From contig NZ_FQVC01000005.1 of assembly GCF_900128975.1 (NCBI RefSeq), forward strand, positions 124,001-188,000: a stretch of 64,000 bases of DNA, written 5' to 3'. Below, in pieces: positions 1-64,000 of this stretch (the stretch's first letter is position 1; every line of letters starts with the position of its first letter). This DNA is from Devosia limi DSM 17137. GTDB taxonomy: Bacteria > Pseudomonadota > Alphaproteobacteria > Rhizobiales > Devosiaceae. Position numbers and translations under genes: made by a program. Below the pieces are notes generated by a model that worked only from the letters and a program-made list of their open reading frames with translations, ran no database searches and was not told the DNA's origin.

Positions 1-8
1 CATTGACC

Positions 9-605
9 ATGTGGCGGATCGGCATAACCGGGTCGATCGCAACCGGAAAATCGACGGTTCTCGACGCCTTCAGGACCCTGGGCGTGCCGGTCTTCTCGGC
101 TGATGCCGCCGTGGCCGAGCTCTATGCCGGCGAGGCCGTCGCTGCCGTCGAAGCGCTGTTTCCCGGTGTCGCCATTGATGGCGTCATCGACCGCAATCTG
201 CTCGCGCAACGCCTTGCCGCCGATCCCTCCGGCTTCAAGCGCCTCGAAGCCGTGGTGCATCCGCTGGTCCGTGCCCGTATCAAGGACTTCATGGACAAGG
301 CGGAGCAATCGGGCGCGGCCCTGGCCGTGGTCGAAGTGCCGCTGCTGTTCGAAAGCGGCTATGATTATGGCTTTGATGCCGTGGGCGTGACCTTTGTCGA
401 CGAGGCTATCCAGCGCCAGCGGGTTCTGGCGCGGCCGGGGATGACCGTGGAAAAGCTCGACACCATCCTTGCCCGGCAGCTGCCACAGGCCGAAAAGAAG
501 GCACGGGCAACCTATCTGTTCGATACCGGCGGCACGCTGGCGCAGACCCAAGCCATGGTCCGCGCCCTGGTGGCCGCGATCCAGGCGCGGCAAGGGCAGC
601 AATGA
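9..605 (+). CDS. coaE: dephospho-CoA kinase
   Basis: Phosphorylates the 3'-hydroxyl of dephospho-CoA, the last step of CoA synthesis, in the cytoplasm. The 198-residue protein opens with the nucleotide-binding loop GITGSIATGKST (residues 5-16) and continues with the family pattern, including VVEVPLLFESGYD near residue 110. I chose the ATG at 9 rather than an in-frame TTG at 3, because a TGA at 4-6 could be the end of an upstream gene (often aroE in this order). Its TGA overlaps the dnaQ ATG, so the two are translationally coupled. Confidence 0.95.
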   Translation: MWRIGITGSIATGKSTVLDAFRTLGVPVFSADAAVAELYAGEAVAAVEALFPGVAIDGVIDRNLLAQRLAADPSGFKRLEAVVHPLVRARIKDFMDKAEQSGAALAVVEVPLLFESGYDYGFDAVGVTFVDEAIQRQRVLARPGMTVEKLDTILARQLPQAEKKARATYLFDTGGTLAQTQAMVRALVAAIQARQGQQ

Positions 606-1300
606 ATCGCGAAATCGTCCTCGATACCGAAACCACCGGCCTGTCACCGGCCAGCGGCGACCGTCTGGTCGAAATCGGGTGTGTTGAATTGCTCAACCAC
701 ATTCCCTCGGGACGCACCTATCACGTCTATATCAATCCCAAGCGCTCGATGCCCGAAGAGGCCTTTCGCGTGCATGGCCTGTCCGAGGAATTCCTCGCCG
801 ACAAGCCGGTTTTTGCCGACGTGGCCAGTGATTTCCGTGATTTCATCGGCGATTCCAGGCTCATCATCCACAATGCCCCCTTCGACATGGGCTTTCTCAA
901 TGCCGAGCTGACCAAGCTTGGCCAGCCGGTGCTGAGCAATGACGTGCTCGATACGGTTATGCTGGCGCGCAGCGTGCATCCCGGTGCCCGCGTCAGCCTC
1001 GATGCGCTCTGCAAGCACTATGGCATCGACAATTCCCGCCGCACCCTGCACGGCGCTTTGCTCGACAGCGAGATCCTCGCCGAGGTCTATCTCGAGCTGA
1101 TCGGCGGCAAGCAGGTCAGTCTGGCGCTGATGGCCGAAACCGGCGTCTCGGGCGCCGAAGGCATTGCCACCATCGCCGTGGCCGCCCAGCGTCCCTCCCC
1201 GCTGCGGCCCCGCATCTCCGACGCCGAAATCGCCGCCCACGCCGCCCTCATCGCCGCCATGGGCCCCGATTCGATCTGGGCGAAGTACGAGGCGTCGTAG
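602..1300 (+). CDS. dnaQ: DNA polymerase III subunit epsilon (3'-5' proofreading exonuclease)
   Basis: Proofreading exonuclease of the replicative polymerase. The 232-residue protein has the three exonuclease motifs: Exo I DTETTGL with D8 and E10, Exo II NAPFDMGFL with D95, and Exo III H150-GALL-D155. This is the DEDDh type. The start ATG overlaps the coaE stop by four bases. coaE-dnaQ-secB is a common origin-proximal order in Hyphomicrobiales. The C-terminal tail after about residue 185 is the less conserved polymerase-binding part. Confidence 0.95.
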   Translation: MNREIVLDTETTGLSPASGDRLVEIGCVELLNHIPSGRTYHVYINPKRSMPEEAFRVHGLSEEFLADKPVFADVASDFRDFIGDSRLIIHNAPFDMGFLNAELTKLGQPVLSNDVLDTVMLARSVHPGARVSLDALCKHYGIDNSRRTLHGALLDSEILAEVYLELIGGKQVSLALMAETGVSGAEGIATIAVAAQRPSPLRPRISDAEIAAHAALIAAMGPDSIWAKYEAS

Positions 1301-1380
1301 CGTCGTAGACGCTGGGACTTTTGGGCCGGTGGATCTCGGCGCCTATTTCCGACACTCTGTGCATTCCCCACCCCCACGGA

Positions 1381-1462
1381 GTCATTCCCGCGCAGGCGGG
1401 AATCCATTCTGACTTTTGTGGGACGCCGCCAAAGAGTGGATTCCCACCAACGCGGGAATGAC
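1381..1462. repeat. palindromic intergenic repeat, family C
   Basis: Two inverted copies of a palindrome, gtcattcccgcgcaggcggg on the left and its inverse ending cgcgggaatgaccc on the right, are separated by about 30 bases. The right arm is degenerate. The same arrangement recurs at 28118-28198 and, diverged, at 17859-17956. It lies downstream of dnaQ and resembles a REP/BIME-type element. Confidence 0.75.
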
Positions 1463-1510
1463 CCGGTGAACGTGGATCACCCACCGGCGCACCCTTCAGT
1501 GGCAAAAACA

Positions 1511-1539
1511 AAAAACCCGGGCACGGGACCCGGGTTTTT
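1511..1539. terminator. bidirectional intrinsic terminator between dnaQ and secB
   Basis: Perfect inverted repeat AAAAACCCGGG / CCCGGGTTTTT with a 7-base loop. The A-run on one side and T-run on the other make it work on both strands, as expected between the convergent dnaQ and secB genes. Confidence 0.85.
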
Positions 1540-1559
1540 CAAATCACTCTGCGACAGCC

Positions 1560-2081
1560 TCAGTTCGGCTTGTCGGCATCGGCGTTTTCGGCGGTCAGCG
1601 GGGCAGCGCCCTGCTTGGCGGCGAGCTGGGCCAGGTTCTGGCGATAGATCGAGGCAAAGTCGACCGGCTCCATCATCAGCGGCGGGAAGCCACCCTGCTG
1701 GGTGACGCTGGCCAGCACCTGCCGCGCAAACGGGAAGATCAGGCGCGGGCATTCGATCATCAGCAGCTGGCTGAGCTGGGCCTCGGGAATGTTCTTGAGG
1801 CGGAAGACGCCGCCATAGACCAGCTCCACATTGAACAGGATGGCCTGTTCGCGATTGGCCTTGGCGTTGAGCGTCAATTCGACCGCATAGACGTCGTCGG
1901 CCTGCTTCTTGACCGCAACGCTGATCGAGACATTGAACGCCGGATTGCCGCCACCGGCCATGATCGAGGCCGGTGCGCCCGGATTTTCGAAGCTGAGATC
2001 GCGGATATACTGGCCCACGAGATTCATCGTGGGGGCGTTGCTGGCTTGCGGCGCTGCGGCGCCCTGGTTTTCGTCAGCCAT
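1560..2081 (-). CDS. secB: protein-export chaperone SecB
   Basis: Tetrameric cytoplasmic chaperone that keeps preproteins unfolded and delivers them to SecA. The 173-residue protein contains the conserved stretch YIRDLSFENPGAP near residue 28, CPRLIFPFARQ near residue 107 and the substrate-face segment GGFPPLMMEPVDF, with a typical acidic/Ala-rich N-terminus. Two adjacent ATGs exist (2084 and 2081). I prefer the second because it gives about seven bases from the AGGA ribosome-binding site. Confidence 0.95.
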   Translation of the reverse strand: MADENQGAAAPQASNAPTMNLVGQYIRDLSFENPGAPASIMAGGGNPAFNVSISVAVKKQADDVYAVELTLNAKANREQAILFNVELVYGGVFRLKNIPEAQLSQLLMIECPRLIFPFARQVLASVTQQGGFPPLMMEPVDFASIYRQNLAQLAAKQGAAPLTAENADADKPN

Positions 2082-2158
2082 CATCTGGTCCTTTGCCGAG
2101 AATTTTGCTGCTTGGGGCTAACATCTTTGCGCCGGACGGACAAGCACGGGACGACTTG

Positions 2159-2614
2159 CTAGTGCGGACGATAGTCGTCTTCATCGAGGTCAATGGTGTC
2201 TGGCCCCTTGATGGTGGGGTCATTGGCCGGCCCATAGCGCCGATAGCTTGAGGTTTCGACTACGCTCACCCGGCTGGCCAAGGCCTTGTAGATCATGGCC
2301 CGAACCGCCGGCAGCAGCAGCGCCAGGCCGATCGCATCGGTGAAAAACCCCGGAATGATCAGCAGCATCGCGGCCAGGCCGATCATCATCGTGTCGGCAA
2401 TTGCCTGGCCGGGCACCTTGCCGGCGCTGACATTGCTGCGCATCTGCGTCAGCACCGACAGCCCCTGCCGGCGCAGCAGGGCAACGCCAAGCACAGCCGC
2501 TCCGACCACCAGCGCCAGGGTCGGCCACAGGCCGATCCACTGCCCAACCTTGATGAACAGGGCGATTTCGATGATCGGCAGCAGCAGAAATCCAAGCAGA
2601 AACAAGCGGGCCAA
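2159..2614 (-). CDS. fxsA: FxsA family inner-membrane protein
   Basis: Small membrane protein (151 residues) named after E. coli FxsA, a suppressor of F-plasmid exclusion of phage T7; its normal role is unclear. The start FLLGFLLLPIIEIALFIKVG is the FxsA signature, followed by two more hydrophobic segments (residues 28-45 and about 72-105) and a charged tail ending in DLDEDDYRPH. The start codon is TTG at 2614 with GAGGAT upstream. fxsA next to secB and divergent from the Tim44 gene is the usual order in this group. Confidence 0.85.
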   Translation of the reverse strand: MARLFLLGFLLLPIIEIALFIKVGQWIGLWPTLALVVGAAVLGVALLRRQGLSVLTQMRSNVSAGKVPGQAIADTMMIGLAAMLLIIPGFFTDAIGLALLLPAVRAMIYKALASRVSVVETSSYRRYGPANDPTIKGPDTIDLDEDDYRPH

Positions 2615-2791
2615 GGGCTCTTATCCTCGTGATCGAGTGGTTTTGTCGCGTCTCATAGCATTCTCGCTCCAACGTGAACTGGTTTCAGGGTGAAGCTTTC
2701 CCTATATATAGGACAGTTTTCGCGCGCTGCGAGCGCCGCGCTTCGGGCGGCAGGCTCGTTTCGGCGCAATAGCAACAGGTGTAATAGGCCC

Positions 2792-3502
2792 ATGGACGAG
2801 TTTTTCGATCTTCCCACCCTCATTGTCATCGGCGTCGCGGTGGTGATCTTGTTCCGCCTGCGCTCCGTGCTGGGAACTCGAACCGGCACCGAACGGCCAC
2901 CGCTGGAGCGGCGCAAGCCCGACGCCGCCAAGTCCGATGATACCGTGGTGCCGCTGCGCCCGCAGGGTACTGCTGCCCCCGAACTCGACGACGAACGCCG
3001 GGCCCGCAAGCTCGAAGCCGAAATCGAGCAGTTCTCGCGCGGCAATGAAGGCCTGGCGGCCGGGCTCAAGGCCGTGGCCGAGGTCGATCCGACCTTCACG
3101 CCCAAATCGTTCCTCGATGGCGCCAAGCAGGCCTATGAAATGATCGTGACCGCGTTTGCCGCCGGCGACCGCAATACGCTCAAAAATCTCCTGGAGAAGG
3201 AGGTCTTTGACGGCTTCCAGCGCGCCATTGCCGATCGCGAAGCCGCCGGCCAGACCGTCGACTTCACCTTTGTCGGCCTGCCCAAGGTCGAATATGCCGA
3301 CGCCGAATATGACCGCAAGAATGTGCTGGTCACCATTCGCTTCCATGCCGAGGTGGTTTCGGCCACCCGCGACAAGGATGGCAATCTGGTGGAAGGCAAT
3401 GCCGACCAGGTGCAGTCGATCGCCGATGAATGGACCTTCGTGCGCAATCCCAAGTCGCGCGATCCGAACTGGAAGCTCGTGACCACCAGCCCACTCGACT
3501 AA
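2792..3502 (+). CDS. Tim44/TimA-like membrane-anchored protein
   Basis: A 236-residue protein with one N-terminal hydrophobic segment (DLPTLIVIGVAVVILFRLRS, residues 5-24), a charged linker, and a C-terminal Tim44 domain from about residue 80. That domain carries the typical segment ending GAKQAYEMIVTAFAAGDRNT and a closing EWTFVRNPKSRDPNWKLV. Alphaproteobacterial members (TimA) resemble the mitochondrial import component Tim44 and are thought to act at the inner membrane. I start at ATG 2792, not at upstream in-frame codons, because the membrane anchor begins there. Function is inferred from the family. Confidence 0.85.
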   Translation: MDEFFDLPTLIVIGVAVVILFRLRSVLGTRTGTERPPLERRKPDAAKSDDTVVPLRPQGTAAPELDDERRARKLEAEIEQFSRGNEGLAAGLKAVAEVDPTFTPKSFLDGAKQAYEMIVTAFAAGDRNTLKNLLEKEVFDGFQRAIADREAAGQTVDFTFVGLPKVEYADAEYDRKNVLVTIRFHAEVVSATRDKDGNLVEGNADQVQSIADEWTFVRNPKSRDPNWKLVTTSPLD

Positions 3503-3528
3503 CCCCGAGCGGCAGGCCGTTTGCATTC

Positions 3529-4128
3529 ATGTCCAAGCGTGATCCCAAGCGCCTGCCGCACGACTTTCACCTGTGGACGGCTGTTGCCGCCACGGTCGAT
3601 CCCCTGCGCCGCAAGGGTCTGCTGAAACTGGGCGGCGGCCCGCTGCCCATGCCGGAACCGGCCCCCGAGCCGGCCGCTGCTGCCGCCCCGCCCACCAAGG
3701 CGCCACCAACCCGCAAGCCACCGCGCCAACCCTTCCTGCCGCCCTATCAGGCGCCCCTGCCCTCGGCGCCAACGCCCGAGCGCGCCATCGAGCCGACCAT
3801 CACCAAAAAGCTCGGCCGTGGCCGTATCGAGATCGATGGCACCATCGATCTGCATGGCATGACCCAGAATGAGGCGCGGGGCGCCCTGCATCGCTATGTG
3901 CAGTCCCGCTTTGCCCGCGGCGATCGCACCATTCTGGTCATCACCGGCAAGGGCCAGAAAACCGATAATGACTATATCGCGGCCATGACCGAGCGCGGCA
4001 TCCTGCGCACCATGCTGCCGATCTGGCTGTCCGAACCCGCGCTGTCGCCGCTGATTTCCGGCTGGAGTGTGGCGGCGCGCGGCCATGGTGGGGAGGGGGC
4101 GTGGTATGTGCGCCTGCGCCGCTCATGA
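3529..4128 (+). CDS. Smr domain protein (MutS2 C-terminal-like)
   Basis: 199 residues. A proline/alanine-rich linker (residues about 40-85) leads into an Smr domain with the signature IDLHGMTQNEA (near residue 105) and VITGKGQK (near residue 140). Smr domains are small nucleases or nucleic-acid-binding modules acting on branched DNA or on RNA. The gene lies just downstream of the Tim44-like gene, and its TGA overlaps the ATG of the XRE gene. The specific substrate cannot be told from sequence. Confidence 0.85.
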   Translation: MSKRDPKRLPHDFHLWTAVAATVDPLRRKGLLKLGGGPLPMPEPAPEPAAAAAPPTKAPPTRKPPRQPFLPPYQAPLPSAPTPERAIEPTITKKLGRGRIEIDGTIDLHGMTQNEARGALHRYVQSRFARGDRTILVITGKGQKTDNDYIAAMTERGILRTMLPIWLSEPALSPLISGWSVAARGHGGEGAWYVRLRRS

Positions 4129-4493
4129 CCCCGCTCGGCGCGCGCATCCGTGCTCTGCGTGAAGAGCGCGGGGTTTCCCTCAAGGACATGGCGGCGGCAC
4201 TCAATGTCTCGAGCGCCTATCTGTCGGCCCTCGAACATGGCCGCCGCGGCAAGCCGACCGGTTTCCTGCTGCATCGGATGATCACCTATTTCAACGTCAT
4301 CTGGGACGAGGCCGAGGAACTCCAGCGCCTCGCCGAAATGAGCGATCCCAAGATCACCATCGACACCGCCGGCCTCGCCCCCGAAGCCACCGAGCTGACC
4401 AACCGGCTCGCCGCCGATATCGGCAAGCTCGATGTGGAGGATCTCAAATTCCTGCGCAACGAGTTGATCAAGCGCTCCGGTCGCAGCCGCTGA
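4125..4493 (+). CDS. small XRE-family helix-turn-helix regulator
   Basis: 122 residues. An N-terminal HTH (MTPLGARIRALREERGVSL, then DMAAALNVSSAYLSALEHG) is typical of the Cro/C1 family. The C-terminal half, with DLKFLRNELIKRS at the end, has no enzymatic features I recognise and may serve dimerisation. The start at 4125 overlaps the Smr gene stop (ATGA), so the two are coupled. Target genes are unknown. Confidence 0.8.
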   Translation: MTPLGARIRALREERGVSLKDMAAALNVSSAYLSALEHGRRGKPTGFLLHRMITYFNVIWDEAEELQRLAEMSDPKITIDTAGLAPEATELTNRLAADIGKLDVEDLKFLRNELIKRSGRSR

Positions 4494-4562
4494 TCCCACT
4501 CGCATTCGCCTGGCTTGGCGCGGTCGGCAGGTGTATTCTGCGGCATATGCCAGGAGGTTCCC

Positions 4563-5075
4563 ATGCGCAGTCTGACTGTCGTGACCATCCTTGCCGGGCT
4601 GACCAGCCCCATCCTTGCCGCTGATCTCACACCCGACATGCTCCAGGCCATGCTGGCGGCCCAGGACGCCGCCACCGTGGTGCAATCACTCGATAACCGG
4701 CCCGGGGCCGATGATCCCTGGGCACAGGTGCTCACCCATATGCGGGCGGGCGAACAGGATTGGCTCGATCTGGTGCCGCTGCTGGCGCCCGGCACGGATG
4801 CCGGGACGGCCGACGCACTGCGGATGGCGCTGTCGCAGGCGCTGACGCACAATCCCGCCGGCGTGCTCGGGCTGATCCCCGAACGCTATAGCGCCAGCGC
4901 TATCTGCCGCGATGGCGCCAGCGCCGCACCGGTCACTGCACCGGTGACTGGGGCGGTGGATTTCATCGATGACGCGCTGGTCGCGGTCGCCGCCATTCTT
5001 GATCCGGCGCTGATGCCGGCCCGCAATGCCTGCATCCAGGCGCTCGGTGCGGCGCGGATCGCGGCGCTGATCTGA
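4563..5075 (+). CDS. secreted hypothetical protein
   Basis: 170 residues with a clear Sec signal peptide (MRSLTVVTILAGLTSPILAA, cleavage probably after ILA-A) and no further membrane segment, so the mature protein should be periplasmic. A strong AGGAGG ribosome-binding site at 4552-4557 fixes the start. Two cysteines in the mature part could pair. I recognise no family. It lies alone between the Smr/XRE pair and the convergent hslU. Confidence 0.65.
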   Translation: MRSLTVVTILAGLTSPILAADLTPDMLQAMLAAQDAATVVQSLDNRPGADDPWAQVLTHMRAGEQDWLDLVPLLAPGTDAGTADALRMALSQALTHNPAGVLGLIPERYSASAICRDGASAAPVTAPVTGAVDFIDDALVAVAAILDPALMPARNACIQALGAARIAALI

Positions 5076-5105
5076 AAAAAAGGCCGCCAGGCGAACCCGG
5101 CGGCC
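5075..5105 (-). terminator. intrinsic terminator of hslU
   Basis: Inverted repeat GGCCGCC / GGCGGCC (5082-5088 and 5099-5105). The adjoining A-run at 5076-5081 reads as a T-run on the minus strand, directly after hslU. It also abuts the stop of the upstream plus-strand gene. Confidence 0.85.
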
Positions 5106-5127
5106 GTGTCGTCGTGGTGTTGGTGCG

Positions 5128-6435
5128 CTACAGCACGAATTTGCTCAGATCGGTATCCTGGGCCAGCACGCCAACCTTTTCGGCGACGAAGGCCTTGTCG
5201 ATGCGGATGGTCTGGCCCTGCTTGTCGGGGGCCTCGAAGGAAATATCCTCCACCAGCCGTTCCATCACCGTCTGCAGCCGCCGCGCCCCGATATTTTCGA
5301 CCGAATTGTTGACCTTGACCGCCGCGTCGGCGATCGCCTCGATCGCGTCACTGGTGAAGTCCAGCGTCACCCCTTCGGTGCCGATCAAGGCGACATACTG
5401 CTTGATCAGGCTGGCCTCGGTATCGTTGAGGATGCGGATGAAATCGTCCCGCGTCAGCGCCTTGAGCTCGACCCGGATCGGCAGGCGGCCCTGCAATTCC
5501 GGCAACAGGTCGCTGGGCTTGCTGACATGGAAGGCGCCCGAGGCGATGAACAGGATATGGTCAGTCTTGACCGGACCATACTTGGTCGAAACCGTGGTGC
5601 CTTCGATCAGCGGCAGCAGGTCGCGCTGCACGCCTTCGCGCGATGGTCCGCCGCTGGGCGCGCCTTCGCGGATGGCGATCTTGTCGATTTCATCAAGGAA
5701 GACGATGCCGTGGTTTTCCACCAGGTCGACGGCTTCGCTTTTCAGCTGGTCCTGGTCGAGCAGCTTGTCGGCTTCCTCGGCAATCAGCGGCTCATAGGCG
5801 TCCTTCACCTTGACCTTGCGCTTGACCCCGCGCCCGCCCATTGCCTTGCCGAACATCTCGCTGAGATTGATCATGCCGATGCCGCCGGGCATGCCGGGGA
5901 TTTCCATGCCCCCCAGGCCCTGGGGCGGCGTCATCTCGATTTCGATTTCCTTGTCGTCGAGTTCGTTGTCGCGCAGCTTCCGGCGGAAACTGTCGCGGGT
6001 CGACGGCGTTGCCGACGTACCCACCAGGGCATCGAGCACGCGCTCTTCGGCATTGTGATGGGCCTGCGCCTGCACGTCGGCCCGGCGCTTGTCGCGCAGC
6101 AGCGAAATCCCGGCTTCCACCAGGTCCCGGATGATCTGCTCGACATCGCGGCCGACATAGCCCACTTCGGTAAACTTGGTGGCCTCAACCTTGATGAAGG
6201 GCGCCTGCGCCAGCCGCGCCAGCCGGCGCGCGATCTCGGTCTTGCCAACCCCGGTCGGCCCGATCATCAGGATGTTCTTGGGCGTCACCTCGCGGCGCAT
6301 GTCGGCGTCCAGCTGCTGGCGGCGCCAGCGATTGCGCAGGGCCACGGCGACGGCGCGCTTGGCGTCATGCTGGCCGACAATATTGCGGTCGAGTTCGCTG
6401 ACGATCTCGCGCGGGGAAAAATTGGTTTCACTCAT
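5128..6435 (-). CDS. hslU: ATP-dependent protease ATPase subunit HslU (ClpY)
   Basis: AAA+ unfoldase that feeds substrates to the HslV peptidase. 435 residues, with Walker A GPTGVGKT at 59-66, the pore region [13 protein letters not shown], Walker [10 protein letters not shown] near residue 250, sensor/arginine segment [12 protein letters not shown], and the C-terminal tail DLSKFVL that docks into HslV. The ATG at 6435 with a GGAG site is preferred over an upstream in-frame codon. The start overlaps the end of the GNAT gene, giving a tight hslV-GNAT-hslU operon. Confidence 0.97.
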
Positions 6436-6946
6436 GTGTTTCTCCAGGTGCCTCATCCAGGAAGCGCACCATCAGGTGTTCGTCGACAAAGCGACCGTTC
6501 ACGAATTGCGAGCGGGGATCGGTTCCGTAGCGCACGAACCCCGCCTTTTGGTAGAGCCGGATCGCCGGCTCGTTATGGGCAGCGACGCCCAGATGGACCT
6601 GGGCAACCTTGCCCTTGCTATGCGCGAGCGCCGCGTCGAGCAGCGCCTGCGCGCAGCCGGTGCCGCGCATGTCGGGCCGCACATAGACCTGGTAGAGCCA
6701 GGCGCGATGGGCTTCCCGCCCGCTGCCGAACTCCAACGCCATGATCCCGGCAAGGCTGCCATCGGGCCGGATGGCGCCGACAAAGACCATGGCCTCCAGC
6801 ACCGCCCGCAATTCGTCCGGCGTCCGCTGCACGAATTGCTCGGGCGTACTGGCAAAGGCCTCGGGGTGATTGGTCAGGGCCTCGAGCCGGATGGCGCGAT
6901 AATCCGCAACGTCACTTCCCGTCAGGCGCCTGATGGCAAAGCTCAC
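6428..6946 (-). CDS. GNAT family N-acetyltransferase
   Basis: 172 residues with the GNAT acetyl-CoA-binding core: [17 protein letters not shown] (motif A, R/Q-x-x-G-x-G/A) near residue 90, followed by the beta-strand [20 protein letters not shown] typical of the fold. It transfers an acetyl group to an unknown amine. The gene overlaps hslV by four bases and hslU by eight, so it is translated together with both protease subunits. That placement is its most interesting feature. Confidence 0.85.
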
Positions 6947-7503
6947 GCGCTGAGCTCGATGGTTTCAAGCGTCACATTGCCATTAGTATAGACGCAGATT
7001 TCCTCGGCGATCTTCATGGCCCGGCGGGCAATGTCCTCGGCATCGAATTCGGTCGCCTGATGCAGCGCCAGCGCGGCCGAATGGGCGTAATTGCCACCCG
7101 AACCAATGGCGATGACCCCATGGTCAGGGGTCAGCACGTCGCCCGTGCCGGTCAGTACCAGGGTATCGGTCTTGTCGGCCACGATCATCATGGCTTCCAG
7201 CTTGCGCAGATAGCGATCGGTGCGCCAGTCCTTGGCCAATTCGACGGCAGCGCGCATCAACTGGTCGGGATATTGCTCCAGCTTGGCTTCAAGCCGCTCG
7301 AACAGCGTGAACGCATCGGCGGTCGAGCCGGCAAATCCGCCGATCACCTTGCCGCCGGCCAGGCGACGAACCTTCTTGGCGGTGTGCTTCATCACCGTGG
7401 GGCCCATGGAAACCTGGCCATCGCCAGCCACCACGACCTTATTGCCCTTGCGCACGGAAACGATGGTCGTCCCGTGCCACCCGGGGAAATTGCTCTCACT
7501 CAT
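6943..7503 (-). CDS. hslV: ATP-dependent protease peptidase subunit HslV (ClpQ)
   Basis: Proteasome-like threonine peptidase of the HslVU complex. 186 residues. The sequence [12 protein letters not shown] puts the catalytic threonine at T12, so an 11-residue propeptide ([11 protein letters not shown]) must be removed, longer than the single Met of E. coli Hsl[32 protein letters not shown] and [14 protein letters not shown] match the family. The start ATG is at 7503. A candidate heat-shock promoter lies just upstream. Confidence 0.96.
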
Positions 7504-7531
7504 TGGAAAAATACTCCAGAACTGTTGGGTG

Positions 7532-7561
7532 ATATTTAGGGAACGGTCGAGCGATTGCAAT
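7532..7561 (-). promoter_or_regulatory. candidate RpoH (sigma-32) promoter of hslV
   Basis: On the minus strand, a -35-like ATTGCAA (7561-7555) and a -10-like CCCTAAATAT (7541-7532) are spaced by 13 bases. This is close to the sigma-32 pattern CTTGAA/CCCCAT-T. The layout resembles the better match upstream of dnaK. Confidence 0.5.
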
Positions 7562-7650
7562 GCGTGGTTCTGCGCCGGCCTGTTCTCCTCTGCGTGAGCT
7601 GGCGATACGAGGGGGCTGCCGCCTCCGCGCCTTCCCGTTTCACCCACCGC

Positions 7651-7679
7651 GTCATCCCGGCGAAAGCCGAGATCCAGTT
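7651..7679. repeat. degenerate half-copy of a palindromic repeat (family C)
   Basis: The segment gtcatcccggcgaaagccga resembles one arm of the family C repeats. It lies in the 298-base hslV-hisB gap, which otherwise holds only the promoter regions of the two divergent operons. Confidence 0.45.
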
Positions 7680-7801
7680 TCCTTTAGGGCAGCGCCGGTG
7701 GCTGGGTCAGGAACAAGCTGACCTACATCGCCCCTCAACCCAATCTTCACGCCATCGTGGCTATCTGCTACTGAGCCCCCGTATTCCCGGAGACCGCCCG
7801 C

Positions 7802-8389
7802 ATGCGCACTGCACAGATTGCCCGCAAGACCAACGAGACCGAGATCACGGTCGCAGTGAATCTGGATGGCACCGGCGCCCATGCCATGGCCACCGGCATC
7901 GGCTTTTTCGATCACATGCTCGACCAGCTGTCGCGCCACTCGCTGATCGACATGGACGTGTCCTGCAAGGGTGACCTGCACATCGATTTCCACCACACGG
8001 CGGAAGATGTGGGCATTGCCATCGGCCAGGCCATTTCGAAAGCTCTCGGTGACAAGAAGGGCATCCGCCGCTATGCCAGCTGCGACCTGCCGATGGACGG
8101 CACGCTGACCCGCGCCGCGCTGGATGTGTCCGGCCGTCCTTTCCTGGTGTTCCGGGCCGAATTCAGCCGCGACAAGGTCGGCGAGATGGATACCGAGCTG
8201 TTCCGCGAATTCTTTCAGGCCTTCGCCATGAATGCCGGTATTACCCTGCACATCGAGAATTTCTATACCGACAACAACCACCATCTGGCCGAGTCGATGT
8301 TCAAGGCGGTGGCCCGCGCCCTGCGCGATGCGGTCGAGATCGACCCCCGCGCCGCCGATCGCATTCCCTCGACCAAGGGCACGCTGTAG
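7802..8389 (+). CDS. hisB: imidazoleglycerol-phosphate dehydratase
   Basis: Sixth-step enzyme of histidine synthesis, making imidazole acetol phosphate. 195 residues, monofunctional (no phosphatase domain). Metal-binding motifs [13 protein letters not shown] (near 38) and [11 protein letters not shown] (near 62) and the second-half [15 protein letters not shown] (near 160) match the family's two-fold repeat. It is the first gene of the his cluster. Confidence 0.97.
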
Positions 8390-8444
8390 CAAGGCCTTTA
8401 AACTCGGGGCATTTTGCTCTAAGTCCACCCCGATAACGGTGTCA

Positions 8445-8462
8445 CCCCGGACCAGACCGGGG
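8445..8462. repeat. short palindrome in the hisB-DUF2628 gap
   Basis: CCCCGG-accaga-CCGGGG forms a 6-bp stem within a segment starting gtgtcacccc, similar in style to the REP-like repeats elsewhere in the window. No T-run follows, so it is not a classical terminator. Confidence 0.4.
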
Positions 8463-8528
8463 ACCATGTCCGGATTTCGACAGGACCGCTGTCGCAATCG
8501 GTGGGCACACCGCCTTTGTGGAGCCGTC

Positions 8529-8885
8529 ATGACCCTCTACGCGATCTTTGCGCCCCGGCCGGGCAAGCCCGCCGCTCCCCGCGCCATCCCGGAGAAATTC
8601 TCCTGGCTGGCGGCGCTGCTGCCGCCGGTCTTCGCCATTGTGCATGGATTGTGGCTGGAACTGATCGCCTTCATCGTGCTGGTCGCTGCCCTCGCCTATC
8701 TCGGCGACTGGATCGGCGCGTCCGCCACCGGCTGGCTCTATCTGGCCTTGGCGCTCTGGTGCGGCCTCGCCGCCGCCAGCCTGCGCCGCCATGGTCTGGC
8801 ATGGCGGGGCTGGCGCCATCGCGGCGATGTCGTGGCCCCGACCGCCGACCTCGCCCGTCTCTCTTTCCTGCAGGCAGAACGATGA
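8529..8885 (+). CDS. DUF2628 family membrane protein
   Basis: 118 residues, with hydrophobic segments at about residues 22-40, 43-58 and 65-82 and a basic, hydrophilic C-terminus. The N-terminus [12 protein letters not shown] and placement just before hisH are typical of DUF2628 proteins in Hyphomicrobiales his clusters. The ATG at 8529 is used. The stop overlaps hisH by four bases (ATGA). Function is unknown; coupling suggests co-expression with histidine synthesis. Confidence 0.75.
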
Positions 8886-9535
8886 GCCTAGTTACCATTA
8901 TCGATTACGGCGCCGGCAATCTGCGCTCGGCGGCCAATGCCTTCGAGCGCGTTGCCGCCACGCTCGATACCCCGCCCGAAATTCTCGTCACCGCCGATCC
9001 CGAAGCCGTGCGTCGCGCTGATCGCATCATGCTGCCCGGCGTCGGCGCCTTTGCCGATTGCAAGGCGGGCCTCGATGCCGTCGCCGGCATGCGCGAAGTG
9101 CTCGAGGAGCGGGTGATCGCCGGCGGCGTGCCGTTCCTGGGCGTCTGTGTCGGCATGCAGCTGCTGGCCAGCGAGGGCCGCGAAAAGACCGTGACCCCCG
9201 GCCTTGGCTGGATCCCCGGCGCCGTCGAGCGGCTGACCCCGTCCGATCCCGGCCTCAAGATTCCCCATATGGGCTGGAACACGCTGACCGTGCAGAAGCC
9301 CCATGCCTTGCTGGCCGGCATTCCCGATGGCCCCGATGGGCTGCACGCCTATTTCGTGCACTCCTATCACCTGGTCACCGACAGTGCCGATACCCGCCTC
9401 GCCATCGCCGATTACGGCGGGCCGGTGACCGCCGCTGTCGGCCGCGACAATATCTTTGGCACCCAGTTCCACCCGGAAAAAAGCCAGGCGCTGGGCCTGA
9501 AGCTGATCGAGAATTTTTTGAGGTGGACGCCGTGA
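8882..9535 (+). CDS. hisH: imidazole glycerol phosphate synthase, glutaminase subunit
   Basis: Class I glutamine amidotransferase that supplies ammonia to HisF. 217 residues. It begins [18 protein letters not shown], has the nucleophile elbow GVCVGMQLL (near 85) with its Cys, and the His-x-Glu pair in [10 protein letters not shown] (near 195). It is coupled to DUF2628 upstream and hisA downstream by 4-base overlaps. Confidence 0.97.
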
Positions 9536-10260
9536 TCCTGTTTCCCGCTATCGATCTCAAGGACGGTCAGTGCGTGCGCCTCAAGCTGGGCGACATGGAC
9601 CAGGCCACCGTGTTCAACGACAATCCCGCCGCGCAGGCCAAGTCGTTCGAGGACCAGGGCTTTGAATATCTCCATGTCGTCGATCTCAACGGCGCCTTTG
9701 CCGGCGAAAGCGTCAATGGATCGGCGGTCGATGCCATCCTCAAGGCGGTGAATTTCCCGGTGCAGCTGGGCGGTGGCATTCGCAATCTCGGCCATATCGA
9801 AAGCTGGCTGGGCAAGGGCCTGGCCCGCGTCATCCTCGGCACGGTCGCCGTGCGCGATCCCGAGCTGGTCAAAGCGGCGGCCAGAAACTTCCCCGGCCAG
9901 GTGGCTGTCGGCATTGATGCCCGCGCCGGCATGGTGGCGGTCGAAGGCTGGGCGGAAACCTCCGAACTCAGCGTCATCGAACTGGCCAAGCGCTTCGAGG
10001 GCGCCGGCGTGGCGGCGATCATCTATACCGATATCGACCGCGACGGCATTCTGGCTGGGATCAACTGGGACGCGACGCTGGAGCTGGCCCGCGCCACCTC
10101 CATTCCGGTCATCGCCTCGGGCGGCCTCGCCTCGATGGACGATATCGAGCGCATGACCCGGCCGGACTATCAGGTGCTGGAAGGCGCCATTTCCGGCCGC
10201 GCGCTCTATGACGGGCGCATTGATTCACGTGAAGCACTGGCTCTGCTGAGGGCGGCGTGA
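9532..10260 (+). CDS. hisA: ProFAR isomerase
   Basis: (Beta-alpha)8-barrel enzyme that opens the ProFAR ribose in histidine synthesis. 242 residues beginning [17 protein letters not shown]. Catalytic Asp residues lie in FPAIDLKDG and YTDIDRDG, with phosphate-binding segments VQLGGGIR and IASGGLAS. The start is a GTG at 9532 that overlaps the hisH stop (GTGA), with GAGG about eight bases upstream. The coding sequence contains one parS-like site at 10222-10235. Confidence 0.96.
10222..10235 (+). other. parS-like site 1 (variant GATTCACGTGAAGC)
   Basis: Inside hisA (codons for D-S-R-E-A). It shares the invariant GATTCACGTG with seven other copies in the window and has one change in the right arm. 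It includes a GANTC methylation site. Confidence 0.6.
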
Positions 10261-10592
10261 CCACCCAACCTGCCCAGGTCCGCCGCTTTCCCTGGCGCTT
10301 CTACACCATCGTGCTGGTGATGATCCTGTTGTTTGCCCTCTGGCCCGTGCTCTCGGTGTGCTTCACCTATCTGGTTGCCGAGGCCACCGGCTGCGTGGTC
10401 AATGAAGCCGGCATCAATCCCTGCCTCGTCCTGGGCCAGGATATTGGCGGCGTGCTCTATACCACCGGCGTCATGGGCTGGTTCATGCTGGTCACCCTGC
10501 CGCTGGGCGGGGGGGCGCTGATCGTCTGGCCGGTCATGCTGATCATCCACCGCCTCGCCTGGCGCCGCACCCAACCGGGAGGCGCCGCATGA
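10257..10592 (+). CDS. small two-segment membrane protein in the his operon
   Basis: 111 residues with two predicted membrane segments (about 15-38 and 73-97). Between them is a periplasmic-looking loop, [20 protein letters not shown], holding two cysteines that could pair. The GTG start overlaps the hisA stop by four bases. I remember proteobacterial proteins with a similar C-x-x-N-E-G-x-x-P-C loop but know no function. Confidence 0.65.
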
Positions 10593-10816
10593 GCCGACAG
10601 CGCCAGCCCCGCGCCATCCTGGTGCAGCGGGTCAACTTCCTCTGGTATGGCCTGCCCATCCTGCCGATCCTGGCCGCTTTCTATGCCGCGATCGCCGGCT
10701 ATTTGCCCTCCTGGGTGGCGCTGATCGCCGTCTTTGCCTTTTTCATGTGGCTGTTTTCGCTGCTGTTCACGCTGTTTGCCGTGTTGAAGCGCCGCAACAA
10801 GGATCCCCGTTCATGA
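10589..10816 (+). CDS. small two-segment membrane protein in the his operon
   Basis: 75 residues. It has a basic N-terminus, two hydrophobic segments (about 19-37 and 42-65) and a basic tail KRRNKDPRS, so it is probably an inner-membrane hairpin with both ends cytoplasmic. ATG 10589 overlaps the preceding stop, and its own stop overlaps hisF, so it is locked into the operon. No family recognised. Confidence 0.6.
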
Positions 10817-11637
10817 GCCTCAAGACCCGCCTGATCCCCTGCCTCGATGTCAAGGATGGCCGCGTGGTCAAGGGTGTGCAGTTTGTCGATCTGATCGATG
10901 CCGGCGACCCGGTTGCGGCCGCCATTGCCTATGATGCCGCCGGCGCCGATGAACTCTGCTTCCTCGATATCGCCGCCAGCCATGAAGGCCGCGAGACCAT
11001 TTTCGATGTCGTCGCCCGCACCGCCGAGCATTGCTTCATGCCGGTTACCGTCGGCGGCGGCGTGCGCACCATCGAGGATATCCGCAAGCTCCTGCTCTCG
11101 GGCGCCGACAAGGTGGCGATCAATTCGGCTGCCGTCACCGATCCCGATTTCATCTCCCGCGCCGCCGACAAGTTCGGCAATCAGTGCATCGTCGTTTCCG
11201 TCGACGCCAAGCAGCGGCTCGATCAGGCGGTGGGTGGCGATAACGGCCAGGCGGTCCGCCGCGAGGACAAGGAAAGCCAATGGGAAATCTATACCCATGG
11301 CGGCCGCAAGCCGTCGGGGCTCGATGCGGTAGAGTTCGCTGCCCGCATGGTCGAGCGCGGCGCCGGCGAATTGCTGGTGACCTCGATGGATCGCGACGGC
11401 ACCCGCTCGGGCTTTGATATCGCCCTGACCCGCGCCATTGCCGATGCGGTGGCAGTTCCGGTGATTGCCTCGGGCGGCGTCGGCACGCTCGATCACCTGG
11501 TCGAGGGCGTGCGCGAAGGCCATGCCAGCGCCGTGCTGGCCGCCTCGATTTTCCACTTCGGCACCTTCACCATCCCCCAGGCCAAGCAGTATCTGCAGAG
11601 CCATGGCATTGCCGTGCGTATGGACCGCGCCGCTTAG
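10813..11637 (+). CDS. hisF: imidazole glycerol phosphate synthase, cyclase subunit
   Basis: Barrel partner of HisH that forms IGP and AICAR. 274 residues, slightly longer than the usual 250-258 because of the insert around [18 protein letters not shown] (about residue 140-157). Catalytic Asp residues are in [14 protein letters not shown] and [11 protein letters not shown], with phosphate-binding VGGGVR and IASGGVG. The start ATG at 10813 overlaps the previous gene. Confidence 0.97.
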
Positions 11638-11682
11638 GTCCGGAAGAGCCTACCCTGTTTTTGCTGACGCTCGGAGACCCCG

Positions 11683-12006
11683 ATGAGCTTTACCCTCGAA
11701 GACCTCGATGCCCGTCTGGCCATGCGCGCCGCCGCCTCCCCCGAGGAAAGCTATACGGCCAAGCTGTTGAGCCGCGGCGTCGCCAAATGTGCGCAAAAGC
11801 TCGGCGAGGAAGCCACCGAAGCGGTGATCGCCGCTGTCGGCAATGACCAGCCCGAATTGACCAAGGAGGCCGGCGACGTGCTCTATCACCTGCTGGTGCT
11901 GCTGCGCGCCGCCGATGTGCCGCTGAGCGCGGTCATGGCCGAGCTGGAAAGCCGCACCGCCCAGTCCGGCCTCGCTGAAAAAGCCGGCCGCCGGGGCGAT
12001 CGCTAA
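11683..12006 (+). CDS. hisE: phosphoribosyl-ATP pyrophosphatase
   Basis: 107-residue MazG-like enzyme that removes pyrophosphate from PR-ATP early in histidine synthesis. Metal-binding acidic residues lie in [13 protein letters not shown] and [14 protein letters not shown]. It is a stand-alone HisE, not a HisIE fusion. Its TAA shares a base with the coaA ATG. Confidence 0.95.
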
Positions 12007-12956
12007 TGGCCAGGCGTGCTGCCGTTCCGGCGCCCTATCACCGGTTCACCAAGGCCCAATGGTCCAAGCTGCGCGATGGCGAGCTGATGACCCTGACCGC
12101 CGAGGACATCAAGCGCCTGCGCACCCTGTCCGATCCGATCTCGCTCAAGGAAGCCGAGGAGATCTACCTGCCGCTGACGCGCCTGCTCTCCTATTATGTC
12201 GAGGCCGTCCAGGGCCTGCACAATGTCTCGACCCGCTTCCTCAATACCCCCGACCAGAAGGTGCCGTTCATCATCGGCGTCGCTGGCTCGGTCGCGGTGG
12301 GCAAGTCGACCACGGCGCGTATCCTGCAGGCCCTGCTGCAGCGCTGGCCCTCCAGCCCCAAGGTCGATCTGGTCACCACCGACGGGTTCCTGCATCCCAA
12401 TGCGGTGCTCACCGAGCGCGGGCTGATGGAGCGCAAGGGGTTTCCCGAAAGCTACGATCGCACGCGCTTCGTTGCCTTCCTGGCCGATATCAAATCGGGC
12501 AAGCCCCGGGTGCAGGTCCCGGTCTATTCCCACCTGGTCTATGATGTGGTGCCGGGCGAGGAAGTGACGATCGAGCGCCCCGATATCCTGATTGTCGAGG
12601 GTCTCAACATCCTGCAGCCCGGCGAATTGCCGCGCACCGGCAAGCCGATTGTCTTTGCCTCCGACTTCATCGATTTCTCGGTCTATATCGACGCCGACGA
12701 GGCGGACCTGCGCGACTGGTTCATGGAGCGCTTCTTCCGCCTGCGCGAAACCGCCTTCCGCGACCCCACTTCGTTCTTCCGCCGCTTCTCGGAAATGAGC
12801 AAGGACGAGGCCGGCACCTTCGGCCAGAAGGTCTGGGAGACCATCAACCTGCCCAACCTGCTGGACAATGTCGTCCCCACCCGCGGCCGCGCCGACCTGA
12901 TCCTCAAAAAGGGCAAGAGCCATTTGATCGAGGAAGTGCAACTGCGCCGGGTTTGA
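12006..12956 (+). CDS. coaA: type I pantothenate kinase
   Basis: Phosphorylates pantothenate, the first and rate-limiting step of CoA synthesis; type I enzymes are inhibited by CoA. 316 residues with P-loop [15 protein letters not shown] (about 92-106), the family segment [11 protein letters not shown] and catalytic-region [14 protein letters not shown]. The ATG overlaps the hisE stop. hisE-coaA linkage is usual in Hyphomicrobiales. Confidence 0.96.
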
Positions 12957-13001
12957 TGGTTACGGGGCGTTCGGGTCACGGCCGCCACCCCGGATCCCAC
13001 C

Positions 13002-13115
13002 CCACCCACCGCGCTGCCCACGGGCTCGACCCGTGGGCCACTATCAGCGCGCCAAGATATCTCGGTGTTTGCGGCGAATGACCCGCGGGTCAAGCCCGCG
13101 GGCAGCACAGTGGGT
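13002..13115. repeat. composite palindromic repeat, family B (copy 1)
   Basis: Ends form an imperfect terminal inverted repeat (ACCCACCGCGCTGCC on the left; the inverse of ACCCACTGTGCTGCC on the right). Each arm carries its own palindrome, CACGGGctcgacCCGTG and CCGCGGGtcaagCCCGCGG. Part of a 477-base gene-free stretch (12957-13433) after coaA that holds only repeats. Confidence 0.7.
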
Positions 13116-13183
13116 GTTGGACACGCGGCGCGCAGGCATCACGCAGACCGCGATTTAGGGGTAAATTCCATCCCTCCTCAATC

Positions 13184-13261
13184 GTCATTGCCCGGCTCGT
13201 CCGGGCAATCCACTCTTCCACCGCATGAAAGATGGATCACCCGGACAAGCCCGGTGATGAC
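13184..13261. repeat. palindromic repeat, family A (copy 1)
   Basis: Two palindromes, ttgcccggctcgtccgggca and the inverted-type cacccggacaagcccggtga, are separated by about 30 bases. Close copies occur at 20605-20680 and 20878-20953. No coding potential seen. Confidence 0.7.
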
Positions 13262-13316
13262 GCTGGTGCTGAAACGGAGCGGAGCTGCACTGCACAGTGC
13301 GGTGAGTTGAGCCCAG

Positions 13317-13367
13317 CCCACCCACCGGGCTGCCCACGGGCTCGACCCGTGGGCCACTACCAGCGCG
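13317..13367. repeat. half copy of family B repeat
   Basis: Left arm only (ccacccaccgggctgccc followed by the acgggctcgacccgt palindrome), the same arm as in the copy at 13002. It lies between coaA and the convergent kinase gene. Confidence 0.6.
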
Positions 13368-13433
13368 TACTGGGCGCAGTGTTTACGCCAACCCCTCGGG
13401 ACAAGGCCCTCTTCAGTCGCGGCGTCCAGACGC

Positions 13434-14441
13434 CTACCCGGCCAGCCCGTGCTGCTTGCTCAGCTCTTCCAGATCCAGCTGTGGCCGCGCCCCGATATGG
13501 GTGATCACTTCCGATGCGGCGAGGCACCCGGTCTTGAGGGCGCTTTCCAGCGTCTGGCCGCGCGCCATGCCCAAGAGGAACCCCGAGGCGAACAGATCGC
13601 CGGCGCCGGTGGCATCGACCACCTTGTCGATGGCATAGGCCGGGATCGAAACGATCTCGCCATTATGGATGGCCATGGCGCCATCGGCGCCCATGGTGAT
13701 CGCGGCCAGTTCGGCATCCTTGGCAATCTGGCGCACCGCCTCGCCCAGGTCGTCGGTCTGGTACAGCGACTTCAGCTCATGCACATTGGCAAACACATAA
13801 TCCATGGTCTGGCTGCGCATCAGGTCGAGGAATTCATCGCGGAAACGATCGACGCAGAACGGATCGCTCAGCGTGAAGGCGGCAGCGCGTTCGTGCTTGT
13901 GGGCATAATGGGCGGCGCGCACAAACGCCTTCTTGGCCTCAGCCGGGTCCCACAGAAAGCCTTCCATATAGGTGATCGCCGCGCCGCCGATTTCGTCCTC
14001 GACAATGTCGGCCTCGGTCAGCTGCTGGCAGGCCCCCAGATAGGTATTCATGGTGCGCTCGCCATCGTCGTCGCAGACATAGATCATCGAGCGCGCGGTG
14101 GGGGCGCCATGGATCAGGCGCGGCGTGGCGTAGTGCACGCCGATGGCGCGGAAATCCTCGTCGAAGAAATCGCCCAGTTCGTCCTCGGCCACCTTGCCGA
14201 CAAAGGCGGCGCGGCCGCCCAGCGAGGCGACGCCGGCGGCGGTATTGGCGGCGCTGCCACCCGAAATCTGCTGCTTGCCGGCCGGCATGCGGCCATAAAG
14301 GTCGATGGCGCGATCCGCATCGATCAGATGCATGATACCACGGCTCATGCCTTCGGCTTCGATAAAGCCCTGCTCGGCCGGTGCGATGATGTCGACAATC
14401 GCATTGCCGATGGTGAGGACGTCGAAGCGGGTCTGGGCCAT
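13434..14441 (-). CDS. PfkB family carbohydrate kinase, probably adenosine kinase
   Basis: 335 residues. The N-terminal GNAIVDIIAPAE, the sugar-lid motif SGGSAANTAAGVASLGG (about 60-76) and the C-terminal anion-hole/catalytic motif DATGAGDLFASGFLLGMARG with the catalytic Asp in GAGD are diagnostic of PfkB/ribokinase enzymes. Overall resemblance is to alphaproteobacterial adenosine kinases, which salvage adenosine to AMP. Substrate is inferred, not proven. Monocistronic; upstream is TetR on the same strand. Confidence 0.8.
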   Translation of the reverse strand: MAQTRFDVLTIGNAIVDIIAPAEQGFIEAEGMSRGIMHLIDADRAIDLYGRMPAGKQQISGGSAANTAAGVASLGGRAAFVGKVAEDELGDFFDEDFRAIGVHYATPRLIHGAPTARSMIYVCDDDGERTMNTYLGACQQLTEADIVEDEIGGAAITYMEGFLWDPAEAKKAFVRAAHYAHKHERAAAFTLSDPFCVDRFRDEFLDLMRSQTMDYVFANVHELKSLYQTDDLGEAVRQIAKDAELAAITMGADGAMAIHNGEIVSIPAYAIDKVVDATGAGDLFASGFLLGMARGQTLESALKTGCLAASEVITHIGARPQLDLEELSKQHGLAG

Positions 14442-14506
14442 TGCGGGTCCGAAAATGTGAGGGATTACCCGAGCGATGTAGCGGATCGACCCCGGCGGCG
14501 CAACGC

Positions 14507-15091
14507 TTAAGCGCCGGCCGGCTCGGTCCCGATGATGGCCCTGATCAGCCCATCCAGGTTCTCGCCCTCGCGAATGGCGATCTGCCCGTCGAGCAAGAGG
14601 ATGGCCAGCCCATGCACCTTGGCCCAGGCCTGCAGCGCCGCGATCCGCCCGCCATCGGGGCTGCTGGTGGCGGTGGCAATGCGCAGCGTTTCAAACGCCG
14701 CGTCCGCCGCCATGCGCAGCGTCGGCCGGTTGGCCCGCTTCAGCTCCGGCGAGAACATCAGCCGGAACAATTCCATATTGTCGAGCGCAAAGCGGACATA
14801 GGCATGCCCCATCGCCGCCAGCCGCGCTTCCGGGGTGTCGCCGATGGCGGCCTCTTTCATCTGCGCGCTGAATTGCTGATAGCCGCGCACCGCCAATGCC
14901 TCGAGCAGCGAGATCTTGTTGTCGAAATGCCGATAGGGGGCGGCGGGCGAGACCTTGAGCAGCCGCGCCAGCTCGCGTAGCCCCAAATTGGCGGCACCGC
15001 CGCTTTCCAGCATGGCCATGGCGCCATCCAGCAGCGCCCGGCGCAGGTCGCCATGGTGGTAGGGTTGGGGTTTCGGCAGAGATGTTGACAT
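14507..15091 (-). CDS. TetR family transcriptional regulator
   Basis: 194 residues. The N-terminal HTH (HGDLRRALLDGAMAMLES, then GLRELARLLKVSPAAPYRHFDNKISLLEALAV) is a textbook TetR domain, and the C-terminal part resembles the WHG-type ligand domain. It is transcribed divergently from the DUF2214 gene 86 bases away, which makes that gene its likely target. Confidence 0.85.
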   Translation of the reverse strand: MSTSLPKPQPYHHGDLRRALLDGAMAMLESGGAANLGLRELARLLKVSPAAPYRHFDNKISLLEALAVRGYQQFSAQMKEAAIGDTPEARLAAMGHAYVRFALDNMELFRLMFSPELKRANRPTLRMAADAAFETLRIATATSSPDGGRIAALQAWAKVHGLAILLLDGQIAIREGENLDGLIRAIIGTEPAGA

Positions 15092-15132
15092 TGCTTACAC
15101 TGAATTCTACTTATGTGGTCACTGTTAACATC
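15081..15132. promoter_or_regulatory. candidate operator between tetR and the DUF2214 gene
   Basis: Inverted repeat: gatgttgaca (15081-15090) and tgttaacatc (15123-15132) match at 9 of 10 positions. The left arm overlaps the tetR start codon. The 32-base spacing is long for one TetR dimer, so two sites or coincidence are possible. Confidence 0.35.
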
Positions 15133-15177
15133 ATCGGCGGACGATGCAAGGCCGCAAGAAGTTTAGGTGAGGCTCTG

Positions 15178-15633
15178 ATGCCTGATATCGATCTGCTGCT
15201 GGCCATCCTGCACCACCTTGCCGTTTTCACGCTGGTCGGCATCCTCGCCGCCGAGTTTGCGCTGTTGCGTCCGGGTCTTGCCGGGCCGCGCCTCAACCAG
15301 CTGGCCCGCATCGATGGCGCCTATGGCGGTGTCGCCGGCCTTGTCATCGTCGCCGGTTTCCTGCGGGTGTTCTTCGGTGCGTCGGGCGCGGAATACTACC
15401 TGAGCAATTGGGTGTTCTGGGGCAAGATTGGCGCCTTCCTAGGTGCTGGCCTGCTGTCGATCCGCCCGACCATGGCCATCCTCGGCTGGAGCCGCCAGGC
15501 CAAGGCCGATCCGGATTACGCGCCGCCGGCCACCGAGATCGCCACCCTCCGCCCCATCCTCTATGCCCAGATCGGCCTGCTCGCCCTCATCCCCATCTTC
15601 GCCGCCGCCATGGCCCGCGGCTACGGCCTCTAG
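15178..15633 (+). CDS. DUF2214 family membrane protein
   Basis: 151 residues with four likely membrane segments (about 5-24, 47-66, 80-97 and 127-146). It matches the DUF2214 pattern: an N-terminal LLAILHHLAVFTLVGILAAE and a conserved LRVFFGASGAEYYLSNWVFWGK. Function unknown. The ATG at 15178 is preferred because it precedes the first membrane helix. Probably controlled by the divergent TetR. Confidence 0.75.
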   Translation: MPDIDLLLAILHHLAVFTLVGILAAEFALLRPGLAGPRLNQLARIDGAYGGVAGLVIVAGFLRVFFGASGAEYYLSNWVFWGKIGAFLGAGLLSIRPTMAILGWSRQAKADPDYAPPATEIATLRPILYAQIGLLALIPIFAAAMARGYGL

Positions 15634-15662
15634 GCCAGAGCCGACCAACCAAGCCATAAGTC

Positions 15663-15688
15663 GTCATCCCGGCTTTCGCCGGGATGAC
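15663..15688. terminator. hairpin between the convergent DUF2214 gene and nth
   Basis: Perfect 11-bp stem GTCATCCCGGC / GCCGGGATGAC with a TTTC loop. It lacks a T-run, so it may be a REP-type palindrome (family C arm) doing service between convergent genes. Confidence 0.5.
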
Positions 15689-15702
15689 GCCTTGGGGAGC
15701 CG

Positions 15703-16377
15703 CTATTTCTGCACCGGCGCCGGTGTCTTGGGTTCAAACTGGCACCATTCCGCAATGATGCAGCGCCAGCATTCCGGCTTGCGCGCCTTGCAGATGTAAC
15801 GCCCGTGCAGGATCAGCCAGTGATGCGCATGCAGCAGGTAGCGCTCGGGTACCGCCTTCTGCATGGCCAGTTCCACCGCCAGCGGCGTCGCCCCCGGGGC
15901 TATGCCGGTGCGGTTGCCGACGCGGAACAGATGCGTGTCCACCGCAATGGTCGGCTGCTTGAACCAGATATTGAGCACCACATTGGCGGTTTTCCGCCCC
16001 ACGCCCGGCAACGCCTCGAGTTCCTCGCGCGTATCGGGCACTTCGCCATTATGCCGCTCCAGCAGCAGCTGGCTCAGCGCATAGACATTCTTGGCCTTGG
16101 TCCGATACAGGCCGATCGTCTTGACGTGATCTTCGATCGCCTGCTGCCCCAGCGCCACCATCGCAGCCGGGGTCGGGGCCAGCTGGAACAGCGCCTTGGT
16201 GGCCTTGTTGACCCCAACGTCCGTTGCCTGCGCCGACAGCACTACCGCCACCAGCAGGGTAAAGGCATTGCTGTAATCCAGCTCGCCCTTGGGCTCGGGG
16301 TCCATTTGCGCGAAGCGCGCGAAAATCGATTCCACGTCCGCCTTCGACAGCGACTTCACTTTTCTTGGCTTCGCCAT
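15703..16377 (-). CDS. nth: endonuclease III (DNA glycosylase/AP lyase)
   Basis: Base-excision-repair enzyme removing oxidised pyrimidines. 224 residues. The helix-hairpin-helix LEALPGVGRKTANVVL contains the catalytic Lys, VDTHLFRVGNR contains the catalytic Asp, and a C-terminal 4Fe-4S loop has Cys spacing C-x6-C-x2-C-x5-C (in ICKARKPECWRCIIAEWC). The start at ATG 16377 fits family length. An in-frame ATG four codons earlier is possible. Confidence 0.95.
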   Translation of the reverse strand: MAKPRKVKSLSKADVESIFARFAQMDPEPKGELDYSNAFTLLVAVVLSAQATDVGVNKATKALFQLAPTPAAMVALGQQAIEDHVKTIGLYRTKAKNVYALSQLLLERHNGEVPDTREELEALPGVGRKTANVVLNIWFKQPTIAVDTHLFRVGNRTGIAPGATPLAVELAMQKAVPERYLLHAHHWLILHGRYICKARKPECWRCIIAEWCQFEPKTPAPVQK

Positions 16378-16414
16378 TCTCTCGCCCATGATTCTGCGGC
16401 TATAGTCACTCATC

Positions 16415-16906
16415 ATGCCCTTGCAAGCCACAACCACGTCGCCGTTGTTCGCGGCAGAATTGACGCCCCACCGGTCCATGACCCTGCGCGGCATGCGCAT
16501 CGTCATTGCCCTGATCATTGTGCTGGGCGCCCTGCCCGGGCTGATCTTCTTCTCGCTCGGCGCTTGGCCGATCATCGGCTTTATGGGCCTCGATATCATC
16601 GCCATCATCTGGGCGCTGCGCGTTTCGATGAACGCCGGTAAGCGGCGCGAGCAGATCACCCTCTGGCCCGATCGGCTGGATATCACGGTCACCGATGCCA
16701 AGGGCAATGCCGTGACCAAGCGTTTCGATCCGCGCACCCTGCGCCTGCAGCTCGACCGCGATTACGATGAGCGCACCACGGCGCTCAAGCTCCGCGCCGG
16801 CGGCGAGGAAACCGAAATCGGCGCCTTCCTGACGCTGGATGACAAGTCCAGCTTTGGCAAGGCCTTCGGCACCGCCCTGCGCCAGGCCCGCAGCGGGCGG
16901 TTCTGA
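16415..16906 (+). CDS. DUF2244 domain membrane protein
   Basis: 163 residues: two adjacent membrane helices (about 28-49 and 51-68), then a soluble domain with ITLWPDRLDITVTDAKG, the DUF2244 layout. It is divergent from nth, with 37 bases between start codons. The family is linked by position to nth in many alphaproteobacteria, but its role is unknown. Confidence 0.75.
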   Translation: MPLQATTTSPLFAAELTPHRSMTLRGMRIVIALIIVLGALPGLIFFSLGAWPIIGFMGLDIIAIIWALRVSMNAGKRREQITLWPDRLDITVTDAKGNAVTKRFDPRTLRLQLDRDYDERTTALKLRAGGEETEIGAFLTLDDKSSFGKAFGTALRQARSGRF

Positions 16907-16955
16907 TCGTCAAAATCGGGTCGCTTTGCCGCGCTGGCGCTCCTACATTGGGGCC

Positions 16956-17825
16956 ATGAACACGCTCGCGACTGCCACCCCCGCCACCGATTACGACACC
17001 ATTCGCGCCGCCATCCGCTATCTCAGCGAGACCGGCCCGGACGTGGCCGATCTGGGGCGCTTCGCCCGGGCGCTGGGCCTGACCGAGCGCCAGCTGACCG
17101 ATCTGTTCCGCCGCTGGTGCGGGCTCAGTCCCAAATCCTTCGCCCAGGCCGTGGCGCTCGACCATGCCAAGTCGCTGCTGCGCGCCCAGGAAAGCGTCCT
17201 CGACACCACCTATGAGGTCGGCCTGTCCTCGACCTCGCGCCTACATGATCTGTTCGTGACTTACGAGGCCATGCCGCCGGGCGTGTTCCGCGCCGGTGGC
17301 GCCGGCATCGACATGGTCTGGGGCGCCGCGCCCTCGCCCTTCGGCACGGCCGTGGTCACCGCCACCGAATATGGCATGTCGGGCCTCGGCTTTGCCGATG
17401 CCGAAACGAGCATCGAGCAGGCCTTTGAGGATCTCGCGCGCCGCTGGCCCAATGCCCGCTTCACCCGCAACGACGCCCGCATCGCCCCGCTGGCGGCGCA
17501 GGCCTTCGATCCCGCCCGCTGGTCCGCCGACCATCCGGTGCGCGTGGTGCTGATCGGCACCGATTTCGAGGTGAAAGTCTGGGAAACGCTGCTCAAGATC
17601 CCGGTCGGCTGCGCCACCACTTATGGCGAAGTTGCCAGCCATATCGGCCGCCCCAGCGCCTCCCGCGCCGTCGGCGCTGCTGTCGGCAAAAACCCGATTT
17701 CCTTCGTCGTCCCCTGCCACCGCGTCGTCGGCACCTCCGGCGCCCTGACCGGCTATCACTGGGGCGTCCCGCGCAAACGCGCCATCCTCGGCTGGGAAGC
17801 CGGTGTCATCTCCGCCGCCCACTAG
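16956..17825 (+). CDS. AraC-type HTH fused to O6-methylguanine-DNA methyltransferase (Ada-like)
   Basis: 289 residues. An AraC-like HTH (about 15-110, with LTERQLTDLFRRWCGLSPKSF) is followed by an O6-alkylguanine-DNA alkyltransferase domain ending in IPVGCATTYGEVASHIGRP and the active-site VVPCHRVVG, with the acceptor Cys in PCHR. The N-terminal zinc/phosphotriester domain of E. coli Ada is missing, so methylphosphotriester sensing by that route is not possible. Start ATG 16956. A parS-like site begins right after its stop codon. Confidence 0.88.
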   Translation: MNTLATATPATDYDTIRAAIRYLSETGPDVADLGRFARALGLTERQLTDLFRRWCGLSPKSFAQAVALDHAKSLLRAQESVLDTTYEVGLSSTSRLHDLFVTYEAMPPGVFRAGGAGIDMVWGAAPSPFGTAVVTATEYGMSGLGFADAETSIEQAFEDLARRWPNARFTRNDARIAPLAAQAFDPARWSADHPVRVVLIGTDFEVKVWETLLKIPVGCATTYGEVASHIGRPSASRAVGAAVGKNPISFVVPCHRVVGTSGALTGYHWGVPRKRAILGWEAGVISAAH

Positions 17826-17839
17826 GATTCACGTGAAAC
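17826..17839 (+). other. parS-like site 2 (GATTCACGTGAAAC)
   Basis: Exact 14-mer immediately after the stop codon of the Ada-like gene. It differs from the parS core GTTTCACGTGAAAC at one base, which creates GANTC. Confidence 0.7.
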
Positions 17840-17858
17840 CCTGGGTCCCACCCACCGG

Positions 17859-17956
17859 GTCATCCCGGCGCAGGCCGGGATCCATTCCGAAGGCTCTCTG
17901 CAGCATCCAGTTCATGGATGGAACACAGCATGGATTCCGGCCTGCGCCGGAATGAC
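17859..17956. repeat. palindromic repeat, family C (diverged copy)
   Basis: Left arm gtcatcccggcgcaggccgg and inverted right arm ending ccggaatgac are about 55 bases apart. The inner part has a second inverted repeat, ttcatggatggaa-type. It lies between the convergent Ada-like gene and gpmA. Confidence 0.65.
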
Positions 17957-18000
17957 ATCGCGGTTGCTGTCCCAGAGGACCCCCGAATAAGTCCCCTCCC

Positions 18001-18103
18001 CACCCACCGCGCTGCCCCCGGACTTGATCCGGGGGCCATTCGCCGCTTGTGCAGAGGTGAGCGTGATCCACGGACGAAGCCCGTGCACAGCCCCGTGGGC
18101 GGG
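18001..18103. repeat. composite palindromic repeat, family B (copy 2)
   Basis: Left arm cacccaccgcgctgccc with palindrome CCCCCGGacttgatCCGGGGG; the right arm is degenerate (ccacggacgaagcccgtg). It directly precedes the gpmA stop codon. Confidence 0.65.
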
Positions 18104-18105
18104 AG

Positions 18106-18720
18106 CTAAATCTCCACCCGCCCCTCAAGCTGCCCATCCGCGCCGATCCGATAGATCGTCGGCTGGCCCGTGGCGATTTCGCGCTTGAGGATTTCGTCCG
18201 GCGTCAGCCCCTCGATCGCCATCACCAGCGCCCGCAGCGAATTGCCATGCGCGGCCACCAGCACCGTCTTGCCGGCCTTCAGCAGCGGCAGGATCTCGGC
18301 CTCGTAATAGGGCAGCGTACGTGCCGCGGTGTCCTTGAGGCTCTCGCCGCCCGGCGGGGGCACATCGAACGAGCGGCGCCAGATCAGCACCTGCTCCTCG
18401 CCCCACTTGGCCCGGGCATCGTCCTTGTTGAGCCCCGACAGCTCGCCATAGTCACGTTCGTTCAGCGCCACATTGCGGGTAATGGTGACATTGAGAATGT
18501 CCATTTCCTCGAGCATCAGGTCCAGCGTGTGCTGGGCCCGGCGCAGCGCCGAAGTGTAATAGAGATCGGGCACGATGCCCTTGGCCTTGAGCGCCTTGCC
18601 GGTGGCGCGGGCTTCCCCGATCCCCTTCTCGGTCAGGCCCGGATTGCGCCAGCCGGTGAAGAGGTTCTTGAGGTTCCACTCGCTCTCGCCATGGCGCACG
18701 AGGATCAGGGTTCCGGTCAT
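18106..18720 (-). CDS. gpmA: 2,3-bisphosphoglycerate-dependent phosphoglycerate mutase
   Basis: Glycolytic interconversion of 3- and 2-phosphoglycerate. 204 residues with the catalytic [18 protein letters not shown] (His in RHGES), [13 protein letters not shown], and second His in [12 protein letters not shown]. It is shorter than the 250-residue E. coli form, as usual in alphaproteobacteria. Last gene of a dapB-EVE-gpmA run. Confidence 0.95.
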
Positions 18721-18732
18721 TCTTGTCTCCGA

Positions 18733-19173
18733 TCAGTTGATAGGGTCGCCAACGCCCATGGCCGTGGCGATGCGGAGAAAATCCTCCCGCCCGATGCCAA
18801 ACAGCGATTTGCGGAAATACATGCCCCAATGGCTGGGATTGGTCACGAAGGAAAGTTGGGGCAGCAGCAGATAGATATCGGCGTCCTGCGCATCGAGATA
18901 ACGCGCCCGCCGGCGCCAGCCGGTCATTCCAGGCGCCATCAGCATCTGTTCGGGCTCACCCGGCTCGATCACGCCGATACCGGTAAAGCGCCGCACGCTG
19001 TCCTTGCCACCCAGCGTCTGGGTTGGCGAATAATAAGCGAACCAGTCGCCCGGCTGCACCCGCTTGGCGGCGCTGTGGTCGCCATGGGCGAACATCACGA
19101 TGCCATCCGCCCGGCCGATGGCCACATGGGCAGCAGCCGCCACCCCGATCCAATAGGCGGGGTGCGCTGCCAT
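18733..19173 (-). CDS. EVE domain protein (UPF0310-like)
   Basis: 146 residues forming one EVE domain (YWIGVAAAAHV, then GDWFAYYSPTQTLGGKDSVRRFTGIGVI). EVE domains belong to the PUA-like fold and bind modified bases in nucleic acids. The ATG shares a base with the dapB stop, and gpmA starts 12 bases after its own end, so it is co-transcribed between two metabolic genes. Its ligand is unknown. Confidence 0.8.
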   Translation of the reverse strand: MAAHPAYWIGVAAAAHVAIGRADGIVMFAHGDHSAAKRVQPGDWFAYYSPTQTLGGKDSVRRFTGIGVIEPGEPEQMLMAPGMTGWRRRARYLDAQDADIYLLLPQLSFVTNPSHWGMYFRKSLFGIGREDFLRIATAMGVGDPIN

Positions 19174-19976
19174 CAGAGGCCCAGCACGTCAGTCATGGCA
19201 TAAAGCCCATTGGGCTGGCTCTGCGCCCACAGTGCCGCGCGCGCCGCGCCATGCGCGAAAATGGCCCGGTCTTCGGCGCGGTGGATCATTTCGATCCGCT
19301 CGGAGGGGCCGGCAAAGATCACGCTGTGCTCACCCACCACGGTGCCGCCACGCAAGGTGGCAAAGCCGATCGTGCCCTTTTCGCGCGGCCCGGTATGGCC
19401 ATCGCGCACCCGCACCGAATGGTCCCTGAGCGAGATATCGCGCCCCTCGGCCGCTGCCTGGCCCAGCAGCAGAGCCGTGCCCGATGGCGCATCGACCTTG
19501 CGCGAATGGTGCATTTCGAGAATTTCGATATCGTATTCGGCCAGCGCCTCGGCCGCCTTGCGCACGAGATTGGCCAGAACCGTCACGCCCATCGAGAAAT
19601 TGCCCGACTTGACGATCCGCGCCCCGCTTGCCGCTGCGGCAATCGCCACGTCGTCGGCTTCGCCCAGCCCGGTGGTGCCGATGACATGGATCAGCCCGCG
19701 CGCCCCGGCCTTTTGTGCCAGCGCCACGCTGGCAGCCGGCGCGGTAAAATCGATGATGGCGTCGGCGCCATCCAGCGCCGCCTCGATGTCCTCGGAAATC
19801 TCCACGCCAAGTGGTTCGATCCCCGCATAGAGCCCGGCATCGCGTCCCACTGCCGGTGCTCCGGCGCGGTCGATAGCGGCATGCAGGGTCAGCCCCGCCA
19901 GGCTGGTGACGGCGCGGATATTGGCCGCGCCCATGCGCCCACCCGCCCCAGCCACCACGACCCTGAGTTCAGCCAT
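19173..19976 (-). CDS. dapB: 4-hydroxy-tetrahydrodipicolinate reductase
   Basis: Second committed step of diaminopimelate/lysine synthesis, NAD(P)H dependent. 267 residues with N-terminal [11 protein letters not shown], the GTTGLGEAD turn, [14 protein letters not shown], and the active-site [19 protein letters not shown] (His-His and Lys). Start ATG 19976. Confidence 0.97.
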
Positions 19977-20110
19977 TCCCGTCTCCCGATCAACCTTGCG
20001 CCATATTCAGGCGGCTCAATAGTGCTTCGGCTATAGCAGCGCCCGCCGCAAACGCCAACACTGTGCCATTCATGCTAAGCTTCGAGGGTAACTGCGATTA
20101 AGGAACGTCT

Positions 20111-20461
20111 ATGACCATCACCAACGCGCTGGCCGGCATCGCCGTCGATGACCTCGCGGCGGTGCTCGCGTGGTACGAGCAAGTGTTCGGCCGCCCCGCC
20201 GACGCCCGCCCGCTGGCCGACATCGCCGAGTGGAAATTCACCACCGGGGGCTGGGTCCAGGTCTTCACCGACAGTGACCGCGCCGGGGCCTCGAGCGTCA
20301 CCCTGATCGTCGATGATTTGGCCGCGCTGGTCACCGAACTCGCCAGCCGCGACATTGCCCCGGTCTCCAAGCGCATCGGCGACTACGTCAAAACCGCCAT
20401 CTTCCGCGACCCCGACGGCAATCAACTGATCTTCACCCAGCCGCTGAAAAACACCTATTAG
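20111..20461 (+). CDS. VOC (glyoxalase-like) family protein
   Basis: 116 residues, one glyoxalase/bleomycin-resistance (VOC) domain. It starts TNALAGIAVDDLAAVLAWYEQVFG and ends KTAIFRDPDGNQLIFTQ, where the acidic residue position of FRDPDGN is usual for the fold. Metal-binding residues are not fully evident, so the activity is open. It stands alone, divergent from dapB. Confidence 0.75.
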   Translation: MTITNALAGIAVDDLAAVLAWYEQVFGRPADARPLADIAEWKFTTGGWVQVFTDSDRAGASSVTLIVDDLAALVTELASRDIAPVSKRIGDYVKTAIFRDPDGNQLIFTQPLKNTY

Positions 20462-20540
20462 GGATTTTTGGGCTTTGAAGGCGGCAGGCTGGCGGGCGCC
20501 TTCGCGGCCGCTGGCTCGCCCAACTCCCGAGGTGAATATC

Positions 20541-20995
20541 CGGCAATGGGCGATCCGCCTGCGACAGCCCGACATTTCCCGAAAAACCACCGCATTTCCC
20601 CACCGTCATTGCCCGGCGCGTCCGGGCAATCCATCTTTCCGGGTCAAAGACTGGATCACCCGGACGAGCCGGGTGATGACGATGGTTGCAACATCGCACC
20701 CACTGCCCCACGCCCGCCTCCATCCATCCCCACCGCGCTGCCCCCGGGACTGGATCCGGAGGCCCGATGCGACGGGAAAGAACCCTCGTCCAAACCCCGA
20801 GGGTGATGATCCGGGAATGGGCGATATGCCTGCGACAGCCCGACATTTTCCCAAAAAACCACCACACTCCCCCCACCGTCATTGCCCGGCTCGTCCGGGC
20901 AATCCATCTTTCCGGGTCAAAGACTGGATCACCCGGACGAGCCGGGTGATGACGATGGTCGAAACATCGCACCCACTGCCCCGCGCCCGCCTTCA
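20541..20995. repeat. tandem duplication of a repeat-bearing segment
   Basis: Two copies of about 180 bases, starting near 20541 and 20812 (offset 271-273 bases), each contain cgacagcccgacatt, a family A palindrome pair (20605-20680 and 20878-20953) and catcgcacccactgcccc. This fills most of the 650-base gap 20462-21111 between the VOC gene and pyrF, where I see no gene. Confidence 0.75.
20731..20775. repeat. half copy of family B repeat
   Basis: ccaccgcgctgcccccggga followed by the inverse arm tggatccggaggcc. The left-arm type is as in the copy at 18001, lying between the two duplicated segments. Confidence 0.55.
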
Positions 20996-20998
20996 TCC

Positions 20999-21040
20999 CC
21001 ACCCACCGGCCGCCCCCGGACTGGATCCGGGGGCCATTCT
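20999..21040. repeat. half copy of family B repeat
   Basis: ccccacccaccggccgccccc followed by ggactggatccgggggcc, again the left arm, after the second duplicated segment. Confidence 0.55.
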
Positions 21041-21058
21041 CACCCCGGCACGCGCATG

Positions 21059-21085
21059 AAAAAGCCCGCGGATTACCTCCGCGGG
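21059..21085 (-). terminator. intrinsic terminator of pyrF
   Basis: CCCGCGG / CCGCGGG stem (21065-21071 and 21079-21085) with an A-run at 21059-21063 that is a T-run on the minus strand, 26 bases past the pyrF stop. Confidence 0.85.
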
Positions 21086-21111
21086 CGGCTCGCCATTGGG
21101 AGACGAAAAAC

Positions 21112-21810
21112 CTAAGCTAGGCGCGAGCCCGCATTCATCTCGGCCAGGATCGACCGCGCCGCCGCTGCCGGATCGGCCGCCGCGATGATCGGGCGCGCCA
21201 CCACCAGATGCGTCGCGCCGGCATCCAGCGCCTGGCGTGGGCTCATCACCCGCTTCTGGTCGCCCAGATCAGCCCCGGCCGGCCGGATCCCCGGCGTCAC
21301 GATGGCCAGCTTCGGCCCCACAATGGTGCGCACCATCTCGGCTTCATGCGGCGAGGCGACCAGCCCGCCAATCCCGGCGTCGCGCCCCTGCTGCGCCCGC
21401 AGTGCAACGAGGCCCGCCGCGTCGCGCTCATAACCGGCTTCCTTGACGTCGGCATCGTCCATCGAGGTCAGCACTGTCACGCCCAGCACCGTCAGCCCCG
21501 AGCCTTCGGCAGCCCTGGCGGCGGCGCGCATGGTCTTGGGATAGGCATGCACGGTCAGCATGGTCGCCCCGGTATCGGCGATGGCGGCCACGCCCTTTTC
21601 GACGGTGTTGTCGATATCGAGCAGTTTGAGGTCGAAGAACACCTTCTTGCCCGCGGCCAGCAGCGCCTTGCCCAGCGCATAGCCGTCCGCGCCGTAAAAG
21701 CACTGATAGCCGATCTTGTAGAAGTCGACGCTGTCGCCCAGCGCCGTCACGATGGCTTCGGCCTGCGCGCGCGACGAAACGTCGAGGCCAACAATCAGTT
21801 GCCCGCTCAT
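21112..21810 (-). CDS. pyrF: orotidine 5'-phosphate decarboxylase
   Basis: Makes UMP in the last step of pyrimidine synthesis. 232 residues: [14 protein letters not shown] at the start, the catalytic [16 protein letters not shown] (the D-x-K-x-x-D charged array), and the phosphate-binding TPGIRP. Start ATG 21810 matches the family. Confidence 0.96.
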
Positions 21811-21874
21811 GATCTGTCTCCGATGTCTTTGCGTTGGCCTGCCTTGCCAGAATTCCGCTGACGCTGCAACCGCG

Positions 21875-22483
21875 CTAGCGCTGTTCCCAGTCGATAGGCA
21901 GGTCCTCGAACGCCATCCAGTCGCTGCCCAGCCGCATTGCCGCCAGGTCGAAGATGAAGCCATTGCCGCCACCCTTGTGGCCGATCCGGCTCTGGTCCTC
22001 GCTGCGCGCAATGGCGCGTCCGCCGACAAAGCATTTGAGCAGCGTACCCACCGCGCCATGTCCGCAAAACACCATTGGTGTTCCTGTCGGCGCCCGCGCC
22101 AGGGCTTCGCCCACCGCCGCGACAATGCGACTTTGCGCATCGATGGCGCGCTCCCAGCCCGCCGCGCTCACCTGCGGCTCGGCAAAGAAGCGGTCGGCCA
22201 TGGCCTCGAATTGCTGCGGCGCCAGATAGCCGGTGGCGCTGCGATCGTTCTCGCCCATTTCCTCTTCGGCAATCACGGCGTTGCCGGCACCCCGCGCCAG
22301 GATTTCGGCCAGCTCGCGCGCCTTGCGCTCGGTGCTGGTAAAGATCATCGCATCCGCCGGCACCACCATCCGGGCCGCCAGCGCCTCGGCTCGCTCGCGA
22401 CCAATGGGCGACAGGCCCCATTGCGGCACCGCCACATGGGGGTCCTGCAGCACCTGCGGATGGCTGAGATAGAGCGCAAGCAT
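21875..22483 (-). CDS. histidine phosphatase superfamily protein with altered first motif
   Basis: 202 residues resembling the phosphoglycerate mutase-like branch. The second catalytic segment [14 protein letters not shown] is intact. The first one reads LYLSHPQV where active enzymes have RHG: the His is kept but Arg is Ser and Gly is Pro. It is therefore possibly a weak or inactive phosphatase. It sits three bases from the FMN reductase gene and upstream of pyrF on the same strand. Confidence 0.7.
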
Positions 22484-22485
22484 GG

Positions 22486-23031
22486 CTAGCCTCGGCTGAA
22501 ATGGGTCAGTTCATGGACCATCTGGGTCATCTTGGCCTGGATCGATTTCTCCACCAATTGCCCCTCGCTATCAAACGCTTCACTGGCCGGTCCGATCCCC
22601 AACAATGTCGGGACCACCAGCGTGCCCACCTTGGTCAGCGATTCGCGCAAATGGCTCAGCCCCCAGATGGTGCCGTATTTGCCCGAACTGACCCCGCCAA
22701 TGCCGAACACCGCATGGCGGAACGGGCTGGGCCGCTGCCGGCTGATCCAGGCCAGCGTATTGACGATCAGCGGGCTGGCGCCGCCATTATATTCAGGGCT
22801 GGCGATGAAGACGATGTCATGGCTGCGCCAGAGCTCGGCCAGCCGACCGGCCGCCTCGGGCACATTGTCGGGCTCCAGATCCTCGTTGAAGATCGGCATC
22901 GGGTAATCGGCCAGGTCCAGCGCCGTCACGGCCACGCCCGCCTCCGCCAGTTTGGCGCCAACCAGCATTTGCAGCTGGCGATTATACGATCCCTTGCGGA
23001 TCGAGCCGGAAAGCGTGACGGCAGTGAGCAT
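22486..23031 (-). CDS. NADPH-dependent FMN reductase family protein
   Basis: 181 residues, flavodoxin-like fold: LSGSIRKGSYNRQLQ binds the FMN phosphate, and IASPEYNGGASPLIVNTLAWISR is the SPEYN-type flavin loop. Probably a quinone, azo or chromate reductase. I start at ATG 23031, not at the longer frame, because the GSIRKGS motif then sits near the N-terminus as usual. Coupled to the histidine phosphatase-like gene. Confidence 0.85.
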   Translation of the reverse strand: MLTAVTLSGSIRKGSYNRQLQMLVGAKLAEAGVAVTALDLADYPMPIFNEDLEPDNVPEAAGRLAELWRSHDIVFIASPEYNGGASPLIVNTLAWISRQRPSPFRHAVFGIGGVSSGKYGTIWGLSHLRESLTKVGTLVVPTLLGIGPASEAFDSEGQLVEKSIQAKMTQMVHELTHFSRG

Positions 23032-23101
23032 GACGTGGGCCCTGGGTTCAGATTTCGCCCTGACAGTGCCCGGCGCTCTCCTGCGCCGCAAGGGCGCATG
23101 C

Positions 23102-23145
23102 TTGACTCCCGGAAACGACGCTGCCTATGTTAAGTTATCACTTAA
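23102..23145 (+). promoter_or_regulatory. promoter and candidate operator of the VOC gene at 23163
   Basis: TTGACT (23102-23107) and TATGTT (23126-23131) with an 18-base spacer make a plausible sigma-70 promoter. An inverted repeat TTAAGT-tatc-ACTTAA (23130-23145) overlaps the end of the -10 and would suit a repressor. Confidence 0.45.
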
Positions 23146-23162
23146 GTAATGGAGTGCAGTCC

Positions 23163-23570
23163 ATGGCCACCAACATCTTCGTCAACCTGCCGGTCCGTGA
23201 TCTCGATGCCACCAAGGCCTTTTTCGGCGCCCTCGGCTTTCGCTTCAATCCCCAGTTCACCGACGAGACCGCCGCTGCCATGGTGGTGGATGAGGGCATC
23301 TATTTCATGCTGCTCACCCACGCCAAATTCAAAGACTTCATCTCCCTGCCGCTCTCCGACGCGAAAAAGGAAACCCAGGCCCTCTATGCGATTTCGCGCG
23401 AAAGCCGCGCCGAGGTCGACACGGTGGTGGATGCAGCGCTGGGCGCCGGCGGCACCGAGCCGCGCCCGGCGCAGGAACTCGGCTTCATGTATTCGCGCGC
23501 TTTTGCCGATCTCGACGGCCATATCTGGGAATTTGTCTGGATGGATCCCAGCTTCATCCAGCCGCAATAA
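23163..23570 (+). CDS. VOC (glyoxalase-like) family protein
   Basis: 135 residues. NIFVNLPVRDLDATKAFFGALGF and the end DLDGHIWEFVWMDPS are typical of VOC proteins annotated as glyoxalase or bleomycin-resistance type. The conserved DGH-IWEF segment supplies the usual terminal metal-ligand region. ATG 23163 chosen over an in-frame upstream codon, since it begins the first beta strand. Substrate unknown. Confidence 0.8.
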   Translation: MATNIFVNLPVRDLDATKAFFGALGFRFNPQFTDETAAAMVVDEGIYFMLLTHAKFKDFISLPLSDAKKETQALYAISRESRAEVDTVVDAALGAGGTEPRPAQELGFMYSRAFADLDGHIWEFVWMDPSFIQPQ

Positions 23571-23643
23571 GTCAGCGGACCAGCCCCCGGCGGCTTGTCG
23601 GGCCCGGCATGCCTGCCTATCCTATCGGCAGCAGGAGGATGCA

Positions 23644-23853
23644 ATGGCGGAAAAACTTGTCGTCACCGGGCTCAGCCACGATCTGCAGGCCAAAAAGTCC
23701 TATGTCTCGTTCATCTGGTCGGATGATCCGGGCAAGCGGCTGGGCCTGGAAGTGCCCTATGGCACCGCACTGGATGACGTAGCCGCCGCCGCCCGCACCG
23801 CGCTGGATGGCCTGGCGCGCGAGCTGGACGCCAGCGAGTTGTCCCTGCCCTAA
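23644..23853 (+). CDS. small conserved-looking hypothetical protein
   Basis: 69 residues with a strong AGGAGG site at 23633-23638. Acidic, no signal peptide or membrane segment, ending ELDASELSLP. The 3' end overlaps the convergent GT8 gene by four bases. The good ribosome-binding site and codon usage support a real gene. No family recognised. Confidence 0.55.
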   Translation: MAEKLVVTGLSHDLQAKKSYVSFIWSDDPGKRLGLEVPYGTALDDVAAAARTALDGLARELDASELSLP

Positions 23854-24710
23854 TTGCCCAGCCGCAGCCAGCTCTTGGCCCTGCGCATCCAGGTTTCGCG
23901 CCGGTATTGGTAGAAATAGGCATTGGTCATCAGGTGCCGATAGGTGCGCTTGAAGGCCACCCGCGTCCACAGCTTCCAGGGCCGCGCCAGCGCCGAGTAA
24001 TGCAGGATATGGGGATCGAACGCTTCATGCGCCGGCTCCGGATTCTGCAGGTTCCAGCGATTGTCGAGCTCGAGGAACCGGTCGCGGAAGGCGAAATTGA
24101 TGATGTCCTGATCGTAGTAGAACATCTCGATTTCCGATTGCGGCAGGTTATCGACCAGCGCCGCGACGAAATCCATGTCGCGATATTGCGTCAGGTCGAT
24201 CAGCATGACCCCGGAATTGAAATAGGGCTCGGCCATCGAAAACGCATTGCGGGTGCGCAGGTCGGTGCCGGCAATGCAGTGCAGCCGGTCGGGCTGGCGC
24301 ACCGCGGCAATGGCCGCGCCCTTCATGTCGATATCGTAGAGCATCTCGATCGGGCTGCGCACAAAGGTGTCGCTGTCCAGATACAGCACCCGTTCGATCC
24401 CCGCATTCAGCAGGTCGCCCAGGAACAGCCGCGCATAGATGATCGGCCGGAACCGCCGCATCTTTATGCGCGGGAATTGTTCGATCCGCTTGCCCAGAAT
24501 ATCGGAGCCATCGAGGTCGATGAAATTGAGCTGCGCCCCGTAATCGCTGGCAATGCTCTCCAGCGCCGCCCGGTGTTCGCCCGATAGCCCGGTATGCAGC
24601 AGATGGAACCGCAGGTCCCTGGTCCGGTGCGTCGTCAGGCACACCGAACGCATCGTGGCATAGGCGGGGGCCCAGTAATTATCGTCGAACGTCAGTGCGA
24701 TCTCGATCAC
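23850..24710 (-). CDS. glycosyltransferase family 8 protein
   Basis: 286 residues. ALTFDDNYWAPAYATMRSV at the start, the D-x-D metal/nucleotide-sugar motif in VLYLDSDTFV (about residue 115), YFNSGVMLIDLTQYR and a C-terminal HYSALARPW are characteristic of GT8 (LPS galactosyl/glucosyltransferase type). It probably adds a hexose to a surface polysaccharide; the acceptor cannot be told. It sits just downstream of dnaJ. Confidence 0.85.
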   Translation of the reverse strand: MIEIALTFDDNYWAPAYATMRSVCLTTHRTRDLRFHLLHTGLSGEHRAALESIASDYGAQLNFIDLDGSDILGKRIEQFPRIKMRRFRPIIYARLFLGDLLNAGIERVLYLDSDTFVRSPIEMLYDIDMKGAAIAAVRQPDRLHCIAGTDLRTRNAFSMAEPYFNSGVMLIDLTQYRDMDFVAALVDNLPQSEIEMFYYDQDIINFAFRDRFLELDNRWNLQNPEPAHEAFDPHILHYSALARPWKLWTRVAFKRTYRHLMTNAYFYQYRRETWMRRAKSWLRLGN

Positions 24711-24745
24711 GCCGGGCCCTTCCCTGTTGCGGACTTGGCCAGCGT

Positions 24746-25888
24746 CTAGGCTTCAAACATCTTCTTGAGCTTGGAGAAAAACCCGTCCGAGGTCGGATTG
24801 GTCTCGTCCGTGGTCAGCCGCTGGAATTCCTCCAGCAGCTCGCGCTGCTTGCGGCTGAGGTTCTGCGGCGTCTCGATATCGAGCTGCACATAGAGATCGC
24901 CGGTATCCTTGCTGCGCAGCACCGGCATGCCCTTGCCCTTGAGGCGCACGCGCTGCCCCGGCTGGGTGCCGGCGGCAACCTTGACCTTGGCGCGCATCGC
25001 GTCGAGCGTCGGCACTTCAAATTCCCCGCCCAAGGCGGCGGTGGTCATGGCGATCGGCACGCGCGCATAAAGATCGGCTCCATCGCGGTGGAACAGCTCG
25101 TGCGGCTTGATCGAAATGAAGATGTAGAGATCGCCCGGCGGTCCACCGCGCAGTCCCGCCTCGCCCTCATTGGCCAGCCGGATGCGCGTGCCATCCTCGA
25201 TGCCTTTGGGGATATCGACGCTGAGCTTGCGGTTTTCCTGGCGCCGGCCCTGACCACTGCAATCGGTGCAGGGCTGGTCCATCATCTGGCCGCGGCCCTG
25301 GCAGACCGGGCAGGTCCGCTCGATGGTAAAGAATCCCTGGGCGGCGCGCACCTTGCCATGGCCATTGCACTGGCGGCAGGCATGCGTGCCGGTGCCCGGC
25401 TTGGCGCCCGAGCCGTCGCAGGTGACGCAGCCGACCAGCGTCGGCACGTCGATCTCGACGGTGCGGCCGACAAAGCTCTCTTCGAGCGAGATTTCAAGAT
25501 TATAGCGCAGGTCCGAGCCGCGCAGCTTGGCCGCGCCACCGCCCTGCCCGCCACGCCGGCCGCCACCGCCCATGAAGTCGCCAAAGATGTCGTCGAAAAT
25601 ATCGGACATCGAGGAGGTGAACTCGGGTCCGAACCCGCCGGCGCCGGGACGCCCGCCGCCATTCTCGAAGGCGGCATGCCCGAACCGGTCATAGGCGGCG
25701 CGCTTCTGGCCGTCCTTGAGCGTGTCATAGGCTTCGCTGATTTCCTTGAACGTGGCTTCGGCCTCGGCATTGCCCGGATTGCGGTCGGGGTGATGCTGCA
25801 TGGCGAGCTTGCGATAGGCGCTTTTGAGCGCCGCATCGTCGGCGCCCTTGGCAACGCCGAGCACCTCGTAGAAATCACGTTTGGCCAA
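24746..25888 (-). CDS. dnaJ: chaperone protein DnaJ
   Basis: Co-chaperone that delivers clients to DnaK and stimulates its ATPase. 380 residues: J domain with HHPDRNPGN (HPD at about 34), a Gly-rich region, four zinc-binding repeats ([32 protein letters not shown]) and the C-terminal substrate domains. The start is a TTG at 25888 giving the expected [10 protein letters not shown], with GGAGAA upstream. The longer frame starting with GTG at 25924 is less likely. dnaJ is separated from dnaK by two genes. Confidence 0.95.
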
Positions 25889-25987
25889 GTATGTTCTCCG
25901 AAAGTCTTGCTGAGACGCCGTCACGTCGCACCCTTATGGGCGCGCCTGCACCAGCGTCATTGTCGATCGATCCGTAAACTCTCCCCC

Positions 25988-26017
25988 TAAATGGCAATCA
26001 ACCCCACATCCCGCAAG
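25988..26017 (-). promoter_or_regulatory. possible RpoH promoter of dnaJ
   Basis: On the minus strand, CTTGCGG (26017-26011), 14 bases, then TGCCATTTA (25996-25988). This is a partial match to the sigma-32 pattern, weaker than those at dnaK and hslV. Confidence 0.3.
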
Positions 26018-26096
26018 GGGACATGAGGCTGCAGACCATTAAAGGGCGGCAAAGCGCTGCATAGCAAGGTCAGTCCGATCCAGCAACCGGGGAGGC

Positions 26097-27146
26097 TCAG
26101 CTGTGTCGCGCCGGGGCAAATGCCCGGCCCAGGGCCTGGGCGGCATCGGACTGGGCGAACAGCGCCTTGTTGACCAGCAGCCCCAGGCCAAAAAAGCCCT
26201 GCGTGACCCCGTCATAGCTGAGGACGCTGACAGCGACGCCAGCCGCCTCGAGCGCTTCGCCCAGGGCTTCCCCTTCCGAGCGCAGCGGATCGATCTGCGC
26301 CAATACGATGGTGGCCGGCGCTAACCCCGCCAGATCCTGGCGGGCCACGAGGTCGATCCTTGCATCGCTGATCTGCTCGCTGTTTTCCAGCGCATGGCGG
26401 AACCGCCAGCGCATGGCCGGCAGCCCGATCGGCCGCGCCCGCAGCGTTTCGCCATAGGAGGGGCGGCTGAGATCGCTGCCGGCAATCGGATGGATCAGCA
26501 ATTGATGCACCGGCTGGGTCAGATGCGCATCGCGCGCGCGGATGGCGATATGGGCGGCCAGGTTCGCCCCGGCATCTTCCCCCGCGACCGCCATGCGGCG
26601 CGGATCGCCGCCGAGGTCGCGCGCCCGCTGCACCAGCCAGCGCCAGGCGGCGTGGGCGTCCTCATGGGCCGCCGGAAATTTGTGTTCGGGCGCCAGCCGG
26701 TAGTCGACCGACACGACGATGGCGCCGGTGCGCCGGGCCAGTGCCCGCGCCGTCGCGTCGTGGCTGTCGAGATCGCCGGTGACGAAGCCGCCGCCATGAA
26801 AATACAGCATCATCGGATTGAGCCGACTCAACAGGCCGGGCGGGCGATAGAGTCGTGCCCCCAGCTCGCCCTCGGCGCCCTCGATGGTGATCGCCTCGGC
26901 CTCCACCCCATCATCGCCCTGGCTGCGGTTCTGCCGCGCCAGAATGGCGGTGACGGCATCGGCCAGCCTGGGCTGGCGCCGCGCCGCGCCCGGTGTCGCC
27001 GATTCCAGCGGCCGGGCGCCCAGGCCTGCCAGGGCATCCAGCACGTGCTTCATATCGGCATCGATTCGGCTCATCGGATCGCCGCCGATCAGTTCGGCAA
27101 TCCGGCCAATGCTGTCGCCGCCGCTGCTGGCTATGGTCTGGGTCAT
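26097..27146 (-). CDS. alpha/beta hydrolase of the hormone-sensitive lipase type lacking the usual nucleophile
   Basis: 349 residues. It has the oxyanion-hole motif MLYFHGGGFVTGD (about residue 145) and family blocks VSVDYRLAPEHKFPAA and WLVQRARDLGGDP. The nucleophile elbow reads VAGEDAGANLA, where the family has G-D/E-S-A-G, so the catalytic Ser is replaced by Asp (codon gat). Either it is a non-esterase member or it uses other chemistry. Start ATG 27146 is uncertain; an ATG at 27248 is also in frame. Confidence 0.75.
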   Translation of the reverse strand: MTQTIASSGGDSIGRIAELIGGDPMSRIDADMKHVLDALAGLGARPLESATPGAARRQPRLADAVTAILARQNRSQGDDGVEAEAITIEGAEGELGARLYRPPGLLSRLNPMMLYFHGGGFVTGDLDSHDATARALARRTGAIVVSVDYRLAPEHKFPAAHEDAHAAWRWLVQRARDLGGDPRRMAVAGEDAGANLAAHIAIRARDAHLTQPVHQLLIHPIAGSDLSRPSYGETLRARPIGLPAMRWRFRHALENSEQISDARIDLVARQDLAGLAPATIVLAQIDPLRSEGEALGEALEAAGVAVSVLSYDGVTQGFFGLGLLVNKALFAQSDAAQALGRAFAPARHS

Positions 27147-27285
27147 CTGGGCCTCGGTGCTCGGTCGGGCTGCGTTGCCAGGGGGCAATGCAGCCACTGT
27201 TCCTTGCAGTCCCTCAATCGGCCGAATCTTGGGCTCAAAAGTGCCCATTTGAGGGCTTTCACCCAAAACGGCTTGCGGGGACGAC

Positions 27286-27310
27286 AAAAAGCCCCGGAAC
27301 GGTCCGGGGC
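27286..27310 (-). terminator. intrinsic terminator downstream of the 27366 gene
   Basis: GCCCCGG-aacggt-CCGGGGC (27291-27310) preceded by AAAAA, a T-run on the minus strand. It would end transcripts of the conserved unknown gene and separate it from the hydrolase gene. Confidence 0.8.
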
Positions 27311-27319
27311 TGCGGGGCT

Positions 27320-27333
27320 GATTCACGTGAAAC
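27320..27333 (+). other. parS-like site 3 (GATTCACGTGAAAC)
   Basis: Exact 14-mer, ten bases beyond the terminator hairpin in the gap between the hydrolase gene and the 27366 gene. Confidence 0.7.
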
Positions 27334-27365
27334 GGCAATCGAACCCGGCGGAAAACGCGGGGTGA

Positions 27366-27824
27366 TCAGGCCGCGATATCGGTCATGGCCACGCCATGGT
27401 CCATCAGCTTCTTGCGGGCCGCATTGACGGCATCGACGCTGAACTGGTCTTCGTGGCGCAGCACGATGGCTTCGCAGGTGAGCTCGGCGCGGCCATGCGC
27501 CACCAGCGTTTCAAAACCGTCGCTGACCGCTTCTTCCATCATCATGTCGGCCAGCAGGCGCTGGGCGCCGACACGGCGATGCTTGGTGCGGATCTTGGCG
27601 AGGCGGCTGGTCTTGCCGGCGGCAGCGGCCTTGAATTCCTCGGCCGCGATCAGCGCCGTCCAGAATTCGCGCTCGATGACGTCGTCCTGGGCAGCGCCGG
27701 CGATCTCGGCAATGCGCAGTTTGCAGTTGAAGGCGAGATCCTCGTAGCCCAGGCGCACGGCATTGGCCATGAGCTTGCGCAGCTTTTCGGGATCGGTGAA
27801 GGTCTGGGGGTCTGGAATGTTCAT
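27366..27824 (-). CDS. conserved hypothetical cytoplasmic protein
   Basis: 152 residues, no signal peptide or membrane segment, rich in helices and Ala/Arg/Glu. It begins PDPQTFTDPEKLRKLMANA and ends NAARKKLMDHGVAMTDIAA. I recall similar proteins in other Hyphomicrobiales but no named function. It stands downstream of dnaK on the same strand, with its own terminator. Confidence 0.65.
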   Translation of the reverse strand: MNIPDPQTFTDPEKLRKLMANAVRLGYEDLAFNCKLRIAEIAGAAQDDVIEREFWTALIAAEEFKAAAAGKTSRLAKIRTKHRRVGAQRLLADMMMEEAVSDGFETLVAHGRAELTCEAIVLRHEDQFSVDAVNAARKKLMDHGVAMTDIAA

Positions 27825-27960
27825 GGGCCATCATAGGCCATGGCGCGCCGGAAACCTAGGACAAAGGCGGCTCGCGACATTTACGCGCAAGTCAAGGCTG
27901 CCCGCCAAGGCTATGTCAGGCTCAACTACCCCGATACGATGCCTCCAAACCCTCCCCAAA

Positions 27961-28053
27961 CACCGCGCTGCCCACGGGCCTGACCCGTGGGCCATTCTCA
28001 GCGCGGCACATGCGTCGAGTGATCCCCGGGTCAAGCCCGGGGACAGCGCGGAG
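27961..28053. repeat. composite palindromic repeat, family B (copy 3)
   Basis: Left caccgcgctgccc with palindrome CCCACGGGcctgaCCCGTGGG; right palindrome CCCCGGGtcaagCCCGGGG followed by acagcgcgg. With the family C element after it, this fills the 477-base gap 27825-28301, where I see no gene. Confidence 0.7.
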
Positions 28054-28117
28054 GTTGTGGCGCGATCTGTGTAGGACGCGAGGGCCAAGATCTCTCCGCT
28101 GCAGTCTCAACCTCGGA

Positions 28118-28198
28118 GTCATTCCCGCGCAGGCGGGAATCCATTCTTGGTTCGCGCCTACCATCAAAAGAGTGGATTCCCGCCTGCGCGGGAATGAC
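28118..28198. repeat. palindromic repeat, family C (copy 2)
   Basis: The best-preserved family C element: gtcattcccgcgcaggcggg on the left, exact inverse on the right, about 40 bases between. The inner edges also pair (ccattctt / agagtgg). It lies downstream of dnaK. Confidence 0.75.
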
Positions 28199-28245
28199 CC
28201 GGTGACGAACCAGAAGCTTCCTCCCATGACCAAAAGCCCCACAAA

Positions 28246-28278
28246 CAAAAAAGGGCCCGGCTTGCGCCGGACCCCTTC
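28246..28278 (-). terminator. intrinsic terminator of dnaK
   Basis: GGGcCCGGC-ttgc-GCCGGaCCC stem with one mismatch, preceded by an A-run (28247-28252) that becomes a T-run on the minus strand, just past the dnaK stop. Confidence 0.8.
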
Positions 28279-28301
28279 AATCTGGTCAGCTCGGAACCGG
28301 C

Positions 28302-30215
<1,914 letters not shown>

Positions 30216-30331
30216 AACTCTTGCCTCTCTTTCAGCAAACCCGTTTGAAACCCCTCTTTCGAAGCAGTTCCGTGGCCGTTGCCGGCCGGGTTCCTTAGTC
30301 GTTGAATGTGCCCATCGCTGGGCCTGCGGGG

Positions 30332-30361
30332 TATATAGGGGGGGCGCTGATTGGCTTCAAG
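30332..30361 (-). promoter_or_regulatory. RpoH (sigma-32) promoter of dnaK
   Basis: Minus strand: CTTGAAG (30361-30355), 13 bases, CCCCTATATA (30341-30332). This is a close match to the sigma-32 consensus and leaves a 5' leader of about 110 bases. I saw no CIRCE inverted repeat here. Confidence 0.7.
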
Positions 30362-30475
30362 CGCACTCATCCCAGATTCAGGCGATTGGGCAGCGCTGAC
30401 AGAGGCCGTCCCCGGGCAAATCTCCGGTTGGGGCGGCCCGCCGACAGTTTCGGCGGACCGCGGACCGTTATGCCG

Positions 30476-30808
30476 CTACTCGCTCAGCGTATAGCTCGCC
30501 AGCGTGCAGATATCGATCTCGTTGACGATCAGCTCATTGCCTTCGCCGGTGATGAACTTGAAATCATACAGGCACTGGTCCGAACCATCGCCGATGGTGA
30601 CCGTGCCTTCCATGCCCGCTTCCAGCGTGCCGGTATCGCCCAGCAGGTCATCGCCCCAGTCGTTTTCGTTGCTGGGCGAGGTGTAGAAGAAGTGCAATGC
30701 CTGCGTGCTGTCATTGGTCAGCGTGAATTCCACGGTCTGCGCTGCTGCCGGAAGGGCAGTCATCAGCAGTGCCAGGGTGGCGAGGCCACTCAGAATAGAC
30801 TTGTTCAT
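30476..30808 (-). CDS. small secreted hypothetical protein
   Basis: 110 residues with a clear signal peptide (MNKSILSGLATLALLMTALP, cleavage after AAA-Q). The mature part is acidic, rich in beta-prone residues, with two Cys (in QCLYDF and DICTLAS) that could form a disulphide. Probably periplasmic. I know similar small secreted alphaproteobacterial proteins but no function. Stands alone between dnaK and pabBC. Confidence 0.65.
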   Translation of the reverse strand: MNKSILSGLATLALLMTALPAAAQTVEFTLTNDSTQALHFFYTSPSNENDWGDDLLGDTGTLEAGMEGTVTIGDGSDQCLYDFKFITGEGNELIVNEIDICTLASYTLSE

Positions 30809-30976
30809 CTTAAAGGATTTCCCTCATGCCGGTCGCGGATTCGCGGCCGGTAGCTGTATCTGCCAGATCGCTTCGATGTCGCCTAGGCCCGGCGCAACAC
30901 TGGCGGGGCTATATTTTGCCGACGGGCGCGCCCGTCAATCTTCCCAAATCCTTGACCCCGCTTTAGAACATCCCCC

Positions 30977-32764
30977 ATGTTCAGCGCCGGCACAGTCCTA
31001 CTCCACGACAATCTCGATCCGGCGGGTGACAACCTGCTATTCAGCCAGCCGCGCGAAGTCCTGGTCGCCCACAGCGCTGCCGAAGCCACCGTCGCCCTGG
31101 CCCGGCTCGAAGCCGCCCGCGAAGACGGGTTTTGGGCTGCCGGCTACCTCGCCTATGAGCTCGGCTTCCTCTTCGAGGAACGGCTGGCCCCGCTCCTGCC
31201 GGAGCGCAGCGCCACGCCCCTGCTCTGGCTCGGGCTCTATGATGCGCCCAGGCGCCTGAGTGCCGCCGAGGTCGACCAGCAGCTTGCAGCACATGCTGGT
31301 TCTGCCGGGCGGGCTGTCGCCATCACCCCCAGTGTCGAGCTGCCCGCCTATCGGGTCGCCTTCGATCAGGTCAAAAGCCTGATCGCCGCTGGCGATACCT
31401 ATCAGGTCAACCTCACCTTCAAGGCCCGCTTCCAGCTCGAGGGCGATTCCTTGGCGCTTTATCGCGATCTCGTCGCCAGGCAGCCGGTGGCCTATGGCGC
31501 CTATCTCGATACCGGCACCCATGTCGTGCTGTCGCGTTCGCCCGAACTGTTTGTCCGCAATCGCGGCGGTGAGCTCTCGGCCCGCCCGATGAAGGGCACC
31601 CTCAAGCGCGGCCGCTCCCTCGCCGAAGATGCCGCCGGCCGGGCCGCACTGGCCGGCGACGACAAGAACCGCGCCGAAAACCTGATGATCGTCGACCTGC
31701 TGCGCAACGATCTCGGCCGCATCGCCGAGATCGGCTCGGTCAAGGTCACCGATCTCTTCACCGTCGAAACCTACCGGACCCTGCACACCATGACGACGGG
31801 CATCAAGGCCCGCCTGCGCGCCGGGGTCTCGACCACCGCCATCCTGGAAAACCTCTTCCCTTGCGGCTCCATCACCGGCGCCCCAAAGCTGCGCGCCATG
31901 CAAATCATCCGGGATGTCGAGGCCGGTCCGCGCGGGCTCTATACCGGCTCGATCGGCTGGTTCGCCCCCAATGGCGATCTCACCCTCAACGTCGCCATCC
32001 GCACCGCAGTGATCGATCGCGCCGGCCATGGCGAAATCGGCATTGGCGGAGGTATTGTCGCCGATAGTGTCGCCGAAGATGAATATCGCGAGGCCCTGCT
32101 CAAAATGGCGTTCTTTTCCGACAAGGCCCAGCCGGTCACCCTGATCGAAACCCTGCTCTGGGATCCCGACAGGGGCTATGTGCTGCTCGAGCGGCATCTG
32201 GCCCGTCTGGAGGCCTCCGCCCGCTACTTCCAGCTCACCAGCGAAACCAGCAATACCAGCAAGCTATCCAGCATGCTGGCTGCCGAAGCGGCCAATTTCG
32301 GCGATGAAGCGATGCGGGTGCGGCTGACGCTCGATGCCCATGGCCCCCACATCACCGCCACCCAGCTGCCCCCCAATCCCGAGATTTTCCGCTTCGTCAT
32401 CGCCCCGGAGCGCCTGGATTCCCAAAGCCTCTGGCTGGCCCACAAAACCACCAATCGCGCCTTTTACGACGAGCCGCGCCAGCGCGCCGCCGCCGCCCAT
32501 GGCGTCGATGAAGTGGTATTTCTCAACGAAAACAACGAATTGACCGAAGGCTCGATCACCTCCCTGTTCGTCGAGCGCCACGGCAAGCTGCTGACCCCGC
32601 CCCTCTCGGCCGGCCTCCTGCCCGGCACCCTGCGCGCCGAACTGCTCGCCAATGGCCAGGCCGAGGAACAGACACTGACCCTTGCCGATCTCGCCACGGC
32701 CGATGCCATCTGGCTGGGCAATTCCGTCCGCGGCCTGCTCCGCGCCGAATGGGTAAAACTCTGA
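30977..32764 (+). CDS. pabB: aminodeoxychorismate synthase component I fused to aminodeoxychorismate lyase (PabB-PabC)
   Basis: Makes p-aminobenzoate for folate. 595 residues. The first about 390 are PabB, with chorismate-binding blocks ARPMKGTLKRGRSL, ENLMIVDLLRNDLGRI, and FPCGSITGAPKLRAMQII. The rest is a class IV PLP aminotransferase-fold lyase (RHLARLEASARYF, then NENNELTEGSITSLF and PLSAGLLPGTLR). No glutaminase (PabA) is encoded here, so ammonia supply must come from elsewhere. pncA follows 21 bases later. Confidence 0.92.
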   Translation: MFSAGTVLLHDNLDPAGDNLLFSQPREVLVAHSAAEATVALARLEAAREDGFWAAGYLAYELGFLFEERLAPLLPERSATPLLWLGLYDAPRRLSAAEVDQQLAAHAGSAGRAVAITPSVELPAYRVAFDQVKSLIAAGDTYQVNLTFKARFQLEGDSLALYRDLVARQPVAYGAYLDTGTHVVLSRSPELFVRNRGGELSARPMKGTLKRGRSLAEDAAGRAALAGDDKNRAENLMIVDLLRNDLGRIAEIGSVKVTDLFTVETYRTLHTMTTGIKARLRAGVSTTAILENLFPCGSITGAPKLRAMQIIRDVEAGPRGLYTGSIGWFAPNGDLTLNVAIRTAVIDRAGHGEIGIGGGIVADSVAEDEYREALLKMAFFSDKAQPVTLIETLLWDPDRGYVLLERHLARLEASARYFQLTSETSNTSKLSSMLAAEAANFGDEAMRVRLTLDAHGPHITATQLPPNPEIFRFVIAPERLDSQSLWLAHKTTNRAFYDEPRQRAAAAHGVDEVVFLNENNELTEGSITSLFVERHGKLLTPPLSAGLLPGTLRAELLANGQAEEQTLTLADLATADAIWLGNSVRGLLRAEWVKL

Positions 32765-32785
32765 TCTTAAAAGGACTTTCAGACC

Positions 32786-33424
32786 ATGGCCGCCATCACC
32801 ATCGCCCCCAATGACGTCCTGATCGTCGTCGACATGCAATACGATTTCCTGCCCGGCGGCAGCCTGGCCGTCGCCGATGGCGACGCCATCGTGCCGCTGA
32901 TCAACAATCTGGCCAGGCGCTTCAGCCATGTCGTGCTAACCCAGGACTGGCACCCGGCAGACCATATTTCCTTTGCCAGCCAACATGTTGGCAAGGCCCC
33001 GTTCGAAACCGTCGAGCTCGATTACGGCATCCAGGTGCTCTGGCCCGACCATTGCGTCTGGTCCAGCCACGGCGCCGAGATCACCGCCGATCTCGACATC
33101 CCCCATGCCCAATTGGTCCTGCGCAAGGGCTACAACCGGGCGATTGATAGCTATTCCGGCTTCCAGGAAGCCGACCGCCAGACCCCCACCGGGTTGACCG
33201 GTTATCTCGGCGAGCGCGACCTTGGCCGGGTCTATGTTGTTGGCCTGGCTACCGATTTCTGCGTTGGCTGGACCGCCATCGACGCGGCTGCCGCCGGCTT
33301 CGACGTCACCGTTATCGACGATGCCACCCGCGGCATCGACACTGCCGGCTCCCTTGCCAAAGCCTGGGCCGCCATGGCCGAAGCCGGCGTCGAGCGCATC
33401 CAGAGCCAGGACATCCTGGACTAG
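32786..33424 (+). CDS. pncA: nicotinamidase (pyrazinamidase)
   Basis: Hydrolyses nicotinamide to nicotinate in NAD salvage. 212 residues with the catalytic triad: Asp16 in VVDMQYDFLPGG, Lys in VLRKGYNRAIDSYSGF, and Cys in GLATDFCVGWTAIDA. Metal ligands are in DWHPADHISF. Short distance to pabBC suggests one transcript. Confidence 0.95.
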   Translation: MAAITIAPNDVLIVVDMQYDFLPGGSLAVADGDAIVPLINNLARRFSHVVLTQDWHPADHISFASQHVGKAPFETVELDYGIQVLWPDHCVWSSHGAEITADLDIPHAQLVLRKGYNRAIDSYSGFQEADRQTPTGLTGYLGERDLGRVYVVGLATDFCVGWTAIDAAAAGFDVTVIDDATRGIDTAGSLAKAWAAMAEAGVERIQSQDILD

Positions 33425-33426
33425 AA

Positions 33427-33454
33427 ACGAAAAATCCCCGCTTGCGCGGGGATT
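33427..33454 (-). terminator. intrinsic terminator of grpE, overlapping a parS-like site
   Basis: AATCCCCGC-ttgc-GCGGGGATT (33433-33454). The minus-strand product would end in a T-run (A-run at 33430-33434), so it serves grpE. It also follows pncA. Its last four bases, GATT, are the start of parS-like site 4. Confidence 0.8.
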
Positions 33455-33464
33455 CACGTGAAAC
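33451..33464 (+). other. parS-like site 4 (GATTCACGTGAAAC)
   Basis: Exact 14-mer between the convergent pncA and grpE genes, sharing its first four bases with the terminator stem. Confidence 0.7.
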
Positions 33465-33492
33465 GTTGTCGATCCCGACCAAGCACCTTTGC

Positions 33493-33552
33493 TTGGTCTA
33501 GACGCTTGACTGGTCTCGATCAGACGTTTGTCTGGTCTCGATCAGACGCTTT
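33493..33552. repeat. short tandem repeat at the 3' end of grpE
   Basis: The 16-mer tggtctcgatcagacg occurs at 33511-33526 and 33533-33548, with a partial third copy (ttggtctagacgcttgac) from 33493. The last unit contains the final grpE codons and stop, suggesting local duplication of the gene's tail. A hairpin CCAAGC-acctt-GCTTGG-type stem at 33479-33496 precedes it. Confidence 0.7.
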
Positions 33553-34120
33553 TGTCGATCGCTACGTCGGGCGCCTGGGTTGGGCCGCCCTTGGCGACGC
33601 CGACCATGGCCGGGCGCAGCACGCGGTCGCCAATGGCGTAACCGGTCTGCACCACCTGCACGACCGTGCCTTCCGGCCGGGTGGGATCGGGCACTTCAAA
33701 CATGGCCTGGTGGCGGTGCGGATCGAACTTCTGGCCCTCGGCCTCGATTGGCTTGACGCCGTGCTTGGCCAGCAGGCGCTGCATTTCGCGCTCGGTCATT
33801 TCGATGCCCTCGATCAGCGAGGTGGTCGTGGCATCGGCATTTTCGCGGGCATCGGCCGGCAACACCATCAGAGCCCGGCTCAGGGCATCGGTGGCGCTCA
33901 GCATGTCGCGGGCAAAGCCGGAAATCGCATAGCTGCGGGTGTCGGCGACTTCACGTTCGGTGCGCTTGCGCAGGTTTTCCATTTCGGCAACCGTACGCAG
34001 CACCCGGTCCTTGAGTTCGGCGTTCTCGGCACGCAGCGCTTCCACCGGGTCGATCACCGGCTCTGCTGCGGCAATATCGATCTCGGGGGTCTCGTCCTGC
34101 GAGGCGTTCTCGTCGCTCAT
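33542..34120 (-). CDS. grpE: nucleotide exchange factor GrpE
   Basis: Releases ADP from DnaK. 192 residues: an acidic N-terminus, a long coiled-coil helix (about 28-70, [25 protein letters not shown]), then the beta domain [27 protein letters not shown] with [20 protein letters not shown]. Start ATG 34120. It follows hrcA on the same strand. Confidence 0.96.
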
Positions 34121-34219
34121 CTTTGCTACTTCCGTAATGATACTGGTTTTGTCCCCGCATATCGGCCAATGCGGGGGGGATTTCAAGCCTGCCCGGTGCC
34201 GGGCGGGCATGCACAGGGT

Positions 34220-35302
34220 TCAGCGCCCGCGCTTGCGCGCCATCATCGCGGTGATGACATTGGCAGTATAGTCCACCACCGGCACGATCCGGGCGTAGTT
34301 CAGCCGCGTCGGCCCGATCACCCCCAGCACGCCGACGACCTTGTCATTGGCATCCTTGTAGGGAGAGAGGATGACCGATGAGCCTGAGAGCGAAAACAGC
34401 TTGTTTTCGGAGCCGATAAAGATGCGCACGCCCTGGGCTTTTTCCGCATCGCCGAGCAGGTCGATCAGCCCGTCCTTGCTCTCCAGCTCGTCGAACAGCT
34501 GACGCATCCGCATCAGGTCGTCGGAGGCCATCGTGTCATTGATCAGGTTGGCTCGGCCGCGCACGATCACCGTCGGCTGGCTTGAGGCCGAAGGCTGCGA
34601 CAAGGTGGCAATTCCGGCATCAACGAGCTTTTGCGTCAATTCGTCCAGCTCGGCCCGCTGCTCGGCCCGCTGCGCTGCCAGCACCTTTCGGGCTTCGGCA
34701 ATGGTGCGGCCGATGACGTGATGGGCCAGGTAATTGCTCGCCTGCTGCAGCGTGCTGGCGGTGAGGCCCGCCGGCAAAGCCAGGATGCGATTCTCCACCT
34801 GCCCGTCTTCGCCGACCAGGATCGCCATGGCCCGATTGGCGTCGAGCCGCACAAATTCGATATGGCGCATGACCATGTCGGCCTTGGCGGCAATCACCAC
34901 CCCGGCGCCCTGGCTGAGCCCGGACAGCAGCTGGCTGGCTTCGGTGAGGAGATCCTCGACCTGGCCCTGCCGTGCCTGGCCTTCGATATTGTTGGCGATC
35001 TGCTGGCGCTCGCGTTCATCGACGGCCCCCACTTCGAGCATCGCGTCGACGAAGAACCGCAAGCCCTCTTGTGTCGGCGCGCGGCCGGCCGAGGTGTGCG
35101 GCGCCGCGATCAGGCCGAGATCTTCGAGATCGGCCATCACATTGCGCACCGAGGCGGGCGATAGCCCCACCTCAAGCATGCGTGACAGATCGCGCGACCC
35201 CACCGGCATGCCGGTATCGAGGTAGCGTTGCACGATCTTCTTGAAAATGTCCTGGCTACGGGTGTTGAGCACGGCCAGGAAGTCTTCGGGAGGCTTGGAC
35301 AT
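34220..35302 (-). CDS. hrcA: heat-inducible transcription repressor HrcA
   Basis: Repressor of chaperone genes through CIRCE elements. 360 residues with an N-terminal winged helix (IVQRYLDTGMPVGSRDLSRML, then SPASVRNVMADLEDLGLI) and the family's C-terminal IFIGSENKLFSLSGSSVILSPY block. It is upstream of grpE (99 bases) and divergent from rph, the usual order. No CIRCE was seen in this window, so its targets (typically groESL) lie elsewhere. Confidence 0.95.
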   Translation of the reverse strand: MSKPPEDFLAVLNTRSQDIFKKIVQRYLDTGMPVGSRDLSRMLEVGLSPASVRNVMADLEDLGLIAAPHTSAGRAPTQEGLRFFVDAMLEVGAVDERERQQIANNIEGQARQGQVEDLLTEASQLLSGLSQGAGVVIAAKADMVMRHIEFVRLDANRAMAILVGEDGQVENRILALPAGLTASTLQQASNYLAHHVIGRTIAEARKVLAAQRAEQRAELDELTQKLVDAGIATLSQPSASSQPTVIVRGRANLINDTMASDDLMRMRQLFDELESKDGLIDLLGDAEKAQGVRIFIGSENKLFSLSGSSVILSPYKDANDKVVGVLGVIGPTRLNYARIVPVVDYTANVITAMMARKRGR

Positions 35303-35453
35303 GAGACTAGATAAAATCTTCCGCTTTAACCCTGGTCAGTCATTTAAGCGGTTTGTGACCGCGCGCCAAGCGCCGGGCGCTTGTGAGGGCTGCCAAGGAG
35401 GGTTAAGAGGCGGTTAATGGGATTTTTCCCGACCCCTTTGAGGTGATTTGCCG

Positions 35454-36170
35454 ATGCGGCCTTCCGGACGTGAACCCAACCAGATGCGCGCAGTGACGAT
35501 TGAGCGCAATGTCGCGATGAAGGCGGAAGGGTCGTGCCTGGTCTCGTTCGGCAATACCAAGGTGCTGGTAACGGCATCGGTTGAAACCAGCCTGCCCGGC
35601 TGGCTGCGCGGCAAGGGCCAGGGCTGGGTCACCGCCGAATATGGCATGCTGCCCCGCGCCACCGGCAGCCGCACCCGACGCGAAGCCACGGCCGGCAAGC
35701 AGTCGGGCCGTACCCAGGAAATCCAGCGCCTGATCGGCCGCTCGCTGCGCGCCATCGTCGACCTGCAGCTTTTGGGTGAAAATCAGATCACCATCGACTG
35801 CGACGTGCTCGAGGCCGATGGCGGGACCCGAACCGCCTCGATCACCGGCGCCTATGTCGCGCTGGCCGATGCCATTGCCTGGATGGACGAGCGCAAGCTG
35901 ACCAAGGGCAAGGCGCTGCGCGACTCGGTCGCTGCGGTCTCCTGCGGCATCTATCGCGGCGCTCCGGTGCTCGATCTCGACTATCTCGAAGACGTCGAAG
36001 CCCATACCGACGCCAATTTCGTCATGACCGGCACCGGCAAGTTCGTGGAAATTCAGGGCACCGCCGAACAGGCCCCCTTCAGCCGCGACGAGCTCGATGC
36101 GTTGATGGCGCTGGCCGAACAGGGCATTGGCGAGTTGAGCCTGCTGCAACAGACGGCGCTTTCCGCATGA
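35454..36170 (+). CDS. rph: ribonuclease PH
   Basis: Phosphorolytic 3'-5' exoribonuclease for tRNA 3' trimming. 238 residues: [36 protein letters not shown] (phosphate/RNA-binding), [25 protein letters not shown] 35454 follows an AGGTGA site. The TGA overlaps the start of a small ORF (ATGA), the first link of a coupled rph-sORF-rdgB-hemW operon. Confidence 0.96.
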
Positions 36171-36337
36171 GGTTTCTATTCCGCAATAAACCCGCCGCGC
36201 CCCAGCCCGCGTCCCGCCGGCCTGAGGCAGTTCGGCCGACAATTGCAGCCAATTGCGCGCTTTGGCACGATATTGCCCGGGCGCTCGATCAGTCCCAGCG
36301 CCCATCCGAACGCAAGACTCGCGGAGGCCAACGATGA
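36167..36337 (+). CDS. putative 56-residue small protein coupled between rph and rdgB
   Basis: An open frame of 56 codons fills the rph-rdgB gap exactly. Its ATG overlaps the rph stop (ATGA at 36167-36170) and its TGA overlaps the rdgB start (ATGA at 36334-36337). The product is basic and proline-rich at first ([19 protein letters not shown]), then has a short amphipathic stretch [14 protein letters not shown]. No membrane segment. Double stop/start overlap is the main evidence; no family recognised. Confidence 0.5.
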
Positions 36338-36981
36338 CCCCATCCTTGCGCCTGCGCGACGGCGACCGGCTGGTTCTGGCCTCGCACAATGCTGGCAAGC
36401 TGCGCGAATTCCAGGAACTGTTCGCGCCCTTCGGTCTAGAGATCGTCTCGGCCGGCGAGCTTGACCTGTCTGAGCCCGATGAGACCGGCACCACTTTTGC
36501 CGAAAACGCCCGCATCAAGGCGCATGCTGCAGCCTCGGCTTCGGGCATGCTGGCGCTATCGGATGATTCGGGGCTGTGTGTTGATGCACTGGGCGGCAAG
36601 CCCGGGGTCTATACGGCCAATTGGGCTGGCCCCGACAAGGACTTCACCCATGGCATGAAGCGGGTCGAAGACGCGCTGCAGGCCGCCAATGCGACGACGC
36701 CCGGCCAGCGCCGTGGCTCGTTCAATGCCACGCTTTGCCTCGCCCATCCCGATGGCCGCGACTGGCTGTTCGAGGGCAAGGTCGAGGGCACGCTGGTCTG
36801 GCCGCCGCGTGGCGATATCGGTTTCGGTTTCGATCCGGTGTTCATGCCCGATGGCTACGACATTACGTTTGGCCAGATGCCAAGCGCCATGAAACACAGC
36901 TGGGCCCCGGGCGAGATGGGCCTTAGCCATCGCGCCCGGGCCTTTGCAAAATTTGTCGAGGGCGCAATTGAGCGGCAATGA
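36334..36981 (+). CDS. rdgB: XTP/dITP diphosphatase (RdgB/HAM1 family)
   Basis: House-cleaning enzyme that hydrolyses deaminated purine nucleotides. 215 residues: [16 protein letters not shown] at the start, [35 protein letters not shown], and the end [23 protein letters not shown] 36334 with GGAGG nine bases upstream; overlaps the small ORF before it and hemW after it. Confidence 0.96.
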
Positions 36982-38119
36982 TCTGTTCGGGGTCTATGTG
37001 CATTGGCCCTTCTGTGCCTCCAAATGCCCCTATTGCGATTTCAATTCGCACGTCCATCGCGGTGCGTTCGATGAGGAAAGCTATGTCGAGGCTTATGAGC
37101 GAGAGATCGCTCATGCGGCCAGCCTTGCTCCGGGCCGCGTCGTGCAGTCGATCTTTTTCGGCGGTGGTACCCCATCGCTGATGAGCCCCTGGGCGGTCGA
37201 GCGCATCATCGACGCCATCGCCAGGCACTGGACGGTGGAGACCCGCGCCGAAATCACGCTGGAGGCCAATCCGACCAGCGTCGAAGTCGAACGCTTCAAG
37301 GGTTTCCGTGGCGCCGGGGTCAATCGCGTTTCGCTGGGCGTGCAATCCCTGCGCGAAAAGCCGCTGGCCGAACTTGGGCGCCGCCACTCGGTCGAGGAAG
37401 CGGTTGCCGCCGTGCGCATTGCCCAGTCGGTATTCGAGCGCTCGAGCTTTGATCTGATCTATGCCCGCCCGCACCAGACGCTGGAAGACTGGGAAGACGA
37501 ACTCAAGGAAGCCCTGTGGCTGGCCAAGGGCCATATCTCGCTCTACCAGCTGACCATCGAGCAGGGCACGCGCTATTTCGATCTGCATCAGGCTGGCAAG
37601 CTCAAGATGCCGGACGAAGACCTGGCCGCCGATTTCTACGAGATGACGCAGGAACTGACCGCCCAGGCCGGCATGCCCGCCTACGAGATTTCCAACCATG
37701 CCCGCCCCGGCCAGGAGAGCCAGCACAACCTGCTCTATTGGCGCTATGGCGAATATGCCGGCATCGGCCCGGGCGCCCATGGCCGCCTGCTGATCAACAA
37801 CCAGCGCCACGCCACCGCCGCCGAATTGCTGCCCTTCGACTGGCAGAAAAAGGTCGTGGCCCAGGGCCATGGCATGGTGGTGGATGACGTTCTGACCTGG
37901 GAAGAACAGGGCGACGAATTCCTCGTCATGGGCCTGCGCCTGCGCGAAGGCATCTCGCCCCAGCGCTTCACTGCCCTCAGCGGTCGCAAGATCAACCAGC
38001 GCCAGATCGACGATCTCAAGGGCTATGGCTTTGTCGAGACGCTGCCCAACGGCAATATCCGCGTCACCGATCGCGGCTGGCCGGTCCTGGACGCGGTGGT
38101 GGCCGATCTCGCCGCCTGA
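36968..38119 (+). CDS. hemW: heme chaperone HemW (radical SAM, coproporphyrinogen-oxidase-like)
   Basis: 383 residues with radical-SAM cluster motif C-x3-C-x2-C in [51 protein letters not shown] and [11 protein letters not shown]. HemW binds heme and hands it to target proteins; it is often misnamed hemN. I choose a TTG start at 36968 (GAGGG six bases before), overlapping the rdgB end; TTGs at 36944 and 36953 are alternatives. Confidence 0.9.
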
Positions 38120-38148
38120 GCACTGTCGGTTGCCGGGTCCTAATTGAC

Positions 38149-38254
38149 CCCACCCACCACGCTGCCCACGGACTTGATCCGTGGGCCTCTCTCCCCCTGC
38201 ATGCGCTGCCAATGACCCGCGGATCAAGTCCGCGGGCAGCGCCGTGCGGTGGGG
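38149..38254. repeat. composite palindromic repeat, family B (copy 4)
   Basis: The best-preserved family B element: cccacccaccacgctgccc at the left, ggcagcgccgtgcggtgggg at the right (terminal inverted repeat), with palindromes CCCACGGacttgatCCGTGGG and CCCGCGGatcaagtCCGCGGG inside. It lies between the convergent hemW and LpoA-like genes. Confidence 0.75.
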
Positions 38255-38278
38255 TGAAACTGCACGACGCCAAAAGAA

Positions 38279-39544
38279 CTAGAGCTTGGGTCCGTCGATC
38301 ACCGTCGTGGTCCCATTGCCGACCTGCTTGATCGCCAGCGCATATTCGCTTTGTCCATTGCCGAGGAAGCGGAACACGCCATCGCGGCCGTTAAAGCCGG
38401 CGGCGGCGGTCATCAGGATCTGGTTGTAGCGCGGATTGGCCTTCGAGAGGCTCCCCACATTGGCAAGGATCGTGGCGGTATAGGCGATGGTTGATAGCGC
38501 ATGCGGTGGCGCGCCAAACCTGGCCTGGTACTCGCCGGTGATCGCCTGCAATCCAGCCGGATCGACGCTGGGATAGATGGCACTGGCCAGCCCGGTCGTC
38601 CCAGCGATCCGCGCGTCCCCCTCCCAATCGGCCGACCCGATAATGGTCAGGCCACCGCGGTCGATACCGGCCTGCTCGATCAGCATGCCGAAGCTTGGTG
38701 CTGCGTCACGGTCGGGAATGAACAGCGCATCGATGCCACCATTGCGAAGCTGTGGCAGGGCCTGATCGATAATGCTGCGCGCTTCCGCCTGGCTGCTATA
38801 GGTGTAGATCGGTCCCGGTGGTAGCCCGATCCTGGCCAGCGCTTGCCGGAAGGCCTTTTCCTGCGCTCGGCCATAGTCGGTGGCCGGGATGATGGCGGCA
38901 AAGCCGCGCCGACCCTGACCCACGGCAAAGGCCAGGCTGCGTTTGAGTTCGGCTTCCGGCAACACGCTGAGCAGATAGACTCCTGGCCCCGCCGCCGCCG
39001 AATTGTTGGAGAACCCGATCAGCGGCGTGCCCGACGAGCGCGCCACCGATCCGGCTGCCGTCACCTGGTCGGCCTTCAGCGGTCCCAGAATCAGGCTGGC
39101 GCCTTCCTGTACCGCGGCGCTGGCGGCCTGCGCCGCCCCGGCCGGGCTGGAACCGGTATCCTTGAGCACGATGGTAATATTCTCGGCAATGGTGGGGCTG
39201 ACCTCGATAAAGCTGATGGCCAGTTTGGACGCATTGGCCAGCGAACGGCCAACCCCTGCCAGCGCTGGATCGCCACTCAGTGGCAGGAGCAGCGCCACCC
39301 GCACCGGACCACGGCCAAAGGTTTCCCCGGCCGCTGTCGGCAATATCGGTGGATTGGTCTGCTGTTGCGGTGGCATGCCCGGCTGGCTATCGCCGGGCCA
39401 GGACAGGCGGCGCGAGCCAATGGAAAAGTCACCGGGGGAGCAGGCGGCCAGCGTGAACACCAGCGCCGCGCCAATAGCGCGTCGCCACAGCCACCGGGGC
39501 TGGCTCTTGCTGGTCACGGGAAATCCCCCTCGTCTGCCGGTCAT
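38279..39544 (-). CDS. LpoA-like periplasmic-binding-fold lipoprotein (penicillin-binding protein activator)
   Basis: 421 residues. A signal peptide ending in the lipobox LAAC-S is followed by a proline-rich linker and a type I periplasmic-binding domain (VRVALLLPLSGDPALAGVGRSLANASKLA to the end). It is the alphaproteobacterial counterpart of E. coli LpoA/YraM, an outer-membrane activator of penicillin-binding protein 1A. Adjacency to rsmI (YraL) and yraN supports this, since all three neighbour each other in E. coli. It lacks the LpoA N-terminal TPR domain. Confidence 0.8.
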   Translation of the reverse strand: MTGRRGGFPVTSKSQPRWLWRRAIGAALVFTLAACSPGDFSIGSRRLSWPGDSQPGMPPQQQTNPPILPTAAGETFGRGPVRVALLLPLSGDPALAGVGRSLANASKLAISFIEVSPTIAENITIVLKDTGSSPAGAAQAASAAVQEGASLILGPLKADQVTAAGSVARSSGTPLIGFSNNSAAAGPGVYLLSVLPEAELKRSLAFAVGQGRRGFAAIIPATDYGRAQEKAFRQALARIGLPPGPIYTYSSQAEARSIIDQALPQLRNGGIDALFIPDRDAAPSFGMLIEQAGIDRGGLTIIGSADWEGDARIAGTTGLASAIYPSVDPAGLQAITGEYQARFGAPPHALSTIAYTATILANVGSLSKANPRYNQILMTAAAGFNGRDGVFRFLGNGQSEYALAIKQVGNGTTTVIDGPKL

Positions 39545-39658
39545 TGCCTCAGAGTCGCGCGATCGGGTTAATCAAAGACTAACCGAAACTTAACCGCTCC
39601 TATACAAGGAGGGCGTCACTGCTAAAACTGGCAGAGACGAGCAGTCAAAGGGGCATTC

Positions 39659-40555
39659 ATGGACGCGGATACGGGCAAAGCGCCGGGCTATTTCATCGCC
39701 GGGCAGAGCTTTGTGGCGCCGCCGCTGGCGCCCGGGCTCTATGTCGTTGCCACCCCGATCGGCAATCTGCGCGACATCACCATTCGTGCGCTGGAGACCC
39801 TCGCCGCCGCTTCGGTCGTGCTGTGCGAGGATACGCGGCAGTCCGCCCGCCTGCTCGATCACTATGGCATCAAGGGGCGACGCATTGCCCTGCACGAACA
39901 CAATGAACGCGCCAAGGCCGACGATATCGTCAATCGCGTCGCCGCCGGACAGGCTATCGCACTGATTTCCGATGCCGGCACCCCGCTGCTCTCGGATCCC
40001 GGCTTTCCGCTGATTCGCGCCTTGGCCGAAGCCAACCAGCCGGTCTTTGCCATCCCCGGTGCCTCGGCACTGCTTTCGGCACTGGTGGTGGCGGGTCTCC
40101 CCACCGATGCCTTTGCCTTCCATGGCTTCCTGCCACCTAAGGCTGGCGCCCGCGCCAATGCGCTCAAGGCGCTCAAGGATTCACGTGAAACCCTGGTGTT
40201 CTACGAAAGTCCGCGCCGGCTCGACGATACGCTTGCCGCCATGGCCGAAGCCTGGGGCGAGCGGCAGGCTGCCGTGGCGCTGGAGCTGACCAAGCGCTAT
40301 GAGCGTGTGCATCGCGGCACCCTGCCCGAACTGGCTGCCGAATTTGCCGATACCGAAACCAAGGGCGAGGCTGTGATCGTGGTGGCAGGCGCCGCCGAAC
40401 CAACTGCGCCCGATGCCGCCGACTGGCAGGCGGCACTGCTGTCCGCCATGGCCGATCAGCCATTACGGGCCGCCGTCGATGCAGTCACCGAGCGGTTCGG
40501 CCTCAAGCGCAAGGAGGTCTATGATGCCGCCCTCGCCCTCAAAGCCGAAAAGTAA
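39659..40555 (+). CDS. rsmI: 16S rRNA (cytidine(1402)-2'-O)-methyltransferase
   Basis: Methylates C1402 in the ribosomal decoding centre. 298 residues, tetrapyrrole-methylase fold: GLYVVATPIGNLRDITIRAL, CEDTRQSARLLDHYGI, ALISDAGTPLLSDPGFPLI and AFAFHGFLPPK are diagnostic. A parS-like site lies in codons D-S-R-E-T near residue 175. yraN overlaps its 3' end. Confidence 0.95.
   Translation: MDADTGKAPGYFIAGQSFVAPPLAPGLYVVATPIGNLRDITIRALETLAAASVVLCEDTRQSARLLDHYGIKGRRIALHEHNERAKADDIVNRVAAGQAIALISDAGTPLLSDPGFPLIRALAEANQPVFAIPGASALLSALVVAGLPTDAFAFHGFLPPKAGARANALKALKDSRETLVFYESPRRLDDTLAAMAEAWGERQAAVALELTKRYERVHRGTLPELAAEFADTETKGEAVIVVAGAAEPTAPDAADWQAALLSAMADQPLRAAVDAVTERFGLKRKEVYDAALALKAEK
40178..40191 (+). 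other. parS-like site 5 (GATTCACGTGAAAC), inside rsmI
   Basis: Exact 14-mer within the rsmI coding sequence, read there as the codons for D-S-R-E-T. Confidence 0.7.
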
Positions 40556-40910
40556 GGCGCGCATCGCCGCTCATCGGGGCGGCCATCGCGGCGAAACACT
40601 CGCCGCCTGGTTCCTCCGCCTCAAGCTCTATCGTATCGTTGATCGGCGCTTCAAAACCCCGGTCGGCGAGATCGATCTCATCGCCGAGCGCTTTGGCACC
40701 ACCATCTTTGTCGAGGTCAAGGCACGCCGCCGGGCCGATAGCGAACTGGCCACGCTGGAGGGCATCAACACATCGCGCATTGCAGGGGCGGCGCAGTATT
40801 GGTTGGCCAGGCATCCCGGTCAGACGGAAACGTCATTCCGCTTCGACGTGATTTTCCTTGCACCCTGGACCTGGCCGCGCCATGTCATCAACGCTTTTGA
40901 CGCCTCCTAA
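40524..40910 (+). CDS. yraN: YraN family (UPF0102) nuclease-fold protein
   Basis: 128 residues. [22 protein letters not shown], then [10 protein letters not shown] and IFVEVKARR form the endonuclease-like core (E-x-D and E-x-K). Start at the second of two adjacent ATGs, six bases from an AGGAGG site inside rsmI. The 32-base overlap with rsmI indicates coupling. Biochemical role not established. Confidence 0.9.
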
Positions 40911-40920
40911 GGACCTGAAC

Positions 40921-41868
40921 ATGTCGCTCAAAGTCGCCGTCCAGATGGACCATGTTGACACCATTAATCCGCAGGGCGACTCGACCTTCGCCATGATGCT
41001 GGAGGCTCAGGCGCGCGGCCATGCTTTGCTGCATTACACGCCCGACACGCTGGCCCTGCGCGACAATGTGGTGACCGCATTGGCGGCGCCGATCACCGTG
41101 ATCGATGACAAGCCCAGGGGCGAGCACTTCACCCTGGGCGCAGCGCGGCGAGTGGATCTGTCTACCCAGGACGTGGTGCTGATGCGCCAGGACCCGCCCT
41201 TCGACATGAATTACATCACCATCAGCCACCTGCTGGAGCGCATTCATCCCGGGACGCTGGTGGTCAATCCGCCTGCCGAGGTGCGCAATGCGCCCGAAAA
41301 AATCCTGGTCACCGAGTTTCCCGAGCTGATGCCGCCAACGCTGATCACCCGTGATCGCGACCTGATTCATGCCTTCCGCAAGGAGCACGGCAATATCATC
41401 GTCAAGCCGCTCTACGGCAATGGCGGGGCCGGCGTGTTCTTCATCCAGGAAGGCGATCATAACCTTGTCTCGCTGCTGGAGCTCTTCGAGCAGAACTATC
41501 GCGAACCCTTCATGATCCAGAAATACCTGCCGGATGTGCGCAAGGGCGACAAGCGCATCATCATCATCGATGGCGAGCCGGTGGCCGGCCTCAACCGTAT
41601 CCCCGCCGATGGCGAAGCGCGCTCCAATATGCATGTCGGCGGCCGCCCCGAACTCTCCCCGCTGACCGAGCGCGAGAAGGAAATCTGCGCCACCATCGCC
41701 CCGGCGCTGAAGGAACGCGGCATGATATTCGTCGGTATCGACGTCATCGGCGATTATCTGACCGAGATCAACGTCACCTCCCCCACCGGCATTCGCGAGA
41801 TCAAGCGTTTCGGTGGTCCCGATATCGCCGTGCTCATCTGGAACGCCATCGAAAAGCGCCGCGCCTGA
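40921..41868 (+). CDS. gshB: glutathione synthetase
   Basis: ATP-grasp ligase joining gamma-glutamylcysteine and glycine. 315 residues: [20 protein letters not shown] at the start (substrate-binding D-x-x-x-x-I-x-x-x-x-D-S/T), [16 protein letters not shown] (ATP-binding), [20 protein letters not shown], and [14 protein letters not shown]. Start ATG 40921, just after yraN. Confidence 0.96.
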
Positions 41869-42248
41869 TGTACCTTCTGCTGGCGGCGGTCGTGTCGGGG
41901 ACGGGCTGGTTCCTGTTCCGCCGCTGGCGCAACCGCCAGGCGGCGGACCAGCGCCTCAGCGCCGCCTTCTGGCGCAATTCGCTGGTCGTGCTGCTCGCCT
42001 ATCTCCTCTATCTGCTGGCGGGTGGCTTTCTCACCCGGCTCATGGCCGGTTTCAACACGTCCGGTCTGGCCAATCTGCTGCTTGTTGGCTTCTACCTGGT
42101 CTGGATTGCCTATGGGGCGCTCTGGCTGCTGCGTTTCCTCCCCCATACCGGCCGCAAACCTGCCTGGATCGATGGGTCGCGTTTCTGGCTCGATGTCTTG
42201 GGGATCGCTGTCCTGCTCGGCTTCGCGGTGGTCGCGCGCCTCGTTTAG
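41868..42248 (+). CDS. small membrane protein (paralogue of the next gene)
   Basis: 126 residues with four hydrophobic segments (about 2-17, 38-56, 64-86 and 103-124). The start shares one base with the gshB stop, so it is coupled. It resembles the protein at 42336 in length, segment spacing and the sequence around LLLVGFYLVWIAYGALWL and KPAWIDGSRFWLD. Function unknown. Confidence 0.6.
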   Translation: MYLLLAAVVSGTGWFLFRRWRNRQAADQRLSAAFWRNSLVVLLAYLLYLLAGGFLTRLMAGFNTSGLANLLLVGFYLVWIAYGALWLLRFLPHTGRKPAWIDGSRFWLDVLGIAVLLGFAVVARLV

Positions 42249-42335
42249 ACACCAGACTGTAACCATCCGGCCAGTGTTGCCTTGGTGTTTGACGCCTGCC
42301 CGGTTTAACTCGGCCTCGGTTGCAGGGGGGCACGC

Positions 42336-42701
42336 ATGATCTTGCTGAGTATCGCTATTCTCGCATTGGTCGGTGTGGCGATCTGGCGCGTCCGCGCCGA
42401 TCCGCGCCTGACGCGGAAATTCTGGATCGATGCAGCCTTCGCCACGCTCAATTACGGGCTCTATGCCTTGCTCGGTGCGTTGTTGGTCGTGTTGCTCTGG
42501 CAACCTGATGTCCCGGCCTGGCATGGCCTTCTGCTGCTCGGTTTCGTCAGCTGCTGGCTGTTCTATGGCTTTGTCTGGTTGACCCGTGCCGGCCCGCATC
42601 TGAACGCTCCACCGGCCTGGCTCGCCCGCCGCGACACCAGGCTCGATACCACCCTGGTCGGTCTGACCTGCGCCTTTGGGCTGGGCGCTCTGGTATTCTA
42701 G
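42336..42701 (+). CDS. small membrane protein (paralogue of the previous gene)
   Basis: 121 residues, four hydrophobic segments. The third (LLLLGFVSCWLFYGFVWLTR) and the following loop (PPAWLARRDTRLDTTLVG) align by eye with the preceding gene, suggesting an old tandem duplication. No family recognised. Confidence 0.6.
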   Translation: MILLSIAILALVGVAIWRVRADPRLTRKFWIDAAFATLNYGLYALLGALLVVLLWQPDVPAWHGLLLLGFVSCWLFYGFVWLTRAGPHLNAPPAWLARRDTRLDTTLVGLTCAFGLGALVF

Positions 42702-42769
42702 CGCCGGCAGGACTGGGCAAGCTGCGCAGAAACCTTTAGGTCTAGCTGCCTTATCAGCGGAGCCACCCC

Positions 42770-43399
42770 ATGCCCACCACGACCTTTCTCGTCGCTTTCG
42801 CGACCCTGTTCGCCACCGTGGGCGTGGCCGATATCGCTTTCATCTTTGCGGCCCTGACCAAGCGCAACACGGCCAAGGAGCGCTTTGCCTTCGCCACGCG
42901 CGGCGTCTTCATCGCCGCAGCCATCCTGCTGCTGTTCGCCGTGCTGGGCAGCGCCATCCTCGAAGTCTTCGGCATCACCATTCCGGCCCTGCGTACAGCC
43001 GGCGGCCTGCTGCTCTTCCTCATCGCCATAGACATGGTGTTTGCCCGCCATTCGGGGGGCACCGGCACCACCTCGGAGGAGGAGGTCGAAGCCCGCCAGC
43101 GCGAGGATATTGCGGTGTTCCCGCTGGCCATGCCGCTGCTGGCTGGTCCGGGTGCCATCAGCGCAGTGATCCTTTTGACCACTGGCGCCAAGACGGACCT
43201 GGAATTCTGGGCGGTCCTTGCCGCCATTGTCGTCATCCTGTTTCTGGCCTGGCTGACGCTGCTGGTCGCCATCCCGATCCAGCGCCTGCTGGGCGTGACC
43301 GGATTGGCGGTGGTCTCGCGCGTCGTCGGCATCCTGCTCTCGGCGCTGGCCGTGCAGTTCGTCTTTGATGGCGTCAAGGCCAGCGGCCTTCTGGGCTGA
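42770..43399 (+). CDS. MarC family integral membrane protein
   Basis: 209 residues with six predicted membrane helices, matching MarC/UPF0056: FATLFATVGVADIAFIFAALT in the first, IPALRTAGGLLLFLIAIDMV in the third, and the conserved FPLAMPLLAGPGAISAVILL before the fourth. Members were once linked to multiple antibiotic resistance; transport function is unproven. Followed by a structured leader region. Confidence 0.85.
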   Translation: MPTTTFLVAFATLFATVGVADIAFIFAALTKRNTAKERFAFATRGVFIAAAILLLFAVLGSAILEVFGITIPALRTAGGLLLFLIAIDMVFARHSGGTGTTSEEEVEARQREDIAVFPLAMPLLAGPGAISAVILLTTGAKTDLEFWAVLAAIVVILFLAWLTLLVAIPIQRLLGVTGLAVVSRVVGILLSALAVQFVFDGVKASGLLG

Positions 43400-43433
43400 G
43401 ACAAGCGCGGCCGGTTGTCGCGCCGCCAGCCAT

Positions 43434-43463
43434 TTGACAAGTCGCTCCGCTTTGGCCTTCAAT
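43434..43463 (+). promoter_or_regulatory. candidate promoter of the leader ORF
   Basis: TTGACA (43434-43439), 18 bases, TTCAAT (43458-43463). The predicted start of transcription falls about at the ATG of the 20-codon ORF (43470), so its message could be nearly leaderless. Confidence 0.4.
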
Positions 43464-43469
43464 AGGACC

Positions 43470-43532
43470 ATGCGTAGAACTTATTCTGCCTGCTGCCCCC
43501 ATCACCGGTTGCGCCTGCTCCGAGGCGCGTGA
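43470..43532 (+). CDS. putative 20-residue leader peptide
   Basis: Short open frame MRRTYSACCPHHRLRLLRGA, ending right at the foot of a 12-bp hairpin. It has adjacent Cys-Cys and His-His pairs and Arg/Leu-rich end, as in some attenuator peptides. Length gives no statistical support. The evidence is the promoter before it and the hairpins after it. Confidence 0.3.
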   Translation: MRRTYSACCPHHRLRLLRGA

Positions 43533-43668
43533 CCTGGTTCGGCTACCTGCGTGAGCAAGAGCCGGACCAGGATAAGCACCCTTAACCCCAGATCTAGTTT
43601 TCAGCCCGCCTGGCGGGTTGAGCCCGTTGCGCTGTCGCGCGCAACCGGACCCCGTGCGGGACGGTTGC
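43533..43668 (+). ncRNA. structured 5' leader with three hairpins
   Basis: Three stems follow the short ORF: CCTGGTTCGGCT/AGCCGGACCAGG (43533-43571, one G-T pair), AGCCCGCC/GGCGGGTT-type (43603-43618), and GCAACCG/CGGTTGC enclosing CCCG/CGGG (43641-43668). This explains the 304-base gap between marC and the 68-residue gene. I match it to no known riboswitch. Confidence 0.4.
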
Positions 43669-43703
43669 GGCTGCCCAGCGGGTCGAAGGCTCGGAGCCAT
43701 TCA

Positions 43704-43910
43704 ATGACGTTCAAATATTCGCTCACCATTCCCGCTCTTGGCAGCCACAAGCTCAAGCGTTTCAACCTCTGGGCCGCCGCCAATCTGCCTGGGCTCGCCT
43801 ATAGCCTGCCGGTCCAGACGCCGATCAAGACCGAAAACATGACCATCCGCCTGCGCAGCGAAGCCGACAAGGCAGCGGTTCTATCGGCGTTCCCCGCCAC
43901 CCTGCCCTGA
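43704..43910 (+). CDS. small hypothetical protein
   Basis: 68 residues, basic in the middle (GSHKLKRFNLWAAANLP), ending IRLRSEADKAAVLSAFPATLP. No signal peptide or convincing membrane segment. It follows the structured leader and precedes the Rnk-like gene by 69 bases. No family recognised; moderate coding evidence only. Confidence 0.45.
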   Translation: MTFKYSLTIPALGSHKLKRFNLWAAANLPGLAYSLPVQTPIKTENMTIRLRSEADKAAVLSAFPATLP

Positions 43911-43979
43911 TCTGTCGCCATGGCGTCGCGGCTGGTGCCGCGACGCTCGTCGTTCTGGTTTGCAATGGAGGCTGTCGAG

Positions 43980-44423
43980 ATGTCTGAACAATCCAAATTC
44001 CTGATGACCGACCGGGACTATGCCATTTTGCGGGGTATTTCCCTGCATCGTCCGACCGGCCAGCGCGGCTATTACGCGCTATTGCGCCACAAGCTCACCG
44101 CAGCCGTCATTGTGCCGCCCGATGACCTCGATCCCGATGTGGTCACCATGAACTCCATGGTGCGCTACCGGCTCAGTGAGGGGCGCCCGCTCGAGCATCG
44201 CCTGGTCATCGGCCCGGCGCGCGAGGTCATTGGCCAGACCGTATCGCTGCGCTCGATCCATGGCCTGGCGCTGCTCGGCATGCGCGATGACCAGGCATTC
44301 GAATTCGTGCTGGACGACATGCCGCTGGCCAGCGTGCGGGTCGAAACGGTGATGTTTCAGCCTGAGGCCGACGCAGAGATCGTCGCCCAGGGCCGGGCGC
44401 GCTCCGGCGCGGCGCTGTTCTGA
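43980..44423 (+). CDS. Rnk/GreA C-terminal-domain protein
   Basis: 147 residues. An N-terminal helical part (MTDRDYAILRGISLHRPTG) is followed by an FKBP-like GreA/Rnk domain with VVTMNSMVRYRLSEGRPLEH and SIHGLALLGMRDDQAFEF. Such proteins bind RNA polymerase near the secondary channel or act as nucleoside diphosphate kinase regulators. It lacks the full GreA coiled-coil, so transcript cleavage is unlikely. Start at ATG 43980 rather than an in-frame ATG 60 bases earlier. Confidence 0.75.
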   Translation: MSEQSKFLMTDRDYAILRGISLHRPTGQRGYYALLRHKLTAAVIVPPDDLDPDVVTMNSMVRYRLSEGRPLEHRLVIGPAREVIGQTVSLRSIHGLALLGMRDDQAFEFVLDDMPLASVRVETVMFQPEADAEIVAQGRARSGAALF

Positions 44424-44430
44424 CGAGTCC

Positions 44431-44461
44431 AAAAAAAAACGGTCGGCGCCAAGGCCGACCG
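44431..44461 (-). terminator. intrinsic terminator of the 40-residue gene
   Basis: GGTCGGC-gccaag-GCCGACC (44441-44460) with a run of nine A at 44431-44439, a strong T-run on the minus strand. It lies between two convergent genes. Confidence 0.85.
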
Positions 44462-44484
44462 TCACTCTGTTCCGGTGACCGAAG

Positions 44485-44607
44485 TCACTTCTTGCCGGTA
44501 TTGCCGGCGCTGCCGCTGCCCAGACCAGTGACGGGCTTGGCGGCCACGACCTTGTCTTTCTTCGGCTTCTTGGCTTCCTTGTTGCTCTTCATCTGACCCT
44601 TGGCCAT
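44485..44607 (-). CDS. small lysine-rich protein (MAKGQ family)
   Basis: 40 residues, MAKGQMKSNKEAKKPKKDKV followed by a Gly/Ser tail ending NTGKK. Short, very basic proteins starting MAKGQ occur widely in proteobacteria as uncharacterised genes. A perfect downstream terminator and a GGAG site just upstream support expression. Nucleic-acid or ribosome binding is a guess from charge. Confidence 0.6.
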   Translation of the reverse strand: MAKGQMKSNKEAKKPKKDKVVAAKPVTGLGSGSAGNTGKK

Positions 44608-44782
44608 CTCAATCTCCTCAAAGGGGCGCGGCCGCCCGAATATGACAGGGGTGACGCTATGCCGGGCGCGAATCGCTGGCAAGGGCTCCCGTCATCGGCG
44701 CACCGGCCATTTCACCAGCCATCGTTTGCAGTGCGCAAACAACGGGATTACCGCTGGTTTCGTTGCATCCGGCGCCGGCGCG

Positions 44783-45622
44783 TTATTTCGCCGATTGGCA
44801 GCGCCCGGTCGGCCCCAGGCTGGCAATGGCGCGCGGATCGCAACCGGTCAGCAGGAACTGGATCCACTCGTTCTGGCCGCCATAAAAGGCATTGCGATCC
44901 ACCTCGCCGCGTACGCCGCGCACCACGCCGGTCTGCGTCCACTGCCAGAAGGTCCAGACGCGGTTACCATAGCGCTGATGCGGCTCTGCGGCGGTCGAGC
45001 GCAGCCAGAATGCATTGGGGAAATATTCGCCGTCCAGCACGTCGCGATGGAAGTTCATGTCGGTATAGATGATCGGCAGCTTGCCGGTATGGCGCTCCAT
45101 GGCCTCGAGCATGACGCGGATCTTTTCGAGCGCGTCGGCGCGGTTCGGCTTGGTCTTGCAGCTCGAATGGTTGTTCCACTCCAGATCAAGCACCGGCGGC
45201 AGCGCATCGGGGTCGTTCGGCACATTCTGCACGAACCAGGCGGCCTGTTCGGACGCCAGCGAGCACCAGGTCATGAAGTGATAGGCGCCGCGCGGCATGC
45301 CGGCGTCGCGCGCCCGTACCCAGTTCACCCGGAAATTGGGGTCGAGATAGTCCTTGCCCTCGGTGGCCTTCATGAACACGAAGTGGGTGCCAGCGGCAAA
45401 GGCGGCCCGGAAATCGACATTCTCCTGATAGCGCGCCACGTCGATCCCCTGGATCGGCATGCCGCGAGCCCGGTCGACGCCGGAATGCGGGCGGTTATCA
45501 CCATGGATCGGGCCATAAAGCCCGCCCCCGCTGGCGCAGGCCGCAAGCACCACCACCAGCGCAGCAGTCGCGGCACCCTTGAACATCGACGACAGGCGGG
45601 GCGCAGACCAGGCAGCAAGCAT
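44783..45622 (-). CDS. GH25 family lysozyme-type muramidase, lipoprotein
   Basis: About 279 residues. A signal with lipobox LAAC-A precedes a GH25 barrel: QGIDVARYQENVDF (first catalytic-region Asp), HFVFMKATEGKDYLDPNF, AYHFMTWC, and PVLDLEWN (Asp and Glu of the active site). It should cleave peptidoglycan from the outer-membrane side of the periplasm. Start is uncertain: ATG 45622 or ATG 45586 both give a workable signal peptide. Confidence 0.85.
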   Translation of the reverse strand: MLAAWSAPRLSSMFKGAATAALVVVLAACASGGGLYGPIHGDNRPHSGVDRARGMPIQGIDVARYQENVDFRAAFAAGTHFVFMKATEGKDYLDPNFRVNWVRARDAGMPRGAYHFMTWCSLASEQAAWFVQNVPNDPDALPPVLDLEWNNHSSCKTKPNRADALEKIRVMLEAMERHTGKLPIIYTDMNFHRDVLDGEYFPNAFWLRSTAAEPHQRYGNRVWTFWQWTQTGVVRGVRGEVDRNAFYGGQNEWIQFLLTGCDPRAIASLGPTGRCQSAK

Positions 45623-45804
45623 GGGCGGGAACACTCGAATACGAACAATACTGAGCCTTTGAATCAACACGGCGCGGTTAATCAAAGCTTGCGTTAACCA
45701 GTATGGTCAGCGGCATGGTTAATGCGCCCGAATTTGTTCGCCAAACGTTCTTGTTCGCGGCTTTGGGCTCTGCTAGCCTCACCGCACTTGTGGGGGCAAG
45801 ACGC

Positions 45805-47328
45805 ATGGTAACCCGGGTCCAGACCGTCGCGTTTCAGGGCATTGAGGCGGTGCCTGTCGATGTGCAGGTGCAGATTGCGCCCGGCCTGCCGGCCTTCATC
45901 ATGGTTGGCCTGCCCGACAAGGCCGTCAAGGAAAGCGGCGAACGAGTCCGCGCCGCGCTGGTGGCCTCCGGCCTCGGCCTGCCGCCCAAGCGGATTACCG
46001 TCAATCTCGCGCCCGCCGATCTGCCCAAGGAGGGTAGTCACTATGATCTGCCCATCGCGCTGGGCCTGATGGCAGCTATTGGCGCCATCCCTCAGGATGC
46101 GCTCGATGGCTATCTGGTGCTGGGCGAATTGGGGCTCGATGGACGCATGGCCGCGGTGGCCGGCACCCTGCCCGCCGCCATCGCCGCTCTGGGACGCGGT
46201 CTCGGCATCATCTGCCCCGCCCCCTGCGGCCCCGAAGCAGCCTGGGCCGGCGATGAGCTCGATATCGTCGCTGTCGATAGTCTTCTGGCCCTGGTCAATC
46301 ACCTGACTGGCCACCAGCTTGGCGCGCGGCCCCTGCCCAAGCGCTGGATGCCCAGCACCAATCTGCCTGATCTCAGCGAGGTGCGGGGCCAGCAGGTGGC
46401 GCGGCGTGCTTTGGAAGTGGCGGCGGCCGGCGGCCATAATATGCTGATGATCGGCCCGCCCGGCGCCGGAAAATCCATGCTGGCGGCCCGACTGCCCTCC
46501 ATCCTGCCGCCGCTCAACGCGCGTGAATTGCTCGACGTTTCGATGATCCAGTCGATTGCCGGCGAACTGGCGGGGGGCGCGATCTCCGACCGACGGCCCT
46601 TCCGCGCGCCGCACCATTCTGCATCGATGGCGGCTCTGGTCGGCGGAGGCCTGCGGGTGCGGCCCGGGGAGGTCAGCCTCGCCCATAATGGCGTGCTGTT
46701 TCTCGATGAACTGCCCGAATTTGCGCCTCAGGTGCTCGATAGCTTGCGGCAACCGCTCGAAAGCGGCGAGACGGTCATTGCCCGCGCCAATGCGCGGGTG
46801 AGTTACCCCTCGCGCGTGCAGCTGATTGCGGCGATGAATCCCTGCAAATGCGGTATGGCGGGATCTCCCGGCCATACCTGCAAGCGCGGCGCGGCCTGCG
46901 CCAGCGACTATCAGGGTCGGGTTTCCGGCCCATTCCTCGATCGCATTGATATCCGCATCGACGTCCCTGCGGTCAGCGCCGCCGACATGATCGCCCCCTC
47001 CGGCGAGGCCGAGCCATCTGCGGCCGTGGCGGCGCGCGTTCATGCGGCCCGCGAACGGCAGCGCGAACGCTATGCCGCCCATGGCGCCGCGGGCGTTTTC
47101 ACCAATGCGGCCGCAGGCGCCAGCCTGATCGAAAGCGTGGTCAATCCCGACCGTGAAAGCCAGGCTTTGTTGTTGCAGGCGGCCGAGCGCTTCAATCTGT
47201 CCGCCCGCGCCTATCATCGCGTGCTCAAGGTCGCGCGCACACTTGCCGATCTGGCCGGAAGCGACAAGGTTGCCCGCCCCCACATTGCCGAAGCCCTCAG
47301 TTACCGCCTCAATCTGGCGCTCGGCTGA
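45805..47328 (+). CDS. comM: YifB/ComM family AAA+ ATPase (Mg-chelatase-like)
   Basis: 507 residues. An N-terminal Lon-like S5-fold domain (VQIAPGLPAFIMVGLPDKAVKESGERVRAAL) precedes an AAA+ Mg-chelatase-type domain with Walker A MIGPPGAGKSMLAARLP and Walker B GVLFLDELPEF, and a C-terminal lid. ComM is a helicase that promotes branch migration during natural transformation. ATG 45805 fits family start VTRVQTVAFQGIEA. The nudix gene begins on its last base. Confidence 0.92.
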   Translation: MVTRVQTVAFQGIEAVPVDVQVQIAPGLPAFIMVGLPDKAVKESGERVRAALVASGLGLPPKRITVNLAPADLPKEGSHYDLPIALGLMAAIGAIPQDALDGYLVLGELGLDGRMAAVAGTLPAAIAALGRGLGIICPAPCGPEAAWAGDELDIVAVDSLLALVNHLTGHQLGARPLPKRWMPSTNLPDLSEVRGQQVARRALEVAAAGGHNMLMIGPPGAGKSMLAARLPSILPPLNARELLDVSMIQSIAGELAGGAISDRRPFRAPHHSASMAALVGGGLRVRPGEVSLAHNGVLFLDELPEFAPQVLDSLRQPLESGETVIARANARVSYPSRVQLIAAMNPCKCGMAGSPGHTCKRGAACASDYQGRVSGPFLDRIDIRIDVPAVSAADMIAPSGEAEPSAAVAARVHAARERQRERYAAHGAAGVFTNAAAGASLIESVVNPDRESQALLLQAAERFNLSARAYHRVLKVARTLADLAGSDKVARPHIAEALSYRLNLALG

Positions 47329-47780
47329 TGGCGCATCGAATCTCCGCCGGCGCCTTGGTCATACATGAGGACAAGATTCTGCTGGTGCATCACCAGCGTC
47401 CCGGCATTCACGATTTCTGGGTGGCGCCCGGCGGTGGGGTCGAAGGCAGCGAGACGCTCGAACAGGCGGCAGCCCGCGAGGTGCTGGAGGAAACCGGGCT
47501 CACGGTGAACATCATCAGGCCCGCCTATATTGACGAGCTCTGGAACACGACCGATCGCGGCGTAAAGTTCTGGTTCCTCGCCAGCCTTGGCGGCGGCAGT
47601 CTCAGCGTTTCGGCCAATCCTGCCGGCAATGAATCCATTGTCGGCGCCGGCTGGTTTGGTCGTGATCAACTTCCGCAGGGCAAGGTGTTCCCCGATCCCC
47701 TGCGCCACCGCTTCTGGAGCGACCTGCGCCTGGGCTTTCCAAACCCGATCAAGCTGCCGCTGCACCGGATCGCCGACTAG
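47328..47780 (+). CDS. NUDIX hydrolase
   Basis: 150 residues with a complete Nudix box: G-x5-E-x7-R-E-V-L-E-E-T-G (GGVEGSETLEQAAAREVLEE). It hydrolyses a nucleoside diphosphate linked to something, substrate unknown. ATG 47328 shares a base with the comM stop. A DnaA-box-like and a parS-like sequence follow within 45 bases. Confidence 0.88.
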   Translation: MAHRISAGALVIHEDKILLVHHQRPGIHDFWVAPGGGVEGSETLEQAAAREVLEETGLTVNIIRPAYIDELWNTTDRGVKFWFLASLGGGSLSVSANPAGNESIVGAGWFGRDQLPQGKVFPDPLRHRFWSDLRLGFPNPIKLPLHRIAD

Positions 47781-47784
47781 GCCC

Positions 47785-47805
47785 TGTGCATAAGCCTGTG
47801 GACAA
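47785..47805 (+). other. two DnaA-box-like sequences
   Basis: TGTGCATAA (47785-47793) fits the consensus TGTGNATAA exactly, and TGTGGACAA (47797-47805) has one mismatch. They lie side by side in the 44-base gap between the convergent nudix and cfa genes, next to parS-like site 6. Confidence 0.45.
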
Positions 47806-47807
47806 GT

Positions 47808-47821
47808 GTTTCACGTGAATC
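47808..47821 (-). other. parS-like site 6 (GATTCACGTGAAAC on minus strand)
   Basis: Exact 14-mer in the opposite orientation to the other seven, in the gap between nudix and cfa and three bases after the DnaA-box-like pair. Confidence 0.7.
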
Positions 47822-47824
47822 CAC

Positions 47825-48940
47825 CTAGCGGATGCTGGCATAGCCCCCCGGCACGCCCTTTGGCGACAGCACCACCTGCCACAGCCCGATATGGCGGGCC
47901 CGGAACAAAGCCGCGAAGACGTTGAGATAATAGCGCCACATCCGGTAGAAGCGTGGCCCGTAACTGGCTTCAAGCTGTGGCCAGGCGGCGACGAAATTGG
48001 CGTGCCAGGCCATCAACGTCCTGTCGTAATCGGCACCGAAATTGTGCCAGTCCTCCATCACGAACAGCTTTTCCGTCGCCGTGCCGATCTGGGCGATCGA
48101 GGGCAGCATGCCATTGGGAAAGATGTACTTTTCGCTCCACGGGTCGCCATGCGTGGTGGTCTGATTGCCGCCAATCGTGTGCAGCAGCATCAGCCCGTCT
48201 TCGACCAGCAGCGCGCGCGCCTTGGCGAAGTAGGCGTGGTAATTCTTGTAACCAACATGCTCGAACATCCCGATCGAGATGATGCGGTCGAACTGGCCAT
48301 CGAGCTCCAGATAGTCCATCAGCCGCGTTTCGACGGGCAGTCCCGCGGTGCGCGCATTGGCCAGCGCCGCCTGTTCCTTGGAAATGGTGATCCCCACGCC
48401 GGATACGCCATAGCGTTCGGCCGCGAATTGCAAGAAGCCGCCCCAGCCGGAGCCGATATCGAGGATGCGCATGCCCGGCTGCAACCCGACCTTGCGGCAG
48501 ATCAGATCGAGCTTGGCCTCCTGCGCCGCGTCCAGCGTCGTCGCGTCCTTCCAATAGCCGCAGGAATAGATCATCCGCTTGTCGAGCATGGCCGCGTAGA
48601 GGTCGTTGCCGATGTCGTAATGCCTCTCGCCGACCTCGCGCACATGCAGCCGCTGCAGATTGAGCAGCTTGCTGCGCAGAACGCTGCCGATCAGCGCCAG
48701 ATCCCGGGGAAATTGGTCCTGGATCGAAGCATTGATCAGCTTGAACAGGAAGAGGTCGAGCGCCTCGGCGTCCCACCAGCCGTCCATATAGCTTTCGCCC
48801 AGGCCCAAAGTGCCCTGGCTGAGCACGCGCCCATAAAGCGCCTCATTGTGAACCTGCAAGTCCCAGGATCGCGATCCGCCGATTGCGACATCGGCACGCT
48901 GCAGCTGGGTTTCAATGAAATTCCTGGCAGTGCTGGACAT
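47825..48940 (-). CDS. cfa: cyclopropane-fatty-acyl-phospholipid synthase
   Basis: Adds a methylene bridge from SAM to unsaturated phospholipid acyl chains, a stationary-phase and acid-stress change. 371 residues: GLGESYMDGWWD at the N-domain, HYDIGNDLYAAMLD, MIYSCGYWKDATTLDAAQEAK, SAM-binding ILDIGSGWGGFLQFAAERYG, and SIGMFEHVGYKNY. ATG 48940 chosen, ten codons into a longer frame. Confidence 0.95.
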   Translation of the reverse strand: MSSTARNFIETQLQRADVAIGGSRSWDLQVHNEALYGRVLSQGTLGLGESYMDGWWDAEALDLFLFKLINASIQDQFPRDLALIGSVLRSKLLNLQRLHVREVGERHYDIGNDLYAAMLDKRMIYSCGYWKDATTLDAAQEAKLDLICRKVGLQPGMRILDIGSGWGGFLQFAAERYGVSGVGITISKEQAALANARTAGLPVETRLMDYLELDGQFDRIISIGMFEHVGYKNYHAYFAKARALLVEDGLMLLHTIGGNQTTTHGDPWSEKYIFPNGMLPSIAQIGTATEKLFVMEDWHNFGADYDRTLMAWHANFVAAWPQLEASYGPRFYRMWRYYLNVFAALFRARHIGLWQVVLSPKGVPGGYASIR

Positions 48941-49091
48941 GACAAGCCCCGGAGGTTGGCCGCACATTCATGAAATTTAGCCCCATCGCCATTTAATGAT
49001 CAGTGCCAGATTTCGTTGCATGGTCGCCGCGCTGCCGCGCAAGCCCGCGTTAATGCCATTTCCGCTAGGGTCGGCGCGGCATGAGGGCGAG

Positions 49092-49754
49092 ATGAAAATG
49101 GCACGCGAAACCGGCGAACTGGTCGATTGGAATGATGACCGCGGCTATGGCTTTGCGCTCTCGGATCGCGGCGAGCGCTACTTCGTCCATATCAAGTCGA
49201 TCGATCGCATGGCCACACGCCCCCGCGTCGGTGACCGCCTGAGTTTCACACTTGGCGTCGGCCGCGATGGGCGCCCGGCAGCCGTCAACGTCAAGATCCT
49301 GGGTGCCAATCCATTGCCGAGCCGCGCCGCGCGCCAGCGCGGCAATCCAGCGCCAGCGCGCCAACGCGCATTCGGCTGGCGCCTCGCCACGGCCGGTGCG
49401 TTGGTCGCGCTGCTGCTGGTCGCACTGCTACTCGGCCATGCTCCGCTCTGGCTTGGCCTTGCCTATCTCATCATGGGCATTATCTCGGCCTGCCTCTACG
49501 CCGCCGACAAGCGTTACGCCGAAACCGGCCAATGGCGCATCAGCGAAGCCATGCTGCTGGGCACGGACCTTTGTTTCGGCATTGTCGGCGGTCTCCTGGC
49601 CCAGCAGGTGTTCCGCCACAAAACCGCCAAGCAATCCTATATCGGCAGCACCATGCTGCTGTGTCTGCTCCACATCCTGTGGCTGGGCGGCCTTGCCGGC
49701 GGCTGGATCGAGCCCGCTGCAGTGACGGATTTGGCGTCAGACTTCCTGCGCTAG
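49092..49754 (+). CDS. cold-shock-domain/DUF1294 membrane protein
   Basis: 220 residues. The N-terminal about 65 residues form a cold-shock domain (GELVDWNDDRGYGFALSDRGERYFVHIKSI, an RNP1-like GYGF and RNP2-like YFVHI). A basic linker and three or four membrane helices follow (from about 98), including the DUF1294 stretch YAADKRYAETGQWRISEAML. A nucleic-acid-binding domain tethered to the membrane; role unknown. Confidence 0.85.
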   Translation: MKMARETGELVDWNDDRGYGFALSDRGERYFVHIKSIDRMATRPRVGDRLSFTLGVGRDGRPAAVNVKILGANPLPSRAARQRGNPAPARQRAFGWRLATAGALVALLLVALLLGHAPLWLGLAYLIMGIISACLYAADKRYAETGQWRISEAMLLGTDLCFGIVGGLLAQQVFRHKTAKQSYIGSTMLLCLLHILWLGGLAGGWIEPAAVTDLASDFLR

Positions 49755-49776
49755 CGCGGATACTGCCCGCCCCGCC

Positions 49777-49872
49777 CCCACCGCTGCCCGTGGACTTGAT
49801 CCGTGGGCCATCTCAATCCGGCACAGGTGACGAGCGATCCCCGGGCCAAGCCCGGGGATCGCCTTTGGGTGG
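49777..49872. repeat. composite palindromic repeat, family B (copy 5)
   Basis: Left ccaccgctgccc with a palindrome of CCCGTGGacttgatCCGTGGG type; right CCCCGGGccaagCCCGGGG. It lies between the convergent DUF1294-type gene and aceA. Confidence 0.65.
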
Positions 49873-49888
49873 AAAGAGCGGCAAAACC

Positions 49889-51184
49889 TCAATGAAACTG
49901 CGCCGTCTCCGTCGAGGCGCCCATCGCCGTCGTGGCACTGCGACCTTCGCTGACCGCCAGCGCCACTGCATCGAAATAGGATGTGCCCACCTCCCGCTGA
50001 TGCCGCGTCGCCGAGAATCCATGCGCCTCGGCGGCAAATTCGGCTTGCTGCAGCTTGGAATAGGCCGCCATGCCATCCCGGGCATAGGCGCGCGCCAGCT
50101 CGAACGTGGTGAGGCTGAGATTATGGAAGCCCGCCAGCGTGATGAACTGGTATTTGTAGCCCATGGCGCCCAGCTCGCGCTGGAACACCGCCATCGCCGC
50201 CTCGTCCATATGCTTGGCCCAGTTGAACGAGGGCGAGCAATTATAGGCCAGCATCTGTTCGGGATGCGCCTTGCGCACCGCCTCGGCAAATTTGCGCGCC
50301 TCGCCCAGATCGGGCTTTGAGGTCTCGCACCAGATCAGGTCGGCATAGGGCGCATAGGCAATGCCCCGGGCAATGGCCGCGTCGATCCCGCCCTGCAGCT
50401 GATAAAACCCCTCCTGCGTCCGCTCGCCGGTGACGAAGGGCGCATCATAATCATCGATATCCGAGGTGATCAGCCGCGCCGCCTCGGCATCGGTTCGTGC
50501 CATGATCAGTGTCGGCACGCCCATGACGTCGCTGGCCAGCCGTGCCGCATTGAGGGTGCGAATGAACTGGCTGGTCGGCACCAGCACCTTGCCACCCAGA
50601 TGCCCGCACTTCTTCTCGCTCGCCAGCTGGTCCTCGAAATGCACCGCCGCAGCGCCCGCCTCGATCATCGCCTTCATCAGTTCGAACACGTTCAGCGCCC
50701 CGCCAAACCCGGCCTCGGCATCGGCAATGATCGGGACAAAGAAGTCGAAATCGGTGGTGGCAATGCCGTCTTCCTGCTCCATGGTCTGGATCTGGTCGGC
50801 CCGCTGCAGCGCCTTGTTGATGCGCTTGACCACCGCCGGCACGCTATCGACCGGATAAAGGCTCTGGTCGGGATACATATTGCCCGAACTATTGGCGTCA
50901 GCCGCCACCTGCCAGCCGCTGAGATAGATCGCCTTGAGCCCCGCCTTGACCTGCTGCACGGCCTGGTTGCCGGTAAAGGTGCCCAGCGTCGGCACAAAAT
51001 CCTGGCTATGCAGCAATTCCCAGAGCTTTTGCGCGCCGTTTTCGGCCAGAGAATGCCGGATCGGCAGTGACCCGCTCAATCGGCTGACCTCGGCCGGGCT
51101 ATAGGTGCGGGCAATATTGCGCCAGCGATCCGGCGCCCAGGCTGGGGCTGCGAACGTCTGTGATGGTTGTGGTTTGTCGAGCAT
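49889..51184 (-). CDS. aceA: isocitrate lyase
   Basis: Glyoxylate-shunt enzyme splitting isocitrate, needed for growth on acetate or fatty acids. 431 residues with the catalytic [21 protein letters not shown] (metal-binding), and [11 protein letters not shown]. Start ATG 51184, GGAGGAG upstream. A RamB/ScfR-type regulator is encoded nearby on the opposite strand, its likely controller. Confidence 0.97.
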
Positions 51185-51239
51185 TTTGTCTCCTCCTCGG
51201 GACATGGCTTCGCCGGTCCGTTGGAACGGCTGAATTGGT

Positions 51240-51253
51240 GATTCACGTGGAAC
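51240..51253 (+). other. parS-like site 7 (variant GATTCACGTGGAAC)
   Basis: In the region upstream of aceA. It keeps the invariant GATTCACGTG, with A to G in the right arm. Read from the other strand it gives GTTCCACGTGAATC, close to the B. subtilis form TGTTCCACGTGAAACA. Confidence 0.6.
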
Positions 51254-51356
51254 AAGTTGGTGTTCGGCGCCGTTCGGCCGCCTCACTGGCCTCACCTCCC
51301 CCCTAAAAAGGGGGAGGCCGGGAGGGGTGTCGGGACCCCCGACCCTGGGCCTTAGG

Positions 51357-51584
51357 CTATCCCATGACCGTCCGCGAAAACGTCGCCGCGATCATGCCAT
51401 TGCCGGAGAACAGCTCCGTCGTGCCATCGCCACCGACCAGCGAAAACTGGTGGCGGCCGATCTTGCCGGCAATGCTGTAGCCCTGTGCGCCAAGGCCGCG
51501 GGCGCTGAATTCGGCCATGGCGGCATTGGCCGTGGCGGCGATGATGGTCAGATATTCCTGCCGTTCTGAGGTCTGCGGGCTCAT
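51357..51584 (-). CDS. small hypothetical protein
   Basis: 75 residues beginning [20 protein letters not shown], ending [13 protein letters not shown], with no signal peptide or membrane segment. A strong purine-rich ribosome-binding site (aggagaaggagac) precedes ATG 51584. It lies between aceA and the divergent regulator. No family recognised. Confidence 0.55.
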
Positions 51585-51606
51585 CCGAAAGTCTCCTTCT
51601 CCTGGT

Positions 51607-51717
51607 GCTGTAAAGATTTGACAAATGAGGGAAGAAGGCAAGAAATAAGCATGAAACCGCCAGTAAAGCTGTAAATCGGCGGTCAATCGACCGCGCCGGA
51701 ATTGTAAAGCTTGTAAA
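51607..51717. promoter_or_regulatory. cluster of TGTAAAG-type motifs, candidate operators of the RamB-like regulator
   Basis: gctgtaaagatttgacaaa (51607), agtaaagctgtaaatc (51662) and attgtaaagcttgtaaaa (51701) lie in the intergenic region of the divergent genes. They resemble the TTTGCAAAG-type sites bound by RamB in corynebacteria. Function inferred. Confidence 0.4.
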
Positions 51718-51739
51718 AGAACGGCGTTGAGGAGGAGCA

Positions 51740-53149
51740 ATGAGCGACACTCAAGACACCCAGATCGGTGGCCGCATTCGCCGTCTGCGGCGCCAGAAGC
51801 AGTTGCCGCAGGCCGATCTGGCCCAGGCTTTGGGCATTTCGGCCAGCTACCTCAATCTGATTGAGCACAACCGGCGCAAGGTCACGGTGCCGCTGCTGTT
51901 CTCCATTGCCGGCTATTTCGGCGTCGAGCCGGGCGAACTGGTCGATAGCGATGAGGGGCGTTTGGTGGGGGATCTGATGGAGGCCTTTGGCGATGATCTG
52001 TTCGCCGATAGCGACCTGACCAATCTGGAAATTCGCGACCTGGCCCAGACCAACCCGGCGGCGGCCCGCGCCATGCTCAAGCTTTATGATCGCTATCGCC
52101 TTGTCGCCCCGTCCGGCCCCGTCGCCGATGCTCCCGAAATACCCAGCCATTTCCACTACGCCACCGATGCGATCTCCGATTTTTTGCAGGACAAAGCCAA
52201 CCACTTCCCCAGCATCGAAACATCAGCCGAGCGCATCCGCACCGATGTCGATAATTCCGGCGATAATTTCGACTATGGCCTGCGCACCTACCTGTTCAAC
52301 GTCTTCGGCATTGAGGTGCGCCTGGCCTCGCTTCCCCAGGGCATTGCGCGCCAGTTCGACCGCAGCCGCAATCATCTGTTGATCTCCGATATCCTGCCGG
52401 CCGAGTCGGCCCTGTTCCTCGTCGCTCACCAGCTCGGGCAATTGGCGGCCGGGGCAGAAATCGACGCGGTCATCGCCGATGCCGATCTGCCCGAGGGCGA
52501 CGCGCCGTTGCTGGCCAAGAACGTGCTCTCGGCTTATTTCGCCGCCGCGCTGGTCATGCCCTATGCGCCGTTTCTGCGGGCGTGCCGGGACTATCGCTAC
52601 GATATCGAGCGGCTGGGGCGGCGTTTCGGGTGTAGTTTCGAGCAGGTCTGCCACCGCATGACCACGCTGCAGCGCAAGGGTGCCCAAGGCATTCCTCTGC
52701 ATCTGATCCGCACCGACATTGCCGGCAATATCTCCAAGCGCTTCTCACTCTCGGGTATTCATATCCCGCGTCATTCCGGTGCCTGCCCACGCTGGAATGT
52801 CTATTCGGCGTTCCTGAGCCCCGAGCGCATCAATATCCAGCTCTCGGAAATGCCCGATGGCAGCCGCTATTTCTGCATCGCCCGCACCATCGCCAAGGGC
52901 GCTCACCGCTACAACGCGCCACAACGCCATGTCTCCATCGGGCTGGGCTGTTCGATCCTGCATGCCCGCGAGATGATCTATTCCGACGGCATCGATCTCG
53001 GCAGCGACAATCAGGTCACGCCGATTGGCGTCGGCTGTCGCATCTGTCCGCGCCTGGAATGCGGCCAGCGGGCGCATCCGCCGGCCGATCACCGCTTCCG
53101 GCTGGACGACAATGTTCGCCCGGAAAGCCTCTATGCCCGCATGGTATGA
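51740..53149 (+). CDS. XRE-family acyl-CoA/acetate metabolism regulator (RamB/ScfR type)
   Basis: 469 residues: N-terminal XRE HTH (IRRLRRQKQLPQADLAQALG, then SASYLNLIEHNRRKVTVPLL), a central IrrE/ImmA-like region, and a C-terminal DUF2083-type segment with CRICPRLECGQRAHP, where paired cysteines may bind metal. Homologues (RamB, MccR) control glyoxylate shunt or methylcitrate genes. Position next to aceA suggests it senses acyl-CoA supply. ATG 51740 after GGAGGAG. Confidence 0.85.
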   Translation: MSDTQDTQIGGRIRRLRRQKQLPQADLAQALGISASYLNLIEHNRRKVTVPLLFSIAGYFGVEPGELVDSDEGRLVGDLMEAFGDDLFADSDLTNLEIRDLAQTNPAAARAMLKLYDRYRLVAPSGPVADAPEIPSHFHYATDAISDFLQDKANHFPSIETSAERIRTDVDNSGDNFDYGLRTYLFNVFGIEVRLASLPQGIARQFDRSRNHLLISDILPAESALFLVAHQLGQLAAGAEIDAVIADADLPEGDAPLLAKNVLSAYFAAALVMPYAPFLRACRDYRYDIERLGRRFGCSFEQVCHRMTTLQRKGAQGIPLHLIRTDIAGNISKRFSLSGIHIPRHSGACPRWNVYSAFLSPERINIQLSEMPDGSRYFCIARTIAKGAHRYNAPQRHVSIGLGCSILHAREMIYSDGIDLGSDNQVTPIGVGCRICPRLECGQRAHPPADHRFRLDDNVRPESLYARMV

Positions 53150-53235
53150 ACGCCATTATCGCGGCCTGCCTGGGCGAATGGTCGCCAGGATCGGCGACCT
53201 CGCTATTGGCCATGACAAGAGGCGGCTCTCCCCGT

Positions 53236-54246
53236 TCAGGCGATCTCGAACTCGCACCAGTGATGATAGGCGCGGTCCGGCGCATAGATCACCGACGGGA
53301 AGTGCGGATTGTGCACAGCATCGGCAAAGGCCTGGTCTTCAAGGCATAGCCCCGCATAGCGGCCATACCGCTTACCACCCAGGCCGGGCACAGCGATATT
53401 GGTCGAAACACTGTTATAGACCTGAACGCCCGGCCGGTCGCTCCACAGCCTGAGCGTCAACGCCCCATCGGGGCCTCGCACCGTAGCGATTGGGTCTGCA
53501 TGGCTGCGGCCGGTATCGAGAACCAGGTTGATGTCATAGTCGACCGGCTTGCCGGCGCCATCGCGCAGGGTGCGGCCTGCCCGGAGATCGTACTGCGTGC
53601 CTCTGGATGGCAGGATGGCCCCCGACGGCGCGAGGTCGGCGCCCGGCTCGGTATAGGCGCTGGAATTGACCTGCACATGGTGATCGAGCACGTCATTGCC
53701 AGTGCCCAGGTTGAAATACTGGTGCTGCACCAGGCTGATCGGCGTCGGCTGGTCCGTGGTCGCGTTCAGCTCCAGCCGCAGGCGGTTGCCGCGCAGGCTG
53801 TAGGTGGCCGAAAAATTGACATTGCCCGGATAGCCCATCGCTCCGTCCGGGCTGAAATGGGTGAAGCGCACGGCGGTATTGGCTGTGTCGGTTTGCCCAT
53901 CCCAGACCTGACGCCCCAGTCCCTCGGGCCCCCCATGCAGGTGCAACGTGCCGATATTGGCCGGCAGCGTGTAGTGTTTGCCATTGAGGTCGAACGAGGC
54001 ATCCTTGATGCGGTTGGCGACGCGCCCGGCGAGCGAACCGAAATGCGGGCTATGGGCGGGATAGGCGGCAAAATCCTCGAACCCCAGGACGACCGAACGA
54101 TGGCCGCCGGCGACAGGCACCTTCCAGTCGCGGACCGCCACGCCATAACCGATGATATCGACCACCGCGCCCGTGTCGCTGGTCAGCCGGAACTGATCGA
54201 CGCGTTTGCCATTGTGATCGCCGAATGCGGAAACTTCGATTGCCAT
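53236..54246 (-). CDS. galM: aldose 1-epimerase (mutarotase)
   Basis: Interconverts sugar anomers. 336 residues with the family blocks YPAHSPHFGSLAGRVANRI, LHLHGGPEGLGRQVWD and QHQYFNLGTGNDVLDHHVQ (catalytic His), and CLEDQAFADAVHNPHFPS near the end (catalytic Glu). Lying beside xylose genes, it likely supplies the xylose anomer used by XylA. Transcribed away from the LacI gene. Confidence 0.93.
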   Translation of the reverse strand: MAIEVSAFGDHNGKRVDQFRLTSDTGAVVDIIGYGVAVRDWKVPVAGGHRSVVLGFEDFAAYPAHSPHFGSLAGRVANRIKDASFDLNGKHYTLPANIGTLHLHGGPEGLGRQVWDGQTDTANTAVRFTHFSPDGAMGYPGNVNFSATYSLRGNRLRLELNATTDQPTPISLVQHQYFNLGTGNDVLDHHVQVNSSAYTEPGADLAPSGAILPSRGTQYDLRAGRTLRDGAGKPVDYDINLVLDTGRSHADPIATVRGPDGALTLRLWSDRPGVQVYNSVSTNIAVPGLGGKRYGRYAGLCLEDQAFADAVHNPHFPSVIYAPDRAYHHWCEFEIA

Positions 54247-54357
54247 GATTGCCCCTCTTTACGCCAAAGCTCTAGGGAGTTTTTGCGTGGCCCGCAACGA
54301 CACTTGACCTTTGCCGGCGCGCTGTCGACTGTTGCCCAAACTACTCCGGGGATCGCA

Positions 54358-55401
54358 TTGAACGAAATCGCTACACGCCGCCGCGCCACGGTTCACGATG
54401 TCGCCCGCACGGCCGGCGTATCGCTGGCCACGGTCGATCGCGTGCTCAATGCCCGGGCCGGCGTGCGCGCCGCCACCATCGAAAGGGTTGAGGCGGCCAT
54501 CGCCGAACTTGGTTTCCAGCGCGATCTCTCGGCCTCGCTTCTGGCGCGGGCGCGTGACCTGCGGGTGACCTTCATCATCCCCGAGGGCTCCAATGAATTC
54601 ATGGCCAGCCTGGCGCAGGCCGTAGCCAACCGCGCCGGCCCGGCGCTGGCCGACAGGCTGCATCTCGATATCATCAGGATCAAGGCGCTGGACGCTATGG
54701 CGTTGGCGCATTGCCTCGACAGTTTGCAGCCATCGGCCTGCGATTGTGCGGTGATCGTCGCCGGTGAAGACCCCTCCGTTCTGGTTGCTGTCGATGCGGC
54801 GACCCGGCGCGGCATCCTGGTGGTGACGCTGGTGTCCGATCTGCCGGGCTCGAGCCGCCGCGCCTTCATCGGCATCGACAACACGGCTGCCGGCCGCACG
54901 TCTGCCTCGTTGATGGGGCGTTTTTGCACCGGCCACGGCAAGGTCGGCGTCATCGCCGGCTCCCTGCACCTGCGCGATCACCGCGACCGGCTGGAGGGTT
55001 TTCGGCAGGTCATCGCGGCCGAGTTTGCGGACATCGAGATCATCGGTCCCATTGAGGGGCATGACGAACACGCCGAAACTGCGGCGCAGGTCACGACGCT
55101 GCTGGCCCAGCATCCCGACCTTGCCGGCATCTACAATCTGGGCGCCGGCAATGCCGGGCTGGTCTCGGCCCTGACGGCATCCGGACGCGCTGGTACCATC
55201 CGCGTCATCGCCCATGAACTCTCGGAGCCGACCCGACGGGGACTGCTGTCCGGGGTCATCGATGTCGCCATTGACCAGAATCCGGATGGCGAAATCCGTG
55301 CCGCCATCGGCGCGGCGCGGGCGCTCGCTCTGGACAGCAGCGCCGCCGCCCCGATTGAGCCCATCGAAATCGGGATTTTCCTGCGCGACAATCTGCGCTA
55401 A
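54358..55401 (+). CDS. LacI-family transcriptional regulator of the xylose genes
   Basis: 347 residues. The N-terminal LacI HTH (ATVHDVARTAGVSLATVDRV, then LNARAGVRAATIERVEAAIAELGF) precedes a periplasmic-binding-type sensor domain. The start is probably TTG at 54358; no ATG is near, and a second TTG at 54304 is in frame. It is placed right before xylB, so a role as XylR-type repressor with xylose as inducer is likely but inferred. Confidence 0.87.
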   Translation: MNEIATRRRATVHDVARTAGVSLATVDRVLNARAGVRAATIERVEAAIAELGFQRDLSASLLARARDLRVTFIIPEGSNEFMASLAQAVANRAGPALADRLHLDIIRIKALDAMALAHCLDSLQPSACDCAVIVAGEDPSVLVAVDAATRRGILVVTLVSDLPGSSRRAFIGIDNTAAGRTSASLMGRFCTGHGKVGVIAGSLHLRDHRDRLEGFRQVIAAEFADIEIIGPIEGHDEHAETAAQVTTLLAQHPDLAGIYNLGAGNAGLVSALTASGRAGTIRVIAHELSEPTRRGLLSGVIDVAIDQNPDGEIRAAIGAARALALDSSAAAPIEPIEIGIFLRDNLR

Positions 55402-55488
55402 GAAACTGCCATACAAAGACGACGCGCCCGCCAAAGGGCTTGGGAGGACCTGCCAGGTGACCATCGACAGAGCATCTGCAATTCGTTT

Positions 55489-55504
55489 TGAGGTACGTAC
55501 CTCA
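55489..55504 (+). promoter_or_regulatory. perfect palindrome over the xylB ribosome-binding site and start
   Basis: TGAGGTACGTACCTCA, 16 of 16 bases symmetric. Its left arm contains the GAGG ribosome-binding site and its last base is the A of the xylB ATG. It could be the LacI-type operator, an RNA hairpin hiding the ribosome-binding site, or both. Confidence 0.55.
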
Positions 55505-56973
55505 TGAGCGCATCCTATCTTGGTATCGATATCGGCACTTCGGGTGTCAAAGTTCTTCTGATCGACGAAAAAGGTCGTTCGCTGGGCGAGGCTGCAGCGG
55601 CAGCGACTGAACCGGTCAGGCCCCATCCCGGCTGGTCCGAACAAAATCCCGCCGATTGGTGGAGCGCCACCCTCGCCGCCATCGACGCGCTCTCGAAGTC
55701 TCACCCGGCCGAACTGGCTCTGGTCCGCGGCATTGGCCTGTCCGGTCACATGCATGGCGCCACTCTGCTCGACAGGCAGGACAACGTCTTGCGCCCCTGC
55801 ATACTCTGGAATGACGGCCGTGCGGCCGCCGAGTGCGTGGAGATGGAAGCAACTTTGCCGACGCTGCGCGCCATTGCCGGCAATATCGCGATGCCGGGCT
55901 TCACCGCCCCCAAGCTTGCCTGGGTCCGCAAACATGAGCCGGACATCTTCGCCAAAATCGCCAAGGTCCTGCTGCCCAAGGCCTATGTGCGGTTGCTGCT
56001 CTCGGGCGAGCATGTCGAGGACATGTCCGACGCCGCCGGTACGCTTTGGCTCGACGTGGGCAAGCGCGACTGGTCGGACGAACTGCTGGCCGTCACCGGC
56101 CTGGATCGCAGCCACATGCCGCGCCTCGTTGAGGGCTCGGCGCCGGCCGGTGCGCTGAAGCGCGAATTGGCGCAACGTTGGGGCATGCAGGCCAATGTGG
56201 TGATCGCTGGTGGCGCGGGCGACAATGCCGCCGCAGCCTGCGGGATCGGCGCCATCCGTCCCGGTGAAGGATTCGTCTCGCTGGGAACCTCTGGCGTATT
56301 GTTCGTTTCCAATGACCGCTTCCGCCCCAATACCGAGGGCGCTGTGCACGCCTTCTGCCATGCCATCCCCGATACCTGGCACCAGATGGGCGTCATCCTC
56401 TCGGCCACTGATAGCCTCAACTGGCTGAGCAAGATCACCGGGCAGAAACCTGCCGATCTTGCCGGCGCCGCCGAGGCGCAGTTCAGCGGGCCAGGCAGGG
56501 AGATATTCCTGCCCTATCTCTCCGGTGAGCGCACCCCACACAACAATGCCGGCGCGCGCGGTTCGCTGACCGGTCTCTCCCACCTGTCCGACCCGGCCAG
56601 GTTGGCCCAGGCGGTGATGGAAGGCGTGGCCTTCGCCTTCCGCGATTGCCAACGTGTCCTCAACGATGCCGGCACGAGGATCGACCGGCTGCTCGCCGTG
56701 GGCGGCGGCAGCAAGTCCGCACTTTGGCTCAAGCTGCTCGCCACCAATCTTGCTATGGAAATCGCCCTCCCCGAGGACGGCGATTTCGGTGGCGCGCTCG
56801 GCGCGGCGCGGCTCGGCCTCTGTGCCGCCGAAGGCGCCGACCTCGCGACGGTGATGACCATGCCGGCCATCAAGGCCGTCATCGTCCCCGATCGGGCGCT
56901 GTCGGCGGCCTATACCGACCAATACCAGCGCTATCGCGCCCTTTATCCCGCCATTGAGGAGGCAATTTCGTGA
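55504..56973 (+). CDS. xylB: xylulokinase
   Basis: Phosphorylates D-xylulose. 489 residues, FGGY family: [17 protein letters not shown] (phosphate 1), [13 protein letters not shown] with the catalytic-region residues, [26 protein letters not shown] and [14 protein letters not shown]. It has the usual length for XylB. xylA starts within its stop codon (GTGA). Confidence 0.96.
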
Positions 56974-58277
56974 CTGATTTTTTCAAGGGTATTTCGCCGA
57001 TCAAGTTCGAAGGTGCCGACAGCACCAATCCGCTGGCCTATCGCCACTACAACAAGGACGAACTTGTCGCCGGCAAGCGGATGGAAGACCATATCCGTCC
57101 GGCCATCGCCTATTGGCACACCTTTGCCTGGGAGGGCGGCGATCCGTTTGGCGGCCGTACTTTCGATCGTCCCTGGTATGACAAGGGCATGGAGGGAGCC
57201 CGCATCAAGGCCGACGTGGCTTTCGAAATGTTCGACCTGCTCGACGCGCCCTTCTTCTGCTTCCATGACGCCGACATTGCCCCCGAAGGCGCGACGCTGG
57301 CCGAGAGCAATCGCAATGTCCGCGAGATCGGCGAGATCTTTGCCAGGAAGATGCAGTCGGGCCGCACCAGGCTGCTCTGGGGTACGGCAAACCTCTTCTC
57401 CAATCGCCGCTATATGTCGGGCGCCGCCACCAATCCCGATCCCGACGTCTTCGCCTATGCCGCCGGCCAGGTGAAGAATGTGCTGGAACTGACCCATGAA
57501 CTGGGCGGCGACAACTATGTGCTGTGGGGTGGCCGCGAGGGCTACGAGACCCTGCTCAACACCAAGATCGGCCAGGAGCAGGACCAGATGGCCCGGTTCA
57601 TCCATCTGGTGATCGAGCATGCCGAAAAGATCGGCTTCAAGGGTCAGGTCCTGATCGAGCCCAAGCCGCAGGAACCCAGCAAGCACCAGTATGACTACGA
57701 CGTGGCCACGGTCTATGGCTTCCTCAAGCGCTATGACCTGGACACCAAGGTGAAATGCAATATCGAGGTCGGCCATGCCTTCCTCGCCGGCCACTCCTTC
57801 GAGCACGAACTGGCTGTTGCCGCCTCGCTCGGCATGCTCGGCTCGGTCGATGCCAACCGCAATGACCTGCAATCGGGCTGGGATACCGACCAGTTCCCCA
57901 ATAGCGTGCCCGAGACGACGCTGGCCTTCTACCAGATTCTCAAGAATGGCGGGCTTGGCAAGGGCGGCTTCAACTTCGACGCCAAGGTGCGCCGCCAGTC
58001 GATCGACCCAGCCGATCTGCTTTATGGCCATATCGGTGGCCTCGACGTGCTGGCGCGTTCACTCAAGGCCGCAGCGGCGCTGATCGCGGACGGCACCTAT
58101 GACAAGGCGGTCGATGCCCGCTATGCAGGCTGGCAGGGTGCCGACGCCAAGGCCATTCTCGGCGGCAAGGTGTCGCTCGCCGATCTGGCAGCCCGCGTCG
58201 AGAAAGACAACATCAACCCGCAGCCCCGCTCGGGCCAGCAGGAATATCTCGAAAACCTGATCAACCGCTTCGTCTAG
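56970..58277 (+). CDS. xylA: xylose isomerase
   Basis: Converts D-xylose to D-xylulose. 435 residues: [15 protein letters not shown], the catalytic His in [45 protein letters not shown] (metal ligand Glu), [18 protein letters not shown], and [21 protein letters not shown] start at 56970 overlapping xylB. Class II type (long N-terminus). Confidence 0.97.
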
Positions 58278-58294
58278 ATCCCCCCGCAGATCGT

Positions 58295-58360
58295 GACCCT
58301 CGGGCATGACCCGAGGGTCCTTCACTGGCGAACGCACTGCAAGCGCATAGAACTCGGGTC
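58295..58360. repeat. palindrome downstream of xylA
   Basis: GACCCTCGGG-catga-CCCGAGGGTC is a perfect 10-bp stem (58295-58319). A related ctcgggtcaagccgag palindrome follows near 58351. It is similar in style to the family B palindromes; it may end the xylBA message although no T-run follows. Confidence 0.6.
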
Positions 58361-58419
58361 AAGCCGAGAGTGGCACGCGGTGGTGGCCGTCGTCTTTACG
58401 CGCCGTCCGAGGTTTTTCC

Positions 58420-60036
58420 ATGCCCCAGATCACCAATCCTATCCTGCCCGGCTTCAATCCGGATCCGTCTATCCTGCGGGTGGGGGAGGACTATTACATC
58501 GCCACCTCGACCTTCGAATGGTATCCGGGCGTGCAGATCCATCACTCCCGCGATCTGGCCAATTGGCAGCTGGTGACCCGCCCGCTGACCCGCAAGAGCC
58601 AACTGGACATGCGCGGCAATCCCGACAGTTGTGGCGTTTGGGCGCCCTGTCTCAGCCATGCCGATGGCCTGTTCTGGCTGGTCTATACCGACGTCAAGCG
58701 CAAGGACGGCTCGTTCAAGGACGCGCATAATTACATCGTCACCGCGCCAGCGATCGAAGGCCCCTGGTCCGATCCGATCTATGTCAATTCATCGGGCTTT
58801 GACCCGTCACTGTTCCATGACGACGACGGCCGCAAATATTTCGTCAACATGCTCTGGGATCACCGTGTGCGGCCGCTTCTGTTCGCCGGCATTGCGCTGC
58901 AGGAGTTCGATCCGGTCGCGGGCAGGCTGGTCGGCCCGATCAGCAATATCTATCAGGGCACCGACCTCAAGCTGGTCGAGGGACCCCACCTCTACAAGCG
59001 CAACGGCTGGTACTATTTGCTGACGGCCGAGGGCGGTACCGGTTACGATCACGCCGTGACCTTCGCCCGTTCCCGCAATATCGACGGGCCCTACGAAACC
59101 CATCCCGACCAGCACATCCTCACCGCCAAGGACGATCCTCTCAATCCGCTGCAACGTGCCGGACATGGCGACCTGGTCGACAGTCCCGACGGCAAGACCT
59201 ATCTGGTGCATCTGGCTGGCCGCCCGACCACCCAGAAGCGCCGCTGTGTGCTGGGCCGCGAGACCGCGATTCAGGAGGCATTCTGGGGTAAAGACGACTG
59301 GATTCACGTGAAACAGGGGCCCCTGCCTTCGCTCCATGTCGAGCTGCCGGGCACTCGTGACGAAGCCGCCTATTGGGCCGAGCAGCGCTACGAGTTCGAT
59401 GGTGCGCTGCATCGGGACTTTCAGTGGCTGCGCACGCCCGAGACCGATCGAATCTTCTCGCTCACCGCCAAGCCCGGTGCCCTGCGCCTCTATGGTCGCG
59501 AATCCATCGGGTCCTGGTTCGAGCAGGCATTGGTGGCGCGCCGCCAGACCCATTTCTCCTATGACGCCGAGACGGTCTTGGATTTCGCCCCGACCGACGA
59601 GCGCACCATGGCTGGCCTCGCGGCCTATTACGGCCGCTACAATTTCTTCTATCTGGCCGTCACCGCCCATGCCGATGGCCAGCGCGAATTGCTGATCATG
59701 AGTTCGGAAGCCAGCTTCCCCGATGGCAAGCTGCGCTTCCCCGCCCTGCCCGTGCCGATCCCCAACACTGGCACGGTCCGGCTGGCTTTGACCATTCGCG
59801 GCCCGGCGCTACAGTTCTTCTACGCGCTTGCTGGCGCTGAGCTGACCCCAATCGGACCGGTGCTTGACGCTTCGGTCCTTTCGGATGAATGCGGTGGCCA
59901 CGCCGAACATGGCAGCTTCACCGGCGCCTTCGTGGGCGTTGCCGCCCAAGATCTCAATGGCACCGCCAGTCCCGCCGATTTCTTCGGCTTCACCTACCGT
60001 CCGGTGCGAGACCCGAGCGATCGCTACGAGGTTTGA
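58420..60036 (+). CDS. xynB: GH43 family beta-xylosidase
   Basis: 538 residues. A five-bladed propeller GH43 domain has NPILPGFNPDPSILRVGEDYYIATSTFEW-type start (general-base Asp in NPDPS), SSGFDPSLFHDDDG and the acid Glu in LVEGPHLYKRNGWYYL. A C-terminal beta-sandwich (from about residue 330) follows. No signal peptide, so it probably cleaves imported xylobiose in the cytoplasm. Contains parS-like site 8. Confidence 0.94.
   Translation: MPQITNPILPGFNPDPSILRVGEDYYIATSTFEWYPGVQIHHSRDLANWQLVTRPLTRKSQLDMRGNPDSCGVWAPCLSHADGLFWLVYTDVKRKDGSFKDAHNYIVTAPAIEGPWSDPIYVNSSGFDPSLFHDDDGRKYFVNMLWDHRVRPLLFAGIALQEFDPVAGRLVGPISNIYQGTDLKLVEGPHLYKRNGWYYLLTAEGGTGYDHAVTFARSRNIDGPYETHPDQHILTAKDDPLNPLQRAGHGDLVDSPDGKTYLVHLAGRPTTQKRRCVLGRETAIQEAFWGKDDWIHVKQGPLPSLHVELPGTRDEAAYWAEQRYEFDGALHRDFQWLRTPETDRIFSLTAKPGALRLYGRESIGSWFEQALVARRQTHFSYDAETVLDFAPTDERTMAGLAAYYGRYNFFYLAVTAHADGQRELLIMSSEASFPDGKLRFPALPVPIPNTGTVRLALTIRGPALQFFYALAGAELTPIGPVLDASVLSDECGGHAEHGSFTGAFVGVAAQDLNGTASPADFFGFTYRPVRDPSDRYEV
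59301..59314 (+). other. parS-like site 8 (GATTCACGTGAAAC), inside the xylosidase gene
   Basis: Exact 14-mer in the coding sequence, read here as W-I-H-V-K-Q, a different frame from the hisA and rsmI copies. Confidence 0.7.
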
Positions 60037-60188
60037 TGCCCTATCGCTGGCGCCGCCCGCCTCAACGCCATCACATCTGCTCGAACGGCGCGACAAAACA
60101 TCGCACCCTGCTATACTGGCGTCATTGCAGGTTGCGTTGCGCGTGACCCTCGCGCGCCCGCGGCTGCCCGATAAGGAGGTCTCTGGTC

Positions 60189-61013
60189 ATGGCACATTTC
60201 CATGTTATTGGCGGCGCCGGGGAAAAGCTGGCCCATCCCGTCGTGCGCAAGATTGGCCTGTCTGATCTGTTCGATAGCCTGCGGCAGGGCGCTGCCGACT
60301 TCTGGGAAAAACCCTCGCATTACGTGCTGCTCACCCTGATCTATCCCATTGTCGGCATTGGTCTGGCGGTCTGGATGTCGGGCTATTACACATGGCCCAT
60401 GCTGTACCCGCTGGTGGGTGGCTTCGCGCTGATCGGTCCGTTCGCGGCTCTCGGGCTTTATGAAATCAGTCGCCGGCGCGAAATGGGCATGGATACGTCC
60501 TGGCGCCACGCCTTCGATGTGCTGCATTCCCCCGCCCTCGCCTCGATCGGCGGCGTCGCGGTCATGCTCTTCGTGGTCTTCACCCTGTGGCTGACCGCCG
60601 CGCAGACGCTCTATGAAAGCCTGTTTGGCTCGGCCCCGCCCATGGCGCTGACTGACCTCATCAACCAGATCCTCACCTCCCCGCAGGGGTGGACCTTGAT
60701 CGTTGTCGGCAATTTGCTGGGCCTGGCCTTTGCCATCTTCACCCTCTGCACCACGGTCATTGCCTTCCCACTGCTGCTGGATCGCGATGTCGGCGCCTTT
60801 GTGGCGGTACAGACCTCGTTCCGCGCGGTGATGAAAAACCCGGTGCCCATGGCTGCCTGGGGCATCATCGTCGCTCTTGGTCTGGCGCTTGGCATGGTGC
60901 CGCTATTCGTCGGCCTTGCGGTGGTCATCCCGATCTTCGGTCACGCCACCTGGCATCTCTATCGCAAGGTAATCGAGCCAGAACCCTCTGGCCGCAGTCG
61001 CACCAGCCATTGA
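60189..61013 (+). CDS. DUF2189 family membrane protein
   Basis: 274 residues with about six hydrophobic segments. The N-terminal FHVIGGAGEKLAHPVVRKI and then HYVLLTLIYPIVGIGLAVWM are typical of DUF2189, a bacterial integral membrane family of unknown role. AAGGAGG about nine bases before the ATG. Monocistronic between the xylosidase and mutS. Confidence 0.8.
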   Translation: MAHFHVIGGAGEKLAHPVVRKIGLSDLFDSLRQGAADFWEKPSHYVLLTLIYPIVGIGLAVWMSGYYTWPMLYPLVGGFALIGPFAALGLYEISRRREMGMDTSWRHAFDVLHSPALASIGGVAVMLFVVFTLWLTAAQTLYESLFGSAPPMALTDLINQILTSPQGWTLIVVGNLLGLAFAIFTLCTTVIAFPLLLDRDVGAFVAVQTSFRAVMKNPVPMAAWGIIVALGLALGMVPLFVGLAVVIPIFGHATWHLYRKVIEPEPSGRSRTSH

Positions 61014-61136
61014 TTGCGGGGGGCCGGTTGCCGCTTTGCCCAGGCTCAATCATCGGGGCAAAGCGGCCGAGGCGCTGTTGGATTTTTCGCCATTGCCCAC
61101 TAAGGTCTCGGCTTTCCCGCGATAGCTGAGTTGTTG

Positions 61137-63854
61137 ATGGACCAGGCGCCTTACGACCCCCCGAAAAGTTCGACACCCCAGCCGGCCCTGACGCCAATGA
61201 TGGCCCAGTATTTCGAGATCAAGGCGATCAATCCGGGCTATCTGCTGTTCTACCGCATGGGTGATTTTTACGAGCTGTTCTTCGAGGACGCCGAGATTGC
61301 CAGTGCCGCCCTCGGCATTGTGCTGACCAAGCGCGGCAAGCATCTGGGCGAAGATATCGGCATGTGCGGCGTGCCCATCCATGCCGCGCAGGATTATCTG
61401 CGCAAGCTGATAAACCTTGGCCATCGCGTCGCGCTCTGCGAGCAGGTCGAAGACCCCGCCGAAGCCAAGAAGCGCGGTAGCAAATCGGTGGTCAAGCGCG
61501 ACGTCGTTCGCCTGATTACCCCCGGCACACTGACCGAAGACGATCATCTGGATGCGCGCAGCTCCAATTTTCTCGTTGCCCTGGCAATGGTGCACCACGG
61601 CGAAACCGATTTTGCCCTTGCCTGGGCTGACGTTTCGACCGGCGAAACCTTCTGCCTGGATTTGACGGCGGAGCTGCTGCAGGACGAGCTGGCGCGCATC
61701 GATCCAGTGGAACTGCTGCTGACCGAGGCGACGCGCCAGGCGCTGGTTGAGCGGCACCTGTTGCCGCCATCGCTGGTGCCGGTGCTCTCGCCGATCGCGC
61801 CAGCCTTTTTCGACAGTGAAGCGGCCATGCCGCGCCTGCGCGAAGCCTTCCCCGGCGACAGTTTCGATCCCAGCGCCCTCACCCGCTCGTCCCGCGCCGC
61901 CCTCGGCGCGCTGGTCGGCTATGTTCATGAAAGCCAGAAGGGCGGCGCCGTGGCGCTGCGCCCACCGGCCTCCGAAAACGCTCCCGAACATCTCGCTATC
62001 GATCAGGCTACCCGCGCCTCGCTCGAATTGCACCAGACCCAGCGCGGCCAGGCCCGCGGTTCGCTGCGTCATGCCATCGATCTGACGGTCACCGCCCCCG
62101 GCTCGCGCCTGCTCTCGGCCCGGCTGGCCGCCCCGCTCTGCAACGCCGCCGATATCAATGGCCGGCTCGACGCGGTGGCGCTCCTCGTCGATGACACCAT
62201 GCTGACCGGGCGCCTGCGCAGTGACCTCAAGGCCGTGCCCGATCTGGCCCGGGCCCTGACCCGTCTGGCGCTGGACCGCGGCGGCCCGCGCGATCTCGCC
62301 GCCATCGGCAAGGCCGTCAGCGCTGCCTCGGCCCTTTCCGGTCACTTTCGCCCCCTGGCCGATATTCCGCCAACTCTTGGTACCATCGCCCAGACACTCG
62401 CCGCCGCACCGCTGCCACTGGCGTCCGAGCTGACGCTGGCGCTCGATGACGAAGTGCCGCTGCTTGCGCGCGATGGCGGCTTTGTCCGCAAGGGCTATGA
62501 CGCCACCCTCGATAGCGAACGCGCGCTCGCCAGCGAAACCCGCGAAGTGGTTGCGGCATTGCAGGCCCGCCTGATCGACGAAACCGAGGTGCGCTCACTC
62601 AAGATCCGGCACAATGGGGTTCTCGGCTATTTCGTCGAAGTCCCCGCCGCCCATGGCGGACGGCTCCTCGAAGAGCCGCATCGCCAGACCTTCATCCATC
62701 GCCAGACCCTGGCCAATGCCATGCGCTTCACCACGGCCGAGTTGGCCGAGCTGGAGGGCCGCATTGCCCGCGCCCACGAAGCGGCGCTCGAACTCGAACT
62801 CAAGATCTTCGCCCGCCTTCGCGCCCACGTGCTGGAGCAGACCGATTCCCTGCGGCAGCTGGCCGATGCCCTGGCCGAGCTCGACGTCACCGCCGCCCTC
62901 GCTCACCTGGCCGCCACCCGCAATTATGCCCGTCCCGAGATCGACAATTCGCTGGCCTTCGCCATAGCCGGCGGCCGCCATCCGGTGGTCGAGGACATGG
63001 TGCAGGCCGAAGGTCATAGCTTCGTCGCCAATGACGCCGATCTTTCCGGCTCCGACGCTATTGGCGGTGGCCGGCTCTGGCTGGTCACCGGCCCGAACAT
63101 GGGCGGTAAGTCGACCTTCCTCCGCCAGAACGCGCTGATCGCCATCCTGGCGCAGATGGGCAGTTTCGTGCCAGCATCATCGGCCCATATTGGCGTCGTC
63201 GACCGGGTGTTTTCCCGCGTCGGCGCTTCCGACGATATCGCCCATGGCCGTTCGACCTTCATGGTCGAAATGGTCGAAACCGCTGCAATCCTCAATCGCG
63301 CCACCCGGCGTTCCCTCGTCATTCTCGACGAGATCGGCCGCGGCACCGCCACTTTCGATGGTCTCTCCATCGCCTGGGCCGCCGTCGAAGCCCTGCACGA
63401 AACCACCGGTTGCCGGGCGCTGTTCGCTACCCATTTCCACGAACTGACCAGCCTGCAAAAGACCCTCAGCCGCGTCTACAACGTGACCATGAAGGTGCGC
63501 GAATGGGAGGGTGAAGTGGTGTTTCTGCATGAAGTGGGATCGGGCGCTGCCGATCGCTCCTATGGCATTCAGGTGGCCCGGCTGGCCGGTCTGCCTGAGC
63601 CGGTTCTGGCCCGTGCCCGCCAGGTGCTTTCTATTCTCGAACAACGCTCGGCAGGCAGCGGGTCTTCCGGTAGTGTCGCTGCCGTGCTAGACGATTTGCC
63701 GCTCTTTGCGCATCAGCCGCCGCCGGTTACAAAGACTGCAGATGCCGTTCACGAAGCGCTAGACGCCGTCCGACCCGACGAGATGACCCCCAAGCAAGCG
63801 ATCGAGTTGATCTACGAGTTGAAGAAAATCCGCGATGCCGCTCGCCGACGCTGA
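61137..63854 (+). CDS. mutS: DNA mismatch repair protein MutS
   Basis: Recognises base mismatches. 905 residues: the mismatch-reading Phe-x-Glu-type motif in LLFYRMGDFYELFFEDA (domain I), a connector and lever region, ATPase Walker A GPNMGGKSTFLR (about 652-663), STFMVEMVETAAIL, LVILDEIGRGTATFDGLSIA (Walker B) and LFATHFHELTSL. The C-terminal tail EMTPKQAIELIYELKK is the tetramerisation region. ATG 61137 after two TTGs. Overlaps the next gene by 20 bases. Confidence 0.97.
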   Translation: MDQAPYDPPKSSTPQPALTPMMAQYFEIKAINPGYLLFYRMGDFYELFFEDAEIASAALGIVLTKRGKHLGEDIGMCGVPIHAAQDYLRKLINLGHRVALCEQVEDPAEAKKRGSKSVVKRDVVRLITPGTLTEDDHLDARSSNFLVALAMVHHGETDFALAWADVSTGETFCLDLTAELLQDELARIDPVELLLTEATRQALVERHLLPPSLVPVLSPIAPAFFDSEAAMPRLREAFPGDSFDPSALTRSSRAALGALVGYVHESQKGGAVALRPPASENAPEHLAIDQATRASLELHQTQRGQARGSLRHAIDLTVTAPGSRLLSARLAAPLCNAADINGRLDAVALLVDDTMLTGRLRSDLKAVPDLARALTRLALDRGGPRDLAAIGKAVSAASALSGHFRPLADIPPTLGTIAQTLAAAPLPLASELTLALDDEVPLLARDGGFVRKGYDATLDSERALASETREVVAALQARLIDETEVRSLKIRHNGVLGYFVEVPAAHGGRLLEEPHRQTFIHRQTLANAMRFTTAELAELEGRIARAHEAALELELKIFARLRAHVLEQTDSLRQLADALAELDVTAALAHLAATRNYARPEIDNSLAFAIAGGRHPVVEDMVQAEGHSFVANDADLSGSDAIGGGRLWLVTGPNMGGKSTFLRQNALIAILAQMGSFVPASSAHIGVVDRVFSRVGASDDIAHGRSTFMVEMVETAAILNRATRRSLVILDEIGRGTATFDGLSIAWAAVEALHETTGCRALFATHFHELTSLQKTLSRVYNVTMKVREWEGEVVFLHEVGSGAADRSYGIQVARLAGLPEPVLARARQVLSILEQRSAGSGSSGSVAAVLDDLPLFAHQPPPVTKTADAVHEALDAVRPDEMTPKQAIELIYELKKIRDAARRR

Positions 63855-64000
63855 CGTCAGATCGCGAAAACCGCACTTCGCGCTGAAGACCGCCGAGACC
63901 ATTCTGGACGAGCTCGATGCCCTTATCGGGCGCGAAGCGCCCAAGAGTGCTGCGGCGCGCGCTATCGTTTTGGCCCATATACGGGCTGTCCTCGCCGCCG
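63835..64000 (+). CDS. glnD: start of a probable PII uridylyltransferase gene (partial)
   Basis: An open frame runs from ATG 63835 (overlapping mutS) to the end of the window: MPLADADVRSRKPHFALKTA and on to AAARAIVLAHIRAVLAA. In Hyphomicrobiales mutS is normally followed by glnD, and the poorly conserved N-terminus is compatible with GlnD, but no catalytic motif is in view. Product is inferred from position. Confidence 0.5.
   Translation, partial: MPLADADVRSRKPHFALKTAETILDELDALIGREAPKSAAARAIVLAHIRAVLAA

What the first reader, a model, noticed from the sequence alone, without database searches (positions are those of the whole stretch)
43434..43704. Possible peptide-controlled leader upstream of the 68-residue gene and rnk-like gene
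A TTGACA promoter is followed at transcription start by a 20-codon ORF with CC and HH pairs, then by three hairpins (12-bp stem at 43533, then 43603 and 43641), then the 68-residue ORF. That order resembles attenuation. I recognise no known riboswitch.
Basis: partly seen in the sequence, partly recalled or inferred. Interest (0 to 1): 0.55.

Follow-up and report, generated by a model that had tools for sequence, protein, structure and literature searches.

The report
Conserved uORF-hairpin leader RNA in Hyphomicrobiales
In front of a gene for an unknown 68-residue protein, Devosia and many related soil bacteria keep the same start of the message: a very short reading frame that seems to begin at its first base and ends right beside a conserved RNA hairpin, which looks like an undescribed switch worked by the ribosome.

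Summary
In detail: TTGACA at 43434, a 20-codon ORF at 43470-43532 and three hairpins precede a 68-residue gene and a Rnk-family gene. The leader is conserved in Devosia, Mesorhizobium, Aminobacter, Aquamicrobium, Kaistia, Rhizobium, Neorhizobium and, with some losses, Ensifer, Shinella and Agrobacterium; no Rfam 15 family matched. Of 82 distinct leaders, 73 carry both TTGAC with an ATG 34-36 nt downstream and a stop codon 3 or 6 nt before the hairpin arm; in all 73 these are in frame, uninterrupted, 10-20 codons apart. The main hairpin P1 has compensatory changes at 8 of 17 pairs (33 sequences, no shuffle of 500 as good). A second hairpin, P0, lies inside the last uORF codons. Cys and His pairs are not conserved (CC 2, HH 5 of 73) and no conserved terminator was found, so amino-acid attenuation is unlikely. 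Best reading: a translated, probably leaderless uORF whose ribosome controls the downstream start site. For that step there is evidence in the main Devosia group only (23 leaders), where the uORF can pair with the downstream start codon; in the window it is one 8-nt match. New family of a known kind; signal and protein function unknown.

The parts
43434..43439 (+). -35 element TTGACA
   Evidence: Sequence; TTGAC with an ATG 34-36 nt downstream and a stop beside P1 in 73 of 82 distinct leaders
43458..43463 (+). Weak candidate -10 element TTCAAT, 18-nt spacer
   Evidence: Position only; strict promoter scan negative; inferred
43470..43532 (+). 20-codon uORF MRRTYSACCPHHRLRLLRGA plus TGA, probably leaderless; stop directly before the P1 arm (3 nt from its first base)
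   Evidence: in 73 of 73 leaders with both features the ATG is in frame with the stop, no internal stop, 10-20 codons
43511..43528 (+). P0 hairpin inside the last uORF codons: 6-bp stem, 6-nt loop
   Evidence: -10.7 kcal/mol; same register in 51 leaders outside the main Devosia group: 242 of 306 pairs standard versus 75-162 at slid registers; shuffles mean 217, highest 231 of 1000
43533..43571 (+). P1 hairpin CCUGGUUCGGCUACCUGC-GUGA-GCAAGAGCCGGACCAGG with bulged A and C.A mismatch (model match 43531-43573)
   Evidence: changes on both sides at 8 of 17 pairs; all five measures above all 500 shuffles in A8
43601..43621 (+). P2 hairpin
   Evidence: a predicted hairpin at the corresponding place in 6 of 6 leaders of the window's subgroup, by eye
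43622..43683 (+). P3, long imperfect hairpin
   Evidence: a corresponding long hairpin in 5 of 6 subgroup leaders, by eye; weak support
43517..43524 (+). uORF segment GCTCCGAG, exact complement of 43690-43697 over the Shine-Dalgarno region
   Evidence: pair I6; duplex -18.5 kcal/mol; the other 5 subgroup leaders reach only -6.6 to -10.4
43690..43697 (+). CTCGGAGC, Shine-Dalgarno region of the 68-residue gene
43704..43910 (+). 68-residue protein gene, beta-alpha-beta-alpha fold predicted, function unknown
   Evidence: No Pfam or NCBIfam family; AlphaFold2 mean pLDDT 83.3; clear orthologs in 31 of 75 genus genomes
43980..44423 (+). Rnk / GreA-GreB-C-terminal family gene
   Evidence: NF004396 E 8.4e-13, below its cut-off; PF01272 E 0.028, below its cut-off

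Best explanation
The region is a cis-acting leader of a family not found in Rfam 15. Transcription starts at or next to the AUG of a 10-20-codon uORF, so the ribosome can load without a Shine-Dalgarno sequence (inferred). The last uORF codons form hairpin P0; the stop codon begins 3 or 6 nt before hairpin P1, a long stem with one bulged base, nearly always A. A ribosome translating or terminating on the uORF melts P0 and covers the 5' arm of P1; after release both refold (inferred from the distances). Through this the uORF sets how accessible the downstream start site is. In the main Devosia group the 3' half of the uORF can also pair with the downstream start codon, so that translating the uORF would expose it. 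Shown here: conservation of promoter spacing, frame, stop position, P0 and P1, and (main Devosia group only) the uORF-start complementarity. Inferred: transcription start, translation, direction of control, any signal. In the window itself the link to the start site is only an 8-nt match to the Shine-Dalgarno region. That this is a conserved cis-regulatory leader with a translated uORF I hold at about 0.9; the mechanism as stated at 0.45.
For: Frame: 73 of 82 distinct leaders have both the promoter-spaced ATG and a stop 3 or 6 nt before P1; in 73 of 73 the frame is open between them, at lengths of 10, 12, 14, 15, 17, 18, 19 and 20 codons. Stops are TGA 63, TAG 15, TAA 1 of 79. P1 covariation. 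P0. Pairing in the main Devosia group: mean z -2.19 at the start codon, 11 of 23 leaders below -2, between -0.54 and +0.46 beyond 12 nt from it; 0 of 300 and, for three uORF segments against the start codon, 0 of 200 permutations each. Gene link: all 31 genus genomes with a clear 68-residue ortholog have the hairpin at E 0.01 or better (in G020 the copy beside the gene reaches only 0.006); in an order sample 10 of 297 genomes have the protein and all 10 are among the hairpin hits. The leader also precedes other genes: Rnk-like, NUDIX (Pfam), Mrp antiporter (Pfam).
Against: Folding with and without a ribosome on the uORF stop gives no consistent change of Shine-Dalgarno accessibility: G3 7 up, 1 down of 23; the window's subgroup 0 and 0 of 6; main Devosia 8 up, 6 down of 23. 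In the main group the matching is to the start codon, not to the Shine-Dalgarno stretch (98 and 196 of 200 permutations as good for the two segments at the uORF end). At the start codon the complementarity is not seen in the window's subgroup (141 of 300) or in G3 by sliding window; G3 gives mixed weak signals (9 of 300; 1 and 2 of 200 for the first third of the uORF) among 15 tests per group. Codons 2-13 show no clear synonymous excess (261 against 217 expected; a control frame 252 against 195); codons 14-20 do (147 against 78) but overlap P0. In the two narrower P1 alignments two of five measures do not beat the shuffles: pairs changed on both sides 94 of 500 and 19 of 500 as high, pair types 281 and 149 of 500. 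Nine of 82 leaders lack the standard arrangement, two of them (L068, L069) a stop beside P1. In 3 of 10 Rhizobiaceae plasmid loci (L155, L157, L161) no ATG uORF ends at the hairpin. Leaders share ancestry, so counts are not independent. No expression data.
Confidence: 0.45

Rival explanations
1. P1 (with P0) is a binding site for a ligand or an RNA-binding protein, possibly the 68-residue protein itself, and the uORF is secondary.
For: The inner part of P1 (ACCUGC / GCAAG) is almost invariant in 40 diverse sequences; the 68-residue protein is predicted as a small beta-alpha-beta-alpha fold and its weak best fold matches include RRM and KH domains, none at E 0.001 or better.
Against: In Agrobacterium (3 sequences) the inner part has changed with pairing kept and the C.A mismatch turned into U-A, so that sequence is not essential everywhere. 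In five genomes (G002, G017, G018, G027, G029) the hairpin occurs with no 68-residue match at E 0.001. It does not explain the in-frame stop.
Confidence: 0.2
2. The uORF controls Rho-dependent termination or RNA decay in the leader rather than the start site of the next gene.
For: No intrinsic terminator in the window's leader and no conserved one in relatives (7 of 52); a uORF and a long downstream leader would allow it.
Against: No positive evidence; Rho sites were not tested.
Confidence: 0.15
3. The leader is also, or mainly, a trans-acting small RNA that encodes a small peptide.
For: The S. meliloti trp attenuator yields a leaderless small mRNA with functions in trans (PMC10117765 and PMC7298713, passages read).
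Against: No terminator-like site in the window's leader; the N-terminal half of the peptide shows no clear conservation; the leader stays linked to the downstream gene.
Confidence: 0.1
4. Classical amino-acid attenuation through Cys or His codons.
For: CC and HH in the window's uORF.
Against: CC in 2 and HH in 5 of 73 uORFs; no terminator-like site in the window's leader; none of the downstream genes identified is an amino-acid biosynthesis gene.
Confidence: 0.03

Closest known systems
trpL / rnTrpL attenuator of Sinorhizobium meliloti
   Same: Same order; a short uORF at the transcript's first base (PMC7298713 and PMC10117765, passages read).
   Different: No conserved run of one amino acid and no conserved terminator here; the downstream gene is not a known biosynthesis gene.
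rnk- and greA-leaders of Proteobacteria, bacilli and Clostridia (PMC2965389, passages read)
   Same: Leader near a greA/rnk family gene.
   Different: The paper reports terminator and antiterminator structures; none was found in the window, Rfam does not match, and the gene next to the leader is usually the 68-residue one (39 of 44 loci).
Translational attenuators such as the erm leaders (recalled; one paper on them seen only in the listing)
   Same: A uORF whose ribosome alters pairing near the downstream start.
   Different: No antibiotic link known; pairing to the start site supported only in the main Devosia group.
RAPP arrest peptides such as ApdP (listing and abstract beginnings only; its occurrence in Alphaproteobacteria is recalled)
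   Same: Short peptide encoded upstream of a gene.
   Different: None of the 79 uORFs listed contains RAPP; no protein-localization gene was seen downstream.

Membership tests
Amino-acid attenuator | Run of regulatory codons conserved in the leader peptide | tested here: not met
   For Cys and His: CC 2, HH 5 of 73 uORFs
Amino-acid attenuator | Intrinsic terminator between leader and gene | tested here: not met
   No terminator-like site on the + strand between 43434 and 43704; weak sites in 7 of 52 leaders
uORF-controlled leader | Short ORF conserved in frame and position across relatives | tested here: met
   73 of 82 distinct leaders have both features; 73 of 73 in frame
uORF-controlled leader | The ORF is translated | not testable with these tools
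   Needs ribosome profiling or reporter fusions
Translational attenuator | Leader can sequester the downstream start site and a ribosome on the uORF frees it | tested here: inconclusive
   Complementarity to the start codon in the main Devosia group (23 leaders), not in the window's subgroup, mixed in G3; no consistent accessibility change
Any Rfam 15 family | Match at gathering score, or a convincing sub-threshold match, at the leader | tested here: not met
rnk-leader | Terminator and antiterminator upstream of rnk | tested here: not met
   No terminator, no Rfam match; definition from passages of PMC2965389; antiterminator not tested
Riboswitch | Specific small-molecule binding | not testable with these tools
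   In-line probing needed

The most novel reading that the evidence does not exclude
A previously undescribed ribosome-sensing leader class: a uORF starting at the transcript's first base and ending directly beside a bulged hairpin reports how initiation or termination on leaderless messages is going, and uses this to set the level of a nucleotide-related module (68-residue protein, Rnk-family factor, NUDIX hydrolase) across Hyphomicrobiales.
Probability: 0.25. Interest if true: 0.75.

Novelty: new member of a known kind. Interest (0 to 1): 0.55.

Why it matters
It adds a well-supported structured leader with a uORF, not found in Rfam 15, in common soil and plant-associated bacteria including conjugative plasmids. 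It ties an uncharacterised small protein to Rnk and NUDIX genes and gives a clean system for testing how a ribosome on a leaderless uORF controls the next gene.

Tried and rejected
Known riboswitch or other Rfam family: five searches gave nothing at the leader. Intrinsic terminator: none in the window's leader, weak sites in 7 of 52 leaders. Cys/His attenuation: rejected by counts. General Shine-Dalgarno switch: not supported. Naming the 68-residue protein: no Pfam or NCBIfam family, no fold match at E 0.001 or better. Phage origin: no match in 50,697 phage records. No relative of the protein in viral contigs by the search for related loci, but the hairpin pattern hit two viral contigs, both followed by a 68-residue homolog; L141 has the same uORF and hairpin letters as Aquamicrobium L121, so probably host sequence. 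Reverse-strand model hits at the same places are echoes of the near-palindrome. A second 68-residue copy in G070 is in two pieces and has no model match.

Rows dropped before counts: G063 (E 0.003, judged false by eye: no uORF or 68-residue gene) was left out as L073. 103 collected leaders became 82 after removing identical 130-nt stretches; the 10 plasmid loci are not among the 82. L009 was dropped as a copy of L008. L014 and L015 were left out of both models for odd loops. For A8 I kept 27 of the 40 rows of A5 and 6 of 10 plasmid loci, to cut near-copies. The groups G1, G2 and G3 (main Devosia, window's subgroup, Mesorhizobium-Kaistia-Rhizobium) were set by eye before the tests. L093 gave no pattern match in my script and was not examined. 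In some searches only 15 and 16 candidates per genome were scored, so weak copies may be missed; one search found 1 of 385 genomes of the class, the window's own.

Full report
What is there. The genus of the window's genome is Devosia, inferred from the named records that match its relatives. Between a marC-family gene (Pfam MarC E 4.7e-51; ends 43399) and the 68-residue gene (43704-43910) lie TTGACA (43434-43439), a 20-codon ORF (43470-43532, MRRTYSACCPHHRLRLLRGA), hairpin P1 (43533-43571), P2 (43601-43621), P3 (43622-43683) and a small predicted hairpin over the Shine-Dalgarno region (43685-43702). A further hairpin, P0 (43511-43528), sits inside the last uORF codons. The gene at 43980 looks like a member of the Rnk / GreA-GreB-C-terminal family, below the curated cut-offs.

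More than chance. P1 folds to -27.7 kcal/mol; 4 of 3000 random + strand 43-mers of the window do as well. The leader as a whole has z -2.64.

Conservation in the genus. The 68-residue protein has clear orthologs (E below 1e-16) in 31 of 75 genus genomes; the tally at E 0.001 is 38, the other 7 being partial weak matches. In all 30 loci fetched there are TTGAC, an ATG 34-36 nt after it, an ORF of 17-20 codons, and a stop that begins 3 or 6 nt before a CCUGG arm. A model of P1 built from 27 of these (R1) matched 38 of 75 genus genomes at E 0.01, including all 31 with the ortholog; the other 7 are G002, G017, G018, G027 and G029 (no 68-residue match), G061 (contig ends just inside the gene) and G063 (judged false).

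Beyond the genus. R1 matched 51 of 136 genomes of the family (genus included) and 16 of 397 sampled from the order. A DNA pattern found 42 records in the named genome collection: Devosia, Mesorhizobium, Aminobacter, Aquamicrobium, Pseudaminobacter, Kaistia, Rhizobium, Neorhizobium, Pseudorhizobium and records named only to order or family. With two viral-contig records, 39 of 44 loci have a 68-residue homolog 84-127 nt after P1; of the other five, two stretches end too soon after P1 and three have another gene: Mrp antiporter (Pfam), NUDIX, Rnk-like. In plasmids the protein occurs in 35 of 72,556 records (Agrobacterium 22, Ensifer 8, Shinella 3, Rhizobium 1, Neorhizobium 1; 23 typed conjugative). 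Of 10 plasmid loci fetched, 9 are annotated, and in all 9 a NUDIX gene ends 196-216 nt before the 68-residue gene. The P1 model matches 6 of the 10; in the other 4 the changed hairpin is visible by eye. An ATG uORF ending beside it is present in 7 of 10; promoter spacing was not scored there. In the order sample 10 of 297 genomes have the protein, and all 10 are among the hairpin hits.

P1. In 27 genus sequences 98.3% of cells are paired and in 40 diverse sequences 94.9%, with changes on both sides at 8 pairs; in these two alignments percentage paired, cells changed on both sides and the covariation score beat all 500 shuffles, but the number of such pairs (94 and 19 of 500 as high) and of pair types (281 and 149 of 500) does not. 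Adding six Rhizobiaceae plasmid sequences to 27 others gives 8 of 17 pairs with changes on both sides, 52 such cells, 24 further pair types and score 0.349; none of 500 shuffles reaches any of the five measures, and slid registers pair at 30.5-45.5%. The 17 pairs include the C.A position, unpaired in 30 of 33. In Agrobacterium (3 sequences) the otherwise near-invariant C-G pair becomes G-C and the C.A mismatch becomes U-A, while the bulged A stays; one Shinella sequence has G there. P1 thus seems selected as a stem with one bulged base rather than for one loop sequence.

The uORF. Of 82 distinct leaders, 73 have both TTGAC with an ATG 34-36 nt downstream (62 at exactly 35) and a stop 3 or 6 nt before P1; neither was chosen by frame. 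In 73 of 73 they are in frame without an internal stop, at lengths of 10 to 20 codons. Keeping the frame while the length changes is what translation requires and what a pure RNA element would not, though many of these leaders share ancestry. Among 79 leaders with a uORF by a second script, the stop begins 6 nt before the arm in 62 and 3 nt in 17. C-terminal ends are similar over wide distance ([KR]GSLLIG, GSLQTG, RLLRGV, RKAG), but part of this is forced by P0. Synonymous changes exceed expectation in codons 14-20 only in the true frame (147 against 78.3; other frames 84 against 90.5 and 105 against 96.2), not clearly in codons 2-13 (261 against 217; other frames 252 against 195 and 132 against 170.5) (197 non-independent pairs). 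CC occurs in 2 and HH in 5 of 73.

P0. In the 51 leaders outside the main Devosia group, pairs at a fixed register relative to P1 are standard in 242 of 306 cells, against 75-162 at slid registers; shuffling partners among leaders gives a mean of 217 and at most 231 in 1000, so much of the pairing is common to the group and the excess over shuffles is modest. The register is the same whether the stop is 3 or 6 nt from P1. In the 31 main-group leaders this register is not seen (82 of 186, slid 28-96).

Downstream of P1. The linker to the start codon folds better than shuffled linkers: mean z -1.75 in the window's subgroup (6), -0.98 in main Devosia (23), -0.99 in G3 (22). A terminator-like site was found in 7 of 52 leaders.

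How it may work. In 23 main-group Devosia leaders the 3' part of the uORF is complementary to the downstream start codon region: mean z -2.19 at the start codon with 11 of 23 below -2, and values between -0.54 and +0.46 more than 12 nt away. Matched pairs beat all 300 permutations and, for three uORF segments against the start codon, all 200; against the Shine-Dalgarno stretch the two segments at the uORF end do not (98 and 196 of 200). This suggests that the uORF holds the start codon closed and translation opens it. The window's subgroup (6 leaders) does not show it (141 of 300); G3 gives no dip at the start codon and mixed weak signals elsewhere (9 of 300; 1 and 2 of 200 for the first third of the uORF; 5-6 of 22 leaders below -2 inside the coding region). 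The window has the 8-nt complement 43517-43524 with 43690-43697. Computed Shine-Dalgarno accessibility with a ribosome on the stop codon has no consistent direction. The mechanism is thus partly supported in one group and inferred in the rest.

The protein. AlphaFold2 gives a beta-alpha-beta-alpha fold at mean pLDDT 83.3. The best PDB match is weak (an RNA-binding domain, E 0.19) and none reaches E 0.001. No function can be assigned.

Known or not. No Rfam 15 family matches the leader. Searches of the paper library (one search listed 20 of 89 papers) turned up nothing that I recognised as this leader; passages of PMC2965389, PMC10117765 and PMC7298713 were read, the other papers were seen as listings and abstract beginnings. 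The closest in layout is the leaderless trpL uORF of S. meliloti; the closest by neighbouring gene are the rnk-leaders, which have terminators.

Noticed in passing
L154, L156-L163 (plasmids of Agrobacterium, Ensifer, Shinella, Rhizobium): A NUDIX hydrolase gene lies about 200 nt upstream of the 68-residue gene in 9 of 9 annotated loci; in Devosia relatives (L071, L072) and in L086 a copy of the leader precedes a NUDIX gene.
   Followed up: partly
L065, L066: Two genus genomes (G027, G018) keep the leader and uORF intact but have no recognisable 68-residue gene behind it; ORFs that look Rnk-like by eye follow.
   Followed up: partly
44485-44610 (- strand): Small lysine-rich ORF (MAKGQMKSNKEAKKPKK...); similar-looking small ORFs lie behind the leader in L071, L072, L074 and L139 (by eye). 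A terminator-like hairpin at 44438-44463 is on its strand.
   Followed up: no
L100, L103, L104, L112, L115: A small CxxC...CPWC protein gene follows the 68-residue gene, before the Rnk-like gene, in several Devosia genomes but not in the window.
   Followed up: no
L080, 3310-3352 (- strand); L119: A leader copy lies before a 1018-residue Mrp-antiporter-type ORF (Pfam Proton_antipo_M E 1.2e-60, MnhB E 8e-37).
   Followed up: partly
L137, 5530-5668 (- strand): Sub-threshold match to Rfam Brucella sRNA CI27 (45.4 bits, gathering 59.8, E 1e-6) downstream of the 68-residue gene.
   Followed up: no
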